NCBI GenBank assembly: GCA_026414565.1 | Contig: JAOAIT010000038.1 | Span: forward strand, 1 to 64,000 | Length of the DNA stretch: 64,000 nucleotides | Reading direction: 5' to 3' | Origin: Verrucomicrobiia bacterium | GTDB taxonomy: Bacteria > Verrucomicrobiota > Verrucomicrobiia > Limisphaerales > Fontisphaeraceae | In this document: positions 1-64,000 of the stretch, piece by piece | How positions within the stretch are numbered: position 1 is the stretch's first letter | How the letters are laid out: each line of letters begins with the position of its first letter | Notes under the pieces: generated by a model | The model's database searches: none | Told to the model about the DNA's origin: nothing | Seen by the model: only the letters and a program-made list of their open reading frames with translations | Translations under genes and position numbers: made by a program

Positions 1-1
1 T

Positions 2-175
2 GAGGGCACTCTCGTCATCGTGAACGACGGCGACAAGAGGGTTGCGGAATACGACACCCAAACCGGGATGTTCACAAACAAGCTTCAAGGCATGGCCTAC
101 TCAAAGAAAGATGGGCTGGAAGGAGGAATCGAAATTGCCAACTGGAGTTTGACTGACCTCCAGCAGCCGAAGTGA
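2..175 (+). CDS. C-terminal fragment of a gene cut by the window edge
   Basis: An open frame enters from the left edge and ends in TGA at 173-175, giving 57 residues and no start codon. The visible part is polar (it reads EGTLVIVNDGDK at the start and ends SLTDLQQPK) and I do not recognise a family. Its stop is followed after 5 bases by the same boundary repeat that follows the toxin-immunity cassettes at 1738 and 10133. By position it is therefore probably the immunity protein, or the toxin tail, of a further RHS cassette to the left. That function is inferred from context only. Confidence 0.6.
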   Translation, partial: EGTLVIVNDGDKRVAEYDTQTGMFTNKLQGMAYSKKDGLEGGIEIANWSLTDLQQPK

Positions 176-180
176 CCCAA

Positions 181-231
181 CCGGCTGTCCCGCCAAAAGG
201 TGTAAAGGAATCTAGCCGCGCTCAGGCCGCG
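181..231 (+). repeat. Cassette-boundary repeat, copy A
   Basis: About 50 bases with the conserved blocks TGTCCCGCCAAA, GGTGT and AAGGAATCT. Related copies lie at 1744-1793 and 10133-10184. All three sit directly after the last stop codon of a toxin/immunity module. By eye the three copies agree at roughly three quarters of positions. Confidence 0.65.
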
Positions 232-242
232 GCGGGAAGGGA

Positions 243-283
243 GGCTTCGGCGGGGGCCGAAGCCGGCACGCGGGACGCGTGCC
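243..283. repeat. REP-like double hairpin, copy 1
   Basis: Two adjacent perfect inverted repeats: GGCTTCGGC (243-251) with GCCGAAGCC (256-264), then GGCACGCG (265-272) with CGCGTGCC (276-283) around a GGA loop. The same pair recurs at 1931-1971, and degenerate copies occur near 8517-8545 and 12105-12140. This is an intergenic palindromic repeat family, most abundant around the RHS cassettes in this window. Confidence 0.7.
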
Positions 284-379
284 CTCCCCGAGACCAAGGG
301 TTATGGCCGCGAGGTTAACAATGTGCATGGGTTGGGGCGGTTGCAAAGATGGTGAAAATATGGGTATGATGGAGGGAAC

Positions 380-1444
380 ATGATCGCCGAAGTGGAAGAA
401 GTGACGGGCGAGGTGCGAACGCACGTCTGGGGGGCGGGCTTGAGCGGCACCCTGCAAGGCGCGGGCGGCGTGGGCGGGTTATTGATGACGTTCATCATTA
501 ATGGCCCGAATGCAGGGTTGTATTTTCCGGTTTATGATGGGAATGGGAACGTGATGGGTTACGTGCGGGGGGCGGATGGCTTGTTGGTGGCGCAATACGA
601 GTACGGCCCCTTGGGCGAACTCCTCCGCGCCACCGGCCCCCTCTCCCAGACCTTCAACCCTCTCTTCTCCACCAAACCCCTCGACTGGGAAACCGGCCTC
701 TACTATTACGGCTACAGGTATTACAACCCTTCTACCGGCCGGTGGCCATCCAGAGACCCCATCGCTGAGAATGGGGGATTGAATCTTTACGGCTTCGTTT
801 ACAACAACCCGCCCAACCTGGTTGATAAGGATGGTCGCATCGTGCCCATTCTCATCGTGGCGGCGATTGCTGGCGTCTATTTCAGCACGGAGCAATACGC
901 AAATGCTCCTGGCCCTGGCGATCCAACTTATGGAGGGTTCACGGGAGACAACATCCTCGCCTTTGCTGACCTTGGCGTCGTTCTGTCCGCGAACCTGGTT
1001 CAAGGCTTGGCCAAGTGTTTGTGTAAACCAGTGTGCAGCCGACTTGTCCCAGGTGGTGGGTTGGGTGCGCACGAAGCTGCTGGCGGACATGCGCTCAGTC
1101 GCCATGTTCCGCAAGGAACAGCAACTGCGGCACAAGTGCAGGCTGCCTTGGCTGCTCGGCTTGCAGCAGATGCGAGTATCCCCGCTGTCTCAGCTTTTGC
1201 CAGCCGTGCGGTCGCGGAAAAAGCAGTTGTCGAAGCACTGGAAGCGAACCAAGGAGCAATCTGCGCTTGGTTGTCGGGCAATGCTAATCGTTTGGTTGTT
1301 ACTCACACTGCTGGCAGTCCCGTCGGAGTTGTGCTGCCGCGAGGCGCAGGGAGTCCAATGGCAGCCCGTGAAGTTGTTGTTCTCGACAAGGTTGCGCCGC
1401 AAAGCGGTCTCTGCTTCCGAGTCACAACCGCCTATCCCAAATGA
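380..1444 (+). CDS. Orphan RHS-core tip with C-terminal RNase A-like toxin domain
   Basis: A protein of 354 residues. Residues 42-145 are the end of an RHS/YD-repeat core (YEYGPLGELLRATGP, ETGLYYYGYRYYNPSTGRW, RDPI, NLYGFVYNNP). A variable linker follows, with a hydrophobic stretch at about 155-168. Residues about 228-354 look like the bacterial CdiA-CT RNase A-like domain, with the paired histidines GGHALSRHV (H237, H242), the FASRAVAEKAVVEALEAN...AWL helix region and a terminal TAYP (350-353). The expected role is an RNase toxin that cleaves RNA in a competing cell. Frame +2 extends a few codons upstream of this ATG as recognisable RHS sequence (YDGGN) before a stop at 353. The gene is thus the truncated 3' end of a former large RHS gene, and whether the ATG at 380 is used is unsure. 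It overlaps the immunity gene by ATGA. Confidence 0.85.
   Translation: MIAEVEEVTGEVRTHVWGAGLSGTLQGAGGVGGLLMTFIINGPNAGLYFPVYDGNGNVMGYVRGADGLLVAQYEYGPLGELLRATGPLSQTFNPLFSTKPLDWETGLYYYGYRYYNPSTGRWPSRDPIAENGGLNLYGFVYNNPPNLVDKDGRIVPILIVAAIAGVYFSTEQYANAPGPGDPTYGGFTGDNILAFADLGVVLSANLVQGLAKCLCKPVCSRLVPGGGLGAHEAAGGHALSRHVPQGTATAAQVQAALAARLAADASIPAVSAFASRAVAEKAVVEALEANQGAICAWLSGNANRLVVTHTAGSPVGVVLPRGAGSPMAAREVVVLDKVAPQSGLCFRVTTAYPK
503..811 (+). repeat. RHS-core direct repeat, copy 1
   Basis: The DNA for the conserved RHS tip is nearly identical to 8913-9221 in the second cassette, including long runs with no change around the segments for QYEYGP and LLRATGPLSQTF. The repeat could support homologous recombination between cassettes. 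Confidence 0.75.
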
Positions 1445-1737
1445 CCGACCGGAAACTCAACAACCTTGTTCAGTTCTTCGGGGCTTGCTTCCATCAAGAT
1501 TGGCGCCTTGATGCCCCAACACCCGAAGCTGTGATTGAACGATTCCTCGACAAGAACCCGGCAGAGGAGGTTCAAAAAGTTGTCGTAGAACTCGACGAAC
1601 TCCTTTCGCTGTCGTTACCCGAGGACGAACTCAGGCGGATGTTGCATGAGGAGTTGCTTTGCTACTACCTGCCAACGGAAACTCCCATTCGCAATTGGCT
1701 GGCGCAACTTCGGACTTCGCTGGCCGGTGAACACTGA
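1441..1737 (+). CDS. Immunity protein, CdiI_2-like
   Basis: A protein of 98 residues that starts inside the toxin stop codon (ATGA), so the two are translationally coupled. It has no signal peptide or membrane segment. The features NLVQFFGACFHQDW near the N-terminus, DAPTPEAVIERFL, and the later acidic-leucine helix followed by ELLCYY match the contact-dependent growth-inhibition immunity family I know as CdiI_2. Its expected role is to bind and block the RNase A-like toxin in the cytoplasm. A cytosolic immunity protein fits a toxin that acts on RNA. The family assignment is by recognition; the pairing with this toxin follows from adjacency. Confidence 0.85.
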   Translation: MTDRKLNNLVQFFGACFHQDWRLDAPTPEAVIERFLDKNPAEEVQKVVVELDELLSLSLPEDELRRMLHEELLCYYLPTETPIRNWLAQLRTSLAGEH

Positions 1738-1743
1738 ACCTAA

Positions 1744-1793
1744 CGCCGGTGTCCCGCCAAACGGTGAGAAGGAATCTGTCTCGCCTGATACCG
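1744..1793 (+). repeat. Cassette-boundary repeat, copy B
   Basis: It begins 6 bases after the immunity gene stop (1737). It shares TGTCCCGCCAAA, GGTG and AAGGAATCT with copies A and C in the same order and spacing. Confidence 0.65.
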
Positions 1794-1930
1794 TTTCCAA
1801 TGTTGTTCACAAGGGCGCGGATGGACGCCCCCAGAAGCGGGAGTGGAGCGCTGGTTTCGCGGTGCGGGATAACGGTGGTGAACTGGGCTGGGGCGTAGGG
1901 AGATGATTAGCAAGCTGGTGGCAGGAGGAA

Positions 1931-1971
1931 GGCTTCGGCGGAACGCCGAAGCCGGCACGCGGGACGCGTGC
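1931..1971. repeat. REP-like double hairpin, copy 2
   Basis: GGCTTCGGC (1931-1939) pairs with GCCGAAGCC (1945-1953). GGCACGCG (1954-1961) then pairs with CGCGTGC (1965-1971). The following ~18 bases (CTTCCCGAGACCGAAGGG) also match copy 1. Confidence 0.7.
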
Positions 1972-2304
1972 GCTTCCCGAGACCGAAGGGAAGCGGGCAT
2001 CATCGAAAGGCACAATGCAGTACCTGAGGGGTCGAGGCCGACGCGCATCGGCAGGAGGGATTTAGACTGGAGTCATTGCCGCGATAAAACGCATCACAAC
2101 GGTGATGCGGTCCAAGGTCAGCTTAGGGTCACGCTATTGCTTGAGTGTCGCTGGACGCCCGCCCTTCGAAGACTCAGATGTCCATTATCAGTCGCAGTTG
2201 TTCAGAATGAAAGGCCAACATCGTGTCAAGTCACCGTCAAGTGACTAAAGCTCACAGGGCTGCGGGGGGAAAGTTAATCTGGTGCAAATCCTTGGTAATT
2301 CTGT

Positions 2305-2379
2305 TGGAGCCAGTGGTCGGGATCGAACCGACGACCGACGGTTTACGAAACCGTTGCTCTGCCGCTGAGCTACACTGGC
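2305..2379 (-). tRNA. tRNA-Thr (CGT)
   Basis: On the minus strand the acceptor GCCAGTG pairs with CACTGGC, the D-arm reads TAGCTCAGCGGCAGAGCA, and the anticodon stem ACGGT/ACCGT encloses loop TTCGTAA (anticodon CGT). The T-arm has GGTTCGATCC, and the discriminator is T followed by an encoded CCA. Confidence 0.95.
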
Positions 2380-2477
2380 GCGCGTTGAAACGCGGTTAAG
2401 TAATAGCGGACTGGGCGGGGCTGTCAACCTCGGGGTGAAGGGAATTATGGCCCCCCGGCGGGGACTGGCAGCGGGCA

Positions 2478-2510
2478 AAGAAAAAGCCCGGAGGGGTGAG
2501 CCTCCGGGCG
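2478..2510 (-). terminator. Intrinsic terminator of the first pilin gene
   Basis: GCCCGGAGG and its complement form a GC-rich hairpin about 20 bases past the stop codon. On the minus strand a run of T follows (AAAGAAAAA on the plus strand). A near-identical copy lies at 3118-3150. Confidence 0.85.
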
Positions 2511-2530
2511 TGCGAGGTCAAGCTTGCGCT

Positions 2531-2878
2531 TTAGGGCAGGGTGTGGTCGGTCACGTTGCAGGTCGGTTTGGTATCCATGTTTCCGATGGTGTAGCTACCG
2601 TTGGCCGGGCAGGCAGGTTTCTGTTTGATGTATTTGCCGTCGCCAAACAGGTCAGCATCGGTGGGGGTGTCGGTGCCTTTTTTGCCGTTTTCCAGGGCCC
2701 ACTGTTCCTTGGCGCCGTCAATCTGACGGAGGTTGTTGACGCACGCATTCTTTTGCGCCGTGGTGCGGGCTTTCACGAAGTTGGGAATGGCAATCGCGGC
2801 GAGCAGGCCGATGATGGCCACCACGATCATGATTTCCACCAGCGTGAAGCCGGATTTACGATTACGATTGATACGCAT
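2531..2878 (-). CDS. Type IV pilin-like/prepilin-type protein, paralogue 1
   Basis: A 115-residue protein with a short basic leader (MRINRNRKSG) followed by FTLVEIMIVVAIIGLLAAIA, the prepilin peptidase site and hydrophobic helix of type IV pilins, including the conserved Glu at mature position 5. The rest is a short polar domain with two Cys pairs (NACVNN, and CPANG with TCNVTD). It resembles the small single-domain pilin or pseudopilin-like proteins common in Verrucomicrobiota. It should be processed by a prepilin peptidase and assembled in the envelope. It is almost identical to the paralogue at 3171-3518; differences cluster in the loop at about residues 70-105. It has its own sigma-54-type promoter (3006-3021) and terminator. 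No pilus assembly genes are in the window. Confidence 0.9.
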   Translation of the reverse strand: MRINRNRKSGFTLVEIMIVVAIIGLLAAIAIPNFVKARTTAQKNACVNNLRQIDGAKEQWALENGKKGTDTPTDADLFGDGKYIKQKPACPANGSYTIGNMDTKPTCNVTDHTLP

Positions 2879-3005
2879 AAGTTTTGGTCTTGACGTTCTG
2901 GTTTTTGCTTTTTGTTGTTTGCGGCGTGAACTTCGGCAGGAGGCCCGTTAAACGATTCCAATTTTTATTCACTTATTGCCTCAAGCTAACCGCAAGAAAT
3001 AATAT

Positions 3006-3021
3006 AGCACTCTTTGTGCCA
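3006..3021 (-). promoter_or_regulatory. Sigma-54-type (-24/-12) promoter, pilin 1
   Basis: On the minus strand the site reads TGGCAC-AAAGA-GTGCT, with GG and GC exactly 10 bases apart as in TGGCAC-N5-TTGCW, one mismatch in the -12 box. It lies about 130 bases upstream of the ATG at 2878. The paralogous gene carries the same site at the same distance, which makes chance less likely. Confidence 0.65.
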
Positions 3022-3117
3022 CATTCCAATCACAATTTAATTTTCCAGGTGGCTCAGCGCAGGCCAGTGGTGGGCTCGTTTGTTGTGGTGCGCCACCGGG
3101 TTGAGGGCAAAGCGGGA

Positions 3118-3150
3118 ATAAAAAAGCCCGGAGGGGTGAGCCTCCGGGCG
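3118..3150 (-). terminator. Intrinsic terminator of the second pilin gene
   Basis: The same hairpin as at 2478-2510 (GCCCGGAGG arms), with a T-run on the minus strand. It lies about 20 bases past the stop of the 3171-3518 gene and separates it from the sigma-54 promoter of the first copy. Confidence 0.85.
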
Positions 3151-3170
3151 TGTGAGATTAAGACTGCGCC

Positions 3171-3518
3171 TTAGGGCAGGGTGTGATCGGTCACGCTGCA
3201 GGTCGGTTTGGTCTGCATGTCCCCGATGGTGTAGGTGCCGTTGGCCGGGCAGGCAGGTTTCTGTTTGATGTACTTGCCAGCGCCGAACAGGTCGGCATCG
3301 CCTGGGGTGTCGGTGCCCTTCTTGCCGTTTTCCAGGGCCCACTGTTCCTTGGCGCCGTCAATCTGACGGAGGTTGTTGACGCACGCATTCTTCTGCGCCG
3401 TGGTGCGGGCTTTCACGAAGTTGGGAATGGCAATCGCGGCGAGCAGGCCGATGATGGCCACCACGATCATGATTTCCACCAGCGTGAAGCCGGATTTACG
3501 ATTACGATTGATACGCAT
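3171..3518 (-). CDS. Type IV pilin-like/prepilin-type protein, paralogue 2
   Basis: A 115-residue protein, near-identical to the 2531-2878 product: same leader, same FTLVEIMIVVAIIG segment, and matching cysteines. Substitutions are limited to the C-terminal half (for example TPGDADLFGAG here against TPTDADLFGDG). The start at 3518 is chosen because it gives the basic leader and has AAAGGA a few bases upstream; a longer open frame reaches 3617 but adds nothing pilin-like. This is a tandem duplication that includes terminator and upstream region. The two copies may be alternative subunits of one fibre or a dose increase; the sequence does not decide. Confidence 0.9.
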   Translation of the reverse strand: MRINRNRKSGFTLVEIMIVVAIIGLLAAIAIPNFVKARTTAQKNACVNNLRQIDGAKEQWALENGKKGTDTPGDADLFGAGKYIKQKPACPANGTYTIGDMQTKPTCSVTDHTLP

Positions 3519-3650
3519 ATGCTGTCCTTTCCTGTCTTGGGTTGTTGTTTTGTTGTTTTTTACGTGCGGCGTGAACAACAGCATATGGCCGTTACGATGA
3601 TAACACTTTCTGTTCACTTATTGCCATATGCCAACCGCGGCTATGAGAAT

Positions 3651-3666
3651 AGCAGCCCCCGTGCCA
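3651..3666 (-). promoter_or_regulatory. Sigma-54-type (-24/-12) promoter, pilin 2
   Basis: On the minus strand the site reads TGGCAC-GGGGG-CTGCT, with GG-N10-GC spacing, about 135 bases upstream of the ATG at 3518. Between this site and the gene both copies share a GGCAATAAGTGAA block. RpoN control of pilin genes is well known in Pseudomonas, Geobacter and Myxococcus. Confidence 0.65.
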
Positions 3667-3945
3667 ACCATCAATGGGAAATTAGCTTTGCATTGGGCCG
3701 GTGCGCAGAGCGCATGAAGTTGCAGCATTTACAGGTACTTGAAAGACCAAGCATCGGTCGCAGGGGGGAGTGAGGTTTCGTAGAATTGGGAAAGTCGTCG
3801 GCTTTTTTTGCAAAAGTGCAAGTGGCGCGAAGAGCTATTCTTAATCGTGCGAACGGCTGGCGGCAGAGGGTGAGGACACTTGTCCCGTTTTGACGGTGCT
3901 TGTCCAGATTTGGGGCAGCGGCACTGCCGGCGGCGGGGCCATTGA

Positions 3946-4995
3946 TTAGTCTTCCGCCACCAGCGGGGGACGGAAGCCATATTTTTTGGCCAGGGCCAGG
4001 CAGGCGCTGAGGGATTTCATGCCGGCGGTGCAGGTGGCGTGGGAAAGGGACATGGCGGCCACGCAAACGCCGGCAAGCAGGCAGCGTTGCAAATCCCACC
4101 CTTCGTGCAGTCCGAGGAGGACGCCGGCGCAAAAGGCGTCGCCGGCGCCGGCGGTGCCGACGATGTATTTGTCGGGCAGTTTGAGGCTGGCTTGCCAGAC
4201 ATCTTCTCCGCGGCGGGTGCGGGCGAAGCAGCCTTCGGGGAAGTGGATGACCACCAGCTCACGCACGCCTTGTTGCAGGAGGGTGCCGGCGGTGTGGCGG
4301 AGGGCCACGGTGTCAATCTGGCCGTCGGGGGTGCGCGGTTTGAAACCGGCGGTGCGTCCGGCCTCGATTTCGTTAAGGATGCAATAATCCACGTGCTTGA
4401 GGGCGTGGGGGACGATGGCGCTGAAGCGTTCGCTGTCTTCGCTGACCACATCCACACAGGTTTTGAGTCCGGCGGCCTGGGCTTCGGCAAGCAGGCGCGC
4501 GGCTTTGGTGCCGTATTTGGTGTCGGGCAGGTCCAGTTTATCGAGCAGCAGAAGGTAGCCGAGGTGGAAGATGCGTGCTTTGGTCTTGGTAAAATCCAGG
4601 CCCTTGGCGTCCCAGCGTGCGTTGGCGCCGCGCTGATGGAAGAAGGTGCGGCGTCCATTGGCCTGCTCGGTCATGACATCGGTGAATGAGGTGGGGGCGG
4701 CGGTGGTGGTTTCAATGAAGCGCGTGTCAATTTTGTGGGCCTTGCAGTCGGCAAGGATGGCTTCGCCGAGGGCGTCCTGGCCCACCAGGCCGGCGCCGGC
4801 GAGGGGGAAATCCACGCCCAGTTTGGCGAGGTCCACCAGCACGTTGTAGGGTGCGCCGCCGGTGCCTTGATATTGGTCGAGGATGTTGCCCAGATGTTCG
4901 GGTTGAGGGTAGGCATCAATGATTTTGACCTGGTCAATGATCCAATTGCCGCCGGCCAACAGGCCGCATCGCGCTGTGCCAGAGATTTTCGCCAT
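3946..4995 (-). CDS. PfkB-family carbohydrate/nucleoside kinase
   Basis: A 349-residue ribokinase-like sugar kinase. The N-terminal half has GGAPYNVLVDLAKLG (the GG of the substrate-binding region), and the C-terminal signature GAGDAF at 283-288 carries the catalytic Asp and anion hole. The expected reaction is ATP-dependent phosphorylation of a sugar or related alcohol; fructokinase-like is the nearest guess, and the substrate cannot be read from the sequence. The start at 4995 has GGAGGGG about 8 bases upstream; the frame stays open to 5208 but that part has no family similarity. It stands alone, with no transporter beside it. Confidence 0.85.
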   Translation of the reverse strand: MAKISGTARCGLLAGGNWIIDQVKIIDAYPQPEHLGNILDQYQGTGGAPYNVLVDLAKLGVDFPLAGAGLVGQDALGEAILADCKAHKIDTRFIETTTAAPTSFTDVMTEQANGRRTFFHQRGANARWDAKGLDFTKTKARIFHLGYLLLLDKLDLPDTKYGTKAARLLAEAQAAGLKTCVDVVSEDSERFSAIVPHALKHVDYCILNEIEAGRTAGFKPRTPDGQIDTVALRHTAGTLLQQGVRELVVIHFPEGCFARTRRGEDVWQASLKLPDKYIVGTAGAGDAFCAGVLLGLHEGWDLQRCLLAGVCVAAMSLSHATCTAGMKSLSACLALAKKYGFRPPLVAED

Positions 4996-5303
4996 AAAAA
5001 TTTCCCCTCCCCGTTCTGCCGCAGTTGGGCAGGCAGCCGGGATGATAGACTGGTTTACGGTGAGTTTATTAAAGTAAAAAATAGGCGTGTCGCAAGATGA
5101 AAATTGAGGGGGCGCGGGTGCGGAGCCGGTCTTGCCGGAACATTTCTCCGGCCGCAACAGGGGGCTGCAATCCAGTAACCCAATCAGCCCAAAACTTGGA
5201 AGCAACACAGGGAGGGGAGGGCGAGGGCTGGCGTGGCCTGCGCCGGCCAGGTGATCCAGGCTTGGTTTGCAACCGCAATTAAGGTTATGGTGGAGCGTTG
5301 CAG
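4996..5303. other. Intergenic region between divergent genes
   Basis: About 300 bases between the PfkB kinase (leftward) and the membrane protein (rightward). I see no tRNA, no strong hairpin and no convincing promoter. It should hold promoters for both genes. Confidence 0.4.
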
Positions 5304-6140
5304 ATGAGTGCGGAACGTCAGGATGATGAGGCGGGGAAACCAGCCCGGCCGCAGGCGTGGCAGCCGTTCACGCCGCTGGGGGTGGCGGCCTTTGCCCGGG
5401 CGGGGATGGGTCGCGCCTTGGCGCTGCTCATGGTGATGGGGGTGCTGATCGGGCTGGTGATGGCGTGGTTTGTGCGGAGTGCGTGGTTTCCGCCCCTCGG
5501 CCAAGCCGTGGCGGCGCTGCCGCTTGCGGGGGAGATTGTGGAGGGGCGGTTGCAGGTGCCCCTGGCGCAACCGCAGGCGCTGGCGGACAATCAGTTTTTA
5601 TCCCTGGCAGTGGATTTGGAGCACACGGGGGAACAGACCCCGCCGGCGGATGTGCAGCTTGAGTTCGGCGCCACTAATTTATATGTGCGGGGGGTGTTGG
5701 GGTACGTGGCGGTGACGTATCCGCCGGATTACCGGGTGCCGTTGAACCAGCGCGAGGCGGTGCCCTGGTGGGGGGCATGGAGCCAGGCCATTTTGGCGGG
5801 AGTGTGGGTGGGGACGACCATGGGCTTGTTGCTCATCTGGGGTGTGCTGGCCCTGGGCTATGTGCCGCTGGCGCGGGTGGTGGCATGGCTGCGGGGGGCG
5901 GAGCTGGGGGTGGGAGCGGCGTGGAGTTTGTGTGCGGCAGCGTTGATGCCGGGGGCGTTGATCATGACGCTGGGCATCGTGGCTTATGGCTGGGGACTGG
6001 TGGATTTGATCCGGCTGGGGCTGGTGACCCTTTTCCATGTAATGGTGGCATGGGTGTACGTGCCGCTGGCGGTTTGTTGTCTGCCCCGGGCGGCCGGGTC
6101 CGCGGCGCCGCAGGGAAATCCCTTTGCAAACAAGTCCTGA
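5304..6140 (+). CDS. Membrane protein of unknown function (about four transmembrane segments)
   Basis: A protein of 278 residues. Hydrophobic segments lie near residues 35-57, 155-180, 205-230 and 235-260, and a soluble stretch between the first two (about 60-150) probably faces the periplasm. I do not recognise a family. ATG at 5304 is chosen because GGAG lies 8 bases upstream; a TTG two codons earlier is possible. It converges on the spermidine-synthase-like gene with only 3 bases between stops and no visible terminator. Confidence 0.6.
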   Translation: MSAERQDDEAGKPARPQAWQPFTPLGVAAFARAGMGRALALLMVMGVLIGLVMAWFVRSAWFPPLGQAVAALPLAGEIVEGRLQVPLAQPQALADNQFLSLAVDLEHTGEQTPPADVQLEFGATNLYVRGVLGYVAVTYPPDYRVPLNQREAVPWWGAWSQAILAGVWVGTTMGLLLIWGVLALGYVPLARVVAWLRGAELGVGAAWSLCAAALMPGALIMTLGIVAYGWGLVDLIRLGLVTLFHVMVAWVYVPLAVCCLPRAAGSAAPQGNPFANKS

Positions 6141-6143
6141 GGG

Positions 6144-8384
6144 TTAGCGCGTGTCGGGCAGCAGCCAGCGGCGCACGGTGGCCAGCCAGCCGTCATCGTC
6201 CAACACCAAAATACGGAAGAGATCGCTGCGGTCGTCGGTCCATTCCAACAAGGGGGCATTCGGATCCGTTTCCGCGGCGGCGGCGCCGATCGCCCCGGTG
6301 GTTAGCAGGTCCGATTCGCGTGCGAGCAGAAACCAGTCCGAATGATAAAAATCCTCGCGGGTGGGATCATCGGCGGCGGTGGATTCCTCCTGATTACGCA
6401 CCAGGGCGGCCTGCAGCCGGTAGTGCCGGGCCGCGGCGCGCACCACGGGCTCGAGGTTCAGGTACTTGTTCGAGATGTGCACGGCCAGCACGCCGCCCGG
6501 GCGCAAGTGCCGCAAATAGACCCCAAAGGCCTCGCGGGTGAGCAGGTGGGCCGGGATGGCGTCACTGTTAAAGGCGTCCAGGGCCAGCACATCAAACTCC
6601 TGGGCTGGCTCGCGCTCCAGCGAAAGCCGGGCATCGCCCAGCACAATGTCCACCTGGGCGGGGCAGTGGGATAAATAGGTGAACTCGCGGCGGGCCAGTT
6701 CCACGACGGCGGGGTTGATTTCGTAAAACTTAAAATAGTCACCGCTTCTCCCCCAGGCAGCCATGGAACCGGTGCCCAGTCCCACAATGCCCACCCGGCG
6801 CTGCGTGCGGCGCGGATGGTATTGCATGACCAGGCCGACGCCGCTGGAGCCGATGTAGTAGGACGTGGGCAACCAGCGTTTGTCCTCGCTCACATATTGC
6901 AGGCCATGGGTGGTGGTGCCATGAAGCAGGGTCACTTTGTGCCAGTGCGGATCGTCCACGGAGTATTCCTTGACTTTGAGGACACCGTAGAAATTCCGCT
7001 GGACGGTCCGGGCGGTGCGGGTGCTGTAGTGGACATCCGTCCACAAGCCCGCCGCCTGGAACGCGAGCGCGGCCGCCACCGCGGGCCAGGCCAGCCAGGT
7101 GCGCCACCGGGCGGGGTGCCGGCCGGGCCAGCCCAACACAGCCACGGCGGCGAGCACGCCCGTGAGCCACAATGTCAAATGCAGCTCGTGATAGCCCCGA
7201 AATACCGCCGGCGCCACAATGGCCACGAAAAAGCCGCCCAAAGTGCCCCCTGCGGCTGCCACCAGGTAAAAGGTGGTCAGGCGCTCGGGAGGCGGCCGCC
7301 GGCGGTACAGCTCACCGTGGCAAACCATGCAGCAGCAAAAAAGCACCCCCAAATACAGGACGATGGCCTTGAACAGGGACAAGTTGGACAGCCACTCCAG
7401 CGGCTGGCGCAAGGGCCACCAGTACCAGCTCTGCGGCAGATTGATGCGGTCGCCCACCAAATTGCCCGTGGCGGCCAGCAGCGCCAGCACCAACAGCGGC
7501 AGCCACACAGATCGTGCGTACCAACGGGGATTGTCAAAACAAATAATGTAAGAAATCAAATACAACCCCAGCGGCAACACCCAGAGAAAAGGAATCACCG
7601 CGATGTCATGACAAAGGCGATTGGTGATGGCCAGCAGCAGCGCCGTGCTGCAAGCTGGCAACGCCAGCCACAACCCGGCAGCCGGGTGCGACTCGGTCAG
7701 GGGTGGCGATGGCGCAGAGACTGGGGCGTCCGGGCTGGCGGCTGCAGACGAACCGGCCTCGGCGGCGGGCGGGCTGGCGGAAGGCACGGCAACAGCTTGC
7801 TCTTGGACGCGCCAGACGCGCCAGCCGCAGAAGGCCATGCAAATAACAAAAACGACCAGACCCCATTTCCATCCCATGGCCTGTGCCTGCCGCGAAAGAT
7901 GAGGCTCAAGCACAAAGGGAAACGCCAGCAGCGCCAGCAAGGAACCGGCATTGGAAAGCGAATACAACCGATACGGCGACACCCCGCGGTGGGCCTGGCT
8001 GAACCAGGCTTGCAGCAGGGGACTGGTGGCTGCCAGCGCCACATACGGCAGCCCCAGACAACTCACCAGCAGCAGCAGAATCCGCCCGGTGGGCGCGGTA
8101 CCGTTGGCCGGCTGCCAGGTATCTGGAGGGATGATGCGCGCAAACATCAGGGCAAGTGCCAGCAACCCCAGATGGACCAGCACCTGCCGCCGCCACGACA
8201 ACAGGCGCGTCAACCCATGCGCATAAGCGTAACCCACCAGCAGCCCTGCCTGAAAAAACAACATGCAGGTGGTCCAGACGGCGGGGGTGCCTCCAAACCA
8301 GGGCAGAATGAATTTGGCCATCAATGGCTGAATCAAAAACAGCAGAAACGCGCCGCTGAATATGGCGAGGCCAAATACGAGCAT
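6144..8384 (-). CDS. Membrane-fused spermidine-synthase-like methyltransferase-fold protein
   Basis: A 746-residue protein. The N-terminal part (about 1-440) is an array of roughly a dozen hydrophobic segments, starting LVFGLAIFSGAFLLFLIQPL, a motif shared by the MFS-like/fused spermidine synthase family. The C-terminal part (about 450-740) has a spermidine-synthase Rossmann fold: VGIVGLGTGSMAAW (cofactor loop), YEINPAVVELA, VLGDARLSLE, and DVLALDAFNSDAIPAHLLT, where the synthase catalytic Asp is expected. Family knowledge: such fusions are widespread and mostly uncharacterised; polyamine aminopropyl transfer or another S-adenosylmethionine-derived reaction at the membrane is plausible. No speD-like gene is nearby. 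The start gives a typical first membrane helix. Confidence 0.8.
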   Translation of the reverse strand: MLVFGLAIFSGAFLLFLIQPLMAKFILPWFGGTPAVWTTCMLFFQAGLLVGYAYAHGLTRLLSWRRQVLVHLGLLALALMFARIIPPDTWQPANGTAPTGRILLLLVSCLGLPYVALAATSPLLQAWFSQAHRGVSPYRLYSLSNAGSLLALLAFPFVLEPHLSRQAQAMGWKWGLVVFVICMAFCGWRVWRVQEQAVAVPSASPPAAEAGSSAAASPDAPVSAPSPPLTESHPAAGLWLALPACSTALLLAITNRLCHDIAVIPFLWVLPLGLYLISYIICFDNPRWYARSVWLPLLVLALLAATGNLVGDRINLPQSWYWWPLRQPLEWLSNLSLFKAIVLYLGVLFCCCMVCHGELYRRRPPPERLTTFYLVAAAGGTLGGFFVAIVAPAVFRGYHELHLTLWLTGVLAAVAVLGWPGRHPARWRTWLAWPAVAAALAFQAAGLWTDVHYSTRTARTVQRNFYGVLKVKEYSVDDPHWHKVTLLHGTTTHGLQYVSEDKRWLPTSYYIGSSGVGLVMQYHPRRTQRRVGIVGLGTGSMAAWGRSGDYFKFYEINPAVVELARREFTYLSHCPAQVDIVLGDARLSLEREPAQEFDVLALDAFNSDAIPAHLLTREAFGVYLRHLRPGGVLAVHISNKYLNLEPVVRAAARHYRLQAALVRNQEESTAADDPTREDFYHSDWFLLARESDLLTTGAIGAAAAETDPNAPLLEWTDDRSDLFRILVLDDDGWLATVRRWLLPDTR

Positions 8385-8558
8385 GTTTGAAGCCTTACCC
8401 TAGCCGCCCAGGCACACCTTGACAAGCGGAGAAGCTGACCCGACACCAACCCGGGCGCAACTCACATTGCGGCAGGATTCGGGAACAACAGACTGGCTAA
8501 CGTTTTGGAAAACGCGCGTCCCGCGTGCCGCCTTCGGCCCCCTGAAGCCATACCAATC

Positions 8559-8650
8559 CAGCAGGGATTAAACATCAGGACTGATGCCAACCGTTTTGCA
8601 CTTTCGCCTGCGACTATCCGGTTTTGCACTTTGCATTTTGCACTTTGCAT
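8559..8650 (+). repeat. Dispersed repeat, copy 1 (partner at 11985-12083)
   Basis: The blocks CAGGGATTAA, ACTGATGCC, CCGTTTTGCAC, CGCCTGCGAC and CCGGTTTTGCACTTTGCA occur in the same order at 11985-12083. The two copies bracket the second and third RHS cassettes. Confidence 0.75.
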
Positions 8651-8715
8651 TTTGCACTTTGCATTTTGCACTTTGCATTTTGCACTTTGCATTTTGCACT
8701 TTGCATTTTGCATTT
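8622..8715 (+). repeat. Tandem repeat, 14-bp unit, 6 full copies
   Basis: The unit TTTTGCACTTTGCA is repeated without change from 8622 to 8705, followed by a partial copy. The related locus at 12057-12083 has one unit only, so the array expanded in this copy. It is too short and has no spacers, so it is not CRISPR. Confidence 0.95.
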
Positions 8716-8729
8716 CCCCCTCCCCATAA

Positions 8730-9650
8730 ATGGCCTTGAAGGAAGGGCGGTTTTGGGAGATATTGGCTCCGGGTCAGCCGAAAACCATGCAAGCGTGGGG
8801 AACCATCGGCACATTGAAAGTCAGGGAGGAGGCAAATCCCATCCCACAGGATTCCTCTCCTCTGAACGACGCTTGCAACGCGGGTGGTTTGCTGGCGACG
8901 GTGATTCATCATGGCCCGAAGGCGGGGGTGTATTTTCCGTTTTATGATGGGAATGGGGATGTGATGGGGTATGTGCGGGAGGCGGATGGCTTGTTGGTGG
9001 CGCAATATGAGTACGGCCCCTTTGGCGAACTCCTCCGCGCCACCGGCCCCCTCTCCCAGACCTTCAGTTACCTCTTCTCCACCAAATACCACGACTGGGA
9101 AACCGGCCTCCTCTACTACGGCCACAGGTATTACAACCCTTCCACCGGCAGGTGGCCAAACAGAGACCCCATCGGGGAACGAGGGGGAATCAACCTTTAC
9201 GGCTTCGTAGGAAACAACCCGATCAGTCGGATTGATCCTCTCGGCTTGGACTACTACGGAGGTGGCAACGCTGACTTTCAGGAGAAATTTGCGTGTTGGT
9301 GGGATTGCGGTGCGGAGAAGTCCAAGAAGGCCGCAGCACTGGCCGGACAAGCATTGGAAGAAACGCAGAAGCGCTTTCCTGGAATGTCACTTCACAACGA
9401 CAAGGCGGATGCTTGGCGGCATTGCTTCTGGAGTTGTGAGATGGCTAGAGCAATCGGCCAAAAATGTGCAAAATCCATTGGCGACAATCACGAAAATGCT
9501 GGCGACCGAAAAGGGCAGCCCAAGAACGAGCGAGAAATGGATGAACACAACAACGCGGCTGGACGCGGGCTTGCATCTCAGACTGGCAACTGCGCTGACC
9601 TTTGCCAAAAGGCCCTTGATGACGGCAAACTGAAAGTCATCACGCCATGA
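8730..9650 (+). CDS. Orphan RHS-core tip with C-terminal DUF6973-like toxin domain
   Basis: A protein of 306 residues. Residues 1-50 are not RHS-like and may be a by-product of the truncation. Residues 62-164 are the RHS tip (QYEYGPFGELLRATGP, LLYYGHRYYNPSTGRW, RDPIGE, NLYGFVGNNP), then the IDPLGLD junction where toxin domains usually start. The C-terminal domain (about 175-306) has KADAWRHCFWSCEMAR (225-240), GDNHE (251-255) and MDEHNNAAGR (270-279). These conserved His, Asp, Glu and Asn resemble the DUF6973 family found at polymorphic toxin ends; the pattern suggests a hydrolase, activity unknown. The partner immunity protein is a lipoprotein, so the target is probably outside the cytoplasm. 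The TGA overlaps the next ATG. Confidence 0.8.
   Translation: MALKEGRFWEILAPGQPKTMQAWGTIGTLKVREEANPIPQDSSPLNDACNAGGLLATVIHHGPKAGVYFPFYDGNGDVMGYVREADGLLVAQYEYGPFGELLRATGPLSQTFSYLFSTKYHDWETGLLYYGHRYYNPSTGRWPNRDPIGERGGINLYGFVGNNPISRIDPLGLDYYGGGNADFQEKFACWWDCGAEKSKKAAALAGQALEETQKRFPGMSLHNDKADAWRHCFWSCEMARAIGQKCAKSIGDNHENAGDRKGQPKNEREMDEHNNAAGRGLASQTGNCADLCQKALDDGKLKVITP
8913..9221 (+). repeat. RHS-core direct repeat, copy 2
   Basis: 309 bases nearly identical to 503-811. The similarity stops shortly after the NNP codons, where the toxin-specific sequence begins. Confidence 0.75.
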
Positions 9651-10132
9651 AGTCTCGCAGAGTTTTCATGGCAATCTCGGCGGCAGTCGCTGCATTTGGT
9701 CTGTTTGCGTGCGCCAAATCTGAGAGCGGCATCGTGAGGGCAATAGAGCGTTCGGCACTGGCCGCGACCGCAACCACGAATCCGATTGTAGCCGTCTCTG
9801 CTGTGACGGATTTCGCGTGGGACAAACTGTTTATTTTTAGCCCATACACTCCGGTTGACAAAATCCATGCTCAATTGGGCTTCAAGTGGTCGGAAGCAGA
9901 GAAGACGCACATTGATTCGTCCGACACGTTCTATCTGCTGGTCTTCGTCAAGAGCAACAAAGTGGTTCGCCATGTGAAGTTGCCGCGCACGCTCGGCGAC
10001 TTCCAAGGTTTGGAATCGCAAAACGCTTTTGCATACGGCAGCGACACGTTCAAGGTCTTGTCCACAGGCGCGGGCAATGCCACACGGTTCACTTTCTCTG
10101 CCACGCAGCAGAATTCTCCCGAATCGAAATAG
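9647..10132 (+). CDS. Lipoprotein, probable immunity protein for the DUF6973-like toxin
   Basis: A protein of 161 residues. The N-terminus has basic residues, a hydrophobic stretch and a lipobox ending GLFAC (Cys22), so it is expected to be lipidated and exported. The mature part has no family I recognise. It starts in the toxin stop codon (ATGA), the arrangement seen for the other pairs here, and the cassette ends with boundary repeat C one base after its stop. The immunity role is inferred from position. A lipoprotein would protect the periplasmic face. Confidence 0.7.
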   Translation: MKSRRVFMAISAAVAAFGLFACAKSESGIVRAIERSALAATATTNPIVAVSAVTDFAWDKLFIFSPYTPVDKIHAQLGFKWSEAEKTHIDSSDTFYLLVFVKSNKVVRHVKLPRTLGDFQGLESQNAFAYGSDTFKVLSTGAGNATRFTFSATQQNSPESK

Positions 10133-10184
10133 CGCCGGCTGTCCCGAACAAGAGGTGTGAAGGATCTGGCTCGCCTCAGGCCGG
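10133..10184 (+). repeat. Cassette-boundary repeat, copy C
   Basis: It starts directly after the lipoprotein gene and shares CCGGCTGTCCCG, GAGGTGT and AAGGA-TCT with copies A and B, then CTCGCCT with copy B and CTCAGGCCG with copy A. Confidence 0.65.
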
Positions 10185-10248
10185 CTCGATAGAAGGTCGG
10201 CCACCCGCGCCTGCCGCACAGCCCTGGACGCTGCGTCTTCGCTGCGGA

Positions 10249-11046
10249 GTGCGGCAACGGAATGGAGTTGCAGGCATGACGATGGTGACGGTGGAACTAC
10301 AACTACAACGACAGTGTGGTGACGATTCTGGCGGCCGGACCGCCCGACGGGCACGGCGATCTATGCCTACACCACGCCATCGTCGCGCGTCGTGCCGGAG
10401 GTCGGGCTGTCGCGTTGTCGCCTGGTGGCCATCCAGAGACCCCATCGGAGAGAAGGGCGGGCCAAACCTCTATGGGTTCATCGCAAACGATCCTCTTAGG
10501 TATTTCGACCGGGACGGACGGGACATCGTAGCCATTTGCCCAAGTTGCTTGATGCCGATCTCCCCGTTCGATCCGAAGCCTCATGTCTGCAAACCGCCGC
10601 CCTTGCCGCCCCCGCCGCCCGACCCAGTTGGATTTGCGCTCTGCATGCGAAACGTAAATCCGGAGGGATTGGGAGAAAGTCTTTTGCTGATTGGTTTCCG
10701 GATTCTCCATCCCCAAACCCCAACCGACCACGCTTATCTGCACTACAAGCACTGCGACACGTGTGAGAGAGTTGGTTGGGGGATCGGTGGGACAAAACCG
10801 GGCGCTCCGCCTATTCAGGAGAAGAAATTCAATCCCACTGACTGCAAACCCTGCAAGCGGACGGCATCCCTTCTGCAATACGGTGCCCCTGGCAGAAAGG
10901 GCACCGAAGCCACTGACTCCGAGATTCTCGACTGTATCTCGGAGGTTCCAACATCGAAGCCCTACAAGCCCACTGGGAAGGGACAGTATAACTGCCTGGA
11001 CTGGGCCAAGGAAGCGGCAAGCAAATGCGGACTCGATTGCAACTAA
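10249..11046 (+). CDS. Truncated RHS tip with Cys-rich toxin-like C-terminus
   Basis: An open frame of 265 residues. Only residues 59-91 are RHS core (WWPSRDPIGEKGGPNLYGF, then RYFDRDGR). The part before is out-of-frame or low-quality sequence, so the gene is a fragment whose real start is unknown. The C-terminal domain (about 95-265) starts with CPSC and a Pro-rich linker. It then has TDHAYLHYKHC (H161, H165, H168) and, about 80 residues later, YNCLDWAKEA (C249). A His placed before an NC motif is the order seen in permuted papain-like (NlpC/P60, LRAT-type) hydrolases, so a cell-wall or acyl hydrolase is possible; this is a guess from motif order. The partner gene encodes a membrane protein. 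Confidence 0.6.
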   Translation: MRQRNGVAGMTMVTVELQLQRQCGDDSGGRTARRARRSMPTPRHRRASCRRSGCRVVAWWPSRDPIGEKGGPNLYGFIANDPLRYFDRDGRDIVAICPSCLMPISPFDPKPHVCKPPPLPPPPPDPVGFALCMRNVNPEGLGESLLLIGFRILHPQTPTDHAYLHYKHCDTCERVGWGIGGTKPGAPPIQEKKFNPTDCKPCKRTASLLQYGAPGRKGTEATDSEILDCISEVPTSKPYKPTGKGQYNCLDWAKEAASKCGLDCN

Positions 11047-11387
11047 AACTTCCGATAATCCTCGGAACCTTGCTGTTTTGCGGGCATGGTCTTCTTGTCA
11101 CGGCACTCTGGCGTGTCTCCGTAAGGAACATCGAGTTTGGGGCACTGTGGGAGCACATGCGCCTGACTGACCTGCCGGTGAGTCTGCTCTTGGACAACTT
11201 CTATGAGGCATACTCAAAGGTGTCCGGCGCAACAGCCCAAGATACCTATCACACGCCTTACTATCTGTTCCACCTGGTCTTTGGTGGCATCCAGTTTTTC
11301 GTTTGGGGATGGCTGCTCGGAACAGTATGGAACCGATTGTTGCATCGGACGCCAAGTGGAACTCCCCAAGAAGTTTCACCAAACTGA
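11025..11387 (+). CDS. Two-helix inner-membrane protein, probable immunity protein
   Basis: A protein of 120 residues that overlaps the toxin-like frame by 22 bases in another frame, with GGAAGCGG ahead of the ATG. Hydrophobic segments lie at about residues 8-28 and 82-102, with a ~50-residue loop between them that should be periplasmic. I recognise no family. The overlap with a toxin tip and the membrane location suggest immunity against a toxin acting in the periplasm or at the membrane. Confidence 0.6.
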   Translation: MRTRLQLKLPIILGTLLFCGHGLLVTALWRVSVRNIEFGALWEHMRLTDLPVSLLLDNFYEAYSKVSGATAQDTYHTPYYLFHLVFGGIQFFVWGWLLGTVWNRLLHRTPSGTPQEVSPN

Positions 11388-11707
11388 AGCTTTCGGAGTC
11401 TGTCTGCAGCCACCAGGACAGTTACACATCCCCCGCCAATACCATCACCGGGAAGGCAGATCGAGCTGGGCCAGGCGCAGAAGGGGCGGCGGCTTGGCCC
11501 CGATTTGGGCGACCGTGACGGTGATGATCCTGGCGCAGCAATGCGACACGCCACCTGACCTCGGCATGATGAGTAAATCCCAGGAATCGTTTCTTGCTGA
11601 GGTTACAAGCCCCATCCAGGGCGCGTGATCGCAGACGAAGCCTCTTGACCGCCTAGTCAAGAGGATCGTGCATCTGAGCCGCCGGACACGGATCGGCGCG
11701 ATGGCGG

Positions 11708-11916
11708 TCACGGTGATGCCGAGGTTGACGATCCTTTAGCCGCCGTAGCTGCTGCTTCGGTCTGGTTGACCACGGCGGCGACTTCGGGCGGTAGTTTACG
11801 ATGCCGGTCGAGGTAATACTTGGGGGTGGCCGGATCGTATTCCCAAAGCTGGTCGGGGTCGAGAGCCATCACCGGGATGTTGGCGACCGTCCAGCCCCAA
11901 TCGACCAGCTCGCTCT
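11708..11916 (-). pseudogene. Gene remnant, unidentified
   Basis: A minus-strand frame of about 69 codons with no start codon, bounded upstream by an in-frame TAG and ending in TGA at 11708. It reads VDWGWTVANIPVMALDPDQL, then WEYDPATPKYYLDRH. It is protein-like in composition, and the break at its 5' end suggests the C-terminus of a lost gene. I cannot name the family; a mobile-element protein is one possibility. Confidence 0.35.
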
Positions 11917-11984
11917 AAGTGCCCCCCGCGGCAGGTCTCCTAAGTTTTCACGTCATCAAACAGGCTTCGTCCCCACCGAAGCCA

Positions 11985-12083
11985 AACTAATCCGGCAGGG
12001 ATTAACAATAGAACTGATGCCCACCGTTTTGCACCCTCGCCTGCGACAATTCTCCGGTTTTGCACTTTGCATTTTGCATTTCC
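11985..12083 (+). repeat. Dispersed repeat, copy 2 (partner at 8559-8650)
   Basis: Matches 8559-8650 at about five in six positions by eye, but with only one 14-bp unit at its end where copy 1 has six. Confidence 0.75.
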
Positions 12084-12442
12084 CACTCTGCCTTCCCTCT
12101 CGGTCTCGGGGAGCGCAAGCGTCCCGCGTGCCGGGTTTTGTGAACATCCACGGGAGCGCCCACGGCGCGGCCACTGTGACGGTGAATCTGCAGCGGGCGG
12201 GGCGCCGGGGGGGGGGAATATGCACGTCTTGCGTGCGGGCAATGGAGAGGATGGCAACTAAAGGTTTAGATTGTTATGGGAAGGGGGAATTCTCTCAGGC
12301 GTTGTTGGGATGGGAGGTGTGTTTTTGGTGACTGGCGGGAGGTGGGTTTGAGATGGGGGAGGCCGTGGGCTGGCGAGAGTGTGGGGGGAAGGCAATTTGG
12401 TTGCGTTTATTGCGGTTCTTTGGCAATGAACAGGCGAGATTT

Positions 12443-13939
12443 ATGACGAAAGCAATGGCATGGGCGATGGCGGCCGGCGCGGTGTGGTTCGCCGTGAACG
12501 TGCAATTAACGCAGGCGGCGGAGGGTCCCCTGGCGCAGGTGCATTTTGCGGGGGCGCAGGCGCTGCAGAAAATGGCCGCCGGCAGCCGGCTGTTGAAGGC
12601 GGAGGCGCTTCCGGCGGCGCGGCAGTGGGAGGAGGACGTGGCCGCGAAGGTGGCACGGCTGGGGCCGGCGGTTTTCAATCTGGGAGTCTCCACCAATGCG
12701 GCGCCGCAATTGCGTCCGCTGGTGAGTGACTGGTGGCAGTATGGCGGATGGCTGGAGGTCAGAGGGCAGGCGGTGCAGCGGCAAACGGTGGTGGCCACGC
12801 GGCTTCCCCCGGAGCGGCGCGGGGTGTGGAAACAGACGTTGGATTCCCTCAAGTCGTCTGCCGGCGCGCAACTGGTCTACGGAGAGGAGGGGACGTGGTT
12901 GGTGGCGGCCGGGGGGGCGGACGCGGCCGGAGCGGTGAAACGTTGGACGGCACAGGTTAAATCCGGCAAAGCCCCGGCGCTGGCCCAGGACGTGTGGTTG
13001 CAGGCACGGTTCAATGGGGGGGCACTGGCTCCGGCGCTGGGCCTGCCGGTGGAGGCGGAGTGGCCGGAGGCTGATTTGGAGTTTTCCACGAAGGGCGAGG
13101 ATGTGCGGGTGCAGGGGACGCTTCAATTTGCCCGGGCGGTGGCGTGGAAGCCGGAGGCGTGGCGCATTCCGCGGCCTCTCATCCATGAGCCGCTGGTAAG
13201 CTTTACCGCGGCCAACGGGGTGGCACCGTGGCTGAGCAAGACCCGGTGGTTTCAGGGTCTGGAGCTGAAGACTGCGCCGAATCAGGTGTATGGCTGGAGC
13301 CAGTCGGGCATGCCATTGCTGGTGCAGGCGGCGGCGCGGATGGACGAGGCGACGAACACGGTGACGCGGCTGGCCAACAAGCTGCCGGCGGTGGCCTACC
13401 AGCTCATCGGGGGCAACAAGGTGGGGGACTTTTTCTGGGTCAGCAACCGGGCGGAGCTGCTGTGGCAGGGGCTGCCATTGATGTCGCCGTTGCTGAAGGC
13501 CACGCGGACGGCCGAGGGCGAGTTTGTGTGGGTGCAGATGTTTCCCGCGCCGGCGGTGGGGACCAACGCGCCGCCGGAGCTGTTTGCGCAGGTGAGCAAC
13601 CGGCCCAACCTGGTGTATTACAGTTGGGAAATCACCGAGCAACGGGTGAACAGTTGGCGGCAGTGGTTTCAGTTGCTGCCATTGTTCAGCGAGGTGCGGC
13701 AGGTGCCGGCCAATCTGCCGGGGCAGGCGTGGCTGCAGGCGGCGGCCCCCTTGCTGGGCAACACGGTGACGGAAATTACGTTTGTTTCGCCGCAGAAGAT
13801 GAACTTTGTGCGCCGCGGGCCGGTGGGGCTGACGGGTTTCGAATTGAATCTGCTGGCGCGGGCGCTGGACTTGTGGGGCCAGCCCGCGGATTTCGGCAAG
13901 CTGCAAAAACCGCCGCCCAAGGCGCCAGTGCCCAAGTAA
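12443..13939 (+). CDS. Exported protein of unknown function at the head of the pdxJ operon
   Basis: A protein of 498 residues from the ATG at 12443. The first ~25 residues ([18 protein letters not shown], then QAA) look like a signal peptide, which is why this start is preferred to an earlier in-frame ATG at 12353. The remainder is soluble and Ala/Trp-rich with no domain I recognise and no obvious catalytic motif. The stop is 4 bases before pdxJ, so it is likely cotranscribed with pdxJ-acpS and the two following envelope genes. Confidence 0.65.
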
Positions 13940-13943
13940 CACC

Positions 13944-14699
13944 ATGCTCAAGCTGGGAGTGAACATTGATCATGTGGCGACGGTGCGGGAGGCCCGCTAC
14001 CGGGGCCGCGGACAGGGCGAGCCTGATCCGGTGGAGGCCGCCCGCCTGTGTGAGCAGGCGGGGGCGCATGGCATCACGGCGCATTTGCGCGAAGACCGGC
14101 GGCACATCCAGGACCGGGATGTCTGGAAACTGCGGGAAATCGTGACCACCCGGCTGAATTTGGAGATGGCCAACTCGGCGGAGATCATCGGCATTGCGCT
14201 GCGGCTGAAGCCGGACATTGTGTGCCTTGTGCCCGAGCGCCGTCAGGAGGTGACCACCGAGGGGGGGCTGGATGTGGTGGGGCAACGGAAAGCGATCAAG
14301 GAGACCCGCCAGCGGATGAATGACGCGGGGATTGAGGTCAGCCTGTTTATTGCGCCGGATCCCGCGCAGGTGGAGGCGGCGGCCGAAACGGGCACGCAAT
14401 TTGTGGAGCTGCACACAGGCGCCTTTGCGGAGGCATGGCCTGATCCGGCGACGCGGAGGGTGGAAGTGGAGCGGCTGCGGCAGGCCGCCGAGCTGGCCCA
14501 CCGGGCGGGTTTGCGGGTGAATGCGGGCCACGGCATTCATTACCAAAACATTCGCGATTTGTATGCGGTGCCGCATCTGGTGGAGTTGAACATCGGGCAC
14601 AGCATCATCAGCCGCGCGGTCATGGTGGGCCTGCCGGCCGCAGTGAAGGAGATGCTGGCCGCCATGCGGGATTATCCGGCAGGAGGCGGTGCGGCATGA
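13944..14699 (+). CDS. pdxJ: Pyridoxine 5'-phosphate synthase
   Basis: A 251-residue protein, the usual family length. PdxJ condenses 1-deoxy-D-xylulose 5-phosphate with 3-amino-2-oxopropyl phosphate to make pyridoxine 5'-phosphate, the last ring-forming step of the DXP-dependent vitamin B6 route, in the cytoplasm. Recognised by the N-terminus [53 protein letters not shown], and the C-terminal AGHGIHYQN, then [12 protein letters not shown]. It lies in the standard pdxJ-acpS pair, with its TGA inside the acpS ATG region (4-base overlap). Confidence 0.97.
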
Positions 14700-15073
14700 T
14701 CCTGGGGGTGGGCATAGACATTATTGAAGTTGCCCGCATAGAGCAGTCCTACCAGCGGTTTGGGGAGCGGTTTTTACAGCGGATACTTCGGCCGGCGGAA
14801 ATTACCTATTGCCTGAGCTTCAAGCATCCCGGGCCGCATCTGGCGGCGCGGTTTGCCGCCAAGGAGGCGGTTTCCAAGGCGTTTGGCACGGGGATTGGCG
14901 CGCAATTAAGCTGGCAGGCCATCGAGGTGGAGCGGCGGCCCTCGGGCGAGCCGTTTATCACGTTGCACGAGGAAGGGCTGGTGTTGCTGGCCACCCGTGG
15001 GGGGCGGCAGGTGCTGATCAGCCTCACCCATACCACCCAATACGCCGCGGCGGTGGCCATTTTGGAGGCATGA
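14696..15073 (+). CDS. acpS: Holo-[acyl-carrier-protein] synthase
   Basis: A 125-residue protein, typical for AcpS. It transfers 4'-phosphopantetheine from coenzyme A to the serine of acyl carrier protein, activating fatty acid synthesis. The motifs are [13 protein letters not shown] (Mg-binding Asp8 region), [14 protein letters not shown] (the Glu that also binds Mg, with Lys) and [14 protein letters not shown]. It overlaps pdxJ by ATGA upstream and the L,D-transpeptidase gene by ATGA downstream, so the three are translationally coupled. Confidence 0.96.
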
Positions 15074-15648
15074 ACCACCTGGCCTGGAACCGCCTGCCGG
15101 CGGCCTTTGAACGCGCCTGCGAAAGGCGTGGCGTGCTGCCCACCGAGTACGCCCTGGCCGTCAGCGTGCGCCGGCAGCGGATGCGCCTGTATGTGCGGGT
15201 GCCGTGGCGGCGCGGGGGGCTGCCGCGGCCTGAGATGATGCAGGTGCGGGAGATGCGGATCTCCACTTCGCGCTTTGGGGTGGGACAGCAGGAGAACTCG
15301 AATCAAACGCCCCTGGGGCTGCATCGGATCGCCGCCAAAATCGGCGGCGGCTGGCCGGTGGGCGCCGTGTTCAAGGCGCGGCAGATGTGCGGTTATACAT
15401 GGCAGGGCCAGCCACAGGCGCGGATCGTGCATCGCATCCTCTGGCTGGCCGGACTGGAGCCGGGCGTCAACCAGGGGGGGACGGTGGACAGCTTCCGGCG
15501 CTACATTTACCTGCACGGGTTCAGTGATCCCCTGGCCCTGGGGCGGCCGGCGTCGCATGGCTGCATTCATGTGGGCACGGAGGATTTGTTGCTGCTTTTT
15601 GACTTGCTGCCGGTGGGCACGCTGGTTTGGATGGGCATGGATTGGTGA
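15070..15648 (+). CDS. L,D-transpeptidase (YkuD) family protein
   Basis: A protein of 192 residues with no evident signal peptide. The catalytic signature is intact: YLHGF (His149-Gly150) and ASHGCIHVG with Cys165 as nucleophile; the usual Arg after the Cys-Ile is His here. Family role: L,D-transpeptidases cross-link peptidoglycan or attach proteins to it in the periplasm. The missing export signal is odd; either it uses another route or it has a cytosolic muropeptide role. The start in the acpS stop codon (ATGA) is firm because of the coupling. The next gene starts in its stop codon (TGATG). Confidence 0.85.
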   Translation: MNHLAWNRLPAAFERACERRGVLPTEYALAVSVRRQRMRLYVRVPWRRGGLPRPEMMQVREMRISTSRFGVGQQENSNQTPLGLHRIAAKIGGGWPVGAVFKARQMCGYTWQGQPQARIVHRILWLAGLEPGVNQGGTVDSFRRYIYLHGFSDPLALGRPASHGCIHVGTEDLLLLFDLLPVGTLVWMGMDW

Positions 15649-18600
15649 TGGAACAAGGTCAGCGCATGAGCCAACGCAATCTGGATGTGATGCGGCATTT
15701 GGGACGATGCCTGGGGGTCGGACTCGCCTTGCTGGCCGGCCTGCCTGCCGCGCCGGCGGCCGTGCCCGGCGAGGTGTTGTGGACGTTTCCCGTGGGGGTG
15801 AAAATCCAGTCGTCGGCCGCCCAGGGGCCGGATGGCACGCTGTATTTTGGCGCCGACAACGGCGCGTTGTATGCGTTGCGGCCGGACGGCCAGAAGAAAT
15901 GGGAATTTCGCACCTCCGGGGCAGTGGCGGCCACGCCGGTGGTGGGGCCGGACGGCGTCATCTACCTGGCGGGGACGGACCGGCTGATCTATGCGTTGCT
16001 GCCCAACGGGCAGGAGAAATGGCGCGTGATGCCGGGCAGCGGCTATGTCAGCTCGCCGGCGCTGGGACCGGAGGGCGTGTTGTACGCGGGCTCGGTGTTT
16101 GGCACTTTGTTTGCCATTGAGCCGGCGGGTTTGCGGAAGTGGGATTTTCCCGCCAACGGCAACATCATTTCCTCCCCGGCCATCAGCGCCGCCGGGGTGC
16201 TTTATTTTGGGTCGTATGACACCAATTTTTACGCCGTGAACCCGGATGGCTCGCGCCGGTGGTACGTGGATACCGGGGATAAAATTGGCTCTTCGCCGGC
16301 GATTGACGCGCAGGGCAACGTATATTTTGGCAGCAATGACCAATACTTGCATGCGGTAAGTCCCTTCGGCGAGCGGCTCTGGGAAGTGCGGACCGGCGGC
16401 CCGGTGCGCGGCTCGCCGGTGCTCGCCGCCAATGGCGTGGTCATTTTTGGTTCGGATGATCGCAAGCTGCGCGCGGTGTCGCCGGAGGCGCGCACCTTGT
16501 GGGAATTTGCCACGGAGGGCTGGATTCGCAGCACGCCCGCGGTGGCGGCGGACGGCTCGATTTATTTCGGCTCGTATGACGGGCGTTTTTACGCCCTGGA
16601 TGCGCAGGGCAAAAAGAAATGGGCGCTGGCCACCGGCGACGCCATCAGCAGCTCGCCGCTGCTCACCACCAATGGTGTGTTGTATTTCGGCGGATGGGAT
16701 GGGCGTTTTTACGCCGTGCAGGCCGATGCCGGTCTGGCGTCAACGCCCTGGCCGCTGTTCCGCGCCAACGTGCGGCGCACCGGCTCCCTGGCGCCGGAGG
16801 GCCGGCCGCCGGCCATTGCGGCGACCCTGCCGCCGCCCCCGCCTCCGCCGGAAGAACCGGAGGTCATCCTGCCGCCGGTGCGCCAGCCCACCTTTACCAA
16901 CCGCGCCACGCCGCCGCCAATTCGCTTTACGGATCTCAGCAGCACGCCGCGCGAGCTGATTCTGAGCAATGAAACCGTGGTGGTCAAACCGGTGCCACCG
17001 CCGCGGCGCCCGCCCAGCGAGCGCATTCGCAACGATCGCACGCCGCCCAAAATCACCTTGCGCTCGCCCGAGCCCAGGACCCGCCTGACCAATCCCCTGT
17101 TGGTGATCACCGGCACGGCGCGGGACAACGAGGGGCTGGCGCGGGTGGAGTATCAATTGGACCAGGGCGAGCTGCAAGCCGCCGAGGGGTTGGGGGAATG
17201 GACCATCCGCCAGCAAGTCACGCCCGGGGCGCATCGTGTGCGCGTGCGTGCCGTGGATCTGGCCGGCCTGGTTTCCGACTGGGTGGAAGTGCAGTGCGAC
17301 TATGTGCTGGCCAGTCCTCTGCTGTTGCAGATTCTGGGCCAGGGGGAGGTCACGCCCAATCTTTCGCGGGAACTGCTCGAGATCGGCCGCACCTACACCC
17401 TCACCGCCAAACCGGAGCGTGGCTGGACTTTTGCCCGCTGGACGGGCGGAGTGAATTCCGAGAAGGCCACGCTGGAGTTTGTCATGCGCAGCAATCTGGT
17501 GCTGATCGCCAATTTTATCCCGAAAACCACTGCGCCCAAAGAATCCACCGAGCCAGCCCCGCCTGCTCTCGCCGAGCGCCCCGGGCTGACGGTCAGTGTG
17601 GCGGTGTCCGGCTCCGGGACGGTGACGCCCGATACGCGCGGCCGCAAATACGCTGCGGGGAAAACCCTCAGCCTGCAGGCCCGGCCTGCGCCCGGCCATC
17701 GGTTTGCGGGATGGCGCGGGAGCCTGGCTTCAGGCGACCCGGAGGTGCATTTGCTGTTGCGCTCCAACGTGAACTTGGAGGCCGTGTTCGAGCCGGGGCC
17801 GTTTATTGTTCGTCAGGGCCGCTACGACGGTCTGGCCTGGGTGCCCACGGCCGTGGGCATGGACAACAGCGGCCTGGCCCAATTCGAGGTGGACGTGGAA
17901 GGCCGCCTCCAGGGCCATCTTTTTTGGAATGGCCAGATGCATTCCCTGCGCGGCCAGTTTGATGCGGAGGGCCGCGCCCGCCAGCTCCTGGCACGAAGCG
18001 GCGAAACCACCCTCAGCTTTGAAGTCAGCCTGACCCACCGGCTGCCGGAGGCTCCCACCAACGCCCTGCTGGGTTGGGTGCGGGCCGGGGACTGGACCTC
18101 CCCCCTGACCGCGCTGCGCGCTGCCGGCACGCTGCCGGCGCAGGCCCCGGCGGGCACTTATGCGGCCGTGTTGATTCCTCGCGGTCTGCCGCCCCAGGTG
18201 CAGGGCGACGGCTGGTTGACGCTGCGGCTCAGTCCGCCGCATCAGCTCACCCTTGCCGGACGGTTGAGCGACAACACCCCGTTGGAAGGCGCCTTCGCCG
18301 TGCTGGAAGATGGCCGGTGCCCCATTTACCTGCCCTTGTATGGGGGCCGTGGCGCGTTGCTGGGATGGTGTCAAGTGGACATCAACAAGCCGGTGCCCGT
18401 CACGGGCCAGTTGGTCTGGTTCAAAGCCGCATCGCCGAAGGACAAGCTGCTTCCTGAGGGCGCTGCCGGCCAGTTGGTGGTATGCGGGCAGCGTGTGGAG
18501 CCAAACCGGCCCGGCAGCCAGGGGCTGGGCGCCGCGCAGGCCGTGCTCACCTTCATGGGGGGGCAATTGCCGGAGCCTTTGGGCAGCATTCTGGAGCAGG

Positions 18601-18887
18601 ATGAACGGGGGCGCCCGCGCTTTGCCCTGGCGGCGTACGAAAAAATGGAGCTGCGGATGGAAGCCGCGCCGGGGATGTTTGAGGGCGCGTTTGTGCATCC
18701 GGTGACACGCAAACGCACGGCTTTTCAGGGCCTTTACCTGCCGCGGCTGGGGTGGGGTTCGGGGTTTTTCATCAGTGATGAAACCGTGGGGTTGGTCAAC
18801 CTAAGCCCGCTCACCAATGCCCCTCCGGCGGCGGCTCCGGGCGGGCCGCCTCAAGCCCCGGCGCCCAGCCGGCCCAGCAGCAAATAA
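15648..18887 (+). CDS. Large exported PQQ-propeller/bacterial-repeat protein
   Basis: A protein of 1,079 residues if started at 15648 (TGATG with the previous stop); ATG at 15666 with AAGG 7 bases upstream is equally good. A hydrophobic N-terminus (LGVGLALLAGLPAAPAA) looks like a signal peptide. Residues about 45-385 are eight or so PQQ-like beta-propeller blades (repeats of SSPA, GTLYFG, LYAL and G.KKW). A Pro-rich linker, an Ig-like domain starting near TPPKITLRSP, and two InlB-type bacterial repeats (YTLTAKPERGWTFARWTGG and its partner RPAPGHRFAGWRGS) follow. The last ~330 residues are unassigned. This is a probable surface or periplasmic structural/adhesive protein without enzyme motifs. 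Its 3' end overlaps the convergent cyclase gene by 37 bases. Confidence 0.85.
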   Translation: MEQGQRMSQRNLDVMRHLGRCLGVGLALLAGLPAAPAAVPGEVLWTFPVGVKIQSSAAQGPDGTLYFGADNGALYALRPDGQKKWEFRTSGAVAATPVVGPDGVIYLAGTDRLIYALLPNGQEKWRVMPGSGYVSSPALGPEGVLYAGSVFGTLFAIEPAGLRKWDFPANGNIISSPAISAAGVLYFGSYDTNFYAVNPDGSRRWYVDTGDKIGSSPAIDAQGNVYFGSNDQYLHAVSPFGERLWEVRTGGPVRGSPVLAANGVVIFGSDDRKLRAVSPEARTLWEFATEGWIRSTPAVAADGSIYFGSYDGRFYALDAQGKKKWALATGDAISSSPLLTTNGVLYFGGWDGRFYAVQADAGLASTPWPLFRANVRRTGSLAPEGRPPAIAATLPPPPPPPEEPEVILPPVRQPTFTNRATPPPIRFTDLSSTPRELILSNETVVVKPVPPPRRPPSERIRNDRTPPKITLRSPEPRTRLTNPLLVITGTARDNEGLARVEYQLDQGELQAAEGLGEWTIRQQVTPGAHRVRVRAVDLAGLVSDWVEVQCDYVLASPLLLQILGQGEVTPNLSRELLEIGRTYTLTAKPERGWTFARWTGGVNSEKATLEFVMRSNLVLIANFIPKTTAPKESTEPAPPALAERPGLTVSVAVSGSGTVTPDTRGRKYAAGKTLSLQARPAPGHRFAGWRGSLASGDPEVHLLLRSNVNLEAVFEPGPFIVRQGRYDGLAWVPTAVGMDNSGLAQFEVDVEGRLQGHLFWNGQMHSLRGQFDAEGRARQLLARSGETTLSFEVSLTHRLPEAPTNALLGWVRAGDWTSPLTALRAAGTLPAQAPAGTYAAVLIPRGLPPQVQGDGWLTLRLSPPHQLTLAGRLSDNTPLEGAFAVLEDGRCPIYLPLYGGRGALLGWCQVDINKPVPVTGQLVWFKAASPKDKLLPEGAAGQLVVCGQRVEPNRPGSQGLGAAQAVLTFMGGQLPEPLGSILEQDERGRPRFALAAYEKMELRMEAAPGMFEGAFVHPVTRKRTAFQGLYLPRLGWGSGFFISDETVGLVNLSPLTNAPPAAAPGGPPQAPAPSRPSSK

Positions 18888-19945
18888 GCGGGCACCGGCC
18901 CGATGCCCTTGGCGTCCACCGTACCGGCGGAAGCGAACTGGTATTTGTGCTGGAGGCGCTCGGCGGTGGCGGCGCTGACCTGGATGACCCCGGGGCGGCC
19001 GGTGGATTCCATGCGGCTGGCGATGTTCACCGTTTCCCCCCAGAGATCGTAGGAGAATTTGCGGGTGCCAATAATGCCCGCCACCACGGGGCCGGTGTGG
19101 ATGCCAATGCGCATTTGCAGCAGATGGCCGGTGCGGGTGTGCATGGTGCGCATGACTTCCTGCATTTCCAGCGCCATCTCCGCCACGGCCTCGGTGTGAT
19201 CCGGGCGTGGGGTGGGGACGCCGCCCACCAGCATGTAGGCATCGCCGATGGTTTTGATTTTCTCCAGCCCGTGCTTGTCGGCCAGTTGGTCAAAGGCGCT
19301 GAAGATGGTGTTGAGCACCTGCACCAGCTCGGCCGGGGTGATGCGGTTGGCCAGCCGGCTGAAGCCCACCAAATCCGAAAACATGACGGTGCATTCCGGA
19401 AAATGCTCGGCGATGTGTTCCTCGCCCTCTTTGAGGCGTTGGGCGATGGAGGAGGGCAGGATGTTGAGCAACAACCGCTCGCTGCGTTCCTGCTCCTGCT
19501 CGAGCCGGCGCAGAAAATCCGCCTCCATGTCATAGAGCCGCTTGTGCTGCAGGGAGGTGCGGATGCGCGCTTTGAGGAGGGTGGTTTGGATCGGCTTGGT
19601 GAGAAAATCATCCGCCCCCATCTCGATGCAGCGGATGGCCGTCTCCACATCGGTCATGCCGGAAAGCACAATCACCGGGACGCGGCGCAGGCGCAGATCA
19701 TTTTTGATGCGCTGGAGGACATCGTAGCCGTCGAACTCCGGCATGGCGAGGTCCAGCAGCACCAGATCAAACCGCTGAAACTCCAGCGCCTCCAGCGCCT
19801 CCAGGCCATTGCAGGCCGGCAGGGGGGTAAGGTGCATCTGCCGCACCAGCGAACACAGCAAATCCCGGATGATGTCATCATCCTCCACGATGAGCACCAC
19901 GGCCGAGGCCGCCTCACCGCTACTGCTGTCCGCTGGGGGCATCAC
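18851..19945 (-). CDS. Response regulator fused to class III adenylyl cyclase
   Basis: A protein of 364 residues. The receiver domain (about 15-130) has EDDD, the phosphoacceptor Asp65 (LLDLAMPEFDG) and Lys117 (FLTKPI). A coiled linker (135-165) leads to a class III nucleotide cyclase domain (about 180-355) with metal Asp191 (FSDLVGF) and Asp235 (IGDAY), purine-specifying Lys231 (IKTIGD) and Asp300 (YDLWGETVN), and transition-state Asn307 and Arg311 (NIASR). The Lys/Asp pair predicts cAMP rather than cGMP. It would make cAMP under control of an unlinked sensor kinase. A cNMP-binding protein is encoded at 27975-29579, a possible target. Confidence 0.92.
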   Translation of the reverse strand: MMPPADSSSGEAASAVVLIVEDDDIIRDLLCSLVRQMHLTPLPACNGLEALEALEFQRFDLVLLDLAMPEFDGYDVLQRIKNDLRLRRVPVIVLSGMTDVETAIRCIEMGADDFLTKPIQTTLLKARIRTSLQHKRLYDMEADFLRRLEQEQERSERLLLNILPSSIAQRLKEGEEHIAEHFPECTVMFSDLVGFSRLANRITPAELVQVLNTIFSAFDQLADKHGLEKIKTIGDAYMLVGGVPTPRPDHTEAVAEMALEMQEVMRTMHTRTGHLLQMRIGIHTGPVVAGIIGTRKFSYDLWGETVNIASRMESTGRPGVIQVSAATAERLQHKYQFASAGTVDAKGIGPVPAYLLLGRLGAGA

Positions 19946-19990
19946 CGGCTGAGCTTACGCCCGGCGTCAGGGCCGGGCCAGCCTTTTCGT

Positions 19991-20224
19991 TTAATGACGG
20001 TGCGCCCCTCCCCGGCAGGCACACGCACAGCCGCCGCCGCCGCAACCGCTATCCCCGCCCCCGGTGGAGCTGCTGCCGGTGGTGGCTGAAGCAAACACCG
20101 AAAGTTTCTTGCTCAGGCGCGTCGAACCGCAATGCGGGCAGAGGGTGCCCTCCCATTGCGCCGAGCGCACCAGGATCTCGCTGTCCTTGCCACACTTTTC
20201 ACAATGAAATTCGTAAATTGGCAT
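19991..20224 (-). CDS. FmdB-family zinc-ribbon protein with Cys/His tail
   Basis: A protein of 77 residues. The N-terminal FmdB-type ribbon is MPIYEFHCEKCGKDSEIL, then LCPHCGS, giving two CxxC zinc ligands. This is followed by a Ser/Gly linker and an unusual C-terminal tail with CGGGGCACACRGGAHRH, likely to bind metal. The family is widespread and its role is unclear; the name comes from a protein linked to formamidase regulation. It lies 45 bases upstream of the end of the cyclase gene on the same strand direction, without a shared start. Confidence 0.85.
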   Translation of the reverse strand: MPIYEFHCEKCGKDSEILVRSAQWEGTLCPHCGSTRLSKKLSVFASATTGSSSTGGGDSGCGGGGCACACRGGAHRH

Positions 20225-20340
20225 ACGCTGCCTTTATTATACCGCAGCCGTGGCGGCGCTCAAGCGTCCTCTGGACGTTGGCCTGCCGGCCCGCGGGAAA
20301 GAACGGCCTGCCCAGCCGGGGGCATACACCTTCCCGGCAG

Positions 20341-21903
20341 TCAGGGCGGGGGCGGGGGCGGGGGCGGCATTTTGGGTTCCACGGGGTTGGGGCCGAGCCG
20401 CCAGCCAAACCCCAGGTCTATGAAGCGTTGCCGGGATTCCGCCGCACGGATGCGTTCATGCAGGCGCGTGGCCAGTTGCGGGTAGCGGGCCTCCTTGCCC
20501 ACGGCATAGGGCTGGATGGCGAAGGCCTCGGGTAGAGGGATCGGGAGGGAAACGGTTTCCTGGCTGACCAGGGCGCCGTTGCTCACATACACAATCACGG
20601 CATCCAGCGAGCCGGCGCGCAACTGATTCACCAGAAAATCGCCCGTGGCCGATTCCACTTTGACATTGGGGCGGATGAGGTCGTACAGGCCATGCTTCTG
20701 GAGCAAGGTACGGGTCAAGGCGCCCAGGGTGGACTGCTGTTCATGGGCCACGCCCACCCGCAGGCCGGGGCGGCCGAGGTCGCGCAATTCGCGGATGCCC
20801 TTGGGGTTGCCTTTGGGCACCAGGATGATGATGGGGTTGGACGAGATGTCTTCGCCTTCGGCAAACAAGTCGGCCACCATGGTGAGGAAGGATTTGTCGC
20901 AGGCAAAGTAGGCATCCGGCCGTTGGCCGGCCCTCATTTGGGCCACCAGGATGCCGCAGCCGTTGTAGATGCGATTGACCTTGACGCCCTCGCGCTGCTC
21001 AAATTCCTGAATAGTTTTTTCGATGGCCGGACGCAGCATGGCGCCGGCGTAGAGGGTCAGCTCGGGGGTTTCACTCCAAGGGTCGCCGCCGGTGGCGCGG
21101 TAACCATGTTTGGCCAGAATGGGCGTTCCGCGATCGCGCGCGGCCAGGTAGCGGGCGAAGCGTAGGGCCGCCGTGGGTTGCTGGCTGGAGGTCAGCACGC
21201 CCACCATGACGGTGGCGGTGCAGCCCTCCAGTTCGGGCACCGGCACCGCCTCGAGTTCGGGGTATTGTGCCAGCAGGGCATCAAAGATAAACCCGGCATC
21301 CACCGTGCCAAGCTTCAAGTCGTTGGCCACGTCATTGACCGTGGGCTTGAACACCCGGGTGCGGGCGGCCACGGCCTCCCAACAGCCGGCTTTCTCGAGG
21401 GCCTGCCGGGTCAGCCGACCGACAGCGGTGGCCTCCGGACTTGCCTGGGCGAGGGTGACGGGAAGGGTGCGCAAGTCCTCGAGCCGGTGGATCTTTTTGG
21501 GATTGCCCCGTGCCACGGCCAGGATGACCTGCATCCGGGCCAGGGGGATGGTTTCCGCCACCAGTCCTTTATCCCGGGCCAATTGGATGAAGGAATCATC
21601 CCCCGGCAGGTACAGGTCACCGCGGCGGGCCACTTCCAGGGCGGCCAGCAGGGTTTGCGAGCCGCCATATTGAAGCTGCACGGCCACGCCGTACTGTTGC
21701 TGGTATTGGCGGGCGATTTCCTCGATGGGCGGTTTCAAGCCGGCCGCACAATACACCACCAGCGGCACCCCGGTCTGGGTGGGAGAGGTAGGGGGGCGCC
21801 GCAGCCACCAGATCAACACGGCCATGAGCACCACTGTGCCTACAAATACGAGGGCCGCGGGACTCATTCCGCCGATTGGAGTGCGCTTTATCGTTTTTTT
21901 CAT
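20341..21903 (-). CDS. Membrane-anchored protein with two tandem ModA-like substrate-binding domains
   Basis: A protein of 520 residues. One N-terminal transmembrane anchor (SPAALVFVGTVVLMAVLIWW) is followed by two type II periplasmic-binding domains. Domain 1 (about 45-270) has VVYCAAGLKPPIEEIARQY and GDLYLPGDDSFI; domain 2 (about 290-500) has LTLYAGAMLRPAIEKTIQEF and DAYFACDKSF. These are the openings of molybdate-binding (ModA-like) proteins. The tail ends in eight prolines. Family role: oxyanion capture for an ABC importer; no permease or ATPase gene is adjacent, so a sensing or storage role is also open. Start 21903 is preferred because it gives the signal anchor. It follows the PHP phosphatase gene by 40 bases. 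Confidence 0.8.
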   Translation of the reverse strand: MKKTIKRTPIGGMSPAALVFVGTVVLMAVLIWWLRRPPTSPTQTGVPLVVYCAAGLKPPIEEIARQYQQQYGVAVQLQYGGSQTLLAALEVARRGDLYLPGDDSFIQLARDKGLVAETIPLARMQVILAVARGNPKKIHRLEDLRTLPVTLAQASPEATAVGRLTRQALEKAGCWEAVAARTRVFKPTVNDVANDLKLGTVDAGFIFDALLAQYPELEAVPVPELEGCTATVMVGVLTSSQQPTAALRFARYLAARDRGTPILAKHGYRATGGDPWSETPELTLYAGAMLRPAIEKTIQEFEQREGVKVNRIYNGCGILVAQMRAGQRPDAYFACDKSFLTMVADLFAEGEDISSNPIIILVPKGNPKGIRELRDLGRPGLRVGVAHEQQSTLGALTRTLLQKHGLYDLIRPNVKVESATGDFLVNQLRAGSLDAVIVYVSNGALVSQETVSLPIPLPEAFAIQPYAVGKEARYPQLATRLHERIRAAESRQRFIDLGFGWRLGPNPVEPKMPPPPPPPP

Positions 21904-21943
21904 ATTCACAGTCTGCCGGTTGCCCCACGAGGGGGCGGCTGAT

Positions 21944-22747
21944 TCATTCAAGGGGAATGGCTTGGGGTTTTCTTCGGCAAAATTGCCGCCAATGGGTGTA
22001 GCCCACCGCTTTTGCCAGCGCGATGGCCTCCGTCCAACCGGCGCCCACCTCGGCGGGTGCATGCGCGTCGGAGCCAAAAGTCAGGGCGACGCCCGCCTCG
22101 CGGGCCGCGGTGAGAATGGCCTGCGCCGGATATTGCTCGCGGCAGTCCTTCCGCCAGCCGGCGGTGTTGATTTCAATGGCCACATTGGCGGCGGCGGCGG
22201 CGTGCATAATTTCTCGGTAGCGCGGCAACCAGTCCTTCTGGGGCCGGTGGCCGAATTTTTTGGGCAAATCACAGTGGCCAATGATGTCAAACAAGCCGCT
22301 GCCAATGGAGGCTTGGAGGCGGTTCAGGTATTCTTCCCACACGGCGTCCACAGAGCGGTTGGCCCACTCGTCCATTTTGTTGGGATTGTCCACGTCCCAG
22401 CCCTCGGCGACGTAGTGCACGGAGCCGATGAAATAATCCCAGGGATGGCGCGCGGCCAGTTGATGGATCCAATCCTCCTGTCCCGGAATAAAATCCACCT
22501 CCAAGGCCAGGCGGATGGTCAGTTGCGGGAAGCGTTGGCGGGCCTCCTCCACCGCGGCCACGTATTCATCGAGCTGGCGTTGGTACATCCGCCAGTTGTC
22601 GAAGTCGTCCTGGGGCAGGGGGGCGTGATCGGAGCAGCCGATTTCCTGAAGTCCCAGCGCCACAGCGCGGGCGGCGTATTCCCACGGGGCACCGGCGGCG
22701 TGGCGGCACAAGGCGTTGTGCGTATGATAATCAGCGGGCCAGCGCAT
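21944..22747 (-). CDS. PHP-family histidinol-phosphatase-like phosphatase
   Basis: A protein of 267 residues. The PHP motifs are DYHTHNALCRHA (metal His pair), EIGCSDHAP, ALEVDFIPG, GSVHYV, IIGHCDLPKKFG and LTFGSDAHAP, giving the trinuclear metal site. The length and order fit the HisK/HisJ-type histidinol phosphatase, which removes phosphate from L-histidinol phosphate in histidine synthesis. Other PHP phosphoesterases share these motifs and no other his gene is nearby, so the substrate is a family-based guess. Confidence 0.85.
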   Translation of the reverse strand: MRWPADYHTHNALCRHAAGAPWEYAARAVALGLQEIGCSDHAPLPQDDFDNWRMYQRQLDEYVAAVEEARQRFPQLTIRLALEVDFIPGQEDWIHQLAARHPWDYFIGSVHYVAEGWDVDNPNKMDEWANRSVDAVWEEYLNRLQASIGSGLFDIIGHCDLPKKFGHRPQKDWLPRYREIMHAAAAANVAIEINTAGWRKDCREQYPAQAILTAAREAGVALTFGSDAHAPAEVGAGWTEAIALAKAVGYTHWRQFCRRKPQAIPLE

Positions 22748-22847
22748 GGGAGTTTCTTAGCCGTTGGGCGGGGCGCTGGCAACCGCAAAGCCGACGGAGG
22801 CGATTGTTCGCTCGCCGGGTCTGGCCGGGTTGCGGTAGATTGGGGGC

Positions 22848-23609
22848 ATGGCAATAGCATCCTTGAAGGCCATCGTGGATTTTTGTGATCGGGAGCTCCG
22901 CCTGGACACGATTCAGGATTATGAGGGCGCCCACAACGGGTTGCAGGTGGAGAATGACGGCCGCGTGCGCCGCATTGCGGCGGCGGTGGATGCCTCCCTG
23001 GCCACGGTGAAGCTGGCCATTAAGGCGGAGGCGGATTTGCTGGTGGTGCATCACGGCTTGTTTTGGGGGGCTACCGTGCCCTGGACGGGCCGCCGGCGGG
23101 AGCTGCTGCGGCTGTTGCTGGAGCACAATCTGGCGGTGTACAGCGCGCATCTGCCGCTGGACATGCATGAGCAGTGGGGCAACAACGCCCGCCTGGCCCG
23201 CGCCTTGGGATGGCGCAAATGCACGCCCTTCTTCAAGTGGAAAAATCAGTGCCTCGGGCTGGAGACCCGACTGCGCCTGCCGCTCCTGGATTTGGTGCGG
23301 CAGGTGGAGCGGGTGGTGGGAGGACCGGTGAAGGTCATACCCGGCGGGCCGGAAATTTGCCGGCGGGTGGGGCTGGTCACGGGGGGCGCGGGTGGCGAAC
23401 TTAAATTGGCGGCGGCGGAGGGCGTGGACACGTTTATTACCGGCGAAGGCCCACACTGGACGTATGCACTGGCGGAGGAATGCGGCCTGAATGTGCTCTA
23501 CGCGGGCCATTACGCCACGGAGACTTTCGGGGTCAAGGCGCTGGCTGAAGCGCTTTCCCGCCGCTTCAAGGTGCCGTGGGTGTTTCTGGATCATCCCACC
23601 GGCTTGTAG
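22848..23609 (+). CDS. Nif3-like dinuclear metal-centre protein
   Basis: A protein of 253 residues in the Nif3/YbgI/DUF34 family. Metal-binding motifs are visible: LLVVHHGLFWG (His pair), AHLPLDMHEQWGNN, FITGEGPHW and AGHYATETFGV. Members form hexameric toroids with a two-metal site; a GTP cyclohydrolase I type 2 annotation is common but doubtful for most, and the role is unknown. It lies divergent from the PHP phosphatase with a ~100-base gap that should carry both promoters. Confidence 0.88.
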   Translation: MAIASLKAIVDFCDRELRLDTIQDYEGAHNGLQVENDGRVRRIAAAVDASLATVKLAIKAEADLLVVHHGLFWGATVPWTGRRRELLRLLLEHNLAVYSAHLPLDMHEQWGNNARLARALGWRKCTPFFKWKNQCLGLETRLRLPLLDLVRQVERVVGGPVKVIPGGPEICRRVGLVTGGAGGELKLAAAEGVDTFITGEGPHWTYALAEECGLNVLYAGHYATETFGVKALAEALSRRFKVPWVFLDHPTGL

Positions 23610-23639
23610 GAAAAACCCCAAAAAATTTCGGGTAGATGG

Positions 23640-23734
23640 CTGACACTGTCCCGGGCAAAGCGATGACGGCAGGCGCAAGGTGGAAAGGCGCGGATGGCGG
23701 AGAAGCCTCTGGAGCTGGCCTTTACGAGTGTCAG
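23640..23734 (+). ncRNA. Possible structured RNA/leader upstream of the NarL-type regulator
   Basis: An 8-bp perfect stem, CTGACACT (23640-23647) with AGTGTCAG (23727-23734), encloses a G-rich, potentially branched segment with GGGCAAA and GGCGCAA. These resemble conserved parts of the class I c-di-GMP (GEMM) aptamer, but the usual GACGCAAAGCC core is not exact. The location ahead of a regulator and a pilin operon would fit. Treat as a weak candidate. Confidence 0.25.
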
Positions 23735-23848
23735 GCCCGCCGGGTGGACCAGGATTTCAGCGCGTCTATTCCTTAATGGGTCATCCGGCCCGTTTTTTTC
23801 CGGGCTGGACAAAGCGGCCGAAAAGGGCCACAGATGGAGTTTGTCTAG

Positions 23849-24514
23849 ATGAGCACTATGGAAACCTCGCCAATTCGAGTGTTGGTGGTGGATGACCACG
23901 AGCTGGTGCGGGTGGGTTTGCGCGCGGTTTTGGGGCGTTATCCGCAGATTGCGCTGGTGGGAGAGGCGGCCAGTGTGGTGCAGGGGGTGGAGGAAGCCGT
24001 GCGGCTCAGGCCGGATGTGGTGTTGATGGATGTGCGTCTGCCCGATGGCACGGGTTTTGACGCGTGCCGGCAGATGCGCCAACATAATTTGGACAGTCGT
24101 GTCCTGTTTTTGACCTCCTACAGCGACGATGAAGTGTTGATGCAAGCGGTGATGGTGGAGGCTGATGGCTTTCTGCTGAAAGATGTGCACCCGGATGAAC
24201 TGGTGGCGGCGATTGAAAAAGTGAACGCGGGCCAGTCCATCCTCGATCCGGCCGTGACCCGGCGGGTGTTTGAGCAGCTCAAGCGGGGGACCCTGCACCA
24301 GGCTCCCACGCCGCTGGATCAACTTTCGGCCCAGGAAAAACGCGTGCTGGCGCTGGTGGCCGAAGGCAAGACCAACAAGGAGATTGGTTTGGCGCTGGGA
24401 CTGAGCGACAAGACGGTGAAAAATTACCTGGCCAATGCCATGGAGAAACTGCAGATCAATCGTCGCAGCCAGGCCGCCGCGATTTTTGTACAGCATCAGG
24501 CCGGGGGGCGCTAA
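23849..24514 (+). CDS. NarL/FixJ-family response regulator
   Basis: A protein of 221 residues. The receiver domain (about 9-125) has VVDDHE, phosphoacceptor Asp61 (LMDVRLPDG) and Lys111 (LLKDVHP). The LuxR-type helix-turn-helix (about 158-215) has LSAQEKRVLALVAEGKTNKE, then LSDKTVKNYLANAMEKL. It is a DNA-binding transcription regulator controlled by a histidine kinase that is not adjacent; the hybrid kinase at 56704 is not an obvious partner. It stands just upstream of the pseudopilin-like operon and an inverted repeat that could be its operator. Confidence 0.95.
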   Translation: MSTMETSPIRVLVVDDHELVRVGLRAVLGRYPQIALVGEAASVVQGVEEAVRLRPDVVLMDVRLPDGTGFDACRQMRQHNLDSRVLFLTSYSDDEVLMQAVMVEADGFLLKDVHPDELVAAIEKVNAGQSILDPAVTRRVFEQLKRGTLHQAPTPLDQLSAQEKRVLALVAEGKTNKEIGLALGLSDKTVKNYLANAMEKLQINRRSQAAAIFVQHQAGGR

Positions 24515-24534
24515 GTCCTGAAGACCCTACCGGA

Positions 24535-24566
24535 CTAGGGACATAAAATATTCCGCACGTCCCTAG
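24535..24566. promoter_or_regulatory. Inverted repeat between regulator and pseudopilin operon
   Basis: CTAGGGAC (24535-24542) and GTCCCTAG (24559-24566) form 8-bp perfect arms with a 16-base AT-rich centre. No T-run follows, so a terminator is less likely. NarL/DosR-type regulators bind GGGAC-like half-sites, so it could be an operator for the preceding gene product. Confidence 0.4.
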
Positions 24567-24688
24567 CGAACTTCTTTTGTTCTAACTAGCTTGTAATCAA
24601 CGGGTTTTTTGTCTGCTGCCGGGAGGCGGACGAAGGACCGCCTCATCTGCGGCAACCCAATTGCTCTTTTTAACTCTGCAAAGGCAAC

Positions 24689-25168
24689 ATGAAAGTTCAG
24701 GCACAACAAGCCGGGCGCGGCAGGGGCGGCGGACATCGTTGGGCAGCGGCCTATTCGCTGGTGGAGATCATGGTGGCCACCGCCATTATTGGCATTTCGT
24801 TTGTCAGTTTCTATGCGGGCATCACGGCGGGCGTGCAGGTGATTCAACTGGCGCGGGAGAACCTGCGGGCCACGCAAATTCTGGTGGAGCGCATGGAGAC
24901 CTTGCGCATCAAGACCTGGGAGCAGGTGACCAATGGCGTGGACGTGCCCGCCACCTTCACGGAGGATTTTTACCCCAAACGCCTCAGCAATCGGGGAATC
25001 ACCTACTATGGGACGTTGACGGTGAGCAACGTGGATTTGCGGACCAATTACGATGATGAACTGCGGCTGGTGACCATTTCGCTGACCTGGACCAACGGCG
25101 GGGTGCCGCGCGTGCGCACCATGCGCAGCTATGTCGCCCGCAACGGCATGCAAAATTATGTGTTCTAA
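24689..25168 (+). CDS. Prepilin-like (PilV-type) protein with variant cleavage motif
   Basis: A protein of 159 residues. A long basic leader (about 21 residues) is followed by AYSLVEIMVATAIIGISFVS, a type IV pilin helix. The usual GF/TLVE is changed to AY/SLVE, but the Glu is kept. The C-terminal domain is soluble, with TNGG and VRTMRSYVARN. AAAGG lies ahead of the start. It begins a three-gene operon (with 25158-25712 and 25730-27778) resembling minor pilins PilV, PilW and PilX, which prime pilus or pseudopilus assembly. Confidence 0.8.
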   Translation: MKVQAQQAGRGRGGGHRWAAAYSLVEIMVATAIIGISFVSFYAGITAGVQVIQLARENLRATQILVERMETLRIKTWEQVTNGVDVPATFTEDFYPKRLSNRGITYYGTLTVSNVDLRTNYDDELRLVTISLTWTNGGVPRVRTMRSYVARNGMQNYVF

Positions 25169-25712
25169 CTCCTTTTTCAGCCTCCGCCGGCGCGGTTTCA
25201 CGCTGCCGGAGATTCTGATTGCGATGGCGATCGGCGGCCTGACGATGGCGGCGCTGGCGAGCCTGACGCTGTACACCGGGCGCAGCTTTGCGTCGCTGGC
25301 CAATTACGTGGATTTGGATAACCGGAGCCGCACGGCGCTGGACATTTTGACCCGGGACATCCGGCAGGTGAACAATGTGGAGTACTTCAGCTCGAACAAG
25401 GTGGTGTTCATTGACGGGGACGGCACGGAGCTGACCTTTGAGTACAGCCCCGTGACGCGCACGCTGGTCCGCCTCAAGGGCAATGATCGCAAGGTGCTGC
25501 TGACGGAGTGCGATGAACTGGAGTTTCGGATGTTTCAGCGCAACACGACGCCGGGGACGTTTGATTTGGTGCCCTCGAATGATGTGATTGAAGGCAAGGC
25601 CATTGATATCAGTTGGGTGTGTTCGCGGCGGTTGCTGGGGGTGCGCTACAACACGGAGAGTGTGCAGACGGCGCGGGTCATCATCCGCAAACAACAGGCC
25701 ACGCGCTACTAA
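25158..25712 (+). CDS. Prepilin-like (PilW/PulJ-type) protein
   Basis: A protein of 184 residues from the ATG at 25158, which overlaps the previous stop by 11 bases. The leader ends RRRG, then FTLPEILIAMAIGGLTMAAL with the processing Gly and Glu at +5. The residues after the helix (RSRTALDILTRDIRQVNNVEYF) and FEYSPVTRTLVR fit PilW/PulJ-type minor pilins. It should be cleaved by prepilin peptidase and act with its neighbours at the tip of a pilus or type II secretion pseudopilus. Confidence 0.85.
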   Translation: MCSNSFFSLRRRGFTLPEILIAMAIGGLTMAALASLTLYTGRSFASLANYVDLDNRSRTALDILTRDIRQVNNVEYFSSNKVVFIDGDGTELTFEYSPVTRTLVRLKGNDRKVLLTECDELEFRMFQRNTTPGTFDLVPSNDVIEGKAIDISWVCSRRLLGVRYNTESVQTARVIIRKQQATRY

Positions 25713-25729
25713 GCAAATGTGAGGCGACT

Positions 25730-27778
25730 ATGAGAACGAGACATCCTTCCTCCAGCCGGGCGCGCGGCAGCGCGTTGCTGGTGACGATGGTGGTGACGGC
25801 CATCATTGGCTTCAGTCTGGCCAGTTACCTCACGCTGGTGAGCGCGCAGAATCGCTCGGTGGTGCGCTCGCAGACGTGGAACAGCACCATCCCCATCATT
25901 GAGGCGGGAATTGAGGAGGCGCTGGCGCATCTGAACAAGAACGGCCTGACCAACCTTTTCACCCAGGGCTGGCGGAATGAGTACGGATATGCGGTGCGCA
26001 AGCGCTGGTTGGGGGACTGCCGCTACATGGTGGCCATCACGCCAACGGCGCGGCCGGTGATCGAATGCACGGCCTGGGCGCCGGCGCCGATTTTGTTTGG
26101 GGCCAACACCCAGTCGCCCACGCTGCTGGGGCAGGCGGGGACGGCGGGATGGAAGAATCGCACCTATGTGTATCGCACCGTGCGGGTGAACACACGGGGC
26201 GGCCCGTTGTTTGCGCGGGGCATGGTGGCCAAGGGCAGCATCAATCTGAATGGCAACAACGTGAGTTCCGACAGTTTTGACTCGGCGGATCCGAACTTCA
26301 GCACCAACGGGCGCTACGACAAGAACAAGCGCAACGATAATGGGGATGTGGCCACCAATTCCGGCGGGAATGTGTTCGACGCGGGCAACGCCAACATCAT
26401 GGGGCGGGTGGCCACCGGCCCCGGTGGGCAGGTTACCACCGGCCCCAACAGCAGCATCGGCACCAAGGCGTGGGTGCTGAGTGGCAATAAGGGCATTGAA
26501 CCCGGACGGTTTACCGATGACATGAACATGGATTTCCCGGATGTGCAGGTGCCATTTACCTCCGGCAAGAGCCCGCGGCTGAATGTGGCCATCTCCACCA
26601 CCAACATCTCCTACGGCATGACCACGGTGACCACCCCCACGCTGCCCAGTCCGCTGCCGGCCGGGCCGATCACCACCAACTATGGCGTCATCACCACAGA
26701 TGCCTTGCCGAGTCCGTTGCCGCCGGGCGGGGTGATCACGTCGTTGGTGGCCCGCACGAGCACGGAATATCCCACCAACGCCGTCGGGCCGGTGAGCACA
26801 GCCACGGTGGTGGTGGTATCCAGTGTGCTGCCCAGCCCGCTGCCGTCCAATGTGGTGGCGGTGGTGACCAACATCACCACCGTGACCAACGTGGCGCTGC
26901 CCACCAATGGCACCTTTGTGGTGTTGCGCACGAACACCTCGGCCACGACGGTGCCTTATCCCAACTCGCCCATGCCGGATAAAAACAGTGATCCGGGGCC
27001 CTGGCAGCCGCCGTATCCGGGGACGTATGTGGGGGAGGTCACCCGCTATTACAAAAACAGCAACCCCAAAGGATGGTACCAGGACTATCAGGCCATTTCC
27101 TCTTATGTGTATCAAACCTACACTTATCGGCTCACTTATAACGGGGCCTACGCGTACAATACCTATCAGTACTCCTATCAGGTGCCGGAATCGTACACGT
27201 ACCAAATTCCCACCTCCACCAATGTGACGATCACCACGGCCACTTATGACATGGTATTTGACTCGGGCGATTATGTGGTGGCGAATCTGAGCGGCAGTGT
27301 TTATGTGGTGGGCGATGTCCGGGTGCTGGTGCAGAACAGCATGGATTTTACCGGCAAGGGCGGCATCACCATTGGCCCGCGGGGTTCACTGAAGGTTTAC
27401 ATGGCGGGCAGCAGCGCCAAGATTGCCGGGCAGGGCGTGGTCAACCTCAACGGCAGCGCGCATGCGTTTGGTTATTATGGTCTTCCCAGCAACAAATCGC
27501 TCACCATCCAGGGCAACGGCTCCTTTATCGGCACCATCTACGCGCCCAACGCCGACTTCAAACTGGGCGGGGGTGGGAATGACACGCAAGACTTTATTGG
27601 CGCCAGTGTGACCGCCACGGTTTTCATGAACGGCCACTTCAATTTCCACTATGACGAAGACCTGGCGCGCAAGGGGCCGCAGAGTTTGTTCGTCATCACG
27701 TCGTGGAATGAAATTGGCCCGGGCGAAAACGCCATTCTTCGCAATCCCGACTGGGCGTTTGTGGACGATTTGGAGTAG
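25730..27778 (+). CDS. PilX/DUF7305-like envelope protein, pseudopilin operon
   Basis: A protein of 682 residues. Residues about 12-35 (SALLVTMVVTAIIGFSLASY) are a PilX-type membrane helix, with GSALLV where PilX proteins have G-x-x-L. The middle (about 280-430) is a low-complexity Thr/Val/Pro region with LPSPLP repeated four times and TNxxT repeats. The C-terminal part (about 520-665) has VYVVGDVRVLVQNSMDFTG, GSFIGTIYAPNADFKLGGGG and FIGASVTATVFMNGHFNFHYD, which I know from DUF7305-type proteins. GAGG precedes the ATG at 25730. Likely the large tip or adhesion component of the pilus-like structure. Confidence 0.75.
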   Translation: MRTRHPSSSRARGSALLVTMVVTAIIGFSLASYLTLVSAQNRSVVRSQTWNSTIPIIEAGIEEALAHLNKNGLTNLFTQGWRNEYGYAVRKRWLGDCRYMVAITPTARPVIECTAWAPAPILFGANTQSPTLLGQAGTAGWKNRTYVYRTVRVNTRGGPLFARGMVAKGSINLNGNNVSSDSFDSADPNFSTNGRYDKNKRNDNGDVATNSGGNVFDAGNANIMGRVATGPGGQVTTGPNSSIGTKAWVLSGNKGIEPGRFTDDMNMDFPDVQVPFTSGKSPRLNVAISTTNISYGMTTVTTPTLPSPLPAGPITTNYGVITTDALPSPLPPGGVITSLVARTSTEYPTNAVGPVSTATVVVVSSVLPSPLPSNVVAVVTNITTVTNVALPTNGTFVVLRTNTSATTVPYPNSPMPDKNSDPGPWQPPYPGTYVGEVTRYYKNSNPKGWYQDYQAISSYVYQTYTYRLTYNGAYAYNTYQYSYQVPESYTYQIPTSTNVTITTATYDMVFDSGDYVVANLSGSVYVVGDVRVLVQNSMDFTGKGGITIGPRGSLKVYMAGSSAKIAGQGVVNLNGSAHAFGYYGLPSNKSLTIQGNGSFIGTIYAPNADFKLGGGGNDTQDFIGASVTATVFMNGHFNFHYDEDLARKGPQSLFVITSWNEIGPGENAILRNPDWAFVDDLE

Positions 27779-27974
27779 CCGCAGACGGAGGGCAAGGGAG
27801 TCGCGGGCCGGTGTCTCAAGCTTCAGCCGATGAGGCGCAAGGGGCGCAGTGTGTCTGACGGCTGAGGCGGGCTTGGCAAAGGGCAGGCCGGGATGAGGGT
27901 GGGAGACAGAGTGCGCCTTCTTCGTGGGCTTTTCCCAACTTGCTAATCAAGGGCGTCCTCGCGAGGGGACGCGA

Positions 27975-29579
27975 TTATTTCTTCGCCGGCGAGAGCGCGG
28001 TATTGGCCCGGCGCAATTTGTTGGAGAGGTCAATGGCGATGTTGCGGATGACCACCATGCCCAGATGCGGCTCCCGCTGCACCAGCTCGTTGAAGGCCTG
28101 ACGTTGAACAACGAGGAGGATGCTGGCCTGCGAGGCCACCGCCATGGCGGTGCGGGGTGAGCCGTCCAGGAAGGCCAGCTCGCCAAACACCTGCCCGCTG
28201 TTGACCGTGGCAATGGGGCGCGATTCTTCATTGAGGCAGATGTCAATCTGCCCGCGCATGACAATGTAAGCCTCGCTGCCGGCGTCGCCCTTGTTGAAGA
28301 CGCGCTCGCCGGGACGATAAAGCTTCTGGGTGAAGAGACGGGCGATCTTGCGCAGCTCGCCGTCGCCCAGGCCGGCGAAGATGGGCAGGGTGCGCAGCAG
28401 GTTGATGATGGCGACGCCGATTTTCTGGTCCTGGAAATTGGTGTCCACCACCTTGACCATGCGGGCCGCCTGGGCGGTGAGCGCGGCGGTTTCGGTGGTG
28501 TACATCATGTTGAGCTTGATCAACTTGACGACGTCGGAGGGGCGGTTGTTGATCACGCAGAAACCGGGCAGGTAGGCGATGGGCACAAAGCCCAGTTGCT
28601 CGGTGCTTTTGAGGAGCTTGGGGCAGTTGGCCAGGATGTCCACCTCCACGTAGGCGGCGCTGAGCTGCTCCTGGGCGATGCGCACCACATGATGGAAGAG
28701 CGCGCCGGTGGACAGGTCGTCGGTGGCGAAACTGTCCATGATGCGCACGCAACGATCCTGCTCATCATTGAAGAAGGCCACGCCGCCGATGATTTGGGAG
28801 CCGCGCTGGCCGAGGATGGCCTTGCAGGGGGCCTCGGCGTTGAGCCGCAGGAAGCCGGCGCCGCGGTTGCCGCCACTGGAGACTTCCAGCAGGGGATTGG
28901 CGGCGCGGGCCTGCATTTTCCACAACTCAAAGTCCTCGATGGTGCTTTCGTGGATTTGAATATCGGTTTGCAACGGATAGCCGGTGGCGCCGTCGCGGAC
29001 GGTCAGCGGGTTGGGGATGTTCAGGTTTTCAAAAACCAGGGCGGCCAGGTCGCTGACTTGTGGCAGGGATTCCGAGATGGGCTGGCGTGAGGTGAGGACC
29101 GGGCTGGCGGAGTGCACGTAAAAGAGCACGCCCTGCCGGGTGCGCAGGATGTGTTTGAGCGGCTGGTAGCCGACGCAGGCATAGCCGTTTTGCTCGTAAA
29201 TGATTTGCTGCGGATTGTCGTTGGCGGGGATGCGGACGACAATCATCTGGCCCCGCTGGTCGAGCAATTGCGTCAGGCTTCGGACCAGCAGCTCCGCTGC
29301 GCCGTTGCTGTAGGCCTCCGGGCGGGCCAGGTTGCGGCCGACGTTGGCCACGGGATTGATGTTACCCTCGATGGGCCGCAGGACGGTGGCGCTGGCGAGG
29401 ATTTGGTCGCCATCCTCGGCGATCCAGGTTTCGTTGCCGGATTGGGCGTCGAGCTGGGCGGCGACACTGGCGGGGTTGTAGGCTTCTTTGGCGGGATATT
29501 CATCGCCCAAGGTGGCCCGGAGGAGGTCCACCCACTTGGCCGCATCTTGCGCTTCTGCCAGTCGAATTGAAACAGCCAT
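27975..29579 (-). CDS. GNAT-like protein with C-terminal cyclic-nucleotide-binding domain
   Basis: A protein of 534 residues. Residues about 5-150 resemble a GNAT acyltransferase fold (ETWIAEDGDQILASATVL, then GRNLARPEAYSNGAAELL). A second GNAT-like region may lie near 290-370. The C-terminal domain (about 405-525) is a CAP-type cNMP-binding fold: LPIFAGLGDGELRKIARLF, phosphate-binding cassette FGELAFLDGSPRTA, and FNELVQREPHLG. No DNA-binding helix-turn-helix follows. cNMP-gated acetyltransferases are known in mycobacteria with the opposite domain order. Role: probably cAMP-controlled protein acylation or sensing. ATG 29579 fits the domain start; an upstream frame to 29624 adds nothing. Confidence 0.75.
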   Translation of the reverse strand: MAVSIRLAEAQDAAKWVDLLRATLGDEYPAKEAYNPASVAAQLDAQSGNETWIAEDGDQILASATVLRPIEGNINPVANVGRNLARPEAYSNGAAELLVRSLTQLLDQRGQMIVVRIPANDNPQQIIYEQNGYACVGYQPLKHILRTRQGVLFYVHSASPVLTSRQPISESLPQVSDLAALVFENLNIPNPLTVRDGATGYPLQTDIQIHESTIEDFELWKMQARAANPLLEVSSGGNRGAGFLRLNAEAPCKAILGQRGSQIIGGVAFFNDEQDRCVRIMDSFATDDLSTGALFHHVVRIAQEQLSAAYVEVDILANCPKLLKSTEQLGFVPIAYLPGFCVINNRPSDVVKLIKLNMMYTTETAALTAQAARMVKVVDTNFQDQKIGVAIINLLRTLPIFAGLGDGELRKIARLFTQKLYRPGERVFNKGDAGSEAYIVMRGQIDICLNEESRPIATVNSGQVFGELAFLDGSPRTAMAVASQASILLVVQRQAFNELVQREPHLGMVVIRNIAIDLSNKLRRANTALSPAKK

Positions 29580-29667
29580 GCGACACTTGCTGCGATCCAC
29601 CCGCCCGCCGGCCTGATAAAGCAATCCCCGCGAGAGAATTGCCGGGCTTAAGTTTAGTAAAATTAAA

Positions 29668-29752
29668 TGGTGCCCGCGACAGGATTTGAACCTGTACGAT
29701 GTTACTCACTAGAACCTGAATCTAGCGCGTCTGCCAATTCCGCCACGCGGGC
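29668..29752 (-). tRNA. tRNA-Leu (CAG)
   Basis: On the minus strand the acceptor GCCCGCG pairs with CGCGGGC, the D-arm reads TGGCGGAATTGGCAGACGCG, anticodon stem CTAGA/TCTAG encloses TTCAGGT (anticodon CAG), a long class II variable arm follows, and the T-arm has GGTTCAAATCC. Discriminator A is followed by an encoded CCA. Confidence 0.95.
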
Positions 29753-29937
29753 ACCCGTAGCCGTCGCAGGCGTTGCCGCCCGCTTTGACCGCGTACGTTA
29801 TCGCAGCGGTTTATATAATATGTACCGGCCAGGGTGACAAGTCAAAATTGTGAGGGAGGCCGCCGGGAATGCCAGCGAGGCGGCTGGCGGCCCCGCCCCT
29901 GCGTTTGGCTTTGACCGGTTTCCTTTCTGGTGGCAGC

Positions 29938-31317
29938 ATGGCCGCCATGAAATCCCAACTGAATCGCCGGCGTTTCATCCGGCAAAATTTGTTGCTGGCC
30001 GCGGCGGCCGGCATGGCGCCGCAAATCGTCAGTTTTCCATTGCGCGGCCAAAGTGCGCCCAACAACCGCGTGCAGCTTGCCTGCATCGGCGTGGGGCCGC
30101 AGGGGCGGGGCGTGATGAGCGGATTTTTGGCGCAAAATGATGTGCGGGTCATCCTGCTGGCGGATCCTTATCAGCCCAACCTCGAGGCCGCCGTGCAGCA
30201 GGTCAATGGGCACTATCGCGATAACGCGGTGCAAACCACGGGCGATTACCGGGCGGTGCTGGAGCGCAAAGATGTGGATGCGGTTTCCATTGCCACGCCG
30301 GATCACTGGCACGTGCCGGTGGCGCTGGCGGCCGCCAAAGCCAGAAAGGACATGTACCTGGAAAAACCGATGGGCCTGTCCCTGGAGGAGGATCAACTCT
30401 TGCGCCGCTGGTGCCAGAAGAACAAAATCATCTTCCAGTTTGGCACGCAGCAACGCTCCAGCCGTGAGTTTCACACGGCGGTGCAGGCCGTGCGCAACGG
30501 ACGCATCGGCCGGCTCAAGCAAATCAACGTCTGGTGCTCCGCCAGCCGCCCCGGCGGCTCCACCGAAGTGGTGCCGGTGCCGCCCGGGCTGAACTATGAT
30601 TTGTGGCTGGGTCCGGCCCCCTTCACGCCCTACACCGAGGGCAAGGTGTTTGACACGCCCAAATCGCACAAGACATGGTGGTTCAATTACGATTACGCGC
30701 TGGGTTTCATCGCTGGCTGGGGGGTGCATCCGCTGGACATCGCGTACTGGGGCATGCCGGAGATGATGAACGGGCCGGTGACGATTGAGGGCCAGGGGGT
30801 GATTCCCACCTCCGGAGCCTGCAACACGGCGGTGGCGTGGGAGGTGTGGTTCACGTTTGCCAACGGGGTGAAGCTGCGCTACCGCGGCACGAAAAACGGT
30901 TACAGTGAGACCACGCCCATGACCGATTTTTCCGACTGGCAGCAGCGGTACGGCAAGATTGTGGATCACGGCACGGCCTTTGAAGGCGAGGAGGGCTGGG
31001 TGCATGTGTATCGCGGTGGCGTGTTCAGCAACCCGGAAAAAGCGGTGCAGGAGCCGTTGCGGCCCAATGAAACGCCGCTCTATCGCAGCACGCATCATCA
31101 GCGCAACCTCATCGAGTGCATGCGTTCGCGGCAGCCCACGGTCTGCCCGATTGAGGACTCGGTGCAGGCGGACATCTTGTGCCATCTGAGTGATCTGGCG
31201 GTGCGGTTGAAACGCAAGCTGGTGTGGGATCCGAAGAAGGAGCAGTTTGTGAAGGACAACGAGGCCAACCGCCATCTCAAGATTCGCTCGACGCGCAAGC
31301 CCTATCAATTTGCGTAA
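29938..31317 (+). CDS. Tat-exported Gfo/Idh/MocA-family oxidoreductase
   Basis: A protein of 459 residues. The N-terminus has a twin-arginine signal (NRRRFIRQNLLLAAAAG). The Rossmann domain opens VQLACIGVGPQGRG (NAD(P)-binding), with ATPDHWHV and YLEKPMGLS (the EKP motif of the family). The C-terminal domain has AGWGVHPLDIAYWGM with the conserved His/Asp. Family role: NAD(P)-dependent oxidation, reduction or epimerisation of sugars or cyclitols; Tat-exported forms are common in Planctomycetes and Verrucomicrobia. The periplasmic location with a bound cofactor is inferred from the signal. The substrate is unknown. ATG 29938 is preferred; 29947 is also possible. Confidence 0.9.
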   Translation: MAAMKSQLNRRRFIRQNLLLAAAAGMAPQIVSFPLRGQSAPNNRVQLACIGVGPQGRGVMSGFLAQNDVRVILLADPYQPNLEAAVQQVNGHYRDNAVQTTGDYRAVLERKDVDAVSIATPDHWHVPVALAAAKARKDMYLEKPMGLSLEEDQLLRRWCQKNKIIFQFGTQQRSSREFHTAVQAVRNGRIGRLKQINVWCSASRPGGSTEVVPVPPGLNYDLWLGPAPFTPYTEGKVFDTPKSHKTWWFNYDYALGFIAGWGVHPLDIAYWGMPEMMNGPVTIEGQGVIPTSGACNTAVAWEVWFTFANGVKLRYRGTKNGYSETTPMTDFSDWQQRYGKIVDHGTAFEGEEGWVHVYRGGVFSNPEKAVQEPLRPNETPLYRSTHHQRNLIECMRSRQPTVCPIEDSVQADILCHLSDLAVRLKRKLVWDPKKEQFVKDNEANRHLKIRSTRKPYQFA

Positions 31318-31380
31318 GGAGTGCCGGCTGGCCGCGGCAGGACCGGCCCGGCCCGGCCACATGGCATACAAGCGCCCGCC

Positions 31381-33240
31381 ATGTTGTTCCGGCTTTATCA
31401 AGCCTTGCTGGCCGCCCAGGAGGCGGCGCGCCGCGCCGGGCGGCGGGGCTTGGATGCCCTGGTGCGGGCGGCCGGATGGGGGCCGTCGTGGGAGCATATT
31501 CGATGGACTTTTTGGGGGCGGCTTATCCCGTGGCTGGCCTGGCTGGCGGGCATCGGGGTGACTTTGTTTTTGGGCCAGCGCGCCGTCCTGCCGGTGCTCT
31601 ACGAATGGCAGGCGCAGCGATTTGTGCGGCAGGCCGGGCAGCTTGCTGCGGCCGGGCAGAGGGCGGCAGCGGCTTTTCGGCTGCGGAAGGCGCTGGCACT
31701 GCAACCGCAACACCCCGAGGCCACCCGCCTCATCGCCCGGCTGGCGGAAAAAGAAGATTCGCCCACGGCTTTTTTGTGGTACTGGCGGTTGGTGTCCCAG
31801 CCGGCGGCCACGACGGACGACCGTCTGGGCTTGGCGCGCACGGCCTTGCGGTATGAGCGCCCGCCCTTTTTGCTGGCCAGCAATGGCTTGTTCAGCATTC
31901 CACCTGCCGAGCGCTCGAATCGGGTGTATGGCGCACTGCTGGCCGAGTATTATCTCAAGACCGGCCAGCCCCAGCGGGCGGAGGCCCAATATGAGGAGAC
32001 CTTGCGGCTGGCTCCCCAGGACGTGGCCTTGAAGGTGGCCTGGCTGACCGTGCGCCTGGCTTCCCGGGACGCAGAGGTGTCCCGCGCCGCCGCGCAGGGG
32101 CTGGAGGCCCTTGCCGATGACCCGGTGCACGGGCTTTCTGTGTGTCGTTCCCTGCGCGAGTATTACCTGGGCGAGAACCAGGCTGCCCAGGCGTTACCTT
32201 GGGCGCAGCGAGCCTTGCGGCAAAGGGGGTCTGATTTTCGGGATCAATTGCAATATTTGGAGGCGCTGCGCCAGTTTGCGCCGGAGGCCGTGACGGAGCG
32301 AGTGGGGGCACTCTGGGCGGAGGTGTCCACCTATCCGGCACGGCAGGCGGCTCTTTTGCAGTGGCTCCTCGAAACGGGGCAACTCCCGCTGGCCCAGGAG
32401 GGCGTGTCGCGCCTCTCCGCAGCGCAGCAGGGACATCCGGAGCTTCGGCCGCTGGTGGTTGCGGTGTACCTCCAGGGCGGCCGCCGGCGGGAATTGTGGC
32501 AGTGGCTTGCCGGCCAGCATTGGGGTCGGGAGGACTGGCGGCGGCGGCTGCTGTTAACGCGGGTGTTGCGGGAATTGGGCCGCGAGGCCGAGGCGCGTCA
32601 AACCTGGGAGGAATTGCTGCAAGTGGCCGGTGAGCGTCCGGCCTGGTTGTGGGAGAGCGCGCGTCTGGCGCAGCAATGGGACTGGCGCGAGGCGCTGCCA
32701 GCGCTCACGGAACTGGCGGTGCCTTGGCTGTGTCGCGACGTGGATGAAGTGTTGCGCTGGCACACCCTGCTGGAGCAACAAGGGGACACGCTGGCCTTGT
32801 GGCGGTTTTATCAGCGATTATGCGACTGCCAGACTCATTGGCTGATCTTGAATAATTACGCGGCGCTCAGCCTGCTGTCCGGGCGTGAGACCAACCGGGC
32901 GCATGCCCTGGCCCGCCAGTTGTATCTGGAGCAGCCCCAAAATGAGTTTTGCGCCACCACCTACGCCTTTTCCCTGCATCTGCAAGGACAGACCACCAAC
33001 GGCCTGATGGTATTGCAGCGGTTGCCCCGGCAGGCCTTGGAGCGGCCGGTGATCAGGGTTTATCACGGGATTTTGCTCTCCGCCGCGGGCCGCAAGGAGG
33101 CGGCGCTCGACTGCCTGGAACGGGCGGGCGAGGCGCCGTTGTTGCCGGAAGAAAGAGCCCTGGTGGAGCAGGCGTTGGCGCGCGCCCGCGCCCTGCCCTG
33201 GACGGAACGGACTGGCGCCCTACCGCCCCGAAAACCATGA
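31381..33240 (+). CDS. Tetratricopeptide-repeat membrane protein next to exosortase
   Basis: A protein of 619 residues. An N-terminal membrane segment near residues 55-80 is followed by helical TPR-like repeats to the C-terminus (AGQLAAAGQRAAAAFRLRKA and QPQHPEATRLIARLAEKE at the start, LARQLYLEQPQNEFC at the end). No catalytic motif. Its TGA overlaps the exosortase ATG (ATGA), so the two are coupled. TPR proteins of this kind accompany exopolysaccharide/exosortase loci (PrsT/EpsC-type), where they likely organise the envelope complex; this last point is from context. Confidence 0.75.
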   Translation: MLFRLYQALLAAQEAARRAGRRGLDALVRAAGWGPSWEHIRWTFWGRLIPWLAWLAGIGVTLFLGQRAVLPVLYEWQAQRFVRQAGQLAAAGQRAAAAFRLRKALALQPQHPEATRLIARLAEKEDSPTAFLWYWRLVSQPAATTDDRLGLARTALRYERPPFLLASNGLFSIPPAERSNRVYGALLAEYYLKTGQPQRAEAQYEETLRLAPQDVALKVAWLTVRLASRDAEVSRAAAQGLEALADDPVHGLSVCRSLREYYLGENQAAQALPWAQRALRQRGSDFRDQLQYLEALRQFAPEAVTERVGALWAEVSTYPARQAALLQWLLETGQLPLAQEGVSRLSAAQQGHPELRPLVVAVYLQGGRRRELWQWLAGQHWGREDWRRRLLLTRVLRELGREAEARQTWEELLQVAGERPAWLWESARLAQQWDWREALPALTELAVPWLCRDVDEVLRWHTLLEQQGDTLALWRFYQRLCDCQTHWLILNNYAALSLLSGRETNRAHALARQLYLEQPQNEFCATTYAFSLHLQGQTTNGLMVLQRLPRQALERPVIRVYHGILLSAAGRKEAALDCLERAGEAPLLPEERALVEQALARARALPWTERTGALPPRKP

Positions 33241-34787
33241 ATGCCGCCGTCAACTCGTGGGCAGGCCCCGTTGCCGGGTGGGGGGTGCTGGTATTGCTTT
33301 GGATTACCTCCGCCTGGCGGCTGGGGCCGCTTTGGTCCTCGCGCCCGGAGTATGCGTTTGGCTGGGCTGCCCCGGTGGTGTGTGGCGTGTTGTTTTGGGA
33401 GCGCTGGCGCCGGCGTCCGGCGCCGGAGCCCCCCGGGACAAAAGCCTGGGGTTGGGTGGCTTTGGTTTTGGGTTTGGCGGGCCTGGTGGCGGGCAAGGTG
33501 ACGCTGGAAGTAGCGCCCATTCTGCGCCCGGCAGCATGGGTTTTGGCGGGCGGCATGGTGGCCGCCACGCTGGGAGTGGCCTGGCTGGCGGGGGGGCGGC
33601 TGTGGGTGCGACATTTTGCTTTTCCAGTATGGTTGTTGCTGGTGTTTCTCCCCTGGCCCACGCGATTGGAGCAGTGGGTGATGAGTCACCTGGTCCAGTT
33701 CAACGTGGCGGCGGTCATTCACGCTTTGGGAGTTTTGGGCATTCCGGCCCTGGCGCGTGGCAGCGTGATGGAAATGGAAACCGGCCTGGTGGGGGTGGAC
33801 GAGGCCTGCAGTGGCATTCGTTCCCTGCAAGCCACGCTGGTGGCGGCCCTGGTTTTGGGGGAATTGCGCCGGCTGCCCGGCTGGCGCCGCCTGCAATTGT
33901 TGGGGGGTGGTTTGGGGGTGGCGGTGTGCACGAATTTTCTGCGCACGCTGGGGCTGGGATGGCTGGCGGCGCGGGAGGGGGCCGGCTTGGTGGAGGCCTG
34001 GCATGATCCGGCTGGTTATGGTGTTTTGGGGGTTAATTTCCTGGTGTTGATGGCCTTGGCCCATCGGTTGGCCAGGGGTGTTGCTCCAGAGGACACCGAG
34101 CCTGGCTCTTCCCGGAGCGGAGGTTTTGCTGTGCCCGGCTTGGCGCTGGGGGTGATCGGGGGGGTGGTATGTCTGAGCGAGATCTTTATTTATGGGTGGT
34201 TTGCGCGGGCTGAGACAGGCCGGGCAGCAGTGACGTGGCAGATGCAGTGGCCGACGAACGCTGCCGGTTTCCGGCATGTTCCCTTAAGCCCCGCGGCGCA
34301 GCAGATGCTGGGCTACGATGAGGGCACCATGGCGGCGTGGATGACCACGGAGGGGATGCGCGTGCAGGCTGCCTATATGCGGTGGAAGCCTTCGACGTGG
34401 CGGCCGACGATGGCACGTGCCTCGATGGCACAAGGTCATTCGCCCACGGTGTGCCTGCCTGCCGTGGGCATGGTGCTCCTGCGCGAAGGGCCGGAGGTCA
34501 CCCTGCGGGCTGGCGGGCAGGGATGGCCCTGCCAAAGTTACGTTTTCGATGATCGCGGCCGCTCCGTCTATGTCTATGTCTGTCTCTGGCGTGACCGGCA
34601 GGATGGGGTGAATTATCAAGTGGACAAGCGGGCGATGGTGAGAGAGGTGCTGCGGGCCATCCGCCGGGGGGCCCGCCCGTTGAACACGGAGCAACGGCTC
34701 ATCATGGCCAGCGTCCATGGGGCGCGTGCTGAAGGGGAGGCCCGGCAGGCCCTCGCGGCGGAGTGGGAGCGCTGGTTGAAGCCGTGA
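33237..34787 (+). CDS. Exosortase with C-terminal EpsI-like domain
   Basis: A protein of 516 residues. About eight transmembrane helices cover residues 10-310. The catalytic triad is visible: Cys191 (DEACSGIRSLQATL), Arg236 (CTNFLRTLGLG) and His256 (AWHDPAGYGVLG). The C-terminal ~190 residues form a soluble EpsI (DUF3485)-like domain. Exosortases cleave PEP-CTERM proteins at the inner membrane and attach them for export to the surface or biofilm matrix. A PEP-CTERM protein is encoded 50 bases away on the other strand. Start: ATG in the TPR gene stop codon. Confidence 0.93.
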   Translation: MNAAVNSWAGPVAGWGVLVLLWITSAWRLGPLWSSRPEYAFGWAAPVVCGVLFWERWRRRPAPEPPGTKAWGWVALVLGLAGLVAGKVTLEVAPILRPAAWVLAGGMVAATLGVAWLAGGRLWVRHFAFPVWLLLVFLPWPTRLEQWVMSHLVQFNVAAVIHALGVLGIPALARGSVMEMETGLVGVDEACSGIRSLQATLVAALVLGELRRLPGWRRLQLLGGGLGVAVCTNFLRTLGLGWLAAREGAGLVEAWHDPAGYGVLGVNFLVLMALAHRLARGVAPEDTEPGSSRSGGFAVPGLALGVIGGVVCLSEIFIYGWFARAETGRAAVTWQMQWPTNAAGFRHVPLSPAAQQMLGYDEGTMAAWMTTEGMRVQAAYMRWKPSTWRPTMARASMAQGHSPTVCLPAVGMVLLREGPEVTLRAGGQGWPCQSYVFDDRGRSVYVYVCLWRDRQDGVNYQVDKRAMVREVLRAIRRGARPLNTEQRLIMASVHGARAEGEARQALAAEWERWLKP

Positions 34788-34837
34788 AGCGCAAGGGACA
34801 CGGCGGCGGACCGGCGCGAGGTGCCCAATGAATTTGG

Positions 34838-35635
34838 CTAACGGTTTGCCGGCGGGGCGATGGCCGGGGAGCGGCGGCGCTGCCACAAGTAGCAGCCGCC
34901 GAGGAACAGCACCCCCAGCAGGGCATATTCCGCGGGCTCTGGGATCACCGACAAGGGGGCATCAATGACCAGGGTGGGAATGAGGAAACCGCTGGTGGAC
35001 TCTTTGGAAACAAGCTGAACGATGCCTTGGTTGTCCAGACGCCGCACGGCGATGGTGATCAGGCCGTTGTGGTCGTTCTTGATCAAATCCAACAAGGCGC
35101 TGCTGCTGAAATTGTGGACGGTGCCGGCACCGGTGGTTTGCCCGGTGAGGGAGCCGAGGAGCGTGAGGTAATTGCCGTTTTCATCCCCCGGCGCAGAGGT
35201 GATGAAGCCCAGGGCGGCAGGATCTGACACGTTGCCTGGAGCATTGTTGTAATTAATGCCCGACTCCGTCCAACCTCCGGCAGCATCCCCTGGCAAACCG
35301 TCCGGCAAACCATAGAACTCCCAAGCCACCCCTGAGAGCACTCGTTGGGAGCTGAAGCGCAGGGTGACCGAGGTGGCGTTGGCCCAGTCGTAGCCGGATA
35401 CGGAAGAGAGATCAAAACGGAAATAGTCCTTGTAATTCCGCGCCGGATTGCCGGGGTTGTTGCGGCTGCTGATGACGCCGCTGCTGCCGAAGTTCAAGGT
35501 GGGTTGCTGGCCCCACACGTACGCATCCGCTCCCTGGCCCATGGCGGTGGTAATGCTGACCACCGCGGCATGGTTCAGACAGGTGCAAAAGACAAGGGCG
35601 AGGCATCCCCACACCTTGCTGATATGCCCCTGCAT
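34838..35635 (-). CDS. PEP-CTERM sorted DNRLRE-type protein
   Basis: A protein of 265 residues with a signal peptide (VWGCLALVFCTCLNHAAVVS) and a beta-rich domain with the pattern GSSGVISSRNNPGNPARNYKDY, FRFDLSSVSG and VTLRFSS, as in DNRLRE/DUF-type carbohydrate-active appendices. The C-terminus is a complete sorting signal: IPEPAEYALLGVLFLGGCYL, then WQRRRS, i.e. Pro-Glu-Pro, hydrophobic helix and basic tail. It is the obvious substrate of the adjacent exosortase. The ATG at 35635 is chosen to give the signal peptide; two earlier in-frame ATGs exist. Confidence 0.85.
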   Translation of the reverse strand: MQGHISKVWGCLALVFCTCLNHAAVVSITTAMGQGADAYVWGQQPTLNFGSSGVISSRNNPGNPARNYKDYFRFDLSSVSGYDWANATSVTLRFSSQRVLSGVAWEFYGLPDGLPGDAAGGWTESGINYNNAPGNVSDPAALGFITSAPGDENGNYLTLLGSLTGQTTGAGTVHNFSSSALLDLIKNDHNGLITIAVRRLDNQGIVQLVSKESTSGFLIPTLVIDAPLSVIPEPAEYALLGVLFLGGCYLWQRRRSPAIAPPANR

Positions 35636-35881
35636 AATTCTCTGCTGACCGCCTCGCATCAAACACCCACACTCCGTGACAGGCAAAAACACTCCTACCA
35701 CATTTCAGGGTGCAAGTCAAACCCGGCTCCCGGGATTTTCACGCAACGCGAAGCAGTTGGTGACGCCTGGGGTCATCCGCACAGTTTTCCCCCAGCCGGA
35801 GCCTGGCGAACTCGGGGACGGGGTTTGGGGCTTGTCAGGCTTAGGCGCGGGCGGCAGGATGCCGCCGATAATTGATGCGCC

Positions 35882-36907
35882 ATGAAACTAGAACGATTTG
35901 CCGGCAATCCGATTCTTTCCCCCCATCCTGATCATCCCTGGGAGGATTTGGCGGTGTTTAACCCTGCGGCGTGGTACGATGCCGGGAAGGGGGAGGTTCT
36001 GCTCCTTTACCGAGCGGCGGAGTCGCATCCCGACTACAAATGCTATTTTGGCCTGGCCAAGAGCCGGGATGGTTACCACTTTGAGCGGGTGTCGGACCGT
36101 CCGGCCATGGACATCAGCCATGAGGGTTTTGACGGGGCCACCATTCAGGACCCGCGCATTATCAAGATGGGGGAGTGGTTTTATGTCACTTACGCCTGCC
36201 GGCATTTTCCGTTTGGCCAGTTCTGGGTGCCGGGCGGCCGGGATCGGTATATCAAGCCGGAGGTAGGCGAGGAGTTTCCGCGCTATCTGCGACTTAACGC
36301 CACGCTGACGGGGCTGGCCATGACCAAGGATTTCCGGCACTGGATTCGGGCGGGGTGGATTACCAACCCGCTGCTGGATGATCGCGATGCGATTCTTTTC
36401 CCGGAGAAGATCAACGGCCAGTTTGTGCTGATGCACCGGCCGCTGGAGTGGGTGGGGCCGGCGTATGGGACGGAGCATCCATGCGCGTGGATTGCGTTCA
36501 GTGATGATTTGATGGGCTTTCCTTTTGCGCGCAGCAAACTGTTGATCAAGAACAAGTACCCGTGGGAGGCGGCCAAACTGGGCATCAATACGCCGCCCAT
36601 CCGCACGCCGTACGGGTGGTTCACCCTGTATCACGCGGTGGGGCCGGACAAGTTTTACCGGCTGGGGGCGTTGCTGCTGGATTTGGAGGATCCGAGCATT
36701 GTGCGGCATCGCACGCCGGACTGGTTGATGCAGCCGGAGACGGATTACGAGATTGAGGGGTTTTACCGCGGGGTGTGTTTCCCTTGTGGGACGATCGTCA
36801 AGGATGACACCCTGTTTGTGTATTACGGCGCGGGGGACAAATACTGCGCCCTGGCCACGTGTCCGTTTGGTGCACTGCTGGATTATTTGTTGCAATGTCC
36901 GGCGTGA
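35882..36907 (+). CDS. Glycoside hydrolase family 130-like phosphorylase
   Basis: A protein of 341 residues. Five-bladed propeller features of GH130: RFAGNPILSP at the N-terminus, DLAVFNPAAW with the Asp/Asn of the family, YRAAESHPDY, GATIQDPRIIKMGEWFYVTY, and the late GAGDKYCALAT. Family role: inverting phosphorolysis of beta-mannosides (mannosyl-glucose, mannosyl-GlcNAc or mannooligosaccharides). No signal peptide is seen, so it acts in the cytoplasm on imported sugars. It opens a group with a C_GCAxxG_C_C protein and a sodium symporter. Confidence 0.85.
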   Translation: MKLERFAGNPILSPHPDHPWEDLAVFNPAAWYDAGKGEVLLLYRAAESHPDYKCYFGLAKSRDGYHFERVSDRPAMDISHEGFDGATIQDPRIIKMGEWFYVTYACRHFPFGQFWVPGGRDRYIKPEVGEEFPRYLRLNATLTGLAMTKDFRHWIRAGWITNPLLDDRDAILFPEKINGQFVLMHRPLEWVGPAYGTEHPCAWIAFSDDLMGFPFARSKLLIKNKYPWEAAKLGINTPPIRTPYGWFTLYHAVGPDKFYRLGALLLDLEDPSIVRHRTPDWLMQPETDYEIEGFYRGVCFPCGTIVKDDTLFVYYGAGDKYCALATCPFGALLDYLLQCPA

Positions 36908-36952
36908 ATGGGAAATGATGCGGCCACAACAGCAACACGAGTACGCATACGT

Positions 36953-37408
36953 ATGAGCACTCAACCCTCCCGGAGCCAGTGCGCCGAGGCGGCGGTGGCG
37001 CATTTCCAGCAAGGCTATGCCTGTTCGCAGGCGGTGGTGGCGGCGTTTGCGCCGAAACTGGGCGTGAGTCCCGAAGCGGCCCTGAAGGCGGCGGCCGGCT
37101 TTGGGGGCGGACTGGGGCGGCAGGGCCAGACGTGCGGGGCGGTCAATGGCGCCTGCATCGTCATTGGCCTGCGTTATGGTTCCACCAATCCCCAGGACAA
37201 GGACGCCAAGGAGTTCACCTACCATACGGTGCGGGAGTTTTGCCGGCAATTTCGGGCGCGGCACAAGACGTTGCAATGCCGCGAGCTGCTGGGCTGCGAC
37301 ATCAGCACGCCGGAGGGGCTGGCGCTGGCGCGGGATCGGAAGCTGTTTGCCACCCAGTGCCCCCAGTTTGTGGGGGCGGCGGCGAAAATTTTGGAGCAGC
37401 TCGTGTAA
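36953..37408 (+). CDS. C_GCAxxG_C_C family protein
   Basis: A protein of 151 residues with the pattern CSQAVVAAFAP, CGAVNGACIVIGL, FCRQF, LQCRELLGCD and FATQCPQ, i.e. the spaced cysteines that define the C_GCAxxG_C_C family. Proteins of this family are thought to bind metal or act in redox processes; function is not established. The start could be 36908 in the same frame; ATG 36953 is closer to family length. It sits between the GH130 and symporter genes and is probably in the same transcript. Confidence 0.85.
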   Translation: MSTQPSRSQCAEAAVAHFQQGYACSQAVVAAFAPKLGVSPEAALKAAAGFGGGLGRQGQTCGAVNGACIVIGLRYGSTNPQDKDAKEFTYHTVREFCRQFRARHKTLQCRELLGCDISTPEGLALARDRKLFATQCPQFVGAAAKILEQLV

Positions 37409-37435
37409 GGCGCCGCCGCCGGCGTGCCCGGGCTT

Positions 37436-39286
37436 ATGCACTGGCTGGACCTCCTCATCATTGTCCTCTATTTCGCCCTGATGGTGGGGGTGGGCGTGTG
37501 GGTATCGAAGAAGGCGGCGCAGAGTGCGGAGTCCTATTTTCTGGCGGGCAAAAGCCTGCCGTGGTGGATCATCGGCATTGCGCATGGCTCCAGCGGGGTG
37601 GACATCACGGGGACGATGTGGTTTGTGACGATGCTCTACGTGTATGGGGCCAAGGGCATCTGGCTGCTGTGGATCTGGCCGTTGTTCAACGTCATTTTCC
37701 GGATGGTTTATCTGGGGGTCTGGGTGCGACGCTCGAATGTGTTGACCGGGGCGGAATGGATGCGGACGCGCTTTGGCAAAAACCTGGGCTCGGAACTGGC
37801 CTACCTGAGCGTGGTTTTGTATGCGCTGGTCAGTGTGGTGGGATTTTTGAGCTACGCCTTTCAGGGCATTGGCAAATTTGCCAAATCGTTCCTGCCCTGG
37901 CCGTTGCCGGCGGAAGTCTATGGCACCCTGATCATGGTGGTTTCCGGCCTGTACTGCATTTTGGGCGGCATGTACAGCGTGGTGCTCAATGATGTCATTC
38001 AATTTGGTTTGATTCTGCTCGCCGCAGTGATCATTGCCGCGGTGGCCATGGCAGTGACCTCCCCGGAGCAGATTTCCGCCGCCGTGCCGGCGGGTTGGGA
38101 GGAATTATTTTTTGGCTGGAAATTGAATCTGGACTGGAGCGGCCTGGTGCCGCAACTGAATGACAAGATCTACGGAACCCAGGGAGATGGGTACTCGCTG
38201 TATTTCCTGTTCATCGGCATGCTGCTGTTCAAAGGCATCCTGGTGAGCATGGCCGGGCCGACGCCCAATTACGCCATTCAACACGTGCTTTCCACCCGCA
38301 GCCCGCGCGAGGCGGCGCTGGAAAACTTCATGATGGCGATTGTGTCGCTGGCCCCGCGTTTTCTGCTAATCGCCGGGATTGCGGTCATTGGGCTGGTGCA
38401 CTTCAGCCCCGAGCTGGCCAAAATGGCCGCAGCCGGGCAGAAGCTGGATTTTGAGAAAATCCTGCCGGAAGTGGTGAATCAATATCTGCCGGTGGGCGCC
38501 AAGGGGCTGATTCTGGCCGGACTGCTGGCGGCCTTCATGAGCACGTTTGTTTCCACCACCAACTCCGGTGTGGCCTACATCGTCAACGACATTTACAAAC
38601 GTTACCTCCGGCCCGACGCCTCCCAGCAGCGGCTGGTGCGGATGGGGTATTTTTGGAGCCTGATGGTCATTCTGGCCGGCATTGGTTTTGGTTTTTACAC
38701 CGGCTCGGTGCAGAAGGTGACCGAGTGGGTGGCCAATGCGCTGGTGCCGGCGTTTGTGGCGCCCAATGTGCTCAAATGGCACTGGTGGCGCTTTAATGGC
38801 TGGGGCTTTTTTGCCGGCATGGTGAGTGGCACGGCGGCGGCGGTGATCAAGTTGTTTGTGCCCCTCAGTCCCACGGTGACTTCGCTGGTCATCATTGGCA
38901 TCAGCATGATTTTTTCCGTGGTGGTCTGCCTGTTGACCGCGCCCGAAGATCAGGCGGTGCTCAAGCGGTTTTATCTGACGGTGCGTCCGTGGGGATGGTG
39001 GCGGCCCATTCACGATTTGTGCGCGGCGGAGCATCCGCGCCTGCAGGCCAATCGCGACGCGGCGCGGGACTGGCTCAACATCGGCGTGGGCCTGGTCTGG
39101 CAGTTGGCGATGGTGGCGGCCCCGATTTACCTGGTCATCCGCAACTGGCCGCGCTTCTGGGCGTGCGTCATCGTGCTGGGGGTGACCTCCGTGATCCTCA
39201 AGTTCACGTGGTACGATCGCCTCGACAAGACGCACGAGATGTACCTGAAGGATTACGAGGAGAAGCCCGGCACTGCCGCCGGCTGA
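37436..39286 (+). CDS. Sodium:solute symporter (SSS family)
   Basis: A protein of 616 residues with 13-14 hydrophobic segments. SSS family features are VSKKAAQSAESYFLAGKSLPWW, HGSSGVDITGTMWFV, and AGLLAAFMSTFVSTTNSGVAYI (the sodium-site Ser/Thr region in the eighth helix). Transports a sugar, amino acid or similar solute with Na+ across the inner membrane; substrate unknown. ATG 37436 is used; a GTG at 37424 is possible. Linked to the GH130 gene upstream, so an oligosaccharide-derived sugar is a fair guess. Confidence 0.9.
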   Translation: MHWLDLLIIVLYFALMVGVGVWVSKKAAQSAESYFLAGKSLPWWIIGIAHGSSGVDITGTMWFVTMLYVYGAKGIWLLWIWPLFNVIFRMVYLGVWVRRSNVLTGAEWMRTRFGKNLGSELAYLSVVLYALVSVVGFLSYAFQGIGKFAKSFLPWPLPAEVYGTLIMVVSGLYCILGGMYSVVLNDVIQFGLILLAAVIIAAVAMAVTSPEQISAAVPAGWEELFFGWKLNLDWSGLVPQLNDKIYGTQGDGYSLYFLFIGMLLFKGILVSMAGPTPNYAIQHVLSTRSPREAALENFMMAIVSLAPRFLLIAGIAVIGLVHFSPELAKMAAAGQKLDFEKILPEVVNQYLPVGAKGLILAGLLAAFMSTFVSTTNSGVAYIVNDIYKRYLRPDASQQRLVRMGYFWSLMVILAGIGFGFYTGSVQKVTEWVANALVPAFVAPNVLKWHWWRFNGWGFFAGMVSGTAAAVIKLFVPLSPTVTSLVIIGISMIFSVVVCLLTAPEDQAVLKRFYLTVRPWGWWRPIHDLCAAEHPRLQANRDAARDWLNIGVGLVWQLAMVAAPIYLVIRNWPRFWACVIVLGVTSVILKFTWYDRLDKTHEMYLKDYEEKPGTAAG

Positions 39287-39295
39287 GGCCGCGCC

Positions 39296-40405
39296 TCAGG
39301 GGCTGGCGTACATGGCGCGGCGGGCTTTTTCAAAGGTGGCTCCCGGCGGGGGCAGGGCTTTGATGGCGGCATCGTAATTCACAATATACTGCCACCAGTT
39401 GTTGAAGAAACCCTGGGTGATCCCGGGCCGGTGCGGCAGGCGGGTCATCCACCAGCGATGGTGGGCGGTGATGCCCTTCCACCCGCCGGTGACCGCGTTG
39501 AGTTTTTTCTTCTGGCGCGGCAGATCCGGATAGGTGAGCCAGTCATCCGCGTAGGTCCACACCTCGGTCAGGTTGTCCCAGTCATAATCACGCAGGGAAT
39601 TGGGGGCAAAGTGAATGCTGCCCACTTCGGCCTCGCCGGGGAAATCCTTGTCCACACGCGTGAACTGATTCCAGACGTTGCTGGGGTTGCCTTTGGGATT
39701 CCATTGGCCCTGGCCGACGGTAAGGGAGAGGACGCTTTCGATGCGGTGCCCGTAGCTTTCCAGCATTTCGCCCTCACCCCGCTCGTAGTTCCAGCCCATG
39801 ATCCACACGGTCTTGCCGACATCCGGAATGTCATAAGGCCGGTAAAACCAGGGGTTGTCCGTCGGGTACGGGATGCGATCGCCCGGGGTTTTCCAATGCA
39901 GCTCGTCCCATTGAAAATAGGGGGCGCCCCACAGCCAGATTTCGGTGGCCTGATGTTTCTCCAGCAGGGCGGGCAGCTTGAAATGCTCGAACAACCATTG
40001 AAAGCTGGTCATGCCCCGGTTGGCTTTTTTGCGGTCTTTTTCCCACATCTCCAGAAAGGTTTCCTCGGTATAGCGGAAGCCGTTGCGGAAGGTGGGGAAG
40101 CCGTCGAAATCAATTTTTTCGACGATGCGGTAGTCCACGAAGCCGTGGCTGATGGTGCGGGCGGCTTCCACCATGGTCTCCGACAGCTTCCAGGGATCCG
40201 ACCACTTAAAATAAGCGTGCAGGCGTTGGTTGCCGCGTGATTTGAGGAGGGGGTCAAAGCTGATGACAATGACCTTGACCGTCACCTGCTTTTGCTGCGC
40301 CAGCTCGGCGGCGGTGGCCGCGGGCAAATCCGGCGTCTGGGTCAGGCCAAGCAGCGCCATCGCGGTGGCGATGGAGAGAAAAGAGGTATGGCCGGGGGTT
40401 TGCAT
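39296..40405 (-). CDS. Secreted protein of unknown function
   Basis: A protein of 369 residues. A signal-like N-terminus (LSIATAMALLGLTQT) precedes a soluble domain rich in Trp, Tyr and charged residues. Striking conserved-looking blocks are VKVIVISFDPLLKSRGNQRL, ATEIWLWGAPYFQWDELHW and WNYERGEGEMLESYGHRIES. It resembles secreted proteins of similar length that I associate with Verrucomicrobia, but I cannot name a family or a catalytic motif. It converges on the symporter gene with 9 bases between stops. Confidence 0.7.
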   Translation of the reverse strand: MQTPGHTSFLSIATAMALLGLTQTPDLPAATAAELAQQKQVTVKVIVISFDPLLKSRGNQRLHAYFKWSDPWKLSETMVEAARTISHGFVDYRIVEKIDFDGFPTFRNGFRYTEETFLEMWEKDRKKANRGMTSFQWLFEHFKLPALLEKHQATEIWLWGAPYFQWDELHWKTPGDRIPYPTDNPWFYRPYDIPDVGKTVWIMGWNYERGEGEMLESYGHRIESVLSLTVGQGQWNPKGNPSNVWNQFTRVDKDFPGEAEVGSIHFAPNSLRDYDWDNLTEVWTYADDWLTYPDLPRQKKKLNAVTGGWKGITAHHRWWMTRLPHRPGITQGFFNNWWQYIVNYDAAIKALPPPGATFEKARRAMYASP

Positions 40406-40648
40406 GGTGCAAACATGCCAGTTTTAGCGGCGGTTGCAACTCCGCGCTGAGGGTTTTATCGGGCCGGGGTGCCACCAGTAACTTGGGCAAGTCCAGGCGT
40501 GGGGAGCGGGTGGCGGATTCGCACTCTGGGGGTATGGCGCGGGCAACGGTTGGGGCGGGGGAGGGCAGGGGTATTGTCTTATGGCACGACAATGCCAACA
40601 TCTGCCAGAAGTCTTGCGGCCCTGCTGTTCTTCAGGCATTCTCCGGAC

Positions 40649-42040
40649 ATGATAACCATCATCGCAGGCACCAATCGTCCCGGCAGCAACACCGCGCATG
40701 TGGCGCGCGCGGTCGAAGCGTGTTACCGCCGCCGCGGCGTTCCGGCGCAGGTCATGGATTTGGGGCTGCTACCGCCCGCCGCCTTTGCGCCCGGGGCTTA
40801 TGCCCAGAAGCCCGAAGCCCTGGCCCCGTTCACCGAGTCCATCCTGCAATCGGCGGGAGTGGTGGTGGTGACGCCCGAGTACAACGGCAGTTTTCCCGGT
40901 GTGCTCAAATACTTTATTGATCTGCTGAAGTTCCCGGAGAGTTTCCAGGCCCGGCCGGTGGCGTTTGTGGGATTGTCCAACGGTCAATGGGGCGCCTTGC
41001 GCGCGGTGGAGCACTTGCAACAGATCTTTGCCTATCGCAACGCCCATCTGCTGCCCGAGCGGGTGTTTCTGCCCGGCATCCGGGATTGTCTGGACGGCGC
41101 GGGCGATTTGAATCAGGAAGGGCTGGCGCAGCGCTTGGAGGCGCAGGCCGAGGCGTTTGTGCGGTTTATTCACAAACTTACGGGGGTGGACTTGACCGCC
41201 CCCGCCGGGCATGCGCGTCGTTATGTGCCGCATCTGGGCGTGTGCTCGTGGTCGCTGCAGCCGGAGACGCCGGAAATCCTGGTGGAGAAGCTGGAGGAGC
41301 TGGGCCTCAAACGCCTTCAACTTTGGCTGGATCCGTTGCGTGAAAAGCCCGCCGTGTGGGGCCGGGCGCCGGAGCTGCTGGCCCGGGCGGGGGTGACTGT
41401 GGTCAGCGGCATGTTTGGGTGTGTGGGAGAAGATTACAGCACGCTGGAAAGCATCCGGCGCACCGGGGGGGTGGTGCCGGATCACACGTGGGAGCAGAAC
41501 TGGGCCAACATCCAGGAAAACGCCCGTCTGGCGCAACGCCTGGGCCTCAAGTATGTGGCCTTTCACGCGGGCTTTCTGCCGCACGATGCCCAGGCGCCGG
41601 AGTTTGCCAAATTGGTGGAGCGGCTGCGGCGGATTGCCCAATTGTTTGGGGAGGCGGGCATCACGCTGGGGCTGGAGACCGGGCAGGAAAGCGCGGCCAC
41701 TTTGCGCGAATTTTTAGTGCATCTGGGCTGCCCGAATGTGGGAGTCAACTTTGATCCGGCCAACATGATTTTGTATGATCAGGGCAATCCGGTGTTTGCG
41801 CTGCGGCTGCTGGGGCCGTGGGTGAAGCAGTGTCATTTGAAGGACGCCACCCGCACGCGCCAGCCGGGCACGTGGGGCGAAGAGGTGCCGGTGGGCACGG
41901 GCCAGGTGAACTGGCGCGGCTTTTTCCAGACGCTGAGCGAGATCGGCTTCCACGGCAATTTGTGCATCGAGCGCGAGGCCGGCCAGCAGCGCGTGGCCGA
42001 CATTCTCGCGGCGCGCCGGTGGGTGGAAACGCTGCCGTAA
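40649..42040 (+). CDS. Fusion of NADPH-dependent FMN reductase and sugar-phosphate isomerase TIM barrel
   Basis: A protein of 463 residues. Residues 1-~180 are a flavodoxin-like NADPH-FMN reductase: ITIIAGTNRPGSNT (FMN phosphate loop) and VVVTPEYNGSFPGVLKYFID. Residues ~190-463 are an AP endonuclease-2/xylose isomerase-like TIM barrel: PHLGVCSWSLQPETPEILVE, LKYVAFHAGFLP, LGLETGQES, GVNFDPANMILYD (metal ligands) and LKDATR (metal). Each half is normally a separate protein. A cytoplasmic oxidation/isomerisation of a polyol or keto-sugar is plausible; the pairing may channel an intermediate. Next in line is a Gfo/Idh gene 31 bases later, consistent with sugar metabolism. Confidence 0.85.
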   Translation: MITIIAGTNRPGSNTAHVARAVEACYRRRGVPAQVMDLGLLPPAAFAPGAYAQKPEALAPFTESILQSAGVVVVTPEYNGSFPGVLKYFIDLLKFPESFQARPVAFVGLSNGQWGALRAVEHLQQIFAYRNAHLLPERVFLPGIRDCLDGAGDLNQEGLAQRLEAQAEAFVRFIHKLTGVDLTAPAGHARRYVPHLGVCSWSLQPETPEILVEKLEELGLKRLQLWLDPLREKPAVWGRAPELLARAGVTVVSGMFGCVGEDYSTLESIRRTGGVVPDHTWEQNWANIQENARLAQRLGLKYVAFHAGFLPHDAQAPEFAKLVERLRRIAQLFGEAGITLGLETGQESAATLREFLVHLGCPNVGVNFDPANMILYDQGNPVFALRLLGPWVKQCHLKDATRTRQPGTWGEEVPVGTGQVNWRGFFQTLSEIGFHGNLCIEREAGQQRVADILAARRWVETLP

Positions 42041-42071
42041 AGACCACACCTTCCAACCAACCATTCAGATT

Positions 42072-43109
42072 ATGAGCAAAACGGTTAATGTCGGAGTCAT
42101 CGGGCTGGGCTTCATGGGGGTGACGCATCTCAAAGCCATGCAAAAACTGCCGCAGGCGCGGGTGGTCGCCGTGTGCGACGCGGTGCGCCGGCCGGAGAAC
42201 GGGCAGATCAGTGCCGGGGGCAATGTGGGCGATGGCCGGCCGGTGACCCTGGACATGAACGTGGTGCGAGTGTACCAGGATTACCGCGAGCTGTTGCAGG
42301 ACCCGCAGGTGGAGATGGTGGACATCTGCCTGCCTACGCCGTTGCATCCCGAGGTGGCCCTGGCCGCGCTGGCGGCGGGCAAGCATGTGCTTTGTGAAAA
42401 ACCTATGGCCCGCACCAGCGCCCTGGCGCGGCAGATGGTCGAGGCGGCCCGCCAGGCGCAGGGTTATCTGATGCCCGCCATGTGCATGCGCTTTTGGCCG
42501 GGGTGGACCTGGCTCAAAAACGTGGTGGACAGCGGCCAATACGGGCGCGTGCTTGCCGCCCGCTTCCGCCGCGTGGCGGAGCCGCCCGCGTGGAGCAAAT
42601 CGCAGTTCATGGACGGCCAGAAATCGGGCGGAGCGCTGCTGGATTTGCACATTCACGATGTGGACTTTGTCCAGTATTGCTTTGGGCGGCCGCAATCCGT
42701 GTTTGCCACCGGCTACACCTGCCTGAGTGGCGCCATTGACCATGTGGTGGCGCAGTACCGCGTGGCCGGCGGGGCCATTGTCCACGCCGAGGGCGGGTGG
42801 GCCATGGCGCCGGGTTTTGGCTTCAGTATGAGTTACACCGTCAACTTCGAACGTGCCACGGCGGATTTTGACGTGGCCCGCGGTGAGGAGGCGCTCAAGG
42901 TGTTTGTGGAGGGCCAGCCGCCCCTGGTGGTCAGGAGCGAGGGACCTGATGGTTACGTGGGCGAGATTGCGCATTTCCTGGACAGCATCCTCGCCGGCCG
43001 GCCGCCCAGCGTGGTGACGGCCGCCGACGGGCTTAGCGCCATTGAAATTTGCGAGGCCGAGGAGGCCTCGATTGCCAGCGGTCAACCCCAGCCGCAGGCC
43101 GCGCGTTAA
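42072..43109 (+). CDS. Gfo/Idh/MocA-family oxidoreductase (cytoplasmic)
   Basis: A protein of 345 residues with no signal. The Rossmann start VNVGVIGLGFMGVTHLKAMQ, the ICLPTPLHPEVALAALAAGKH segment and CEKPMART (EKP) define the family; the middle has SGGALLDLHIHDVDFVQYCFG with the conserved His/Asp. NAD(P)-dependent dehydrogenase or reductase of a sugar or inositol-like substrate. It follows the reductase/TIM-barrel fusion and is likely cotranscribed. Its TAA shares bases with the stop of the Ehr-complex gene on the other strand. Confidence 0.92.
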   Translation: MSKTVNVGVIGLGFMGVTHLKAMQKLPQARVVAVCDAVRRPENGQISAGGNVGDGRPVTLDMNVVRVYQDYRELLQDPQVEMVDICLPTPLHPEVALAALAAGKHVLCEKPMARTSALARQMVEAARQAQGYLMPAMCMRFWPGWTWLKNVVDSGQYGRVLAARFRRVAEPPAWSKSQFMDGQKSGGALLDLHIHDVDFVQYCFGRPQSVFATGYTCLSGAIDHVVAQYRVAGGAIVHAEGGWAMAPGFGFSMSYTVNFERATADFDVARGEEALKVFVEGQPPLVVRSEGPDGYVGEIAHFLDSILAGRPPSVVTAADGLSAIEICEAEEASIASGQPQPQAAR

Positions 43110-43882
43110 GTGGGCGTGGCCGGCTTGGGCAGCCGTCCCAGGAGACGCAGGAGTCCGTCCAGAATCGTCAGGGGATGCGGCGGGCAGCCGGGAATGAATA
43201 AATCCACCGGCACGACGGCGGCGGCGCCATTGCGCACCTGCGGCAGCTCCACAAAAGGCCCGCCGGCAATGGCGCAGGCGCCCACGGCAATCACCAGCCG
43301 CGGCGGGGGCACGGCCTCGTAAGTCTTGCGCAGGGGCAGCTCCATGTTGCGGGTCACCGGACCGGTGATGAGGAGTCCGTCGGCGTGGCGCGGGGAGGCC
43401 ACAAACTGGATGCCGAAGCGGCCGAGATCCCAGCCCACGGTGGTGAGCACATTGGTGTCGGCTTCGCAGGCGTTGCAGCCGCCGGCGCTGACCTGGCGCA
43501 GTTTGAGCGAACGCCCGAACAGGCGGCGGCATTCCTTGTCGAGCTGCCGGGCCAGGGCATATTCGTGGCCGGTGAACTGCAAATCTTCGCGCCGGCGGAC
43601 GGCCAGGCGGTGTTCGGAGGTGAATCGGATGGCTTGCGCGGGGCAGCTTTGCTCGCACAGCGGGCAAAACAGGCAGCGGCCCAGGTCCAGCGCCAGCCCC
43701 TGCGGTGTGTGGCGGATGGCCTGCGTGGGGCAGAGCTCTTCGCAAATCTGGCAGCCCGGCGGGCAGCGGGTGGGGTCCAACTGCGGGCGTCCGCGCAGGC
43801 GGTCGGGCAGGGGCGGCAGCTCCCGCGGATAGGGCAGGGTGCGGTGTCCTTGATGCCAGCGCGCGGCCAGAACTCTTAGCAT
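43106..43882 (-). CDS. Ehr-like complex: ferredoxin-type plus small (NuoB/HycG-like) subunit
   Basis: A protein of 258 residues. Residues 35-90 hold two 4Fe-4S motifs: C40, C44, C47, C51 and C70, C73, C76, C80 (NuoI-like). Residues ~125-245 are the small subunit with cluster N2-type ligands C136, C139 (GGCNACE), C203 and C232 (PGCPP). It therefore joins the electron-transfer and small subunits in one chain. The subunits would pass electrons to the large subunit at the cytoplasmic membrane surface. The ATG at 43882 has AGGAGG upstream. Last gene of the operon. Confidence 0.9.
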   Translation of the reverse strand: MLRVLAARWHQGHRTLPYPRELPPLPDRLRGRPQLDPTRCPPGCQICEELCPTQAIRHTPQGLALDLGRCLFCPLCEQSCPAQAIRFTSEHRLAVRRREDLQFTGHEYALARQLDKECRRLFGRSLKLRQVSAGGCNACEADTNVLTTVGWDLGRFGIQFVASPRHADGLLITGPVTRNMELPLRKTYEAVPPPRLVIAVGACAIAGGPFVELPQVRNGAAAVVPVDLFIPGCPPHPLTILDGLLRLLGRLPKPATPT

Positions 43883-43892
43883 GGGGGCCTCC

Positions 43893-45401
43893 TTACAAAT
43901 CGTGTCCGCAATAGGACAGGTTGAAACTTTTGTTGCAGAGCGGGAAATCCGAGATTTGCTGTTCCCGCAGGGCCATGGCCAGGCCAAACCAGTTGTGGAA
44001 CGAGGGGTCCACGATTTTGTAGTGGGCCAGCCTGCCTGCGGCATCGGTCATGGCCACGTGGCAGATTTCGCCGCGCCAGCCCTCGACCAGTGCGACGGCC
44101 ACTTGCTGAGGGGCCAACGGGGGAAGGGGGACATGGATGGGGCCGGGGGGCAGGGTGTGGAGCAGATCGCGCAGGAACGCCGCCGAGCGCTGCATTTCCA
44201 GCCAGCGCACAAAAGCGCGGGCATACACGTTGCCGGTGGCAAAGGTGGAAACGGGGATTTGCTGAAAGCAGTATCTGCCCCAGGGCAGGTCCCGGCGCAC
44301 ATCCTGCTCCACGCCGCAGGCGCGGACGGCCGGCCCCACCAGCCCCAGAGCCACGGCGGTCTGGCGCGACAGCGCCCCCGCATTTTCAAAACGGGCGCGC
44401 ACGGAAGAAGTGTTCCACAACAGATCCACGGCGTTGGCCGCATCCTCCATGGCCTGGGCCAGAACTTTTTCCAGCGCCTGCAGGCGGTCGGCCCCGGCAT
44501 CGAAGCGCACCCCGCCGGGGAGCAACAGGCCGCGGCCAAAGCGGTTGCCACAGAGCAGGGCGGTCAGGTTGAGAAAGTCGCCCCGAATGCGGCCGCAGTA
44601 GGCGGCGGTGGGCAGAAAGCCCACGTCGCCGGCCAGCGCGCCCAGATCGCCGGTGTGATTGGCCAGGCGCTCCAGCTCGAGTGCCAGGGCGCGCAGAGCC
44701 TGCGCCCGGGGCGGTGCGGGCGTCTGGCTCAGGGATTCGAGGACCTGGCAATAAGCCGTGGCATGGCCGATGGTGGTGTCCCCGGCCACAGTTTCCATCA
44801 TGGCGAGCGTGCGGCGATTGGGGCCGCCGCGCAACGCGGGTTCCACCCCCCGATGCTGGTAGCCGAGAGATATTTCCAAGTGCATCACGCGCTCCCCATG
44901 GCATTGGAAACGAAAATGGCCCGGTTCAATGATGCCCGCGTGGACCGGGCCAACCGCCACTTCATGCACCTCCTCTCCCTCCACGCGAAAGTAATCCGTG
45001 ACCCCCGGCTCCGGCGCCGGGGGCGTGCCGGCCGCCGGCCGCCAGGCGGGATGGAACCGAATGGGCTTCAGCCAGGGGTGGCCTTCAGGATGCACGCCCC
45101 ATTGTTCCGCCATCTCGCGCTCAAACCAGTGCGCCTGGGGACAATCAGGGGTGAGGGCGGGGTACTTTTCCCCCACGGGTGCGGAACCCAGCAGCTCCAG
45201 GCGGCCTTCCTGATCGTGCGCCAACACCGCCATCAACCGCAGCGCCTCCGCCTCGCCGGGCAGACCGAAGAGCGCGGCGAGGCGGGCGCCGCCGGCCACC
45301 GCCTCGCAAATGCGTTGGCGAAACTCGGTAACTGTGGCCTCCGGAATTGCTGCCGCCGCCACGATGCCACCGTTGGCGATCCTGCAACCAGGTGTTTTCA
45401 T
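43893..45401 (-). CDS. Ehr-like complex: NuoC/D-type large subunit without Ni ligands
   Basis: A 502-residue HycE/HyfG-like fused subunit: an N-terminal NuoC-like part (~20-130, HWFEREMAEQWGVHPEGHPW) and a NuoD/large-subunit part (~135-502, VGPVHAGIIEPGHFRF, YQHRGVEPAL). In real [NiFe] enzymes the RxCGxC motif sits after HRGxE; here that site reads METVAGDTTIGH (202-213). The C-terminal DPCxxC site reads DPSFHNW (465-471). All four Ni-ligand cysteines are absent. The last residues, ISDFPLCNKSFNLSYCGHDL, are typical of hydrogenase-related complexes. It is probably not an H2 enzyme. AGGAGG precedes ATG 45401, in the operon. Confidence 0.9.
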   Translation of the reverse strand: MKTPGCRIANGGIVAAAAIPEATVTEFRQRICEAVAGGARLAALFGLPGEAEALRLMAVLAHDQEGRLELLGSAPVGEKYPALTPDCPQAHWFEREMAEQWGVHPEGHPWLKPIRFHPAWRPAAGTPPAPEPGVTDYFRVEGEEVHEVAVGPVHAGIIEPGHFRFQCHGERVMHLEISLGYQHRGVEPALRGGPNRRTLAMMETVAGDTTIGHATAYCQVLESLSQTPAPPRAQALRALALELERLANHTGDLGALAGDVGFLPTAAYCGRIRGDFLNLTALLCGNRFGRGLLLPGGVRFDAGADRLQALEKVLAQAMEDAANAVDLLWNTSSVRARFENAGALSRQTAVALGLVGPAVRACGVEQDVRRDLPWGRYCFQQIPVSTFATGNVYARAFVRWLEMQRSAAFLRDLLHTLPPGPIHVPLPPLAPQQVAVALVEGWRGEICHVAMTDAAGRLAHYKIVDPSFHNWFGLAMALREQQISDFPLCNKSFNLSYCGHDL

Positions 45402-45402
45402 G

Positions 45403-46890
45403 TCAAAATCCTCCTGCCGCGCGCGCGGCTTCACGCACCAGCGCCGCCAGCGGGCCTGGCAGATACAGGCCCAGGACGGCGGCCAGGCATATTAACACCA
45501 GAGGAGGCATGGCCATCCAGGTCCGTCTTTCCACGGCCTGCTCGGGACCATGCGCAGGACAGGTGGACGGACCCTGGCCCATTTCCAAAAACGCCGAGGC
45601 CATGCCCATGAAGGCCACCGCCAGGGCGGCGAGGGCGGCCACGGCCACCCACAAATGACCCCGTTCCACCGCCCCGCGGAGCAGGAGCCATTCGCTAAAA
45701 AAGGAGCCAAAAGGCGGCGCCCCGGTGATGGCGAGGAATCCTGCCAGCCACAAACCGCCGGGCAGGGGCAGCGCCCGCAAGACCCCGCGCACCCGGCTGA
45801 TGTCCTTGGAGTGATAGGCATCCAAAATCAGGCCGGCGGTGAGAAACAGGCCGGCTTTGGCGAGCGAATGAAAAATGGCATGCAACAGGGCGGCCATGGC
45901 CCCCACGCCCCCCACGCCCACCCCCAGCGCCAGCAAGCCCATGTGCTCGATGCTCGAATAAGCCAGCAGGCGCTTGTAGTCCTTCTGGCCGAGGATGAAC
46001 ACCGCCGCCACCCCCAGCGAGCTCAAGCCCAGGAGGAGCAGCAAGTGTTGTCCAAATTCGGCCAACCCCGCCGCCTGGCAAACCTCCTGCAACCGCCAGA
46101 GCCCCAGGAAGGCGCAGTTCAACAAGGCGCCGGACAACAACGCCGACACCACCGACGGGGCCTCACTATGGGCATCCGGCAACCAGGTATGGAGGGGGGC
46201 CAGGCCCATCTTGGCGCCGTAACCCACCAGCATCAAAATGAAGGCTGCCTTCAGCCATTGCGGTTGCAGCTCTGCGCCGTGCTGGACCAGGTTTTCCACG
46301 ACCAGGGCCAGGGGTTTGCCGCTGGCGGTTGAGATGGTGGCCACGCCGAGGAAAAACGTGCCCAGCAAGGCCAGCGCAATGCCCACCGAGCAGATCAACA
46401 AATACTTCCAGGTGGCCTCCAGCGAGCGCCGGTTGCGGTGATAATAAATGAGCGGGGCACTGGCCAGGGTGGTGGCCTCGATGGCCACCCACAACAACCC
46501 AAAGTGATGGCTGAGGGCCACCAGGGTCATGGCGGCCAGAAACAGCAACTGGCAGCCGATAAACACGGATTCAGGCGCCGGGCTGAGCAGCTCGGGCTCG
46601 CCGGTTTCGCGGGGGGCGGGCGCGGCGTGCTGCTGATTCAGGTAACCCACCCCATACACTGCTGCCGCCAGGAACAGCACGCTGGTGAGGCTCAGGAACA
46701 ACAGCCCGGCCGCATCCACCGCCAGCCAGCCATCCAGCCCGGGCGGGGGTCGTTGAATCCAGCAAAGGGCCGTCAATCCCGCATGACCGGCGGCGGCCGT
46801 CACCCACAAGCCGCGGCGCACGCCGGCATGGCGGAGGAAAAAGGCCGCCAGTCCGGCCACCGCAGGCAGCAGAAGCAGAGAGGTCATCAT
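45403..46890 (-). CDS. Ehr-like complex: antiporter-like membrane subunit (HyfF/NuoN-like)
   Basis: A protein of 495 residues with about 14 membrane helices of the Complex I/Mrp antiporter family. Proton-path residues are kept: Glu in VAIEATTLAS, Lys in LVGYGAKMGLAPLHTWLPDA, and a Lys in FHSLAKAGLFL. Also QKDYKRLLAYSSIEHMGLLA. Predicted to move protons (or Na+) across the inner membrane during electron transfer. Ends one base before the start of the large subunit gene. Confidence 0.9.
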   Translation of the reverse strand: MMTSLLLLPAVAGLAAFFLRHAGVRRGLWVTAAAGHAGLTALCWIQRPPPGLDGWLAVDAAGLLFLSLTSVLFLAAAVYGVGYLNQQHAAPAPRETGEPELLSPAPESVFIGCQLLFLAAMTLVALSHHFGLLWVAIEATTLASAPLIYYHRNRRSLEATWKYLLICSVGIALALLGTFFLGVATISTASGKPLALVVENLVQHGAELQPQWLKAAFILMLVGYGAKMGLAPLHTWLPDAHSEAPSVVSALLSGALLNCAFLGLWRLQEVCQAAGLAEFGQHLLLLLGLSSLGVAAVFILGQKDYKRLLAYSSIEHMGLLALGVGVGGVGAMAALLHAIFHSLAKAGLFLTAGLILDAYHSKDISRVRGVLRALPLPGGLWLAGFLAITGAPPFGSFFSEWLLLRGAVERGHLWVAVAALAALAVAFMGMASAFLEMGQGPSTCPAHGPEQAVERRTWMAMPPLVLICLAAVLGLYLPGPLAALVREAARAAGGF

Positions 46891-46895
46891 AATTA

Positions 46896-47534
46896 TTAAT
46901 CCCTCAAATGGGAGAGGCGGTCGGTATCCATGTGGTCAAACTCCCGGCTGATGTGAAAGACCATGATGCCCATGAGAAAGACCGCCACAAAAACATCCAG
47001 CAACACCCCCATTTCAATGAGCAGCGACAGCTCGCCCATGACGCCCGCGCCGAAGGTGAAGATGCCGTTTTCCAGCACAATAAACCCCAGCACCTGATTT
47101 ACGGCCCGTTTGCGGGCAATGATGAGAAACAGCCCGCACCACATGCCCAGCATGGCCACCGGGGCCAGAAAACGCGAAGCCAGCGGCGCGGGCAGGGGCA
47201 GATGGCTGGCGATCCAGAAGGAGGCCCCCAGCGCCAGCACGCCAAACAACAGACTCAAACCGTAGCCCACATACGGCTCCACCTCCCGGCTGACCTCCGC
47301 CTCGCGCAAAGTGCGGAAGAGCAACCGGGGAAAGACATAGCCCTTGAGCAGGGCGCTGCCCAGGGCCAGGGCCACGCCCCGCATCCCCGGCGTCTCGCCC
47401 CCCGCCAGCAAGGGCAGTAGCGAGAGAAGAATGCCCTGGAGGGCGGTGGTGCGAATACAGGCCCCGAGCCGGCTGGAGGCCAGTAGGCGCAGATGGGTCA
47501 ATAAAACCAGGATTAAAAGGAAATCAATCAACAT
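46896..47534 (-). CDS. Ehr-like complex: HyfE-like membrane subunit
   Basis: A protein of 212 residues with about six hydrophobic helices (LIDFLLILVLLTHLRLLASS at the start; NQVLGFIVLENGIFTFGAG in the second half with the conserved Glu). It matches hydrogenase-4 component E, which contains a NuoK-like part. The gene ends 5 bases before the next start. Confidence 0.85.
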   Translation of the reverse strand: MLIDFLLILVLLTHLRLLASSRLGACIRTTALQGILLSLLPLLAGGETPGMRGVALALGSALLKGYVFPRLLFRTLREAEVSREVEPYVGYGLSLLFGVLALGASFWIASHLPLPAPLASRFLAPVAMLGMWCGLFLIIARKRAVNQVLGFIVLENGIFTFGAGVMGELSLLIEMGVLLDVFVAVFLMGIMVFHISREFDHMDTDRLSHLRD

Positions 47535-47543
47535 AAACCGGGA

Positions 47544-48455
47544 TCAGGGTTGAGAAGCGGCCAGCAGCAGGGCCACCGCCGCCAGCACGGTGGCGCCCCA
47601 CAAAAACTGCGGCACCGTGAGCAAACGCAGGCGGGCCATGGTGGATTCCACCACCCCCACCCCCATGCCGATGACCATCACGGCCGCCGTGCCGGTGAGC
47701 AGGGTCAGCCACGGGGAGCCCGCCTGCAACGGCAGCGCCACCGAGGCCACCAGCGCGGCAAACAACCAGAGCTTCAGCGCCGCCGCATATTGAATCAGGG
47801 CGAAATCCGGCCCCCCGTGGTCCAGCACCATGACCTCATGGATCATGGTCAGCTCCAGATGCGTATTGGGATCATCCACCGGAATGCGCGCGTTTTCCGC
47901 CAGCAACACCAGAAACAGGGCCGCCACCACCAGAATCAGCGATGGCCCGGAAGCAAGCCAGTGTCCTGCATTCAGCCGGCCCAACATGCCGCTGAGGGAA
48001 TTGTCGCCTACCATCAGCACCAGCGTGCCCAGCCCCAGCAACAGGGCCGGCTCGGCCAATGCCGAGAACTGCACCTCGCGGCTGGCGCCCATGCCCTCAA
48101 AGCTGGAGCCGGTATCCAGCGCCGCCAGCACGATGAACAAGCGGGCCAGGCCCAGCAGATAGGCCATCACCACGAAATCCCCGGCAAACGACAGCGGGGC
48201 CGGCAGGTGGAGCAAAGGCAGCAACATCAGGGCGGCCACGGTGCACACCAGCGCGACGACTGGCCCGGCGCGAAACACCCAGGAAGTGGTGCGGCTGTAC
48301 ACCGCTCCTTTGCGCAACAGCTTCCCCAGATCATAATACAATTGCAGCAGGGGCGGCCCCTGGCGTCCGGCAAAAAAGGCCTTGGTACGATGGATCACCC
48401 CCAGCAGCAGGGGGGCGAGCAACAGGCCCAGCAAAGGTGGGACAAACGCGATCAT
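47544..48455 (-). CDS. Ehr-like complex: NuoH/HyfC-like membrane subunit
   Basis: A 303-residue NuoH-like protein with about eight helices. Key acidic residues of the quinone/proton pathway are kept: REVQFSALAEPALLLGLG, DDPNTHLELTMIHEVMVLDH. Its first helix and RTKAFFAGRQGPPLLQLYYD match the family start. It is the connection between the soluble arm and the membrane arm. Confidence 0.9.
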   Translation of the reverse strand: MIAFVPPLLGLLLAPLLLGVIHRTKAFFAGRQGPPLLQLYYDLGKLLRKGAVYSRTTSWVFRAGPVVALVCTVAALMLLPLLHLPAPLSFAGDFVVMAYLLGLARLFIVLAALDTGSSFEGMGASREVQFSALAEPALLLGLGTLVLMVGDNSLSGMLGRLNAGHWLASGPSLILVVAALFLVLLAENARIPVDDPNTHLELTMIHEVMVLDHGGPDFALIQYAAALKLWLFAALVASVALPLQAGSPWLTLLTGTAAVMVIGMGVGVVESTMARLRLLTVPQFLWGATVLAAVALLLAASQP

Positions 48456-48459
48456 GGCA

Positions 48460-50457
48460 TTATCTCAAGGCAAACAACAACAAGGCCAGCAGGGTGAGCG
48501 CCAGGTACAGCACATAGAGATGCACATTGCCATGCTGCAACCAGCGGAGCCGCCCCAGAGTCTCCCGGAGCCGGCCAAACAACGGTTGATAAAGCTCGCG
48601 CTGGCTGGTGTCCGGGGTGTCGGTGGCCAGGGAGGCATGCCGCGGGAAAAAGCCCTCCGGCGGCCGGCCCTGGGTTTGCGGCCGCAAGAGCGCCTGAAAC
48701 TGCAGGGTGAGCGGCTGCACAAACGAGGAGGCGGTGTATTGCATCCGGGCCGTGGGCTGCGCGTAGCCGCAATCCCAGGTCACCGCCCGGCTCACCGGCC
48801 GCGCCCGCAGCCAGACCCGGCGCAGGAGTGCCACCAGGGCCACGAGGATGATGAGGCCGCCGCCCAGGGCGCTCAGCCGCCAAAGCAGTGCCTGCTGGCG
48901 TGCCAGCACCGCCAACAGCCGCTCGTTGCCGGAAATTCCAGGAACCGGGCAAAGCGCGGTGATCAGGGGCGTCAAGATCTTCCACCCCAGCGGAGCCAGC
49001 AGGGCGACCAGCCCGCATGCCGCCGCCAGGAGCAGCAGCCCGCTGCGCATGGCCGGCCCGGATTCATGTGCATGAAGGGCGGCCGTACTGCGCGGCTCGC
49101 CCAGAAAGGCCACGCCCACCGCCTTCGTGAAACAGACCAGGGCCAGGCCGCCCATCAAAGCCAGTCCGGCCAGCGTCAGGGCGCCGGCCAGCGCCGCCCT
49201 GCCATGCGCGCTGTTCAGCCCGTCCACCGCGCCCAGGTACAATAAAAACTCGCTTAGAAAACCGTTCAGGGGCGGCAGGCCGACGATGGCGATGGCCCCC
49301 ACCAGGAAGCATGCGGCGGTCCAGGGCATGCGCCGGAGCAGTCCGCCCAGTTGCTCCAGGTTGCGGGTGCCGGCGCCGTGCAGCACACTGCCGGCGCCCA
49401 AAAAGAGCAAACTCTTGAACAACGCATGATTGAGGACATGCAGCAGTGCTCCGGCCCAACCGGCCACGGCCAGCGCCGGCAATTTCCAGGCGACTCCCAG
49501 CAGTCCCAGGCCCGCGCCCAGCGTAATAATGCCCATGTTTTCCACGCTCGAATAGGCCAGCAGGCGTTTGAGGTCTTTTTGGGCCAGCGCCAGCAAAATG
49601 CCAAAGACGCCGGAAACCAATCCCACCGTAAAGAACAGCCAGCCCCACCATTCCGGCCAGTTTGCGAAAAAACTCAGGCTGCGCAACAGCCCGTAGATGC
49701 CGGTTTTGATCATCACGCCCGACATCAGCGCCGAAATATGACTGGGCGCTGCCGGATGAGCCTCCGGCAGCCAGACATGCAGGGGCATGAAACCGGCTTT
49801 GACGCCAAAGCCCAGGATCGCCAGCAAAAACCAGGCACCCAGGGCATGGCCGTCCACCGGTTGCGCCGCCCAAGCGGCAAAATCCATGGAACCCGCCAAG
49901 TGGCCCCGCCAGAGAAAGAACGTCAGCAGAAAAGCCGCCCCCAAATGGGAGGCGACCAGGTAAATCCAGCCGGCCCGGCGATGGGCGGGTGATTCATCCT
50001 CGTAGGTGACCAGGAAAAATGAAGCCACCGTCATGATCTCCCATGCCGCCAGAAACAGCACGGCATCCCGCGCCACCACCACCAGGGCCATGCCGCCCAC
50101 CAACAGGTTGGAGAAAAACCAGCCTGCGGCCGGCGAGCGCCGGCCTTGTGCGGGTTGCCCATAGCCTGCGCCATAAAGCGCGGTGACGGCCGCCAGCCAC
50201 GCAATCACCAGCAGAAACCAGGCTGTAAGGGGGTCCACAGCCACATGAAACTGACCAGCCGCCGACGGCCACTGCAGGCGCCAGCTCGTGACCTCCGCGG
50301 AGAGCAAGGCGTCCAGGGCGGCGGCACCCGCAAAGAGGGCGCCGCCCATTTGAGCGGCCATCCCCATGAGGATGGCCAAGCGGGGATGTCGGCGCACCAG
50401 CAGGGGCAGCAAACCGCCGAAAAACCAAAAGCTCAGGGCCAATCCCATCTTGTTCAT
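48460..50457 (-). CDS. Ehr-like complex: HyfB-like (NuoL/M) membrane subunit
   Basis: A 665-residue NuoL/NuoM-like antiporter subunit with about 16 helices. It has AAWEIMTVASFFLVTYEDES (Glu), LGFGVKAGFMPLHVWLPEAH (Lys), KTGIYGLLRSL, and QKDLKRLLAYSSVENMG. Predicted H+ pump subunit. Its ATG (50457) overlaps the stop of the PTS-like regulator gene (50454-50456). Confidence 0.9.
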   Translation of the reverse strand: MNKMGLALSFWFFGGLLPLLVRRHPRLAILMGMAAQMGGALFAGAAALDALLSAEVTSWRLQWPSAAGQFHVAVDPLTAWFLLVIAWLAAVTALYGAGYGQPAQGRRSPAAGWFFSNLLVGGMALVVVARDAVLFLAAWEIMTVASFFLVTYEDESPAHRRAGWIYLVASHLGAAFLLTFFLWRGHLAGSMDFAAWAAQPVDGHALGAWFLLAILGFGVKAGFMPLHVWLPEAHPAAPSHISALMSGVMIKTGIYGLLRSLSFFANWPEWWGWLFFTVGLVSGVFGILLALAQKDLKRLLAYSSVENMGIITLGAGLGLLGVAWKLPALAVAGWAGALLHVLNHALFKSLLFLGAGSVLHGAGTRNLEQLGGLLRRMPWTAACFLVGAIAIVGLPPLNGFLSEFLLYLGAVDGLNSAHGRAALAGALTLAGLALMGGLALVCFTKAVGVAFLGEPRSTAALHAHESGPAMRSGLLLLAAACGLVALLAPLGWKILTPLITALCPVPGISGNERLLAVLARQQALLWRLSALGGGLIILVALVALLRRVWLRARPVSRAVTWDCGYAQPTARMQYTASSFVQPLTLQFQALLRPQTQGRPPEGFFPRHASLATDTPDTSQRELYQPLFGRLRETLGRLRWLQHGNVHLYVLYLALTLLALLLFALR

Positions 50458-51161
50458 AATTTCTTGGCGGGGGGGGTGTTTCGTGCGGCGGCCAGCCCGG
50501 CCTCTGTGGCGGCCACGGCGGCCAGCAGATCCTGCTCACCGGCCCGCGCGCTCAGCAATGCTTTAAGGCGGGCATCGCGCAGGCCATAGGCCAGGCGTGC
50601 CAGCAAATGCAAATGCACCTTGACCGTGGGCGAAATCAGGAGGAACAACGCAAACACCGGCTGCCCGTCCAGGGCGCCGAAGTCCACCGGCTGGCGGAGA
50701 AAGCACAGGCTCACCAGGGGCCTGGCAAGGTCCAGCACGATGGGATGGCGGGGATGAGGAATGGCCACGCCTTCGCCCACGGCGGTGGACTCCAGCGATT
50801 CCCGCGCCCAGAGCAGCGCCCACAGCCAGTCGCGGTTGATGCTGGGGGGCAGCCGCAACCGGTTGACCACCGCACGCAGCACGGATTGCTTGTCTGCCCC
50901 CTCCACGCCGTAATGCACTCCACCTGCGGTCAACGCCTCAGCCAGCGTGGGCAGGGGCGAGGCATCGTTCTCCGCTGCAGCGAGAAACTGCGGGGAAAGC
51001 GGAAGCCGCTGCATGGCCGCCCATTCCAGCACCTCCTCGCGGCTGAAGCGCAACCAGGAGCCGTCGCGGAACGCCGGCAGTTGGCGTTCCTTGACCCAGC
51101 GATGGATGGTCTTCTCCGAGACATCAAAAGCGCGAGCCACATCTTGAACGGTCCATTGCAT
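50454..51161 (-). CDS. DNA-binding protein with PTS EIIA(Ntr)-like domain, first gene of the Ehr operon
   Basis: A protein of 235 residues. Residues 1-60 are a MerR/excisionase-type helix-turn-helix (WTVQDVARAFDVSEKTIHRW, then WLRFSREEVLEWAA). Residues ~70-215 are a PTS EIIA-like domain of the fructose/PtsN type, with VAIPHPRH (His136, the usual phosphorylated His) and HLHLLARLAYGL. It overlaps the HyfB-like gene by 4 bases, so it is translated with the complex. Likely a sensor of phosphotransfer state that regulates the operon; there is no PTS enzyme I or HPr in the window. Its own SD is weak. Confidence 0.85.
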   Translation of the reverse strand: MQWTVQDVARAFDVSEKTIHRWVKERQLPAFRDGSWLRFSREEVLEWAAMQRLPLSPQFLAAAENDASPLPTLAEALTAGGVHYGVEGADKQSVLRAVVNRLRLPPSINRDWLWALLWARESLESTAVGEGVAIPHPRHPIVLDLARPLVSLCFLRQPVDFGALDGQPVFALFLLISPTVKVHLHLLARLAYGLRDARLKALLSARAGEQDLLAAVAATEAGLAAARNTPPAKKL

Positions 51162-51330
51162 GGATAGAAAGGGGCTGGGGCGTCTCAAGACGCCCGGGAT
51201 AAGGCGGCGGCAGGAAAATCCGGCTCACCGCTGGGGGCAGGAGCTCCGGGCACAGTGCGGGCCTGCGGTTCAATCCCTGGCGGATTGCCGTCCCACCACC
51301 GCGGCTGGACGCGATGCTCCATGCCTGCCA

Positions 51331-51375
51331 CAAAGAAAAACACCCAAAACCACCTCGAAAGGCACTTTTGGGTGT
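51331..51375 (-). terminator. Terminator-like hairpin in the Ehr-operon leader (possible attenuator)
   Basis: ACACCCAAAA (51340-51349) and TTTTGGGTGT (51366-51375) are perfect 10-bp arms with an inner CCT/AGG pair. On the minus strand the stem is followed by TTTTCTTT. No minus-strand gene lies upstream of it before the divergent gene at 51842, so a terminator here can only act on the operon leader itself. Confidence 0.6.
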
Positions 51376-51460
51376 CGGATGTCCAAAAGATGGGGAGCTT
51401 CTTCTCTATGCGGGAGCTTATCCCGCCGGAGACGCTTCCCTTCCTAACGGTAGGTAGTAA

Positions 51461-51484
51461 GAACTTGAACGCAAAAGTTGTCAA
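51461..51484 (-). promoter_or_regulatory. Candidate promoter for the Ehr operon
   Basis: On the minus strand a perfect -35 hexamer TTGACA (51479-51484) is followed at about 18 bases by TTACTA as a weak -10. It would give a ~300-base leader containing the terminator-like hairpin before the ATG at 51161. Confidence 0.35.
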
Positions 51485-51841
51485 GGGGGGACGTGGACGG
51501 GAGCTCAAGGGGGTGTGGCGGTGTGCGGGCCGGAGCCGGGTTTGTGCCGCGGGTAAATCCTTCAGCTGTCCCCCCGCGGGGGCGAGACGTTGTGCGGACG
51601 GGGACAAAACCCGCGGCCTGGCGGCCAAGTTCAGCAACACATTTGGCGGCCTCCGAGGAAGGCGGCATTGTCGTGAACGGCCCTGGAGGGGCGGAGGAGG
51701 CGGAGGGGGGGGGTGATTTGCGCGCTTGCAATCCTGTGCGCGACAGCCCATGCTGTTCAGATTGAATTGCCCTGAGGAAAAAGGGCAAGGCAACACACCT
51801 GCTGTGCACTCGATGCAGTCCACAACAGGCCTTGGGTATCT

Positions 51842-53608
51842 ATGAGCGAAAGTCTGCCATTATTGGATTTGGAACGGATGTTCCTGCCGGCCTGGGCCAA
51901 AGAGGCGCCGCCCGCCAACCGCTTTGAACATTACACGGGCGAGGAAGAAAGCGGGGGCCGCCGCCGTGGTCCCGGGAGACGTCGTGAAGGTTTTGGTGAA
52001 CCGCGCCGTGGAGACCGGGGACCGGGCCCGGCAGCCGAGCGTCAGGGCCAGCGCCCTCCCGCCCGCTCCGCCGAGCAGGGCGCGCAGCGCCCGCCGCCTC
52101 CGCGGGGACGCCGGGATCACCGCCGCTCCGGGCCGCCCCGGCCGGTGGAGCGGGAGCCATTGCCCAAAGTCAGGGTGGGCATCACCATTGAAGAGAAAGT
52201 GGCGGACAGCCTGGCCCGGCAAATCCGCGCCACGGGGCGCTCGTATCCCATTTTTGATCTGGCCCGTTTGATTCTGCAAAAGAACGAGCGTTTTCTGATC
52301 CGCTTCCACGTCCTGAAAAACCAGAGCGGGGCCATCGAGCAGCCGCTTTACCGTTGCGCACTGGATGAAACGGTGTGGACCGACAAGGAGGAGGCGGTGC
52401 AGTACCTGCTGGACAAGCATTTTGACATGTTCTATCAGGCCGAGCGCACGCCCACGGCGCCCCCCAAGGGGGTGTACACCTTTGTGGCGGTGTGCGATCT
52501 CAACGGGGCGGTGTTGGGCCCGCCCAATTACCACGGTTATCAGGAGGAATTGCGCCGGCTGCACCGCGAGCACTTTGCGCACCTGCCCCTGGAGGTTTTC
52601 AAGTCCAAGATTCGCATTGTGCGCGATGAAGCCGTGGTCAAGAAGTGGATTGAAGACCAGAGCTGGAAGACGGAATACGTGTGCCTGAACGTGCCGGAGG
52701 CGCCCCGGCTGGCCGACCGCGAGAGTGTGTTGGCGCACTTCCGTGAAGTGCACCTGCCCAACGTGTTGCAGGAAGTGGAATCCCACTCGCTCAACGGGCA
52801 GGCGGCCCTGCAGTTGCCCTGCCGCGGCCTGCGGCGGCTGGCCTTGCAGCTCATCGAAAAACAGCGCCGCTTCCCGCTGGAGCTGGTCCATTCCTTGAGC
52901 GCGCTGTTCAACGAGCGCAAGTTGCAGTTTTTCAAGCTGGAAAAGGACATCACTTACGTGGGCGTGGCCCGGCCGCATTACCTGGATTTGGAGACGTCCA
53001 TTGTCTCCGACAACGTGCGCCGCATCATCCAGTTCATTCAACAAAATCCTGGCAGCACCCGCCAGAAACTCATCGAGGCGCTGGCACCCGCGCCGCCTTC
53101 GGCCGTCCCGGCCGTGGAAGCGCCTGCCTCCGACGGGCAAGCCGGGGGCACGGCGGCTGCCGCCGAAGCCCCGCCAGGCGGCCAGCCTGCGGCGCCGCCG
53201 GCGCCGGAGCCCACGCCGGAGCAGATGGCCATTATCAGCGATTTGCACTGGCTGGTGCATCAAGGGCACGTCTTGGAGCTGGCCACCGGCGTGCTGCTTA
53301 CCGCCAAAAAACCCGCGCCCAAACCGCCCAAACCTGCTCCGGCTCCTGCGCCGGCCGCCCCGGCCGCGGAGGTGGCGGCTACGGGATCGGCGGAGGCTGG
53401 TGCCGCCGCAGCGGCTGCAGAGGCCGTCACCACCGCGCCCACGCCTGATGCGGCAGGGGCTGCGGCTGCGGAGCCAGAGGCCAACTCCTCCCTGCCGGCC
53501 GAGGGGGGAACCCTGGCTGCTGCGCCTACCGCGGAGGAGCCGTCCTCATGTCCGGCCGCTCCGGCGGGGGTGGTGGAGGAATCGCGCCCTGCTACTGAGG
53601 GTTGCTAG
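51842..53608 (+). CDS. Conserved-looking protein of unknown function with disordered ends
   Basis: A protein of 588 residues. Residues ~30-115 are Arg/Pro/Gly-rich and disordered. Residues ~115-410 are a compact, well-structured domain (EEKVADSLARQIRATGRSYP, DLARLILQKNERFLIRFHVL, RGLRRLALQLIEKQRRFPLE, FFKLEKDITYVGVARPHYLD). The C-terminal ~180 residues are Ala/Pro-rich, interrupted by a helix-like piece (EQMAIISDLHWLVHQGHVLE) that resembles a winged-helix or coil. I do not recognise a family; the basic N-terminus and the RFHVLKN block would fit RNA or ribosome binding, but this is only impression. Confidence 0.8.
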   Translation: MSESLPLLDLERMFLPAWAKEAPPANRFEHYTGEEESGGRRRGPGRRREGFGEPRRGDRGPGPAAERQGQRPPARSAEQGAQRPPPPRGRRDHRRSGPPRPVEREPLPKVRVGITIEEKVADSLARQIRATGRSYPIFDLARLILQKNERFLIRFHVLKNQSGAIEQPLYRCALDETVWTDKEEAVQYLLDKHFDMFYQAERTPTAPPKGVYTFVAVCDLNGAVLGPPNYHGYQEELRRLHREHFAHLPLEVFKSKIRIVRDEAVVKKWIEDQSWKTEYVCLNVPEAPRLADRESVLAHFREVHLPNVLQEVESHSLNGQAALQLPCRGLRRLALQLIEKQRRFPLELVHSLSALFNERKLQFFKLEKDITYVGVARPHYLDLETSIVSDNVRRIIQFIQQNPGSTRQKLIEALAPAPPSAVPAVEAPASDGQAGGTAAAAEAPPGGQPAAPPAPEPTPEQMAIISDLHWLVHQGHVLELATGVLLTAKKPAPKPPKPAPAPAPAAPAAEVAATGSAEAGAAAAAAEAVTTAPTPDAAGAAAAEPEANSSLPAEGGTLAAAPTAEEPSSCPAAPAGVVEESRPATEGC

Positions 53609-53694
53609 GCAAGCCTCGGCCTCTTTTTTTCCCGGGAGTTGATGCGGGCCGTAATCCCCATCCCGAATGGGGGATGGCCGACGGGCGACGGGCA

Positions 53695-54597
53695 TTACGC
53701 GTTTTGGGGGAGTGGCCCTCGGGCCGTGTCCGGCCAGTTCACGGCGAGGACGCGCTCGATGCGCTGATAATCCTGCTCCAGAGCCATAATCTGCCAGCCT
53801 GCCGCCGTGAAAATCTGGCTCACTGCCGCGGCCTGGCCATGCCCCAGTTCCATCCACAAAGTGCCGCCCGGGGCAAGGTAGGGGGGGCTTTCTCGAGCCA
53901 GTCGGCGATAAAAGAGGAGGCCGTCGGTGCCTCCATCCAATGCCGGCCGTGGATCATGCTCGCGCACTTCGGGCTCGAGTTGGGCGATTTCCGCGGTGGG
54001 AATGTAGGGCGGATTGGCCACCACCAGATCAAAGCGGGAATCGGAGGGTACGGCGGCGTAGCCATCGCTGAGCAGGAAATGAATGCGCCCGCCCACTCCA
54101 TTTTTTTCCGCATTCTGCCGGGCCAGGGACAAGGCCTCGGAGGAGAGGTCGAGGGCCGTCACTTGCGCCTGGGGGAATTGTCGGGCCAGGCCAATCGCCA
54201 GGCAGCCGGAGCCGGTGCCCCAGTCAAGGAGGCGCGGGGAGGGCGGTGCCCCCGGCTGCGCCAGGCGCGCCGTCAGCCAGCGGGCGGCGTGCTCCAATAA
54301 TAATTCGGTTTCCGGCCGTGGGATCAGGGCCTGCGGGGTGGTAAGCAATTCAAAATCGCCAAAGGCCACCGTGCCCACCAGATGTTGCAGCGGCTCGCGC
54401 GCGGCGCGGCGGCGCAGGAGTTGCCGCATTTGTTCCAGGGCGGGCTCCGCGACGGCTTGATCAAAGCGCAGGTAAAGCTGCAGGCGCTGGGTTTGCAGGA
54501 CATGCGCCAGCAGACATTCCGCCTGCCACCGCGCCGAGGACACACCGTGCCGCTCCAAATAAGCCGTGCTTTTCTGAATGACTTCGAGGATGGTCAC
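53695..54597 (-). CDS. prmC: Peptide chain release factor N5-glutamine methyltransferase
   Basis: A 300-residue protein of the HemK/PrmC family. It methylates the Gln of the GGQ motif of release factors RF1/RF2 with SAM, in the cytoplasm. N-terminal helical domain (1-85), then IPRPETELLLEHA, the SAM loop LLDWGTGSGCLAIGLA (123-138) and the catalytic NPPY (195-198) with VVANPPYIPTAEI. The prfA gene, its usual neighbour, is not visible. The gene ends before a poly-T-rich spacer shared with the convergent 51842 gene. Confidence 0.95.
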   Translation of the reverse strand: MTILEVIQKSTAYLERHGVSSARWQAECLLAHVLQTQRLQLYLRFDQAVAEPALEQMRQLLRRRAAREPLQHLVGTVAFGDFELLTTPQALIPRPETELLLEHAARWLTARLAQPGAPPSPRLLDWGTGSGCLAIGLARQFPQAQVTALDLSSEALSLARQNAEKNGVGGRIHFLLSDGYAAVPSDSRFDLVVANPPYIPTAEIAQLEPEVREHDPRPALDGGTDGLLFYRRLARESPPYLAPGGTLWMELGHGQAAAVSQIFTAAGWQIMALEQDYQRIERVLAVNWPDTARGPLPQNA

Positions 54598-54607
54598 GCC
54601 GCCGCTC

Positions 54608-56260
54608 CTAGGGTGATTTTTTCTGGCCGGCGCCAGCTTTGGGCGGGGGAGCAGTGGCCTCCAGGTCAGTGAAGGGGGGACGCTCGAAGGTCAACCCGTC
54701 CCCCGTCACCCGCGGATCTCCCAGGCGTTTGAGTTCCTCCATCAACTGGCGGGACAACTGTTGTTGGATTTGGGCATACTCCGTCTGCCCGGCCACGTTG
54801 CGCGTCTGATGGGGATCCCGGCGCAAATCGTACAATTCCTCCGCAGGACGTTTGCCAAAGGCGATGTCGTAAAACTTCTGCCATTCCGGGGCGTGGCGTT
54901 GGGCGATGAGCCAGGCCTTGGTGGGACTGGCGTCGAAATCGGGGAAGGCAATCATGGTGTTGCGGGCGAGCACCTCAAAGGGCGGCGCGCTGGTGGCCGT
55001 GACGGCCAGGGGGGCTCCCATGGGCCAGCGCTCCGGCGCGAAATTGCGGATGTAGAGAAAATCACGCGTGCGCAGGGCGCGGTGGGGATAGGGCAGGTTG
55101 CCCTCGCGCGCAATATCCACATGCCGCTCGCGGCCGGTGATGACCCAGGTGCGGGTGGGATCCACCTGGCCCGAGCGATCGCTCACCAACAGGGGCACGA
55201 GGCTGCGTCCGTGCATGCCGGGGGCGGGCGGCAGACCACCGGCCTCGAGGAAGGTGGGGGCCAGGTCCATCAACAGGGTGAAATCTTCCACCACGCGGCC
55301 GCCGCGGGCGCCGGGCCAGCGCGCGATCAGGGCCACCTGCACGCCGAAGTCGTACAAGTTGCATTTGCCGTTGGGAAAACCGGGCGCGCCGTGATCGCCG
55401 CTGATGACAATGAGGGTGCGCTCCAGTTCGCCCACACGCTCCAGTTCTTCCAACAGCACGCCCACGCCGGCATCCCACGCCTGCACTTCGCCCAGATAAT
55501 CGGCAAAGTCCTCGCGCACCTCGGGCACATCCGGCAAAAAGGGCGGCAGCCGGCCGCGGAGGCGGTCGGGGTCAATGCCCCAGAGGGCTTTGCCGCTGCC
55601 CCGTTCCCAGGTGCGATGCGTCAGCGTGGGGCCAAACCAGTAACAGAAAGGTTTGCCGGGCGGGCGGGCGGCCAGGAAATCGGCGAAGTTTTGACGCACC
55701 TGCTGCAGCACCCGCGCCTTGGCTTCCGCCAGGGGCAGGTTGGTGGCGACCATGCGGGTGACGTTTTCCGAAAAATCATTGAAAGCGCGTCCTGCCCGCT
55801 CATAGGCGTATTGCTGTCCGCCATAGGGGGCGTCGGCGGGCCGGCCCGGGCTCCAGACCTTGTAACTTTTGCCAATATGGTAGCCTGCGTCGCGCAGGAG
55901 CAGGGGAAAGCTGGGGATGCGGTCGTCCCAAACGGCATTACGCAAAATGGCGCCCCGGCCGGTGGTAAAGAAATGGCGGCCGGAGAGGATGGAGCTGCGG
56001 CAGGGGGTGCAGGAGGGCGAGTTGACAAAGGCATTGAGAAACAGCACGCCCTCGCGGGCTACGCGGTCCAGATGGGGAGTTTTGACGATTTCGTTGACAT
56101 TAGGCTGCGGGTCATGGGGGGCGTAAGCGCCTGCGTATTTGCCCCAGTCGTCGGCAAAACAAAAGAGAATGTTGAGCGGCGGCCGGGCCGGGGCGGTTTG
56201 GACCGGCCACGGCAGGAGCCAGGCAACGGCCATCAGGCACCACGCGATGCTGGAGCGCAT
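54608..56260 (-). CDS. Secreted sulfatase (formylglycine type)
   Basis: A 550-residue type I sulfatase with a signal peptide ([20 protein letters not shown]). [10 protein letters not shown] has the metal-binding Asp37/Asp38; the maturation motif is [10 protein letters not shown] with Cys84-x-Pro86-x-Arg88 (CxPxR), where Cys84 becomes formylglycine. [12 protein letters not shown] has the later metal ligands. It hydrolyses sulfate esters of polysaccharides in the periplasm or outside. A sulfatase-maturating enzyme is not in the window. Start 56260 is chosen for the signal peptide. It ends 11 bases from prmC. Confidence 0.92.
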
Positions 56261-56703
56261 GACCTCAGTCAAGTCCGGTGGGGCGGGCCTTGTCAATGCT
56301 GCAAATCGGGCTGGTACGAAGGGATGCAAGACAGGTTCCCTGCGGACCCGGGCGGAAAAAACTTAACTACCATGATGCCCCAACCTCTTTTTCTTACTTT
56401 AATGCGGTAAGCCCCGCATGACCGGGTTGAAACAGGCAACTCATTGAAGACCCGTGGCCTGCGCGCGAAAGCCGACAGCTTCCGCTGGGTACGGGTTGCG
56501 CGCCGTGCAGCAAGGGGGCCGGCATGAGCTGCCGCAAAGTTTCCCGGAAGCTTCCAGTTCAAACTGGACTTTGGCGGCCTTTTCTGCGATGGAACAAAGC
56601 AGGTAGCCGTGAATCGCCTTCCACCAATACGGGTGGTAAATTGTTTTCAGCGCGCCCGGGGCCTGGCTGTGGAAGGCGGTTTCGTTTTAAGGGAGGATGC
56701 CGT
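56261..56703. other. Intergenic region ahead of the hybrid kinase
   Basis: About 440 bases with no gene. A palindrome TCCAGTT-CA-AACTGGA (56553-56568) and a small hairpin ATGCGG/CCGCAT (about 56401-56420) are possible regulatory sites. The translated frame upstream of 56704 is not family-like. Confidence 0.45.
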
Positions 56704-59586
56704 ATGGCGATGGATTTGATCCTCAACCTGAGTTTGTTGGTAGCGCTGACGGTGGTTTCCACATTTTTCGGGAGGCGGTTCAATCCGCGGGGCAGCACCG
56801 GCGCGGTTATTCAAGGCCTCCTGTTTGCCACGGCGGCAATCATCGGCATGATCCGTCCCATGGAGTTGGAGAAGGGGGTGTTTTTTGACGGCCGCAGCAT
56901 GATGCTCAGCTTGTGCGCATTGTTTTTTGGGCCATGGGCGGCCCTGGTCAGCGTCATTCCCACGGCCTTGTATCGGGCCGGGCTGGGCGGGAATGGGGTG
57001 TACATGGGGGTGTTGACCGTAATCACCTCTGCGGCCATTGGACTGGCCTTTCATTATCGTTGGCGCCAGCAGCCACATGCGCCCCGGGCGAGCCAGTTGT
57101 TGCTGTTCGGCGTGGTGGTGCATGTGGTGATGTTGTGTCTGACCATCACATTGCCCGTGAGCGTGCGGTGGAAGACCCTGGAGAAAATGGCGCTGCCCAT
57201 CTTGGTGGCCTACCCCCTGCTGACGGTGCTGGCCGGCAAAGTCCTGGCTGACCAGGAGGATCTTGGCCGGTTGTTGGCGGAGCTGCGCCAGACCAATCAG
57301 CGGCTGGACATCACCCTGCGCTCCATTGCGGATGGCGTCATGGTGACGGATTTGCAAGGACGGATTGTGAGTTTGAATCCCACCGCCGAGCAACTGACCG
57401 GGTGGCCTCAGCAAGAAGCGGTGGGGCGTCCCATCGAAGAAATCTTTCCGATTTTTAATGAGCACACCGCCCAACCGGTGGAAAACCCCGTTCGCCGGGT
57501 CTTGCAGGAGGGCAAGGTGGTGGGGCTGGCCAATCACACTGTCCTGCGCCACCGGCAGGGCAGGGAGTATCCCATTGCCGACAGTGCGGCGCCCATCAAG
57601 GATGACCAGGGGCGTTGCCGCGGCGTGGTGTTGGTGTTTAGGGATCAGACCCGGGAACGGGAAGCTCACAACGCTTTAATTGAGAGTGAGTTCCGATATC
57701 GGACGCTCATTGAGTCCGCGCCGGCGCTGGTGTGGCATTGTGATGCGCAGGGGACGTTTGATTATTTTAACCAGCGCTGGCTGGCGTTCCGCGGGCGCAG
57801 TTTGCAGGAGGAGCAGGGAGAAGGTTGGAAAGCGGGGGTGCATCCGGACGATCTGGCGGGCTGTGATGCCGCCTTTCAAGAGGCCTTGCAACAGCACCGG
57901 CCCTGCCAGTTCGTTTACCGTTTGCAACGGCACGACGGCCACTACCGCTGGCTGCAGGAGGAGGCCGTGCCCGTGTTTGACCGGCAGGGCGCTTTTCAAG
58001 GTTACATCGGCTTCTGTCTGGACATCACCGGTCAGCGCGAACTCATGGCCCGAGAGCGGCTGCTATTGAGCGCGCTGGAGGCCAGCGCGGCCTGCATCTT
58101 CCTGGCCGATGCAGCCGGCGGCATCGAGTGGGTCAATCCTGCTTTCGCGGCTCATCTGGGAGTGTCGCGGGAGTCGGTGGACGGTAAGAATTGGGAGGAT
58201 TATTTCCTGCCGCCGGCAGAGGAGCAGGCGGAGAGTTTGGAGAACATCCTGCAGTTGCTGTTGCTGGGCCAGACGTGGCGGGGTGAATTGCGGGCGCGGC
58301 GGGCCGGGGGCGAGATGTTCGTGGCCGAGGTCACCCTTTCCCCCGTGCTTGACGCACTCGGCAGCACGGTCAAAGTGGTGGGCATCTTTGAAGACCTTAC
58401 CGCGCGCAAAGCGGTGGAGGAAGAGCTGCGGCAGACGCAAAAGATGGAGATCATCGGCATGATCGCCCACGGCGTGGCGCACGACTTCAACAACATTCTC
58501 ACTTCGATCATGATGAGTGCGAACATGTTGCAAGAAGATGCCGCGCTGCCCGCCCATCTGCGCGAGGATGTGGATCAAATTGCCGGCTCGGCGCAGGTAG
58601 GCGCCCGCATCACCAGTCAACTGCTCAGTCTGGCGCGCCGCGACATTCTCACGATGGAGGATTTGGAGCTGAACGAGGTGGTCCGGCAGGTGAGCCGGCT
58701 TCTGACCCGGCGGTTGAACGATCAGATCGTTATTGTCACCCATCTTTGTCCCGAGGGCGCCTGGCTCAAGGGGGATCGCACCTTGTTGGAGCAAATCCTG
58801 TTGAATCTGGCGTTCAACGCCCGGGACGCCATGCCCAAGGGGGGTACCTTGCTGATTGAAACGGCCGTGGTGGAGACTGCCGAGGCCCTGACGCTGGCCC
58901 CCAACCTCCCCAAACACGGCCCCTTTGTGCGGCTCACGGTGCAGGATACCGGTTGTGGCATCAACCCGGAGATCTTGCCGCGGATTTTTGATCCCTTCTT
59001 TACCACCAAAGAACGGGGCAAAGGAACCGGCATTGGCCTGACGGTGGTGGCCAATGCCTTGCGCGAACTGCATGGGGGTATTCACGTGCAAAGCACGCCC
59101 GCCCAGGGCAGCACTTTTCAAATTTATTTTCCGGCGACGCGCAGTTTGGCGGGGGCGTCCCCGGCGGTCGGGGTCACGCCGCTGCGCGGCGGGCAGGAGA
59201 CGATTCTGCTGGTCGAAGACGAAGCGCCGGTGCGCGAACTGGCCGCCAAGGGGTTGCGCAAGTATGGTTACAACGTGCTGATGGCCAAACACGGCCGGGA
59301 AGCGTTGGAGGTTTTCGCACAGCACCAGCAGGCCATTCAGCTTTTGATTACGGACATCATCATGCCCGGGGACCTTCGCGGCGATGAGCTGGCCAGGCGA
59401 TTGCTGGCGCAGAATCCGGCGTTGAAGGTGATTTATATCAGCGGTTATCCGGGCGAAAGCCCGGTGGACAAGCCCGACTTTTTTGCGCAGAAAACCTTTT
59501 TGGCAAAACCGTTCACGCCACGGCAGCTTGCGCAGACGGTCCGTCAGACCCTGGATTCATCGGCCTCCCCGGCCCCGGGGGCCTAG
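56704..59586 (+). CDS. Hybrid histidine kinase with 5TMR-LYT sensor and three PAS domains
   Basis: A 960-residue protein. The N-terminal ~190 residues are a 5TM LytS-like sensor (LTVVSTFFGRRF...FFGPWAALVSVIPTALYRAG). Three PAS domains follow at ~200-320, ~325-450 and ~452-575. The HisKA dimerisation region has IAHGVAHDFNNILTSIMM, with His593. The ATPase domain (~685-805) has LLNLAFNARDAMPKGG, DTGCGINPEIL and GTGIGLTVV. A receiver (~835-955) has Asp884 (LITDIIMPG) and a conserved Lys in FLAKPFTP. Senses an envelope or small-molecule signal; the target is unknown. The ATG has GGAGG upstream at 56691-56695, which decides against an earlier in-frame ATG at 56524. Confidence 0.95.
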   Translation: MAMDLILNLSLLVALTVVSTFFGRRFNPRGSTGAVIQGLLFATAAIIGMIRPMELEKGVFFDGRSMMLSLCALFFGPWAALVSVIPTALYRAGLGGNGVYMGVLTVITSAAIGLAFHYRWRQQPHAPRASQLLLFGVVVHVVMLCLTITLPVSVRWKTLEKMALPILVAYPLLTVLAGKVLADQEDLGRLLAELRQTNQRLDITLRSIADGVMVTDLQGRIVSLNPTAEQLTGWPQQEAVGRPIEEIFPIFNEHTAQPVENPVRRVLQEGKVVGLANHTVLRHRQGREYPIADSAAPIKDDQGRCRGVVLVFRDQTREREAHNALIESEFRYRTLIESAPALVWHCDAQGTFDYFNQRWLAFRGRSLQEEQGEGWKAGVHPDDLAGCDAAFQEALQQHRPCQFVYRLQRHDGHYRWLQEEAVPVFDRQGAFQGYIGFCLDITGQRELMARERLLLSALEASAACIFLADAAGGIEWVNPAFAAHLGVSRESVDGKNWEDYFLPPAEEQAESLENILQLLLLGQTWRGELRARRAGGEMFVAEVTLSPVLDALGSTVKVVGIFEDLTARKAVEEELRQTQKMEIIGMIAHGVAHDFNNILTSIMMSANMLQEDAALPAHLREDVDQIAGSAQVGARITSQLLSLARRDILTMEDLELNEVVRQVSRLLTRRLNDQIVIVTHLCPEGAWLKGDRTLLEQILLNLAFNARDAMPKGGTLLIETAVVETAEALTLAPNLPKHGPFVRLTVQDTGCGINPEILPRIFDPFFTTKERGKGTGIGLTVVANALRELHGGIHVQSTPAQGSTFQIYFPATRSLAGASPAVGVTPLRGGQETILLVEDEAPVRELAAKGLRKYGYNVLMAKHGREALEVFAQHQQAIQLLITDIIMPGDLRGDELARRLLAQNPALKVIYISGYPGESPVDKPDFFAQKTFLAKPFTPRQLAQTVRQTLDSSASPAPGA

Positions 59587-59630
59587 GGGGGCAGGGGGGG
59601 AGGGACGAGGCGGCTGAAAGGTCGGCGGGG

Positions 59631-61061
59631 CTATGGGCCTTGGTACAGCCGCTGCAACAAGGCCACGGCGGTGTCCACCAATTGCTCGCCCGCCCCCGGC
59701 GCCACCCGGGCGCTCTCCGGCTCATACGCGCCTTCGGCGTAACTGCGGCGGTCGGGGATGTAGCCCACACTCTCATTGGCCAGATAAACTGGAAAAGTGA
59801 AGGGAAAGGGGGAGCGTTTCTTCATGGCCAATCCGAGTTCGGTGAAGACCTCGCCCGGCAGGCTGATCCAAGCGATTTCACGCCCCAGCGCGATGACCTG
59901 CACTTCCACGCGATAAGGTTGGCCGGCCTGGGCCGCCAGATCCAGTGCGCGATACGCGCGGACCTTCTGCATGAAATTCGCGCCGCGGTCATCTTTGGCC
60001 TCCGCCAGGAAACGCCGTGCCGCTTCGACCTCCGCCGGCGAGACGGTGGCGGCGGGCAAATCCACCCATTGGGAGGCAAACCGGATGGCTCCCGGGGCCA
60101 GCGGTTGAAGCTGCTTGTAACTTTGAAACACGGTTGCGCCCAGGATTGTGCCGATGCGGTGCTGTTCGAGGGGGCTGCTTTGGGGCCAGCGCCAGTTCAC
60201 GTCAATATGGTTCAAGTTGCCGCAGGCGCCGTTTAACACGAGCGAGAGGTGCTGAGTGCCGTGATACCCGGCCAGCACGCGGCTGAGGGCGCCGGGCCAG
60301 TCCGCGCTGAACTTGCTGCCGCCGGTGGTATCGGTGTGCATGGCATAATGCACCAGCGTGGCGAGGGACTGGGCCGGTCCGCGCGCGCCGGGCGATTCAA
60401 AGAGCAACACCCCGACCTCCGCGTCCGCCGGGCCCGCGGGCAGCATGACGTTGGGGTTTAGCTTGCCGGGATTCCAGGCCACCGAGCCATCGCGCATGAA
60501 ATAACGGCGATTAAAGGTGAGATTCTCGCAGCGGGCCTTCACTGCGCTCAAGAGGGCCGGCTGCCGTGCCTGGTCGGCGCGGCGCACGGCCTCCGCAATC
60601 CGGGCCGGCAGGCGGGCGGTGTATTCCTTTACCAGGGCCTGAGGCTCGCCTAGGGTGGCATGGCGCAGCCCTTGATGCGCCAGCTCCGGTCCCGTGTGGG
60701 CATGGGTGGCGCAAATCATGATGCCGCCAACCTTGATGCCCGTGGCTTGCTCAATTGCCGCCCGGGCGGCGTCGGTGACGGGCCGGGTCACCCAAATTAA
60801 ATCCAGGGCGACGAGCGCGGCGCGTTCGCCACCGGACTCGAGAACCACGGCTTTGCAGAGCAGGGGATCCAGGACGCCATCGGCGCCCCGTTCATGGTAA
60901 TAACCGGCCAGCAAGATGCCCAGAGGCGGTGTGATGTCCACCGCCGCCGTACCCAGGCGCAGGGCAGGGGGCACAGTCTGGCCCGCCGGAGCCTGGGCCA
61001 GGGCCAGACCTGTCGCCAAAACAAGGCCGGCAGTAGCCGAAAAACTTTGGAGGAGCTGCAT
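59631..61061 (-). CDS. Neutral/alkaline non-lysosomal ceramidase-like exported hydrolase
   Basis: A protein of 476 residues with a signal peptide (SATAGLVLATGLALAQA). LRLGTAAVDITPPLGILLAGY, MICATHAHTGPELAHQG (metal His residues) and LNGACGNLNHIDVNW are the N-terminal ceramidase-domain motifs. It is shorter than full ceramidases and lacks their C-terminal domain. Expected to cleave an amide or ester in the periplasm; ceramide is not certain as substrate, since many bacterial homologues are uncharacterised. Confidence 0.85.
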   Translation of the reverse strand: MQLLQSFSATAGLVLATGLALAQAPAGQTVPPALRLGTAAVDITPPLGILLAGYYHERGADGVLDPLLCKAVVLESGGERAALVALDLIWVTRPVTDAARAAIEQATGIKVGGIMICATHAHTGPELAHQGLRHATLGEPQALVKEYTARLPARIAEAVRRADQARQPALLSAVKARCENLTFNRRYFMRDGSVAWNPGKLNPNVMLPAGPADAEVGVLLFESPGARGPAQSLATLVHYAMHTDTTGGSKFSADWPGALSRVLAGYHGTQHLSLVLNGACGNLNHIDVNWRWPQSSPLEQHRIGTILGATVFQSYKQLQPLAPGAIRFASQWVDLPAATVSPAEVEAARRFLAEAKDDRGANFMQKVRAYRALDLAAQAGQPYRVEVQVIALGREIAWISLPGEVFTELGLAMKKRSPFPFTFPVYLANESVGYIPDRRSYAEGAYEPESARVAPGAGEQLVDTAVALLQRLYQGP

Positions 61062-61100
61062 GGTTAAATATTAACACTCTAGAAAAGAACTCCCCAGGAC

Positions 61101-61115
61101 AAAATATCAAGACCG
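61101..61115 (+). repeat. 15-bp target-site duplication, left
   Basis: AAAATATCAAGACCG occurs here and, identically, at 62418-62432, immediately flanking the insertion sequence. Confidence 0.9.
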
Positions 61116-62417
61116 TGGGATGAGCTGGGTACATCGTGACCCCCCTATGGTGAAGATCAAAGTGTTAAGCACGCGACGCAAGACGGAGCTGAGCCGGTTG
61201 CTCAGTGAGGTCCGAAGACCGGCGGCATCGGGGCGGGGAGGCTTGGGTTTCGAGCCTCCAGCTCGCAAGCCTCCCCGCCGAGCGCAGCGAGGGGCACCCT
61301 GGGCCGCCGCAGCTGAGGGCCGAACGGCCGCACGCCCCAGTGTGTCATCTTCCAGGCGTGCACAGCACTTACTTTGAACTCTATCGTATGCGCACCGATC
61401 GTCATTGGCTGCATCAGAAGCTGGTCGCCTTCGCCCGCGCCCACGGCCTCAAGGCTGCCACCCGCGAGTTCGGTTGCTCCCGCAACACCGTCCGCAAATG
61501 GATCCGCCGCTACCAGCCAGGCAAGCCTTCCTCCTTGGCCGAAGTCAGTCGACGACCCCACCACTGCCCCCACCAGGTCTCTCCCGGCTTGGAAGGCCAG
61601 ATCGTCAAACTGCGCCAGCAAACCGGCTTCGGTGCCCAACGCCTCCAACATGAGTTTAACCTCCCCTGTAGCCACAACACCATCGCCCGCGTGCTGCGCC
61701 AACGACAACTGGTTCGGCCACGCAAAAAGAAACCCGCCACCAAAAAACACCTCCGCGCCCTCAAACGCCAATGGCCTCTCTTTAGTCAGTTGTCCACCAA
61801 CACCAAATACCTCCAGGACATCCCCTTCTACTGGCCCCAAATGATGCGCTACCGCTTGCCCCGCTTCCAATACACCGCCCGAGAGGTCGTTTCCGGCGCC
61901 ACCTTCACCGGCTATGCTGACGAACTCTCCAAATCCTATGCCGTCTTCCTGGCTGAACAACTCTCCGTCCACCTGGCCGGCCACGGCGTCGACCTCTCTC
62001 GCCTGACTTGGCAGACCGACAACGGTGCCGAGTTCCTCGAAAACAAGGACGAGCAGGGCCTGCCTGCCACCGTCCGCGCCTTCGGCTCCCATCACCGCTA
62101 CATCCCTCCAAAACGCTTCACCTGGCAGAGCGATGTCGAAACCGTCCACCGCCTCGTCGAAGATGAGTTCTTTGATCGCGAATCCTTCTCCGGCCCAACC
62201 CAATTCTGGGCCAAAATCACCACCTACTGGCACTATTTCAACCTCGTCCGCCCCAACCGTGCCAAAGAATGGCAAAGCCCTCTCCAAATCCTCCAACGCT
62301 CCGCTCCCGCACTGGCCGGTGCCCTCCTACACTGGCGCCCTCTCAACCTCGCTCAACGTCACCATCTTTACTTGCCCAAACCCAACCACCAGGGTCATGA
62401 TCTACCCAGCTTTCCCT
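61116..62417 (+). mobile_element. IS481-like insertion sequence, about 1.3 kb
   Basis: The element lies between two 15-bp direct repeats. Its ends are inverted repeats: AGCTGGGTACATCGTGACCC on the left (61123-61142) and, reversed, AGCTGGGTAGATCATGACCC at the right end, 18 of 20 matching. It contains one transposase gene. It was inserted in the spacer between the ceramidase-like gene and the restriction enzyme gene. The intact target duplication suggests a recent event. Confidence 0.9.
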
Positions 62418-62419
62418 AA
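61358..62419 (+). CDS. IS481-family transposase
   Basis: A protein of 353 residues from GTG 61358 (ATG 61388 is the alternative). An N-terminal helix-turn-helix (FARAHGLKAATREFGCSRNT, then VRKWIRRYQ) is followed by the rve integrase core: QTDNGAEFLE (Asp221) and SDVETVHRLVEDEFF (Glu261), a D-x39-E spacing fit for IS481. The first catalytic Asp is expected in the DxKYL-like segment; here STNTKYLQD has Asn148. The stop codon TAA (62417-62419) uses the last element base and the first two bases of the target duplication. Confidence 0.88.
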   Translation: MHSTYFELYRMRTDRHWLHQKLVAFARAHGLKAATREFGCSRNTVRKWIRRYQPGKPSSLAEVSRRPHHCPHQVSPGLEGQIVKLRQQTGFGAQRLQHEFNLPCSHNTIARVLRQRQLVRPRKKKPATKKHLRALKRQWPLFSQLSTNTKYLQDIPFYWPQMMRYRLPRFQYTAREVVSGATFTGYADELSKSYAVFLAEQLSVHLAGHGVDLSRLTWQTDNGAEFLENKDEQGLPATVRAFGSHHRYIPPKRFTWQSDVETVHRLVEDEFFDRESFSGPTQFWAKITTYWHYFNLVRPNRAKEWQSPLQILQRSAPALAGALLHWRPLNLAQRHHLYLPKPNHQGHDLPSFP

Positions 62420-62432
62420 AATATCAAGACCG
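62418..62432 (+). repeat. 15-bp target-site duplication, right
   Basis: Exact copy of 61101-61115. It begins directly after the right inverted repeat of the element. Confidence 0.9.
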
Positions 62433-62493
62433 CCCCATATAAATATCCCGGCACGACAGGGAAAGGAAAAAGCGGGTGCAGTCTGCAATTCAA

Positions 62494-63213
62494 TTATTTG
62501 GATGAAGCGAGCCTTACGATGGCTTCCCATTGGATGGTACCATCAGGTTCACAATATTTATGGATGAAATCTCGAGTGAAGCAGTTTAGGCGTTTCGCAT
62601 ATTCGCTGGCGAATGCTTCGTTTTTTTCTTTGGCCCGGTACCCCAAGGGCTGGATGATGTCGGTGTAGAGCGTCTCGATGCCGGAAATGAACTCCCAGAA
62701 ACGCTGCCCGCAAAGCTTTTGATAGTCACCCTTGTTGGGTTGGTTGTCGCGGCCGTAGCAACAGCCGTTGATGGCCTCGACACGCCCCTTGTAGGTCTTT
62801 TTGTACTTTTTGAAATCTTCCACCATGCGGCGGATTTGGCTGCTATTGCCCCAATGGGGGCCGGACTTGATGGCGACGATGTATCGAATCCCATCACGGT
62901 CAAATTCGAGGTCAATCCCCTCGGCGCCCGACTTGTGGCCCCCATAAACCTTGCCGCAGATAAAGATGGCCAGTTCTTCAAGGAACCCGCCGAAAATGGT
63001 TTCTTCTTGTGACGAAAGATGGGCGTCCAATAAAATCTTAACGAAGTCTCCGGCAGTGTTGATGTTTTTGGCTTTGTACAGGTAAGGGTTTTTGCGGCGT
63101 AAAATCTGTTCCAGCCTCAAATTTTCCAAACTTTTGAGGCGTTTCTCGTGGAACGAAGGGCCGATATGGTCTTCGATAAAATCAGTGATTTCCTTGGCCG
63201 TTATCGTTGCCAT
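62494..63213 (-). CDS. Type II restriction endonuclease (PmeII-like)
   Basis: A 239-residue protein. PD-(D/E)xK nuclease elements are visible: GIDLEFDRDGIRYIVAIKSG with Asp101 and Lys116, preceded by ETIFGGFLEELAIFICGK (catalytic Glu candidate). The context VYGGHKSGAEGID and WGNSSQIRRM fits the PmeII-like REase family. It overlaps the methyltransferase gene by 32 bases on the same strand, the standard RM arrangement. Its role is to cut unmethylated DNA at a site protected by the linked methylase. The site cannot be read. Confidence 0.8.
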   Translation of the reverse strand: MATITAKEITDFIEDHIGPSFHEKRLKSLENLRLEQILRRKNPYLYKAKNINTAGDFVKILLDAHLSSQEETIFGGFLEELAIFICGKVYGGHKSGAEGIDLEFDRDGIRYIVAIKSGPHWGNSSQIRRMVEDFKKYKKTYKGRVEAINGCCYGRDNQPNKGDYQKLCGQRFWEFISGIETLYTDIIQPLGYRAKEKNEAFASEYAKRLNCFTRDFIHKYCEPDGTIQWEAIVRLASSK

Positions 63214-64000
63214 AAGGTCCCTTGGTTTCCAATGCCAACATTGCCTGGCTGCTCAACTGGCTGCGGGCCAGCTCACAGTATTCGGGCACTACATCAATCC
63301 CCACGGAATGACGGCTCATACGCTGGGCGACATAGCACGTTGTGCCTGAGCCTGCAAACGGGTCCAGCACAGTGTCGCCTTCGTCGGTAAAGAGTTTGAT
63401 AAACCATTCAGGCAGCTCCTCTGGAAAGGCGGCGCTGTGGGCTTTATTGCCGCACTCGGTGGCGAGGTGGAGCACGTTGGTGGGGTAGGCTTTATCCCGG
63501 CCCAGCCAGTTGGCAATGTTTTTACCAAACCCGCTGCCCACTTGTGAATTGAATCGCACCACATCATTTTTACCCAATGATTTAAGGCGGGTTTGGGCCC
63601 AATTGCCCATGGGCACCATGACGGCCTCCTGATTCATTTTGAAGTGGCGGGTTTTGTTGAATTGCAGGCAGCGCTCCCAGGCATCGCGGAACCGGTTGGG
63701 CCACTTGCCAGGGTAACAATTTTTTTTGTGCCAGATGAATTCCTCGGTCCATAGCCAGCCTTGCTTGCGCAGGGCCAAAATTAATTCGATGACAAAGGTA
63801 TGGCGTTCGCCGTTTTCGGCTTTCTCTTTGATATTAAGAATAAAGGTACCGGTGGGTTTTAGGACCCTCAGAAACTGCTGGCTGCGTGGCAGAAACCATT
63901 CAACGTAACGTTCCGGAGGCACACCCCCATAGGTGTTTTTTCGCCGGTCTGCGTAGGGCGGCGAGGTCATGATCAGGTCGAAAAAATTCTCCGGAAATTG
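63182..64000 (-). CDS. DNA methyltransferase of the RM system, 5' end beyond the window
   Basis: A partial gene, read leftward from the window edge (no start visible; frame stays open to 64000). The catalytic motif IV is TSPPY (next to FFDLIM), as in N4-cytosine or some N6-adenine methylases, and motif I is DPFAGSGTT (near the C-terminal end), i.e. the permuted order of class beta. Also FILNIKEKAENGERHTFVIE. It would protect host DNA from the adjacent REase. SPPY favours N4-methylcytosine, but both bases are possible. Confidence 0.88.
   Translation of the reverse strand, partial: QFPENFFDLIMTSPPYADRRKNTYGGVPPERYVEWFLPRSQQFLRVLKPTGTFILNIKEKAENGERHTFVIELILALRKQGWLWTEEFIWHKKNCYPGKWPNRFRDAWERCLQFNKTRHFKMNQEAVMVPMGNWAQTRLKSLGKNDVVRFNSQVGSGFGKNIANWLGRDKAYPTNVLHLATECGNKAHSAAFPEELPEWFIKLFTDEGDTVLDPFAGSGTTCYVAQRMSRHSVGIDVVPEYCELARSQLSSQAMLALETKGPYGNDNGQGNH

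Follow-up and report, generated by a model that had tools for sequence, protein, structure and literature searches.

An Ehr complex lacking all four nickel ligands, with a helix-turn-helix–EIIA protein at the head of its operon

The seven-gene operon at positions 51161-43106 (minus strand) of the window, by which we mean the whole stretch of 64,000 nucleotides analyzed, likely encodes a ferredoxin-linked, ion-pumping Ehr complex that is not a hydrogenase. Its substrate would be small, and neither H2 nor, in general, a quinone, and its expression is probably under the control of the PTS phosphorelay. By origin the complex goes back to an enzyme that made hydrogen, whose nickel site it no longer has. 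Named examples of Ehr complexes are Geobacter GSU0739-0745 and those of Nitrospira and Margulisbacteria. The family is known but its function is not (PMC12342949, PMC10284858, PMC7304191).

The operon is tightly packed, with intergenic gaps that lie between -4 and +10 bp (in gene order, 5′ to 3′, -4, 4, 9, 5, 1 and 10 bp). All seven genes (Table 1) are intact and have strong family matches, including the six subunits of the hydrogenase-4/formate hydrogenlyase family that had been predicted originally. With HyfH and HyfI joined in one protein, the six structural genes account for seven subunits of hydrogenase-4. The antiporter-like, NuoH-like, HyfE-like, EhrL and EhrS subunits by which an Ehr complex is recognized are thus all encoded in one operon. 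The first gene was expected to encode an HTH-EIIA protein and to overlap the first subunit gene; it does so, by 4 bp. The genes flanking the operon lie on the opposite strand, and its 3′ end overlaps a convergent Gfo/Idh-like gene by 4 bp. A search with the sigma-70 consensus found no promoter-like site for the operon, a result that says little beyond that consensus. Elsewhere in the window, at 40469-42040, an open reading frame seems by eye to join an NADPH-FMN reductase-like part to a sugar isomerase/epimerase-like part. Residues of EhrL are numbered throughout from an in-frame GTG at 45434 (513 aa), which lies upstream of the ATG at 45401 (502 aa); the latter is preceded by a good ribosome site.

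Table 1. Genes of the operon and former nickel motifs of EhrL, with positions in the window.
Feature	Position	Strand	Length and evidence
HTH-EIIA	50454..51161	-	235 aa; PF12728 + PF00359; phospho-His H136
HyfB/HycC-like antiporter subunit, EhrA type	48460..50457	-	665 aa; PF00361; HycC E=1.2e-65
NuoH/HyfC/HycD-like membrane anchor	47544..48455	-	303 aa; PF00146; HycD E=2.2e-31
HyfE-like (NuoK-related) subunit	46896..47534	-	212 aa; NF008556 (hydrogenase 4 membrane subunit) E=3.3e-19
HyfF-like antiporter subunit	45403..46890	-	495 aa; PF00361; hydrogenase 4 subunit F models
EhrL, fused NuoC+NuoD-like large subunit	43893..45401	-	502 aa; PF00329 + PF00346
EhrS, fused HyfH-like 2x[4Fe-4S] ferredoxin + HyfI/NuoB-like	43106..43882	-	258 aa; PF01058 + Fer4; MbhJ E=2.7e-33
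First former Ni motif METVAGDTTIGH, EhrL residues 213-224	44763..44798	-	alignment to HycE
EhrL C-terminus FPLCNKSFNLSYCGHDL, residues 497-513, second former Ni motif	43896..43946	-	alignment

EhrL is matched best by HycE of the E. coli formate hydrogenlyase, in sequence as well as in fold. The AlphaFold model of EhrL (pLDDT 89) superimposes on HycE with a TM score of 0.85, followed by NuoCD of complex I. On alignment to HycE (residue numbers corrected for the tag), the nickel ligands C241, C244, C531 and C534 fall on A217, T220, S507 and G510 of EhrL, so that all four are gone. The last of these was placed by continuing the alignment, and the hydrogenases of the window's genome align likewise. 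Thus neither of the two CxxC motifs that bind Ni-Fe in group 4 [NiFe] hydrogenases is present. The first site reads A217-G218-D219-T220 in place of C241-G-I-C244 of HycE, and is [AS]GD[TS] in most relatives. This is the sequence METVAGDTTIGH that was originally proposed to stand where nickel cysteines are required, and the alignment agrees. The proposed second site, DPSFHNW, was wrongly placed. It occupies residues 476-482, opposite ATYANW in HycE and APSFVNL in complex I. This is another motif, shared with complex I, and it is rejected as a nickel site; the true second site aligns at NLSYCGHDL (S507/G510) near the C-terminus. The absence of a nickel site survives this correction. A check for nickel cysteines elsewhere, the C-terminal cysteine included, found that C509 directly precedes the position of the former second ligand and that neither site has a CxxC motif. 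EhrL stops right after the second motif and has no cleavable tail.

The proton gate of HycE, E193, is kept in EhrL as E170, and the canopy arginine R478 as R454. Other relay residues of HycE are also kept (H284 as H260, E437 as E413 and R395 as R371), while the canopy aspartate D529 is altered to N505; the roles of the HycE residues are taken from PMC9474812. In the membrane arm, the HyfB-like subunit has E140, K220, K251, H340, H344, K348 and E403, and the HyfF-like subunit E138, K227, N258, H337, H341, K345 and E400. The lysine and glutamate residues of the proton path had been described as intact; those of the membrane arm are present, except that one lysine is N258 in the HyfF-like subunit. 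EhrS has the cysteines of two ferredoxin clusters (C40, C44, C47, C51, C70, C73, C76 and C80) and of the proximal cluster (C136, C139, C203 and C233). Across 69 aligned sequences the proximal cysteines are 99% conserved; these and C51, C70, C73 and C76 each exceed 90%, and C40, C44, C47 and C80 are conserved at 80-87%. The first three proximal ligands had been identified correctly, but the fourth is C233 rather than C232, and the subunit that carries them is the small one, not the large. The branch to which the window's EhrL belongs (the window branch) has the ferredoxin domain fused to EhrS; in many Ehr complexes outside it, EhrS lacks that domain.

Where does this complex stand within the family? 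In a maximum-likelihood tree of 54 rows, Ehr forms a clade of 50 rows (support 100/100) that is separate from the hydrogenases and NuoD, and a quick tree of 162 rows recovers an Ehr clade of 158 rows with support of 100. The clade takes in sequences of Nitrospira moscoviensis and Geobacter sp. Phylogeny, gene content and the loss of all four nickel ligands together back the original assignment to Ehr. The window branch lies inside Ehr with support of 100/100 and a long stem (1.51) in the 54-row tree, and comprises 73 rows with support of 100 in the quick tree. Ehr sequences with four cysteines diverge first in the careful 54-row tree, where all cysteine-less Ehr form one clade (100/97), but are grouped with Nitrospirota rows in the quick one. 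Since the two trees place them differently, a single loss of the nickel site is favoured but unproven. The window branch is found in at least four phyla, although most of the loci come from metagenome-assembled genomes. In the quick tree, rows of the same class as the window's genome cluster with named Verrucomicrobia records, which fits Verrucomicrobiota as its phylum. Homologues of EhrL (E<=1e-40, some being true hydrogenases) occur in 88 of 289 sampled genomes of the window's phylum; the other sampled sets gave, at the cut-offs applied to them, 63 of 297 for a phylum that contains Geobacter, 44 of 145 for a set of Omnitrophota and 26 of 199 for one of Planctomycetota. A collection scan added relatives in Nitrospira, Acidobacteria, Rokubacteria, Bacillota, Burkholderia, CPR and archaea.

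Two further features of the family were seen. A set of large subunits that is basal in the careful tree (L099, L107, L126, L128, L131, L133 and L152 from Bacillota, and L114 from Planctomycetota) has CYxC, in one case SYAC, at the C-terminal nickel site, and most of them have CGxC at the first; they may be true hydrogenases or intermediates. Ehr large subunits or operons also stand in adjacent pairs, in L054, L055, L056 and L219; in L054, L056 and L219 the window branch supplies one of the pair and a different Ehr branch the other.

The HTH-EIIA protein consists of an excisionase/MerR-type helix-turn-helix and a PTS EIIA-2 domain that is PtsN-like, its closest solved relatives being PtsN. The phosphohistidine H136 is invariant in 51 sequences. 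Among loci with at least 6.3 kb of upstream sequence, chosen by likeness to EhrL and not by HTH-EIIA, the gene is present in 42 of 64 of the window branch and absent from 22. Of 63 loci of other Ehr, 3 have it, and one of these (in Geobacter) merely adjoins an operon of the branch. A genome-wide search of 55 genomes found 44 close homologues (E<=1e-42), 37 of them within ~10 kb of EhrL by hand count; the other seven are not within this range, and some of these lie at contig ends. These linkage counts ignore relatedness among loci. When checked as originally proposed, the gene thus proves to be conserved alongside Ehr operons, namely those of the window branch, across several phyla. The Geobacter sp. 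genome that was compared (L147/L219) has an Ehr of this branch together with HTH-EIIA, so the window's operon is an ordinary member of its kind. The window's genome has a gene for enzyme I, a partner for the phosphorelay, and four for EIIA-2, but no EIIC was found in it; the PTS of this genome therefore looks regulatory. From the gene linkage and the conserved phosphohistidine, we infer that HTH-EIIA probably controls the operon through the PTS phosphorelay.

HTH-EIIA genes also occur in other settings. In L051, L052 and L053, members of the window branch, a second and divergent HTH-EIIA-like gene with the motif APVGGGFALPHP or similar lies by the antiporter-subunit genes, and in L051 and L053 it stands between the two. 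The window's genome has a second HTH-EIIA gene (G000:C53:199526-200191) at ~10 kb from a group 4 hydrogenase with intact nickel motifs, the two being in separate operons. In L125 and L136, both Nitrospirota, HTH-EIIA heads the operon of an Ehr complex that does not belong to the window branch, which suggests transfer or an older association.

What, then, might the complex act upon? No catalytic partner recurs beside the Ehr loci apart from HTH-EIIA, most of the neighbourhood clusters being shadow frames of Ehr genes. With no partner enzyme or substrate gene recurring by the operon, gene context lends no support to any substrate. Ehr is raised on formate in proteomics of G. sulfurreducens, for which a link to formate dehydrogenase was suggested (PMC7894505), and such a link was also proposed for Margulisbacteria (PMC6349859); the window's operon encodes no formate dehydrogenase. 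The fold, the canopy arginine and the proton relay that EhrL shares with complex I would fit a ferredoxin:quinone oxidoreductase in which the former nickel pocket now binds quinone as in complex I. UbiA and MqnA/D are encoded in the window's genome, which probably makes menaquinone, so that a quinone could still serve in this organism. Yet the quinone-site residues H38 and Y87 of Nqo4 are replaced by I169 and G218 in EhrL. Moreover, a set of 60 genomes, each 90% complete or better and with a relative of EhrL, includes 14 without UbiA; in 13 of these 14 MqnA/D are missing as well, which makes quinone unlikely as a general substrate. The C-terminal motif of the branch was read directly in seven genomes that lack UbiA (L055, L061, L064, L066, L067, L077 and L078), although that of L064 has MqnA/D. 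Taken as a whole, we consider the quinone reading unlikely.

The cysteines C500 and C509, gained next to the lost nickel site, could make up a dithiol with redox activity, handing on two electrons to a disulfide substrate or to a thioredoxin-like protein. Both are present in 67 of 72 scorable members of the window branch (FPLCNKSFNLSYCG), while among 85 other Ehr C509 is never found and C500 occurs in 24. They adjoin the old nickel ligands, and so by alignment should be near the proximal cluster. Five branch members have only one of the cysteines or neither, however, so the pair is not obligatory, and an obligatory pair is ruled out; the dithiol itself we regard as distinctly doubtful. Less probable still is a direct reduction of sulfane sulfur, or of some other S–S bond, by the proximal [4Fe-4S] cluster, as happens in the Pyrococcus sulfane sulfur reductase MBS, a group 4 relative with partly lost nickel ligands (PMC7684303). 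MBS needs an open Fe, which its proximal cluster has because the cysteine loop is shortened, whereas the CxxC + C + C set of EhrS is complete and of hydrogenase length. An open cluster with three cysteines is therefore rejected for EhrS. It could finally be supposed that the complex is still a hydrogenase, with D219, S507, C509 and C500 as non-canonical ligands. The basal Ehr group does retain all four cysteines, as is reported for EhrL of D. ruminis (PMC3569383), but the window branch keeps no ligand at its position and has no protease-cleaved tail after the motif. Furthermore, the window's genome has two other group 4 large subunits (L069 and L070) with both CxxC pairs intact. We judge a hydrogenase to be extremely improbable.

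For the reading that we prefer, a ferredoxin-linked pump acting on another small substrate, the following sequence of events can be envisaged. Electrons probably come from reduced ferredoxin and enter EhrS at its fused ferredoxin domain, from which three [4Fe-4S] clusters would pass them to the pocket of EhrL that is the seat of Ni-Fe in hydrogenases. Devoid of Ni-Fe, this pocket would reduce or oxidize a small substrate with the help of the retained relay of E170, R454, H260, E413 and R371. The redox step would in turn drive H+ or Na+ through the two antiporter-like subunits. HTH-EIIA at the head of the operon would probably sense the state of the PTS phosphorelay and set expression accordingly. 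More speculatively, and with a small chance of being correct, one branch of Ehr may have lost the nickel site and then used C500, C509 and D219 to build another site in the same pocket, for redox chemistry or for a metal, giving a ferredoxin-driven pump with a substrate novel for relatives of complex I and a dedicated phosphorelay switch.

Ehr complexes occur widely, and the window branch is now singled out for study, with quinone argued against as its general substrate. Deletion of HTH-EIIA, or the signal that it receives, could show when the complex is used, and C500, C509 and D219 in the former nickel pocket are marked as residues for mutation.

Comparison with known systems places these features in context. 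HTH-EIIA shares its EIIA-2 domain and the phosphohistidine motif AIPH with PtsN (EIIA-Ntr), but has the N-terminal helix-turn-helix fusion and sits in an Ehr operon; no relevant literature tying EIIA or PtsN to group 4 complexes was found. Neither the HTH-EIIA partner nor the C500/C509 pair is mentioned in the published accounts searched, which were open-access, and a regulator travelling with one branch of this known family seems to be undescribed. Like MBS, the complex is related to group 4, has lost nickel ligands and has an ion-pumping arm; it differs in having lost all four ligands, in its fully ligated proximal cluster and in the lack of an Mrp module in the operon. Among solved structures, the HyfB-like and NuoH-like subunits are closest to hydrogenase-4/formate hydrogenlyase (Hyf/Hyc; 7z0s), and Hyf/Hyc also gives the top model match for the HyfE-like and HyfF-like subunits. 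In contrast to these enzymes the window's complex has no Ni-Fe ligands, no C-terminal extension and no formate dehydrogenase in the operon, and its HyfH and HyfI are fused. With the known Ehr complex it shares the subunit set, the loss of nickel ligands and the position in the tree, differing in that it has a single EhrA-type gene where some relatives have two.

Follow-up and report, generated by a model that had tools for sequence, protein, structure and literature searches.

Organization of the Ehr operon and its regulator

The minus strand of the window (the whole 64-kb stretch of DNA analyzed here) harbors an Ehr/Hyf-type operon (43106-50457) coding for HyfB-like, NADHdh (HyfC-like), q2-like (HyfE), HyfF-like, 49+30 kDa and ferredoxin+20 kDa subunits, headed by a first gene (50454-51161, minus strand) whose product, here termed the regulator, carries HTH_17 (E 9.9e-12) and PTS_EIIA_2 (E 2.6e-18) domains. 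Group 4 hydrogenases carry an N-terminal CxxC motif in their large subunit; by eye, the large-subunit-like protein encoded at 43893-45434 (minus strand) has none, which fits the name Ehr. A previous description (PMC6349859) presents Ehr complexes as widespread and related to both complex I and group 4 hydrogenases, with a catalytic partner that is not known in many organisms.

Close orthologues of the regulator were identified in 23 of the 320 genomes of the order, counting that of the window itself, and are absent from G001, the one further genome of the genus, and from G002, the other genome of the family. A contig scan for orthologues, from which the best 80 of 399 loci were kept, yielded loci labelled as Verrucomicrobia, Planctomycetes, Kiritimatiellae, Lentisphaerae, Acidobacteria, Spirochaetes, Deltaproteobacteria and others. 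Among these best 80 loci, 75 have at least 1500 nt of downstream sequence, and in 69 of the 75 a HyfB-like gene starts within 1500 nt on the same strand; it lies farther off in L096, L123, L132 and L135, while L071 and L102 present no Ehr match in the available stretch. Viral relatives of the regulator were searched for and none was found, and a literature search returned nothing on this protein, which is no proof that nothing is in print.

A terminator-like hairpin upstream of the regulator gene

Upstream of the regulator gene, the minus strand encodes a terminator-like hairpin (51339-51376) with 10 Watson-Crick pairs plus a G-U pair, an inner 5-pair stem and a UUCG loop, directly followed on its 3' side by the U-tract TTTTCTTT (51332-51339). 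The perfect 10-pair stem joins ACACCCAAAA (51375-51366) to TTTTGGGTGT (51349-51340), is extended on its outer side by the single G-U pair, and encloses a G.G mismatch and then the TGCCT/AGGTG inner stem with its UUCG loop. The segment 51378-51332 folds with -22.2 kcal/mol (z -4.63), an energy equalled by 0 of 200 shuffles, and the hairpin retains pair probabilities of 0.86-1.0 in the fold of the whole leader. A scan for stems of at least 8 perfect pairs, with loops of up to 20 nt and at least 6 T in the 8 positions after the stem, returned 4 sites in the window, every one on the minus strand, whereas first-order Markov shuffles of the window (n=20) averaged 0.0; the leader hairpin alone reaches 10 pairs, the other three sites having shorter perfect stems. 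On the plus strand, no T-run lies 3' of it. Its absence from the results of a terminator scan (loop 3-8) is due to the 16 nt enclosed by the 10-pair stem. The hairpin shows the arrangement expected of intrinsic terminators, a stable stem-loop directly 5' of a U-rich tract, and hairpin and U-tract together are terminator-like far beyond chance. The preliminary description of this DNA had reported a stem of 10 perfect pairs followed by TTTTCTTT, and coordinates, pairing and shuffle test all bear this out.

The candidate promoter of the leader is a TTGACA hexamer (51479-51484, minus strand), the first base of which lies 323 nt before the ATG at 51161 and which had been read beforehand as a perfect -35 element. 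It is followed, at a spacing of 17 nt, by a weak -10 candidate, CTTACT (51456-51461, minus strand; 3/6). Together they match 9 of 12 consensus positions and form the sole promoter-like site on the minus strand between 51500 and the gene, the best site between hairpin and gene reaching only 6/12; a promoter scan at its set threshold called no promoter at the locus. We infer that transcription starts near 51449, which would give a leader of some 288 nt and agrees with the length of about 300 bases originally proposed. The GC content is 68% in the 170 nt from hairpin to ATG versus 51% in the stretch between promoter and hairpin. The upstream part of the putative leader RNA contains an imperfect stem-loop (51392-51440, minus strand; -21.4 kcal/mol, z -2.51), but the same segment folds better on the plus strand (-28.1 kcal/mol, z -4.85), and hence this stem does not favor the minus strand. 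A second perfect hairpin, GGGCGTC-TTGA-GACGCCC (51178-51195, minus strand; 7 bp, TTGA loop), is separated by 16 nt from the regulator's start codon; no T-run follows it, and it may affect translation.

Genomic setting

The next gene upstream of TTGACA is divergent (51842-53608, plus strand). The claim that no minus-strand gene lies upstream therefore holds for the immediate neighbor; the nearest gene on the minus strand is PrmC-like and ends at 53695. The closest genome, G001, lacks the operon: the divergent gene there adjoins a fasciclin-like gene instead (so named from a reading of its translated start and end, not from a family search), homology to the window stops near 51690, and the gene flanking the other end of the operon has a 90% identical copy in G001 about 158 kb away. 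The operon thus occupies a site not shared with G001, the nearest sequenced relative, and, judging from this one genome, the leader may have arisen on the arrival of the operon. This setting would also suit a constitutive insulator that halts stray transcription arising in the GC-rich intergenic region between the divergent genes, or a relic of a former neighbor, yet no minus-strand gene ends just upstream and TTGACA stands between any such transcript source and the hairpin; we regard this explanation as improbable.

A promoter-operator common to regulator orthologues

Upstream regions were compared for 79 of the best 80 of 399 loci, L064 having been dropped. Of the 79 orthologues, 49 have TTGACA no more than 130 nt from the start codon, compared with 13 of 426 length-matched control blocks located farther upstream, and the direct repeat TGTC[CT]-N3-6-TGTC is found within the same distance in 40 of the 79, compared with a single control block (1/426). 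The modal position of the -35 element is -77, and expectation-maximisation over the 79 regions converged on the motif TTGACATTTnTGGACATtnTtttnAnAaTGTCCAaaaTTGTCCA, a promoter-operator composed of TTGACA, GGACA and a TGTCC direct repeat, with a period of 10 in its common form. The resulting family matrix scores above 10 in 49 of the 79 regions, a figure that is no independent test since the matrix was trained on those same regions, and about 30 of the 79 lack the motif at a score of 10; the promoter-operator is thus common, not universal. Weak -10 elements are frequent in this family as well: among the 52 orthologues with the -35 element at its usual place it matches 3/6 in 16 and 2/6 in 2. Examples of the TTGACA / GGACA / TGTCC arrangement ahead of the first Ehr/Hyf-operon gene can be seen in many phyla (L062-L141).

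The HTH-EIIA protein may bind the TGTCC repeats, to judge from their resemblance to the sites of BldC and from their position upstream of the gene that encodes it. According to the BldC study (PMC5859096), the Streptomyces protein recognizes direct repeats with GGACA (CAATTCGGACAATTCGGACA) at a period of 9; the regulator family shares with BldC a winged HTH of the excisionase/MerR-like kind and an operator built as a direct repeat (TGTCC), and departs from it in the period of 10. The regulator also differs in its fused EIIA domain, and its score of 28.4 bits against the HTH_BldC model falls short of the curated cut-off of 77. To our mind, the promoter-operator of the family is a more useful result than the attenuator reading of the hairpin. 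Its tie to a PTS-like regulator offers a testable handle on the timing of Ehr complex production.

Loss of the operator in the window lineage

The window departs from this pattern. Its TTGACA lies at -323, with no TGTCC or GGACA nearby, and is the best match to the family matrix in the 700 nt upstream of the gene by virtue of the -35 element alone (51484-51479; score -3.5, the top score anywhere in the window being 8.6). The comparison of upstream regions indicates that the TGTCC operator of the family has been lost in the window lineage. The hexamer might also be a chance match, leaving the hairpin outside any transcript: about 0.1 occurrences are expected on the intergenic minus strand (an estimate from base composition), the -10 element is weak and no operator adjoins it. 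Against this, it coincides with the top family-matrix match in 700 nt and has no competing site, and we hold a fortuitous hexamer to be the least likely of the explanations weighed here. A reverse-orientation ATGTCCAAAAGATG within the leader (51383-51396, plus strand) resembled a displaced operator but was discarded, as it obtains no score with the family matrix. A tandem TGTCTATTNN array in the same genome (L155, 490-540) actually consists of AATAGACACG-like repeats between two genes and is no operator of this type.

The regulator itself is also divergent. Among 83 distinct proteins, no other falls below its mean identity in the HTH region (0.496), and only one does so in the EIIA region (0.545). 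Its HTH-minus-EIIA difference is the second most negative, exceeded by that of L130, and it sits on the longest terminal branch of all (0.646, against a median of 0.19). It presents two unique residues, His at position 20 (Tyr in 98% of the others) and Trp at position 36 (Gln in 96%). Its grouping partners (support 0.909), the proteins of L071 and L102, carry Leu at residue 20 and likewise have low operator scores (-7.3 and -9.0, respectively). However, L108, L119 and L130 have another residue at 36 and keep the operator, and 28 of the 77 proteins with Tyr20 belong to regions scoring below 10, so that the coincidence of protein change and operator loss rests on three cases.

Search for relatives of the leader

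No convincing homologous leader, in which compensating changes in the stem might be counted, was found in the 320 genomes of the order. Apart from the window itself, a blastn search with the leader returned six short matches (23-30 nt; per-genome E 0.001-0.005), close to the chance expectation for 320 genomes. A model built from the single window sequence gave one weak match in the 320 genomes (L158, E 3e-4), rejected as a leader homologue since this hairpin lies where another gene ends, one that is dihydroorotate-dehydrogenase-like by reading of the sequence, and none in the 80 operon loci (best 80 of 399). The leader is thus no conserved leader RNA within the genomes and loci covered. A repeat or mobile element was likewise discarded, the leader being present once in its own genome, where other matches span 15-30 nt. 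In the orthologous upstream regions (up to 400 nt, some shorter), the leader terminator hairpin is found in none of 79 (from the best 80 of 399 loci); the sole region with a similar hairpin, that of L062, has it some 368 nt from the start codon, upstream of the TTGACA of that region (near -75). Judging from these upstream sequences, the terminator is no part of the design of the regulator family. A literature search on leader attenuation in this phylum found nothing.

This distribution bears on the possibility of a small-RNA gene of about 115 nt, with its promoter at 51484, two stem-loops and a terminator ending at 51332, the operon being served by its own unrecognized downstream promoter. A constitutive terminator would fit an identical anatomy, the terminator dominates the fold ensemble and 51442-51332 folds with a z of -3.51. 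No promoter-like site above 6/12 lies between 51331 and the gene, however, and neither sequence nor structure has a relative in the 320 genomes or in the 80 operon loci (best 80 of 399), which leaves a small RNA a doubtful candidate.

Is termination conditional?

The preliminary description had taken conditional termination of the operon as the simplest role of the hairpin. Part of this stands: a terminator-like hairpin does lie between the sole promoter-like site and the first gene, and the leader contains a candidate transient antiterminator, CTTTTGG (51383-51389, minus strand), able to form 7 bp with 51371-51365 in the 5' arm of the terminator. A 7-nt perfect complement in that stretch is rarer than chance (14 of 5000 shuffles). 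In simulated folding of the growing leader, the upstream stem-loop forms first, followed by the 7-bp alternative pairing while the RNA ends at 51365-51352, and the terminator wins once its 3' arm has emerged, so that its predicted default state is 'on'. Conditionality itself is not supported. The alternative pairing has a probability of 0 in the full leader at equilibrium and amounts to -2.6 kcal/mol by itself (z -0.68; 48 of 200 shuffles are as good), and no stable antiterminator was found in the leader folds. Between 51449 and 51376 there is neither an ATG nor any other start preceded by a convincing ribosome site, and hence the leader peptide 5' of the terminator that characterizes ribosome-controlled attenuators is lacking; the start codons listed as candidates for such a peptide were discarded on the same ground. 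No Rfam 15 family matches the leader at gathering score, and a riboswitch or other known RNA was rejected because the search at E up to 5 gave a single match, a human lncRNA (13.6 bits versus 60), attributable to chance. Adding to this, none of the 79 orthologous upstream regions has such a hairpin in its leader. Any conditional control would need either to keep the transient pairing in place or to target the polymerase.

Known leader terminators and attenuators (riboswitch, T-box, protein- or ribosome-controlled) resemble the window in their GC/AT-mixed hairpin and U-tract, located in a long untranslated leader of an operon for biosynthesis or energy metabolism. The window leader differs in having no recognized aptamer, leader peptide or stable antiterminator. 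Factor-dependent processive antitermination at leader terminators, of the LoaP/NusG type, is a further comparable system, in that it would need no alternative RNA structure.

A putative leader terminator and a possible replacement of operator control

Attenuation is the most likely single role of the terminator, given its position downstream of the only promoter in sight. Our tentative reading, somewhat short of an even chance, is that 51376-51332 acts as an intrinsic terminator within the untranslated leader of the Ehr operon transcript, attenuating expression; we would expect this role to be about as probable as all its rivals combined. The shuffle tests, the pair probability of 0.86-1.0, the sole 9/12 promoter-like site, the GC contrast, the family TTGACA and the 7-nt competitor make it plausible, and the absence of a stable antiterminator, leader peptide, Rfam match or conservation, the weak -10 element and the lack of the operon in G001 count against it. 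Transcription would start near 51449 behind TTGACA and proceed through the upstream stem-loop into the terminator, which would release polymerase in vivo, and only the fraction of polymerase passing it would reach the regulator gene and the operon. Read-through might be regulated, perhaps via a held 51389-51383:51371-51365 pairing or via a factor acting on the polymerase.

The terminator control may have replaced an ancestral operator control, the hairpin possibly substituting for the lost switch site near the promoter. With similar reserve, falling just under evens, we consider the hairpin a leader terminator specific to this lineage and ordinary in kind, which either took the place of operator control or accompanied its loss. 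A broader scheme, which we judge rather unlikely, is that Ehr operons in many phyla are controlled at initiation by their own HTH-EIIA protein acting on TGTCC repeats, coupled to phosphotransfer status, and that the lineage of the window lost this operator, remodelled the DNA-binding domain and shifted control to a terminator within a longer leader. As a natural exception, with operator lost, regulator changed and terminator present, the window lets one ask how control of an operon is exchanged from initiation to termination.

Other terminator-like sites occur in the window. A GC-rich terminator-like hairpin, GCCCGGAGG...CCTCCGGGC, is found twice on the minus strand (2509-2486 and 3149-3126), about 640 nt apart and near a tRNA gene (2308-2379), and a 9-bp perfect stem followed by TTTTCGTT (44952-44917, minus strand) lies inside the open reading frame for the 49+30 kDa subunit. 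Hence, the DNA of this organism does have ordinary sites of this type.
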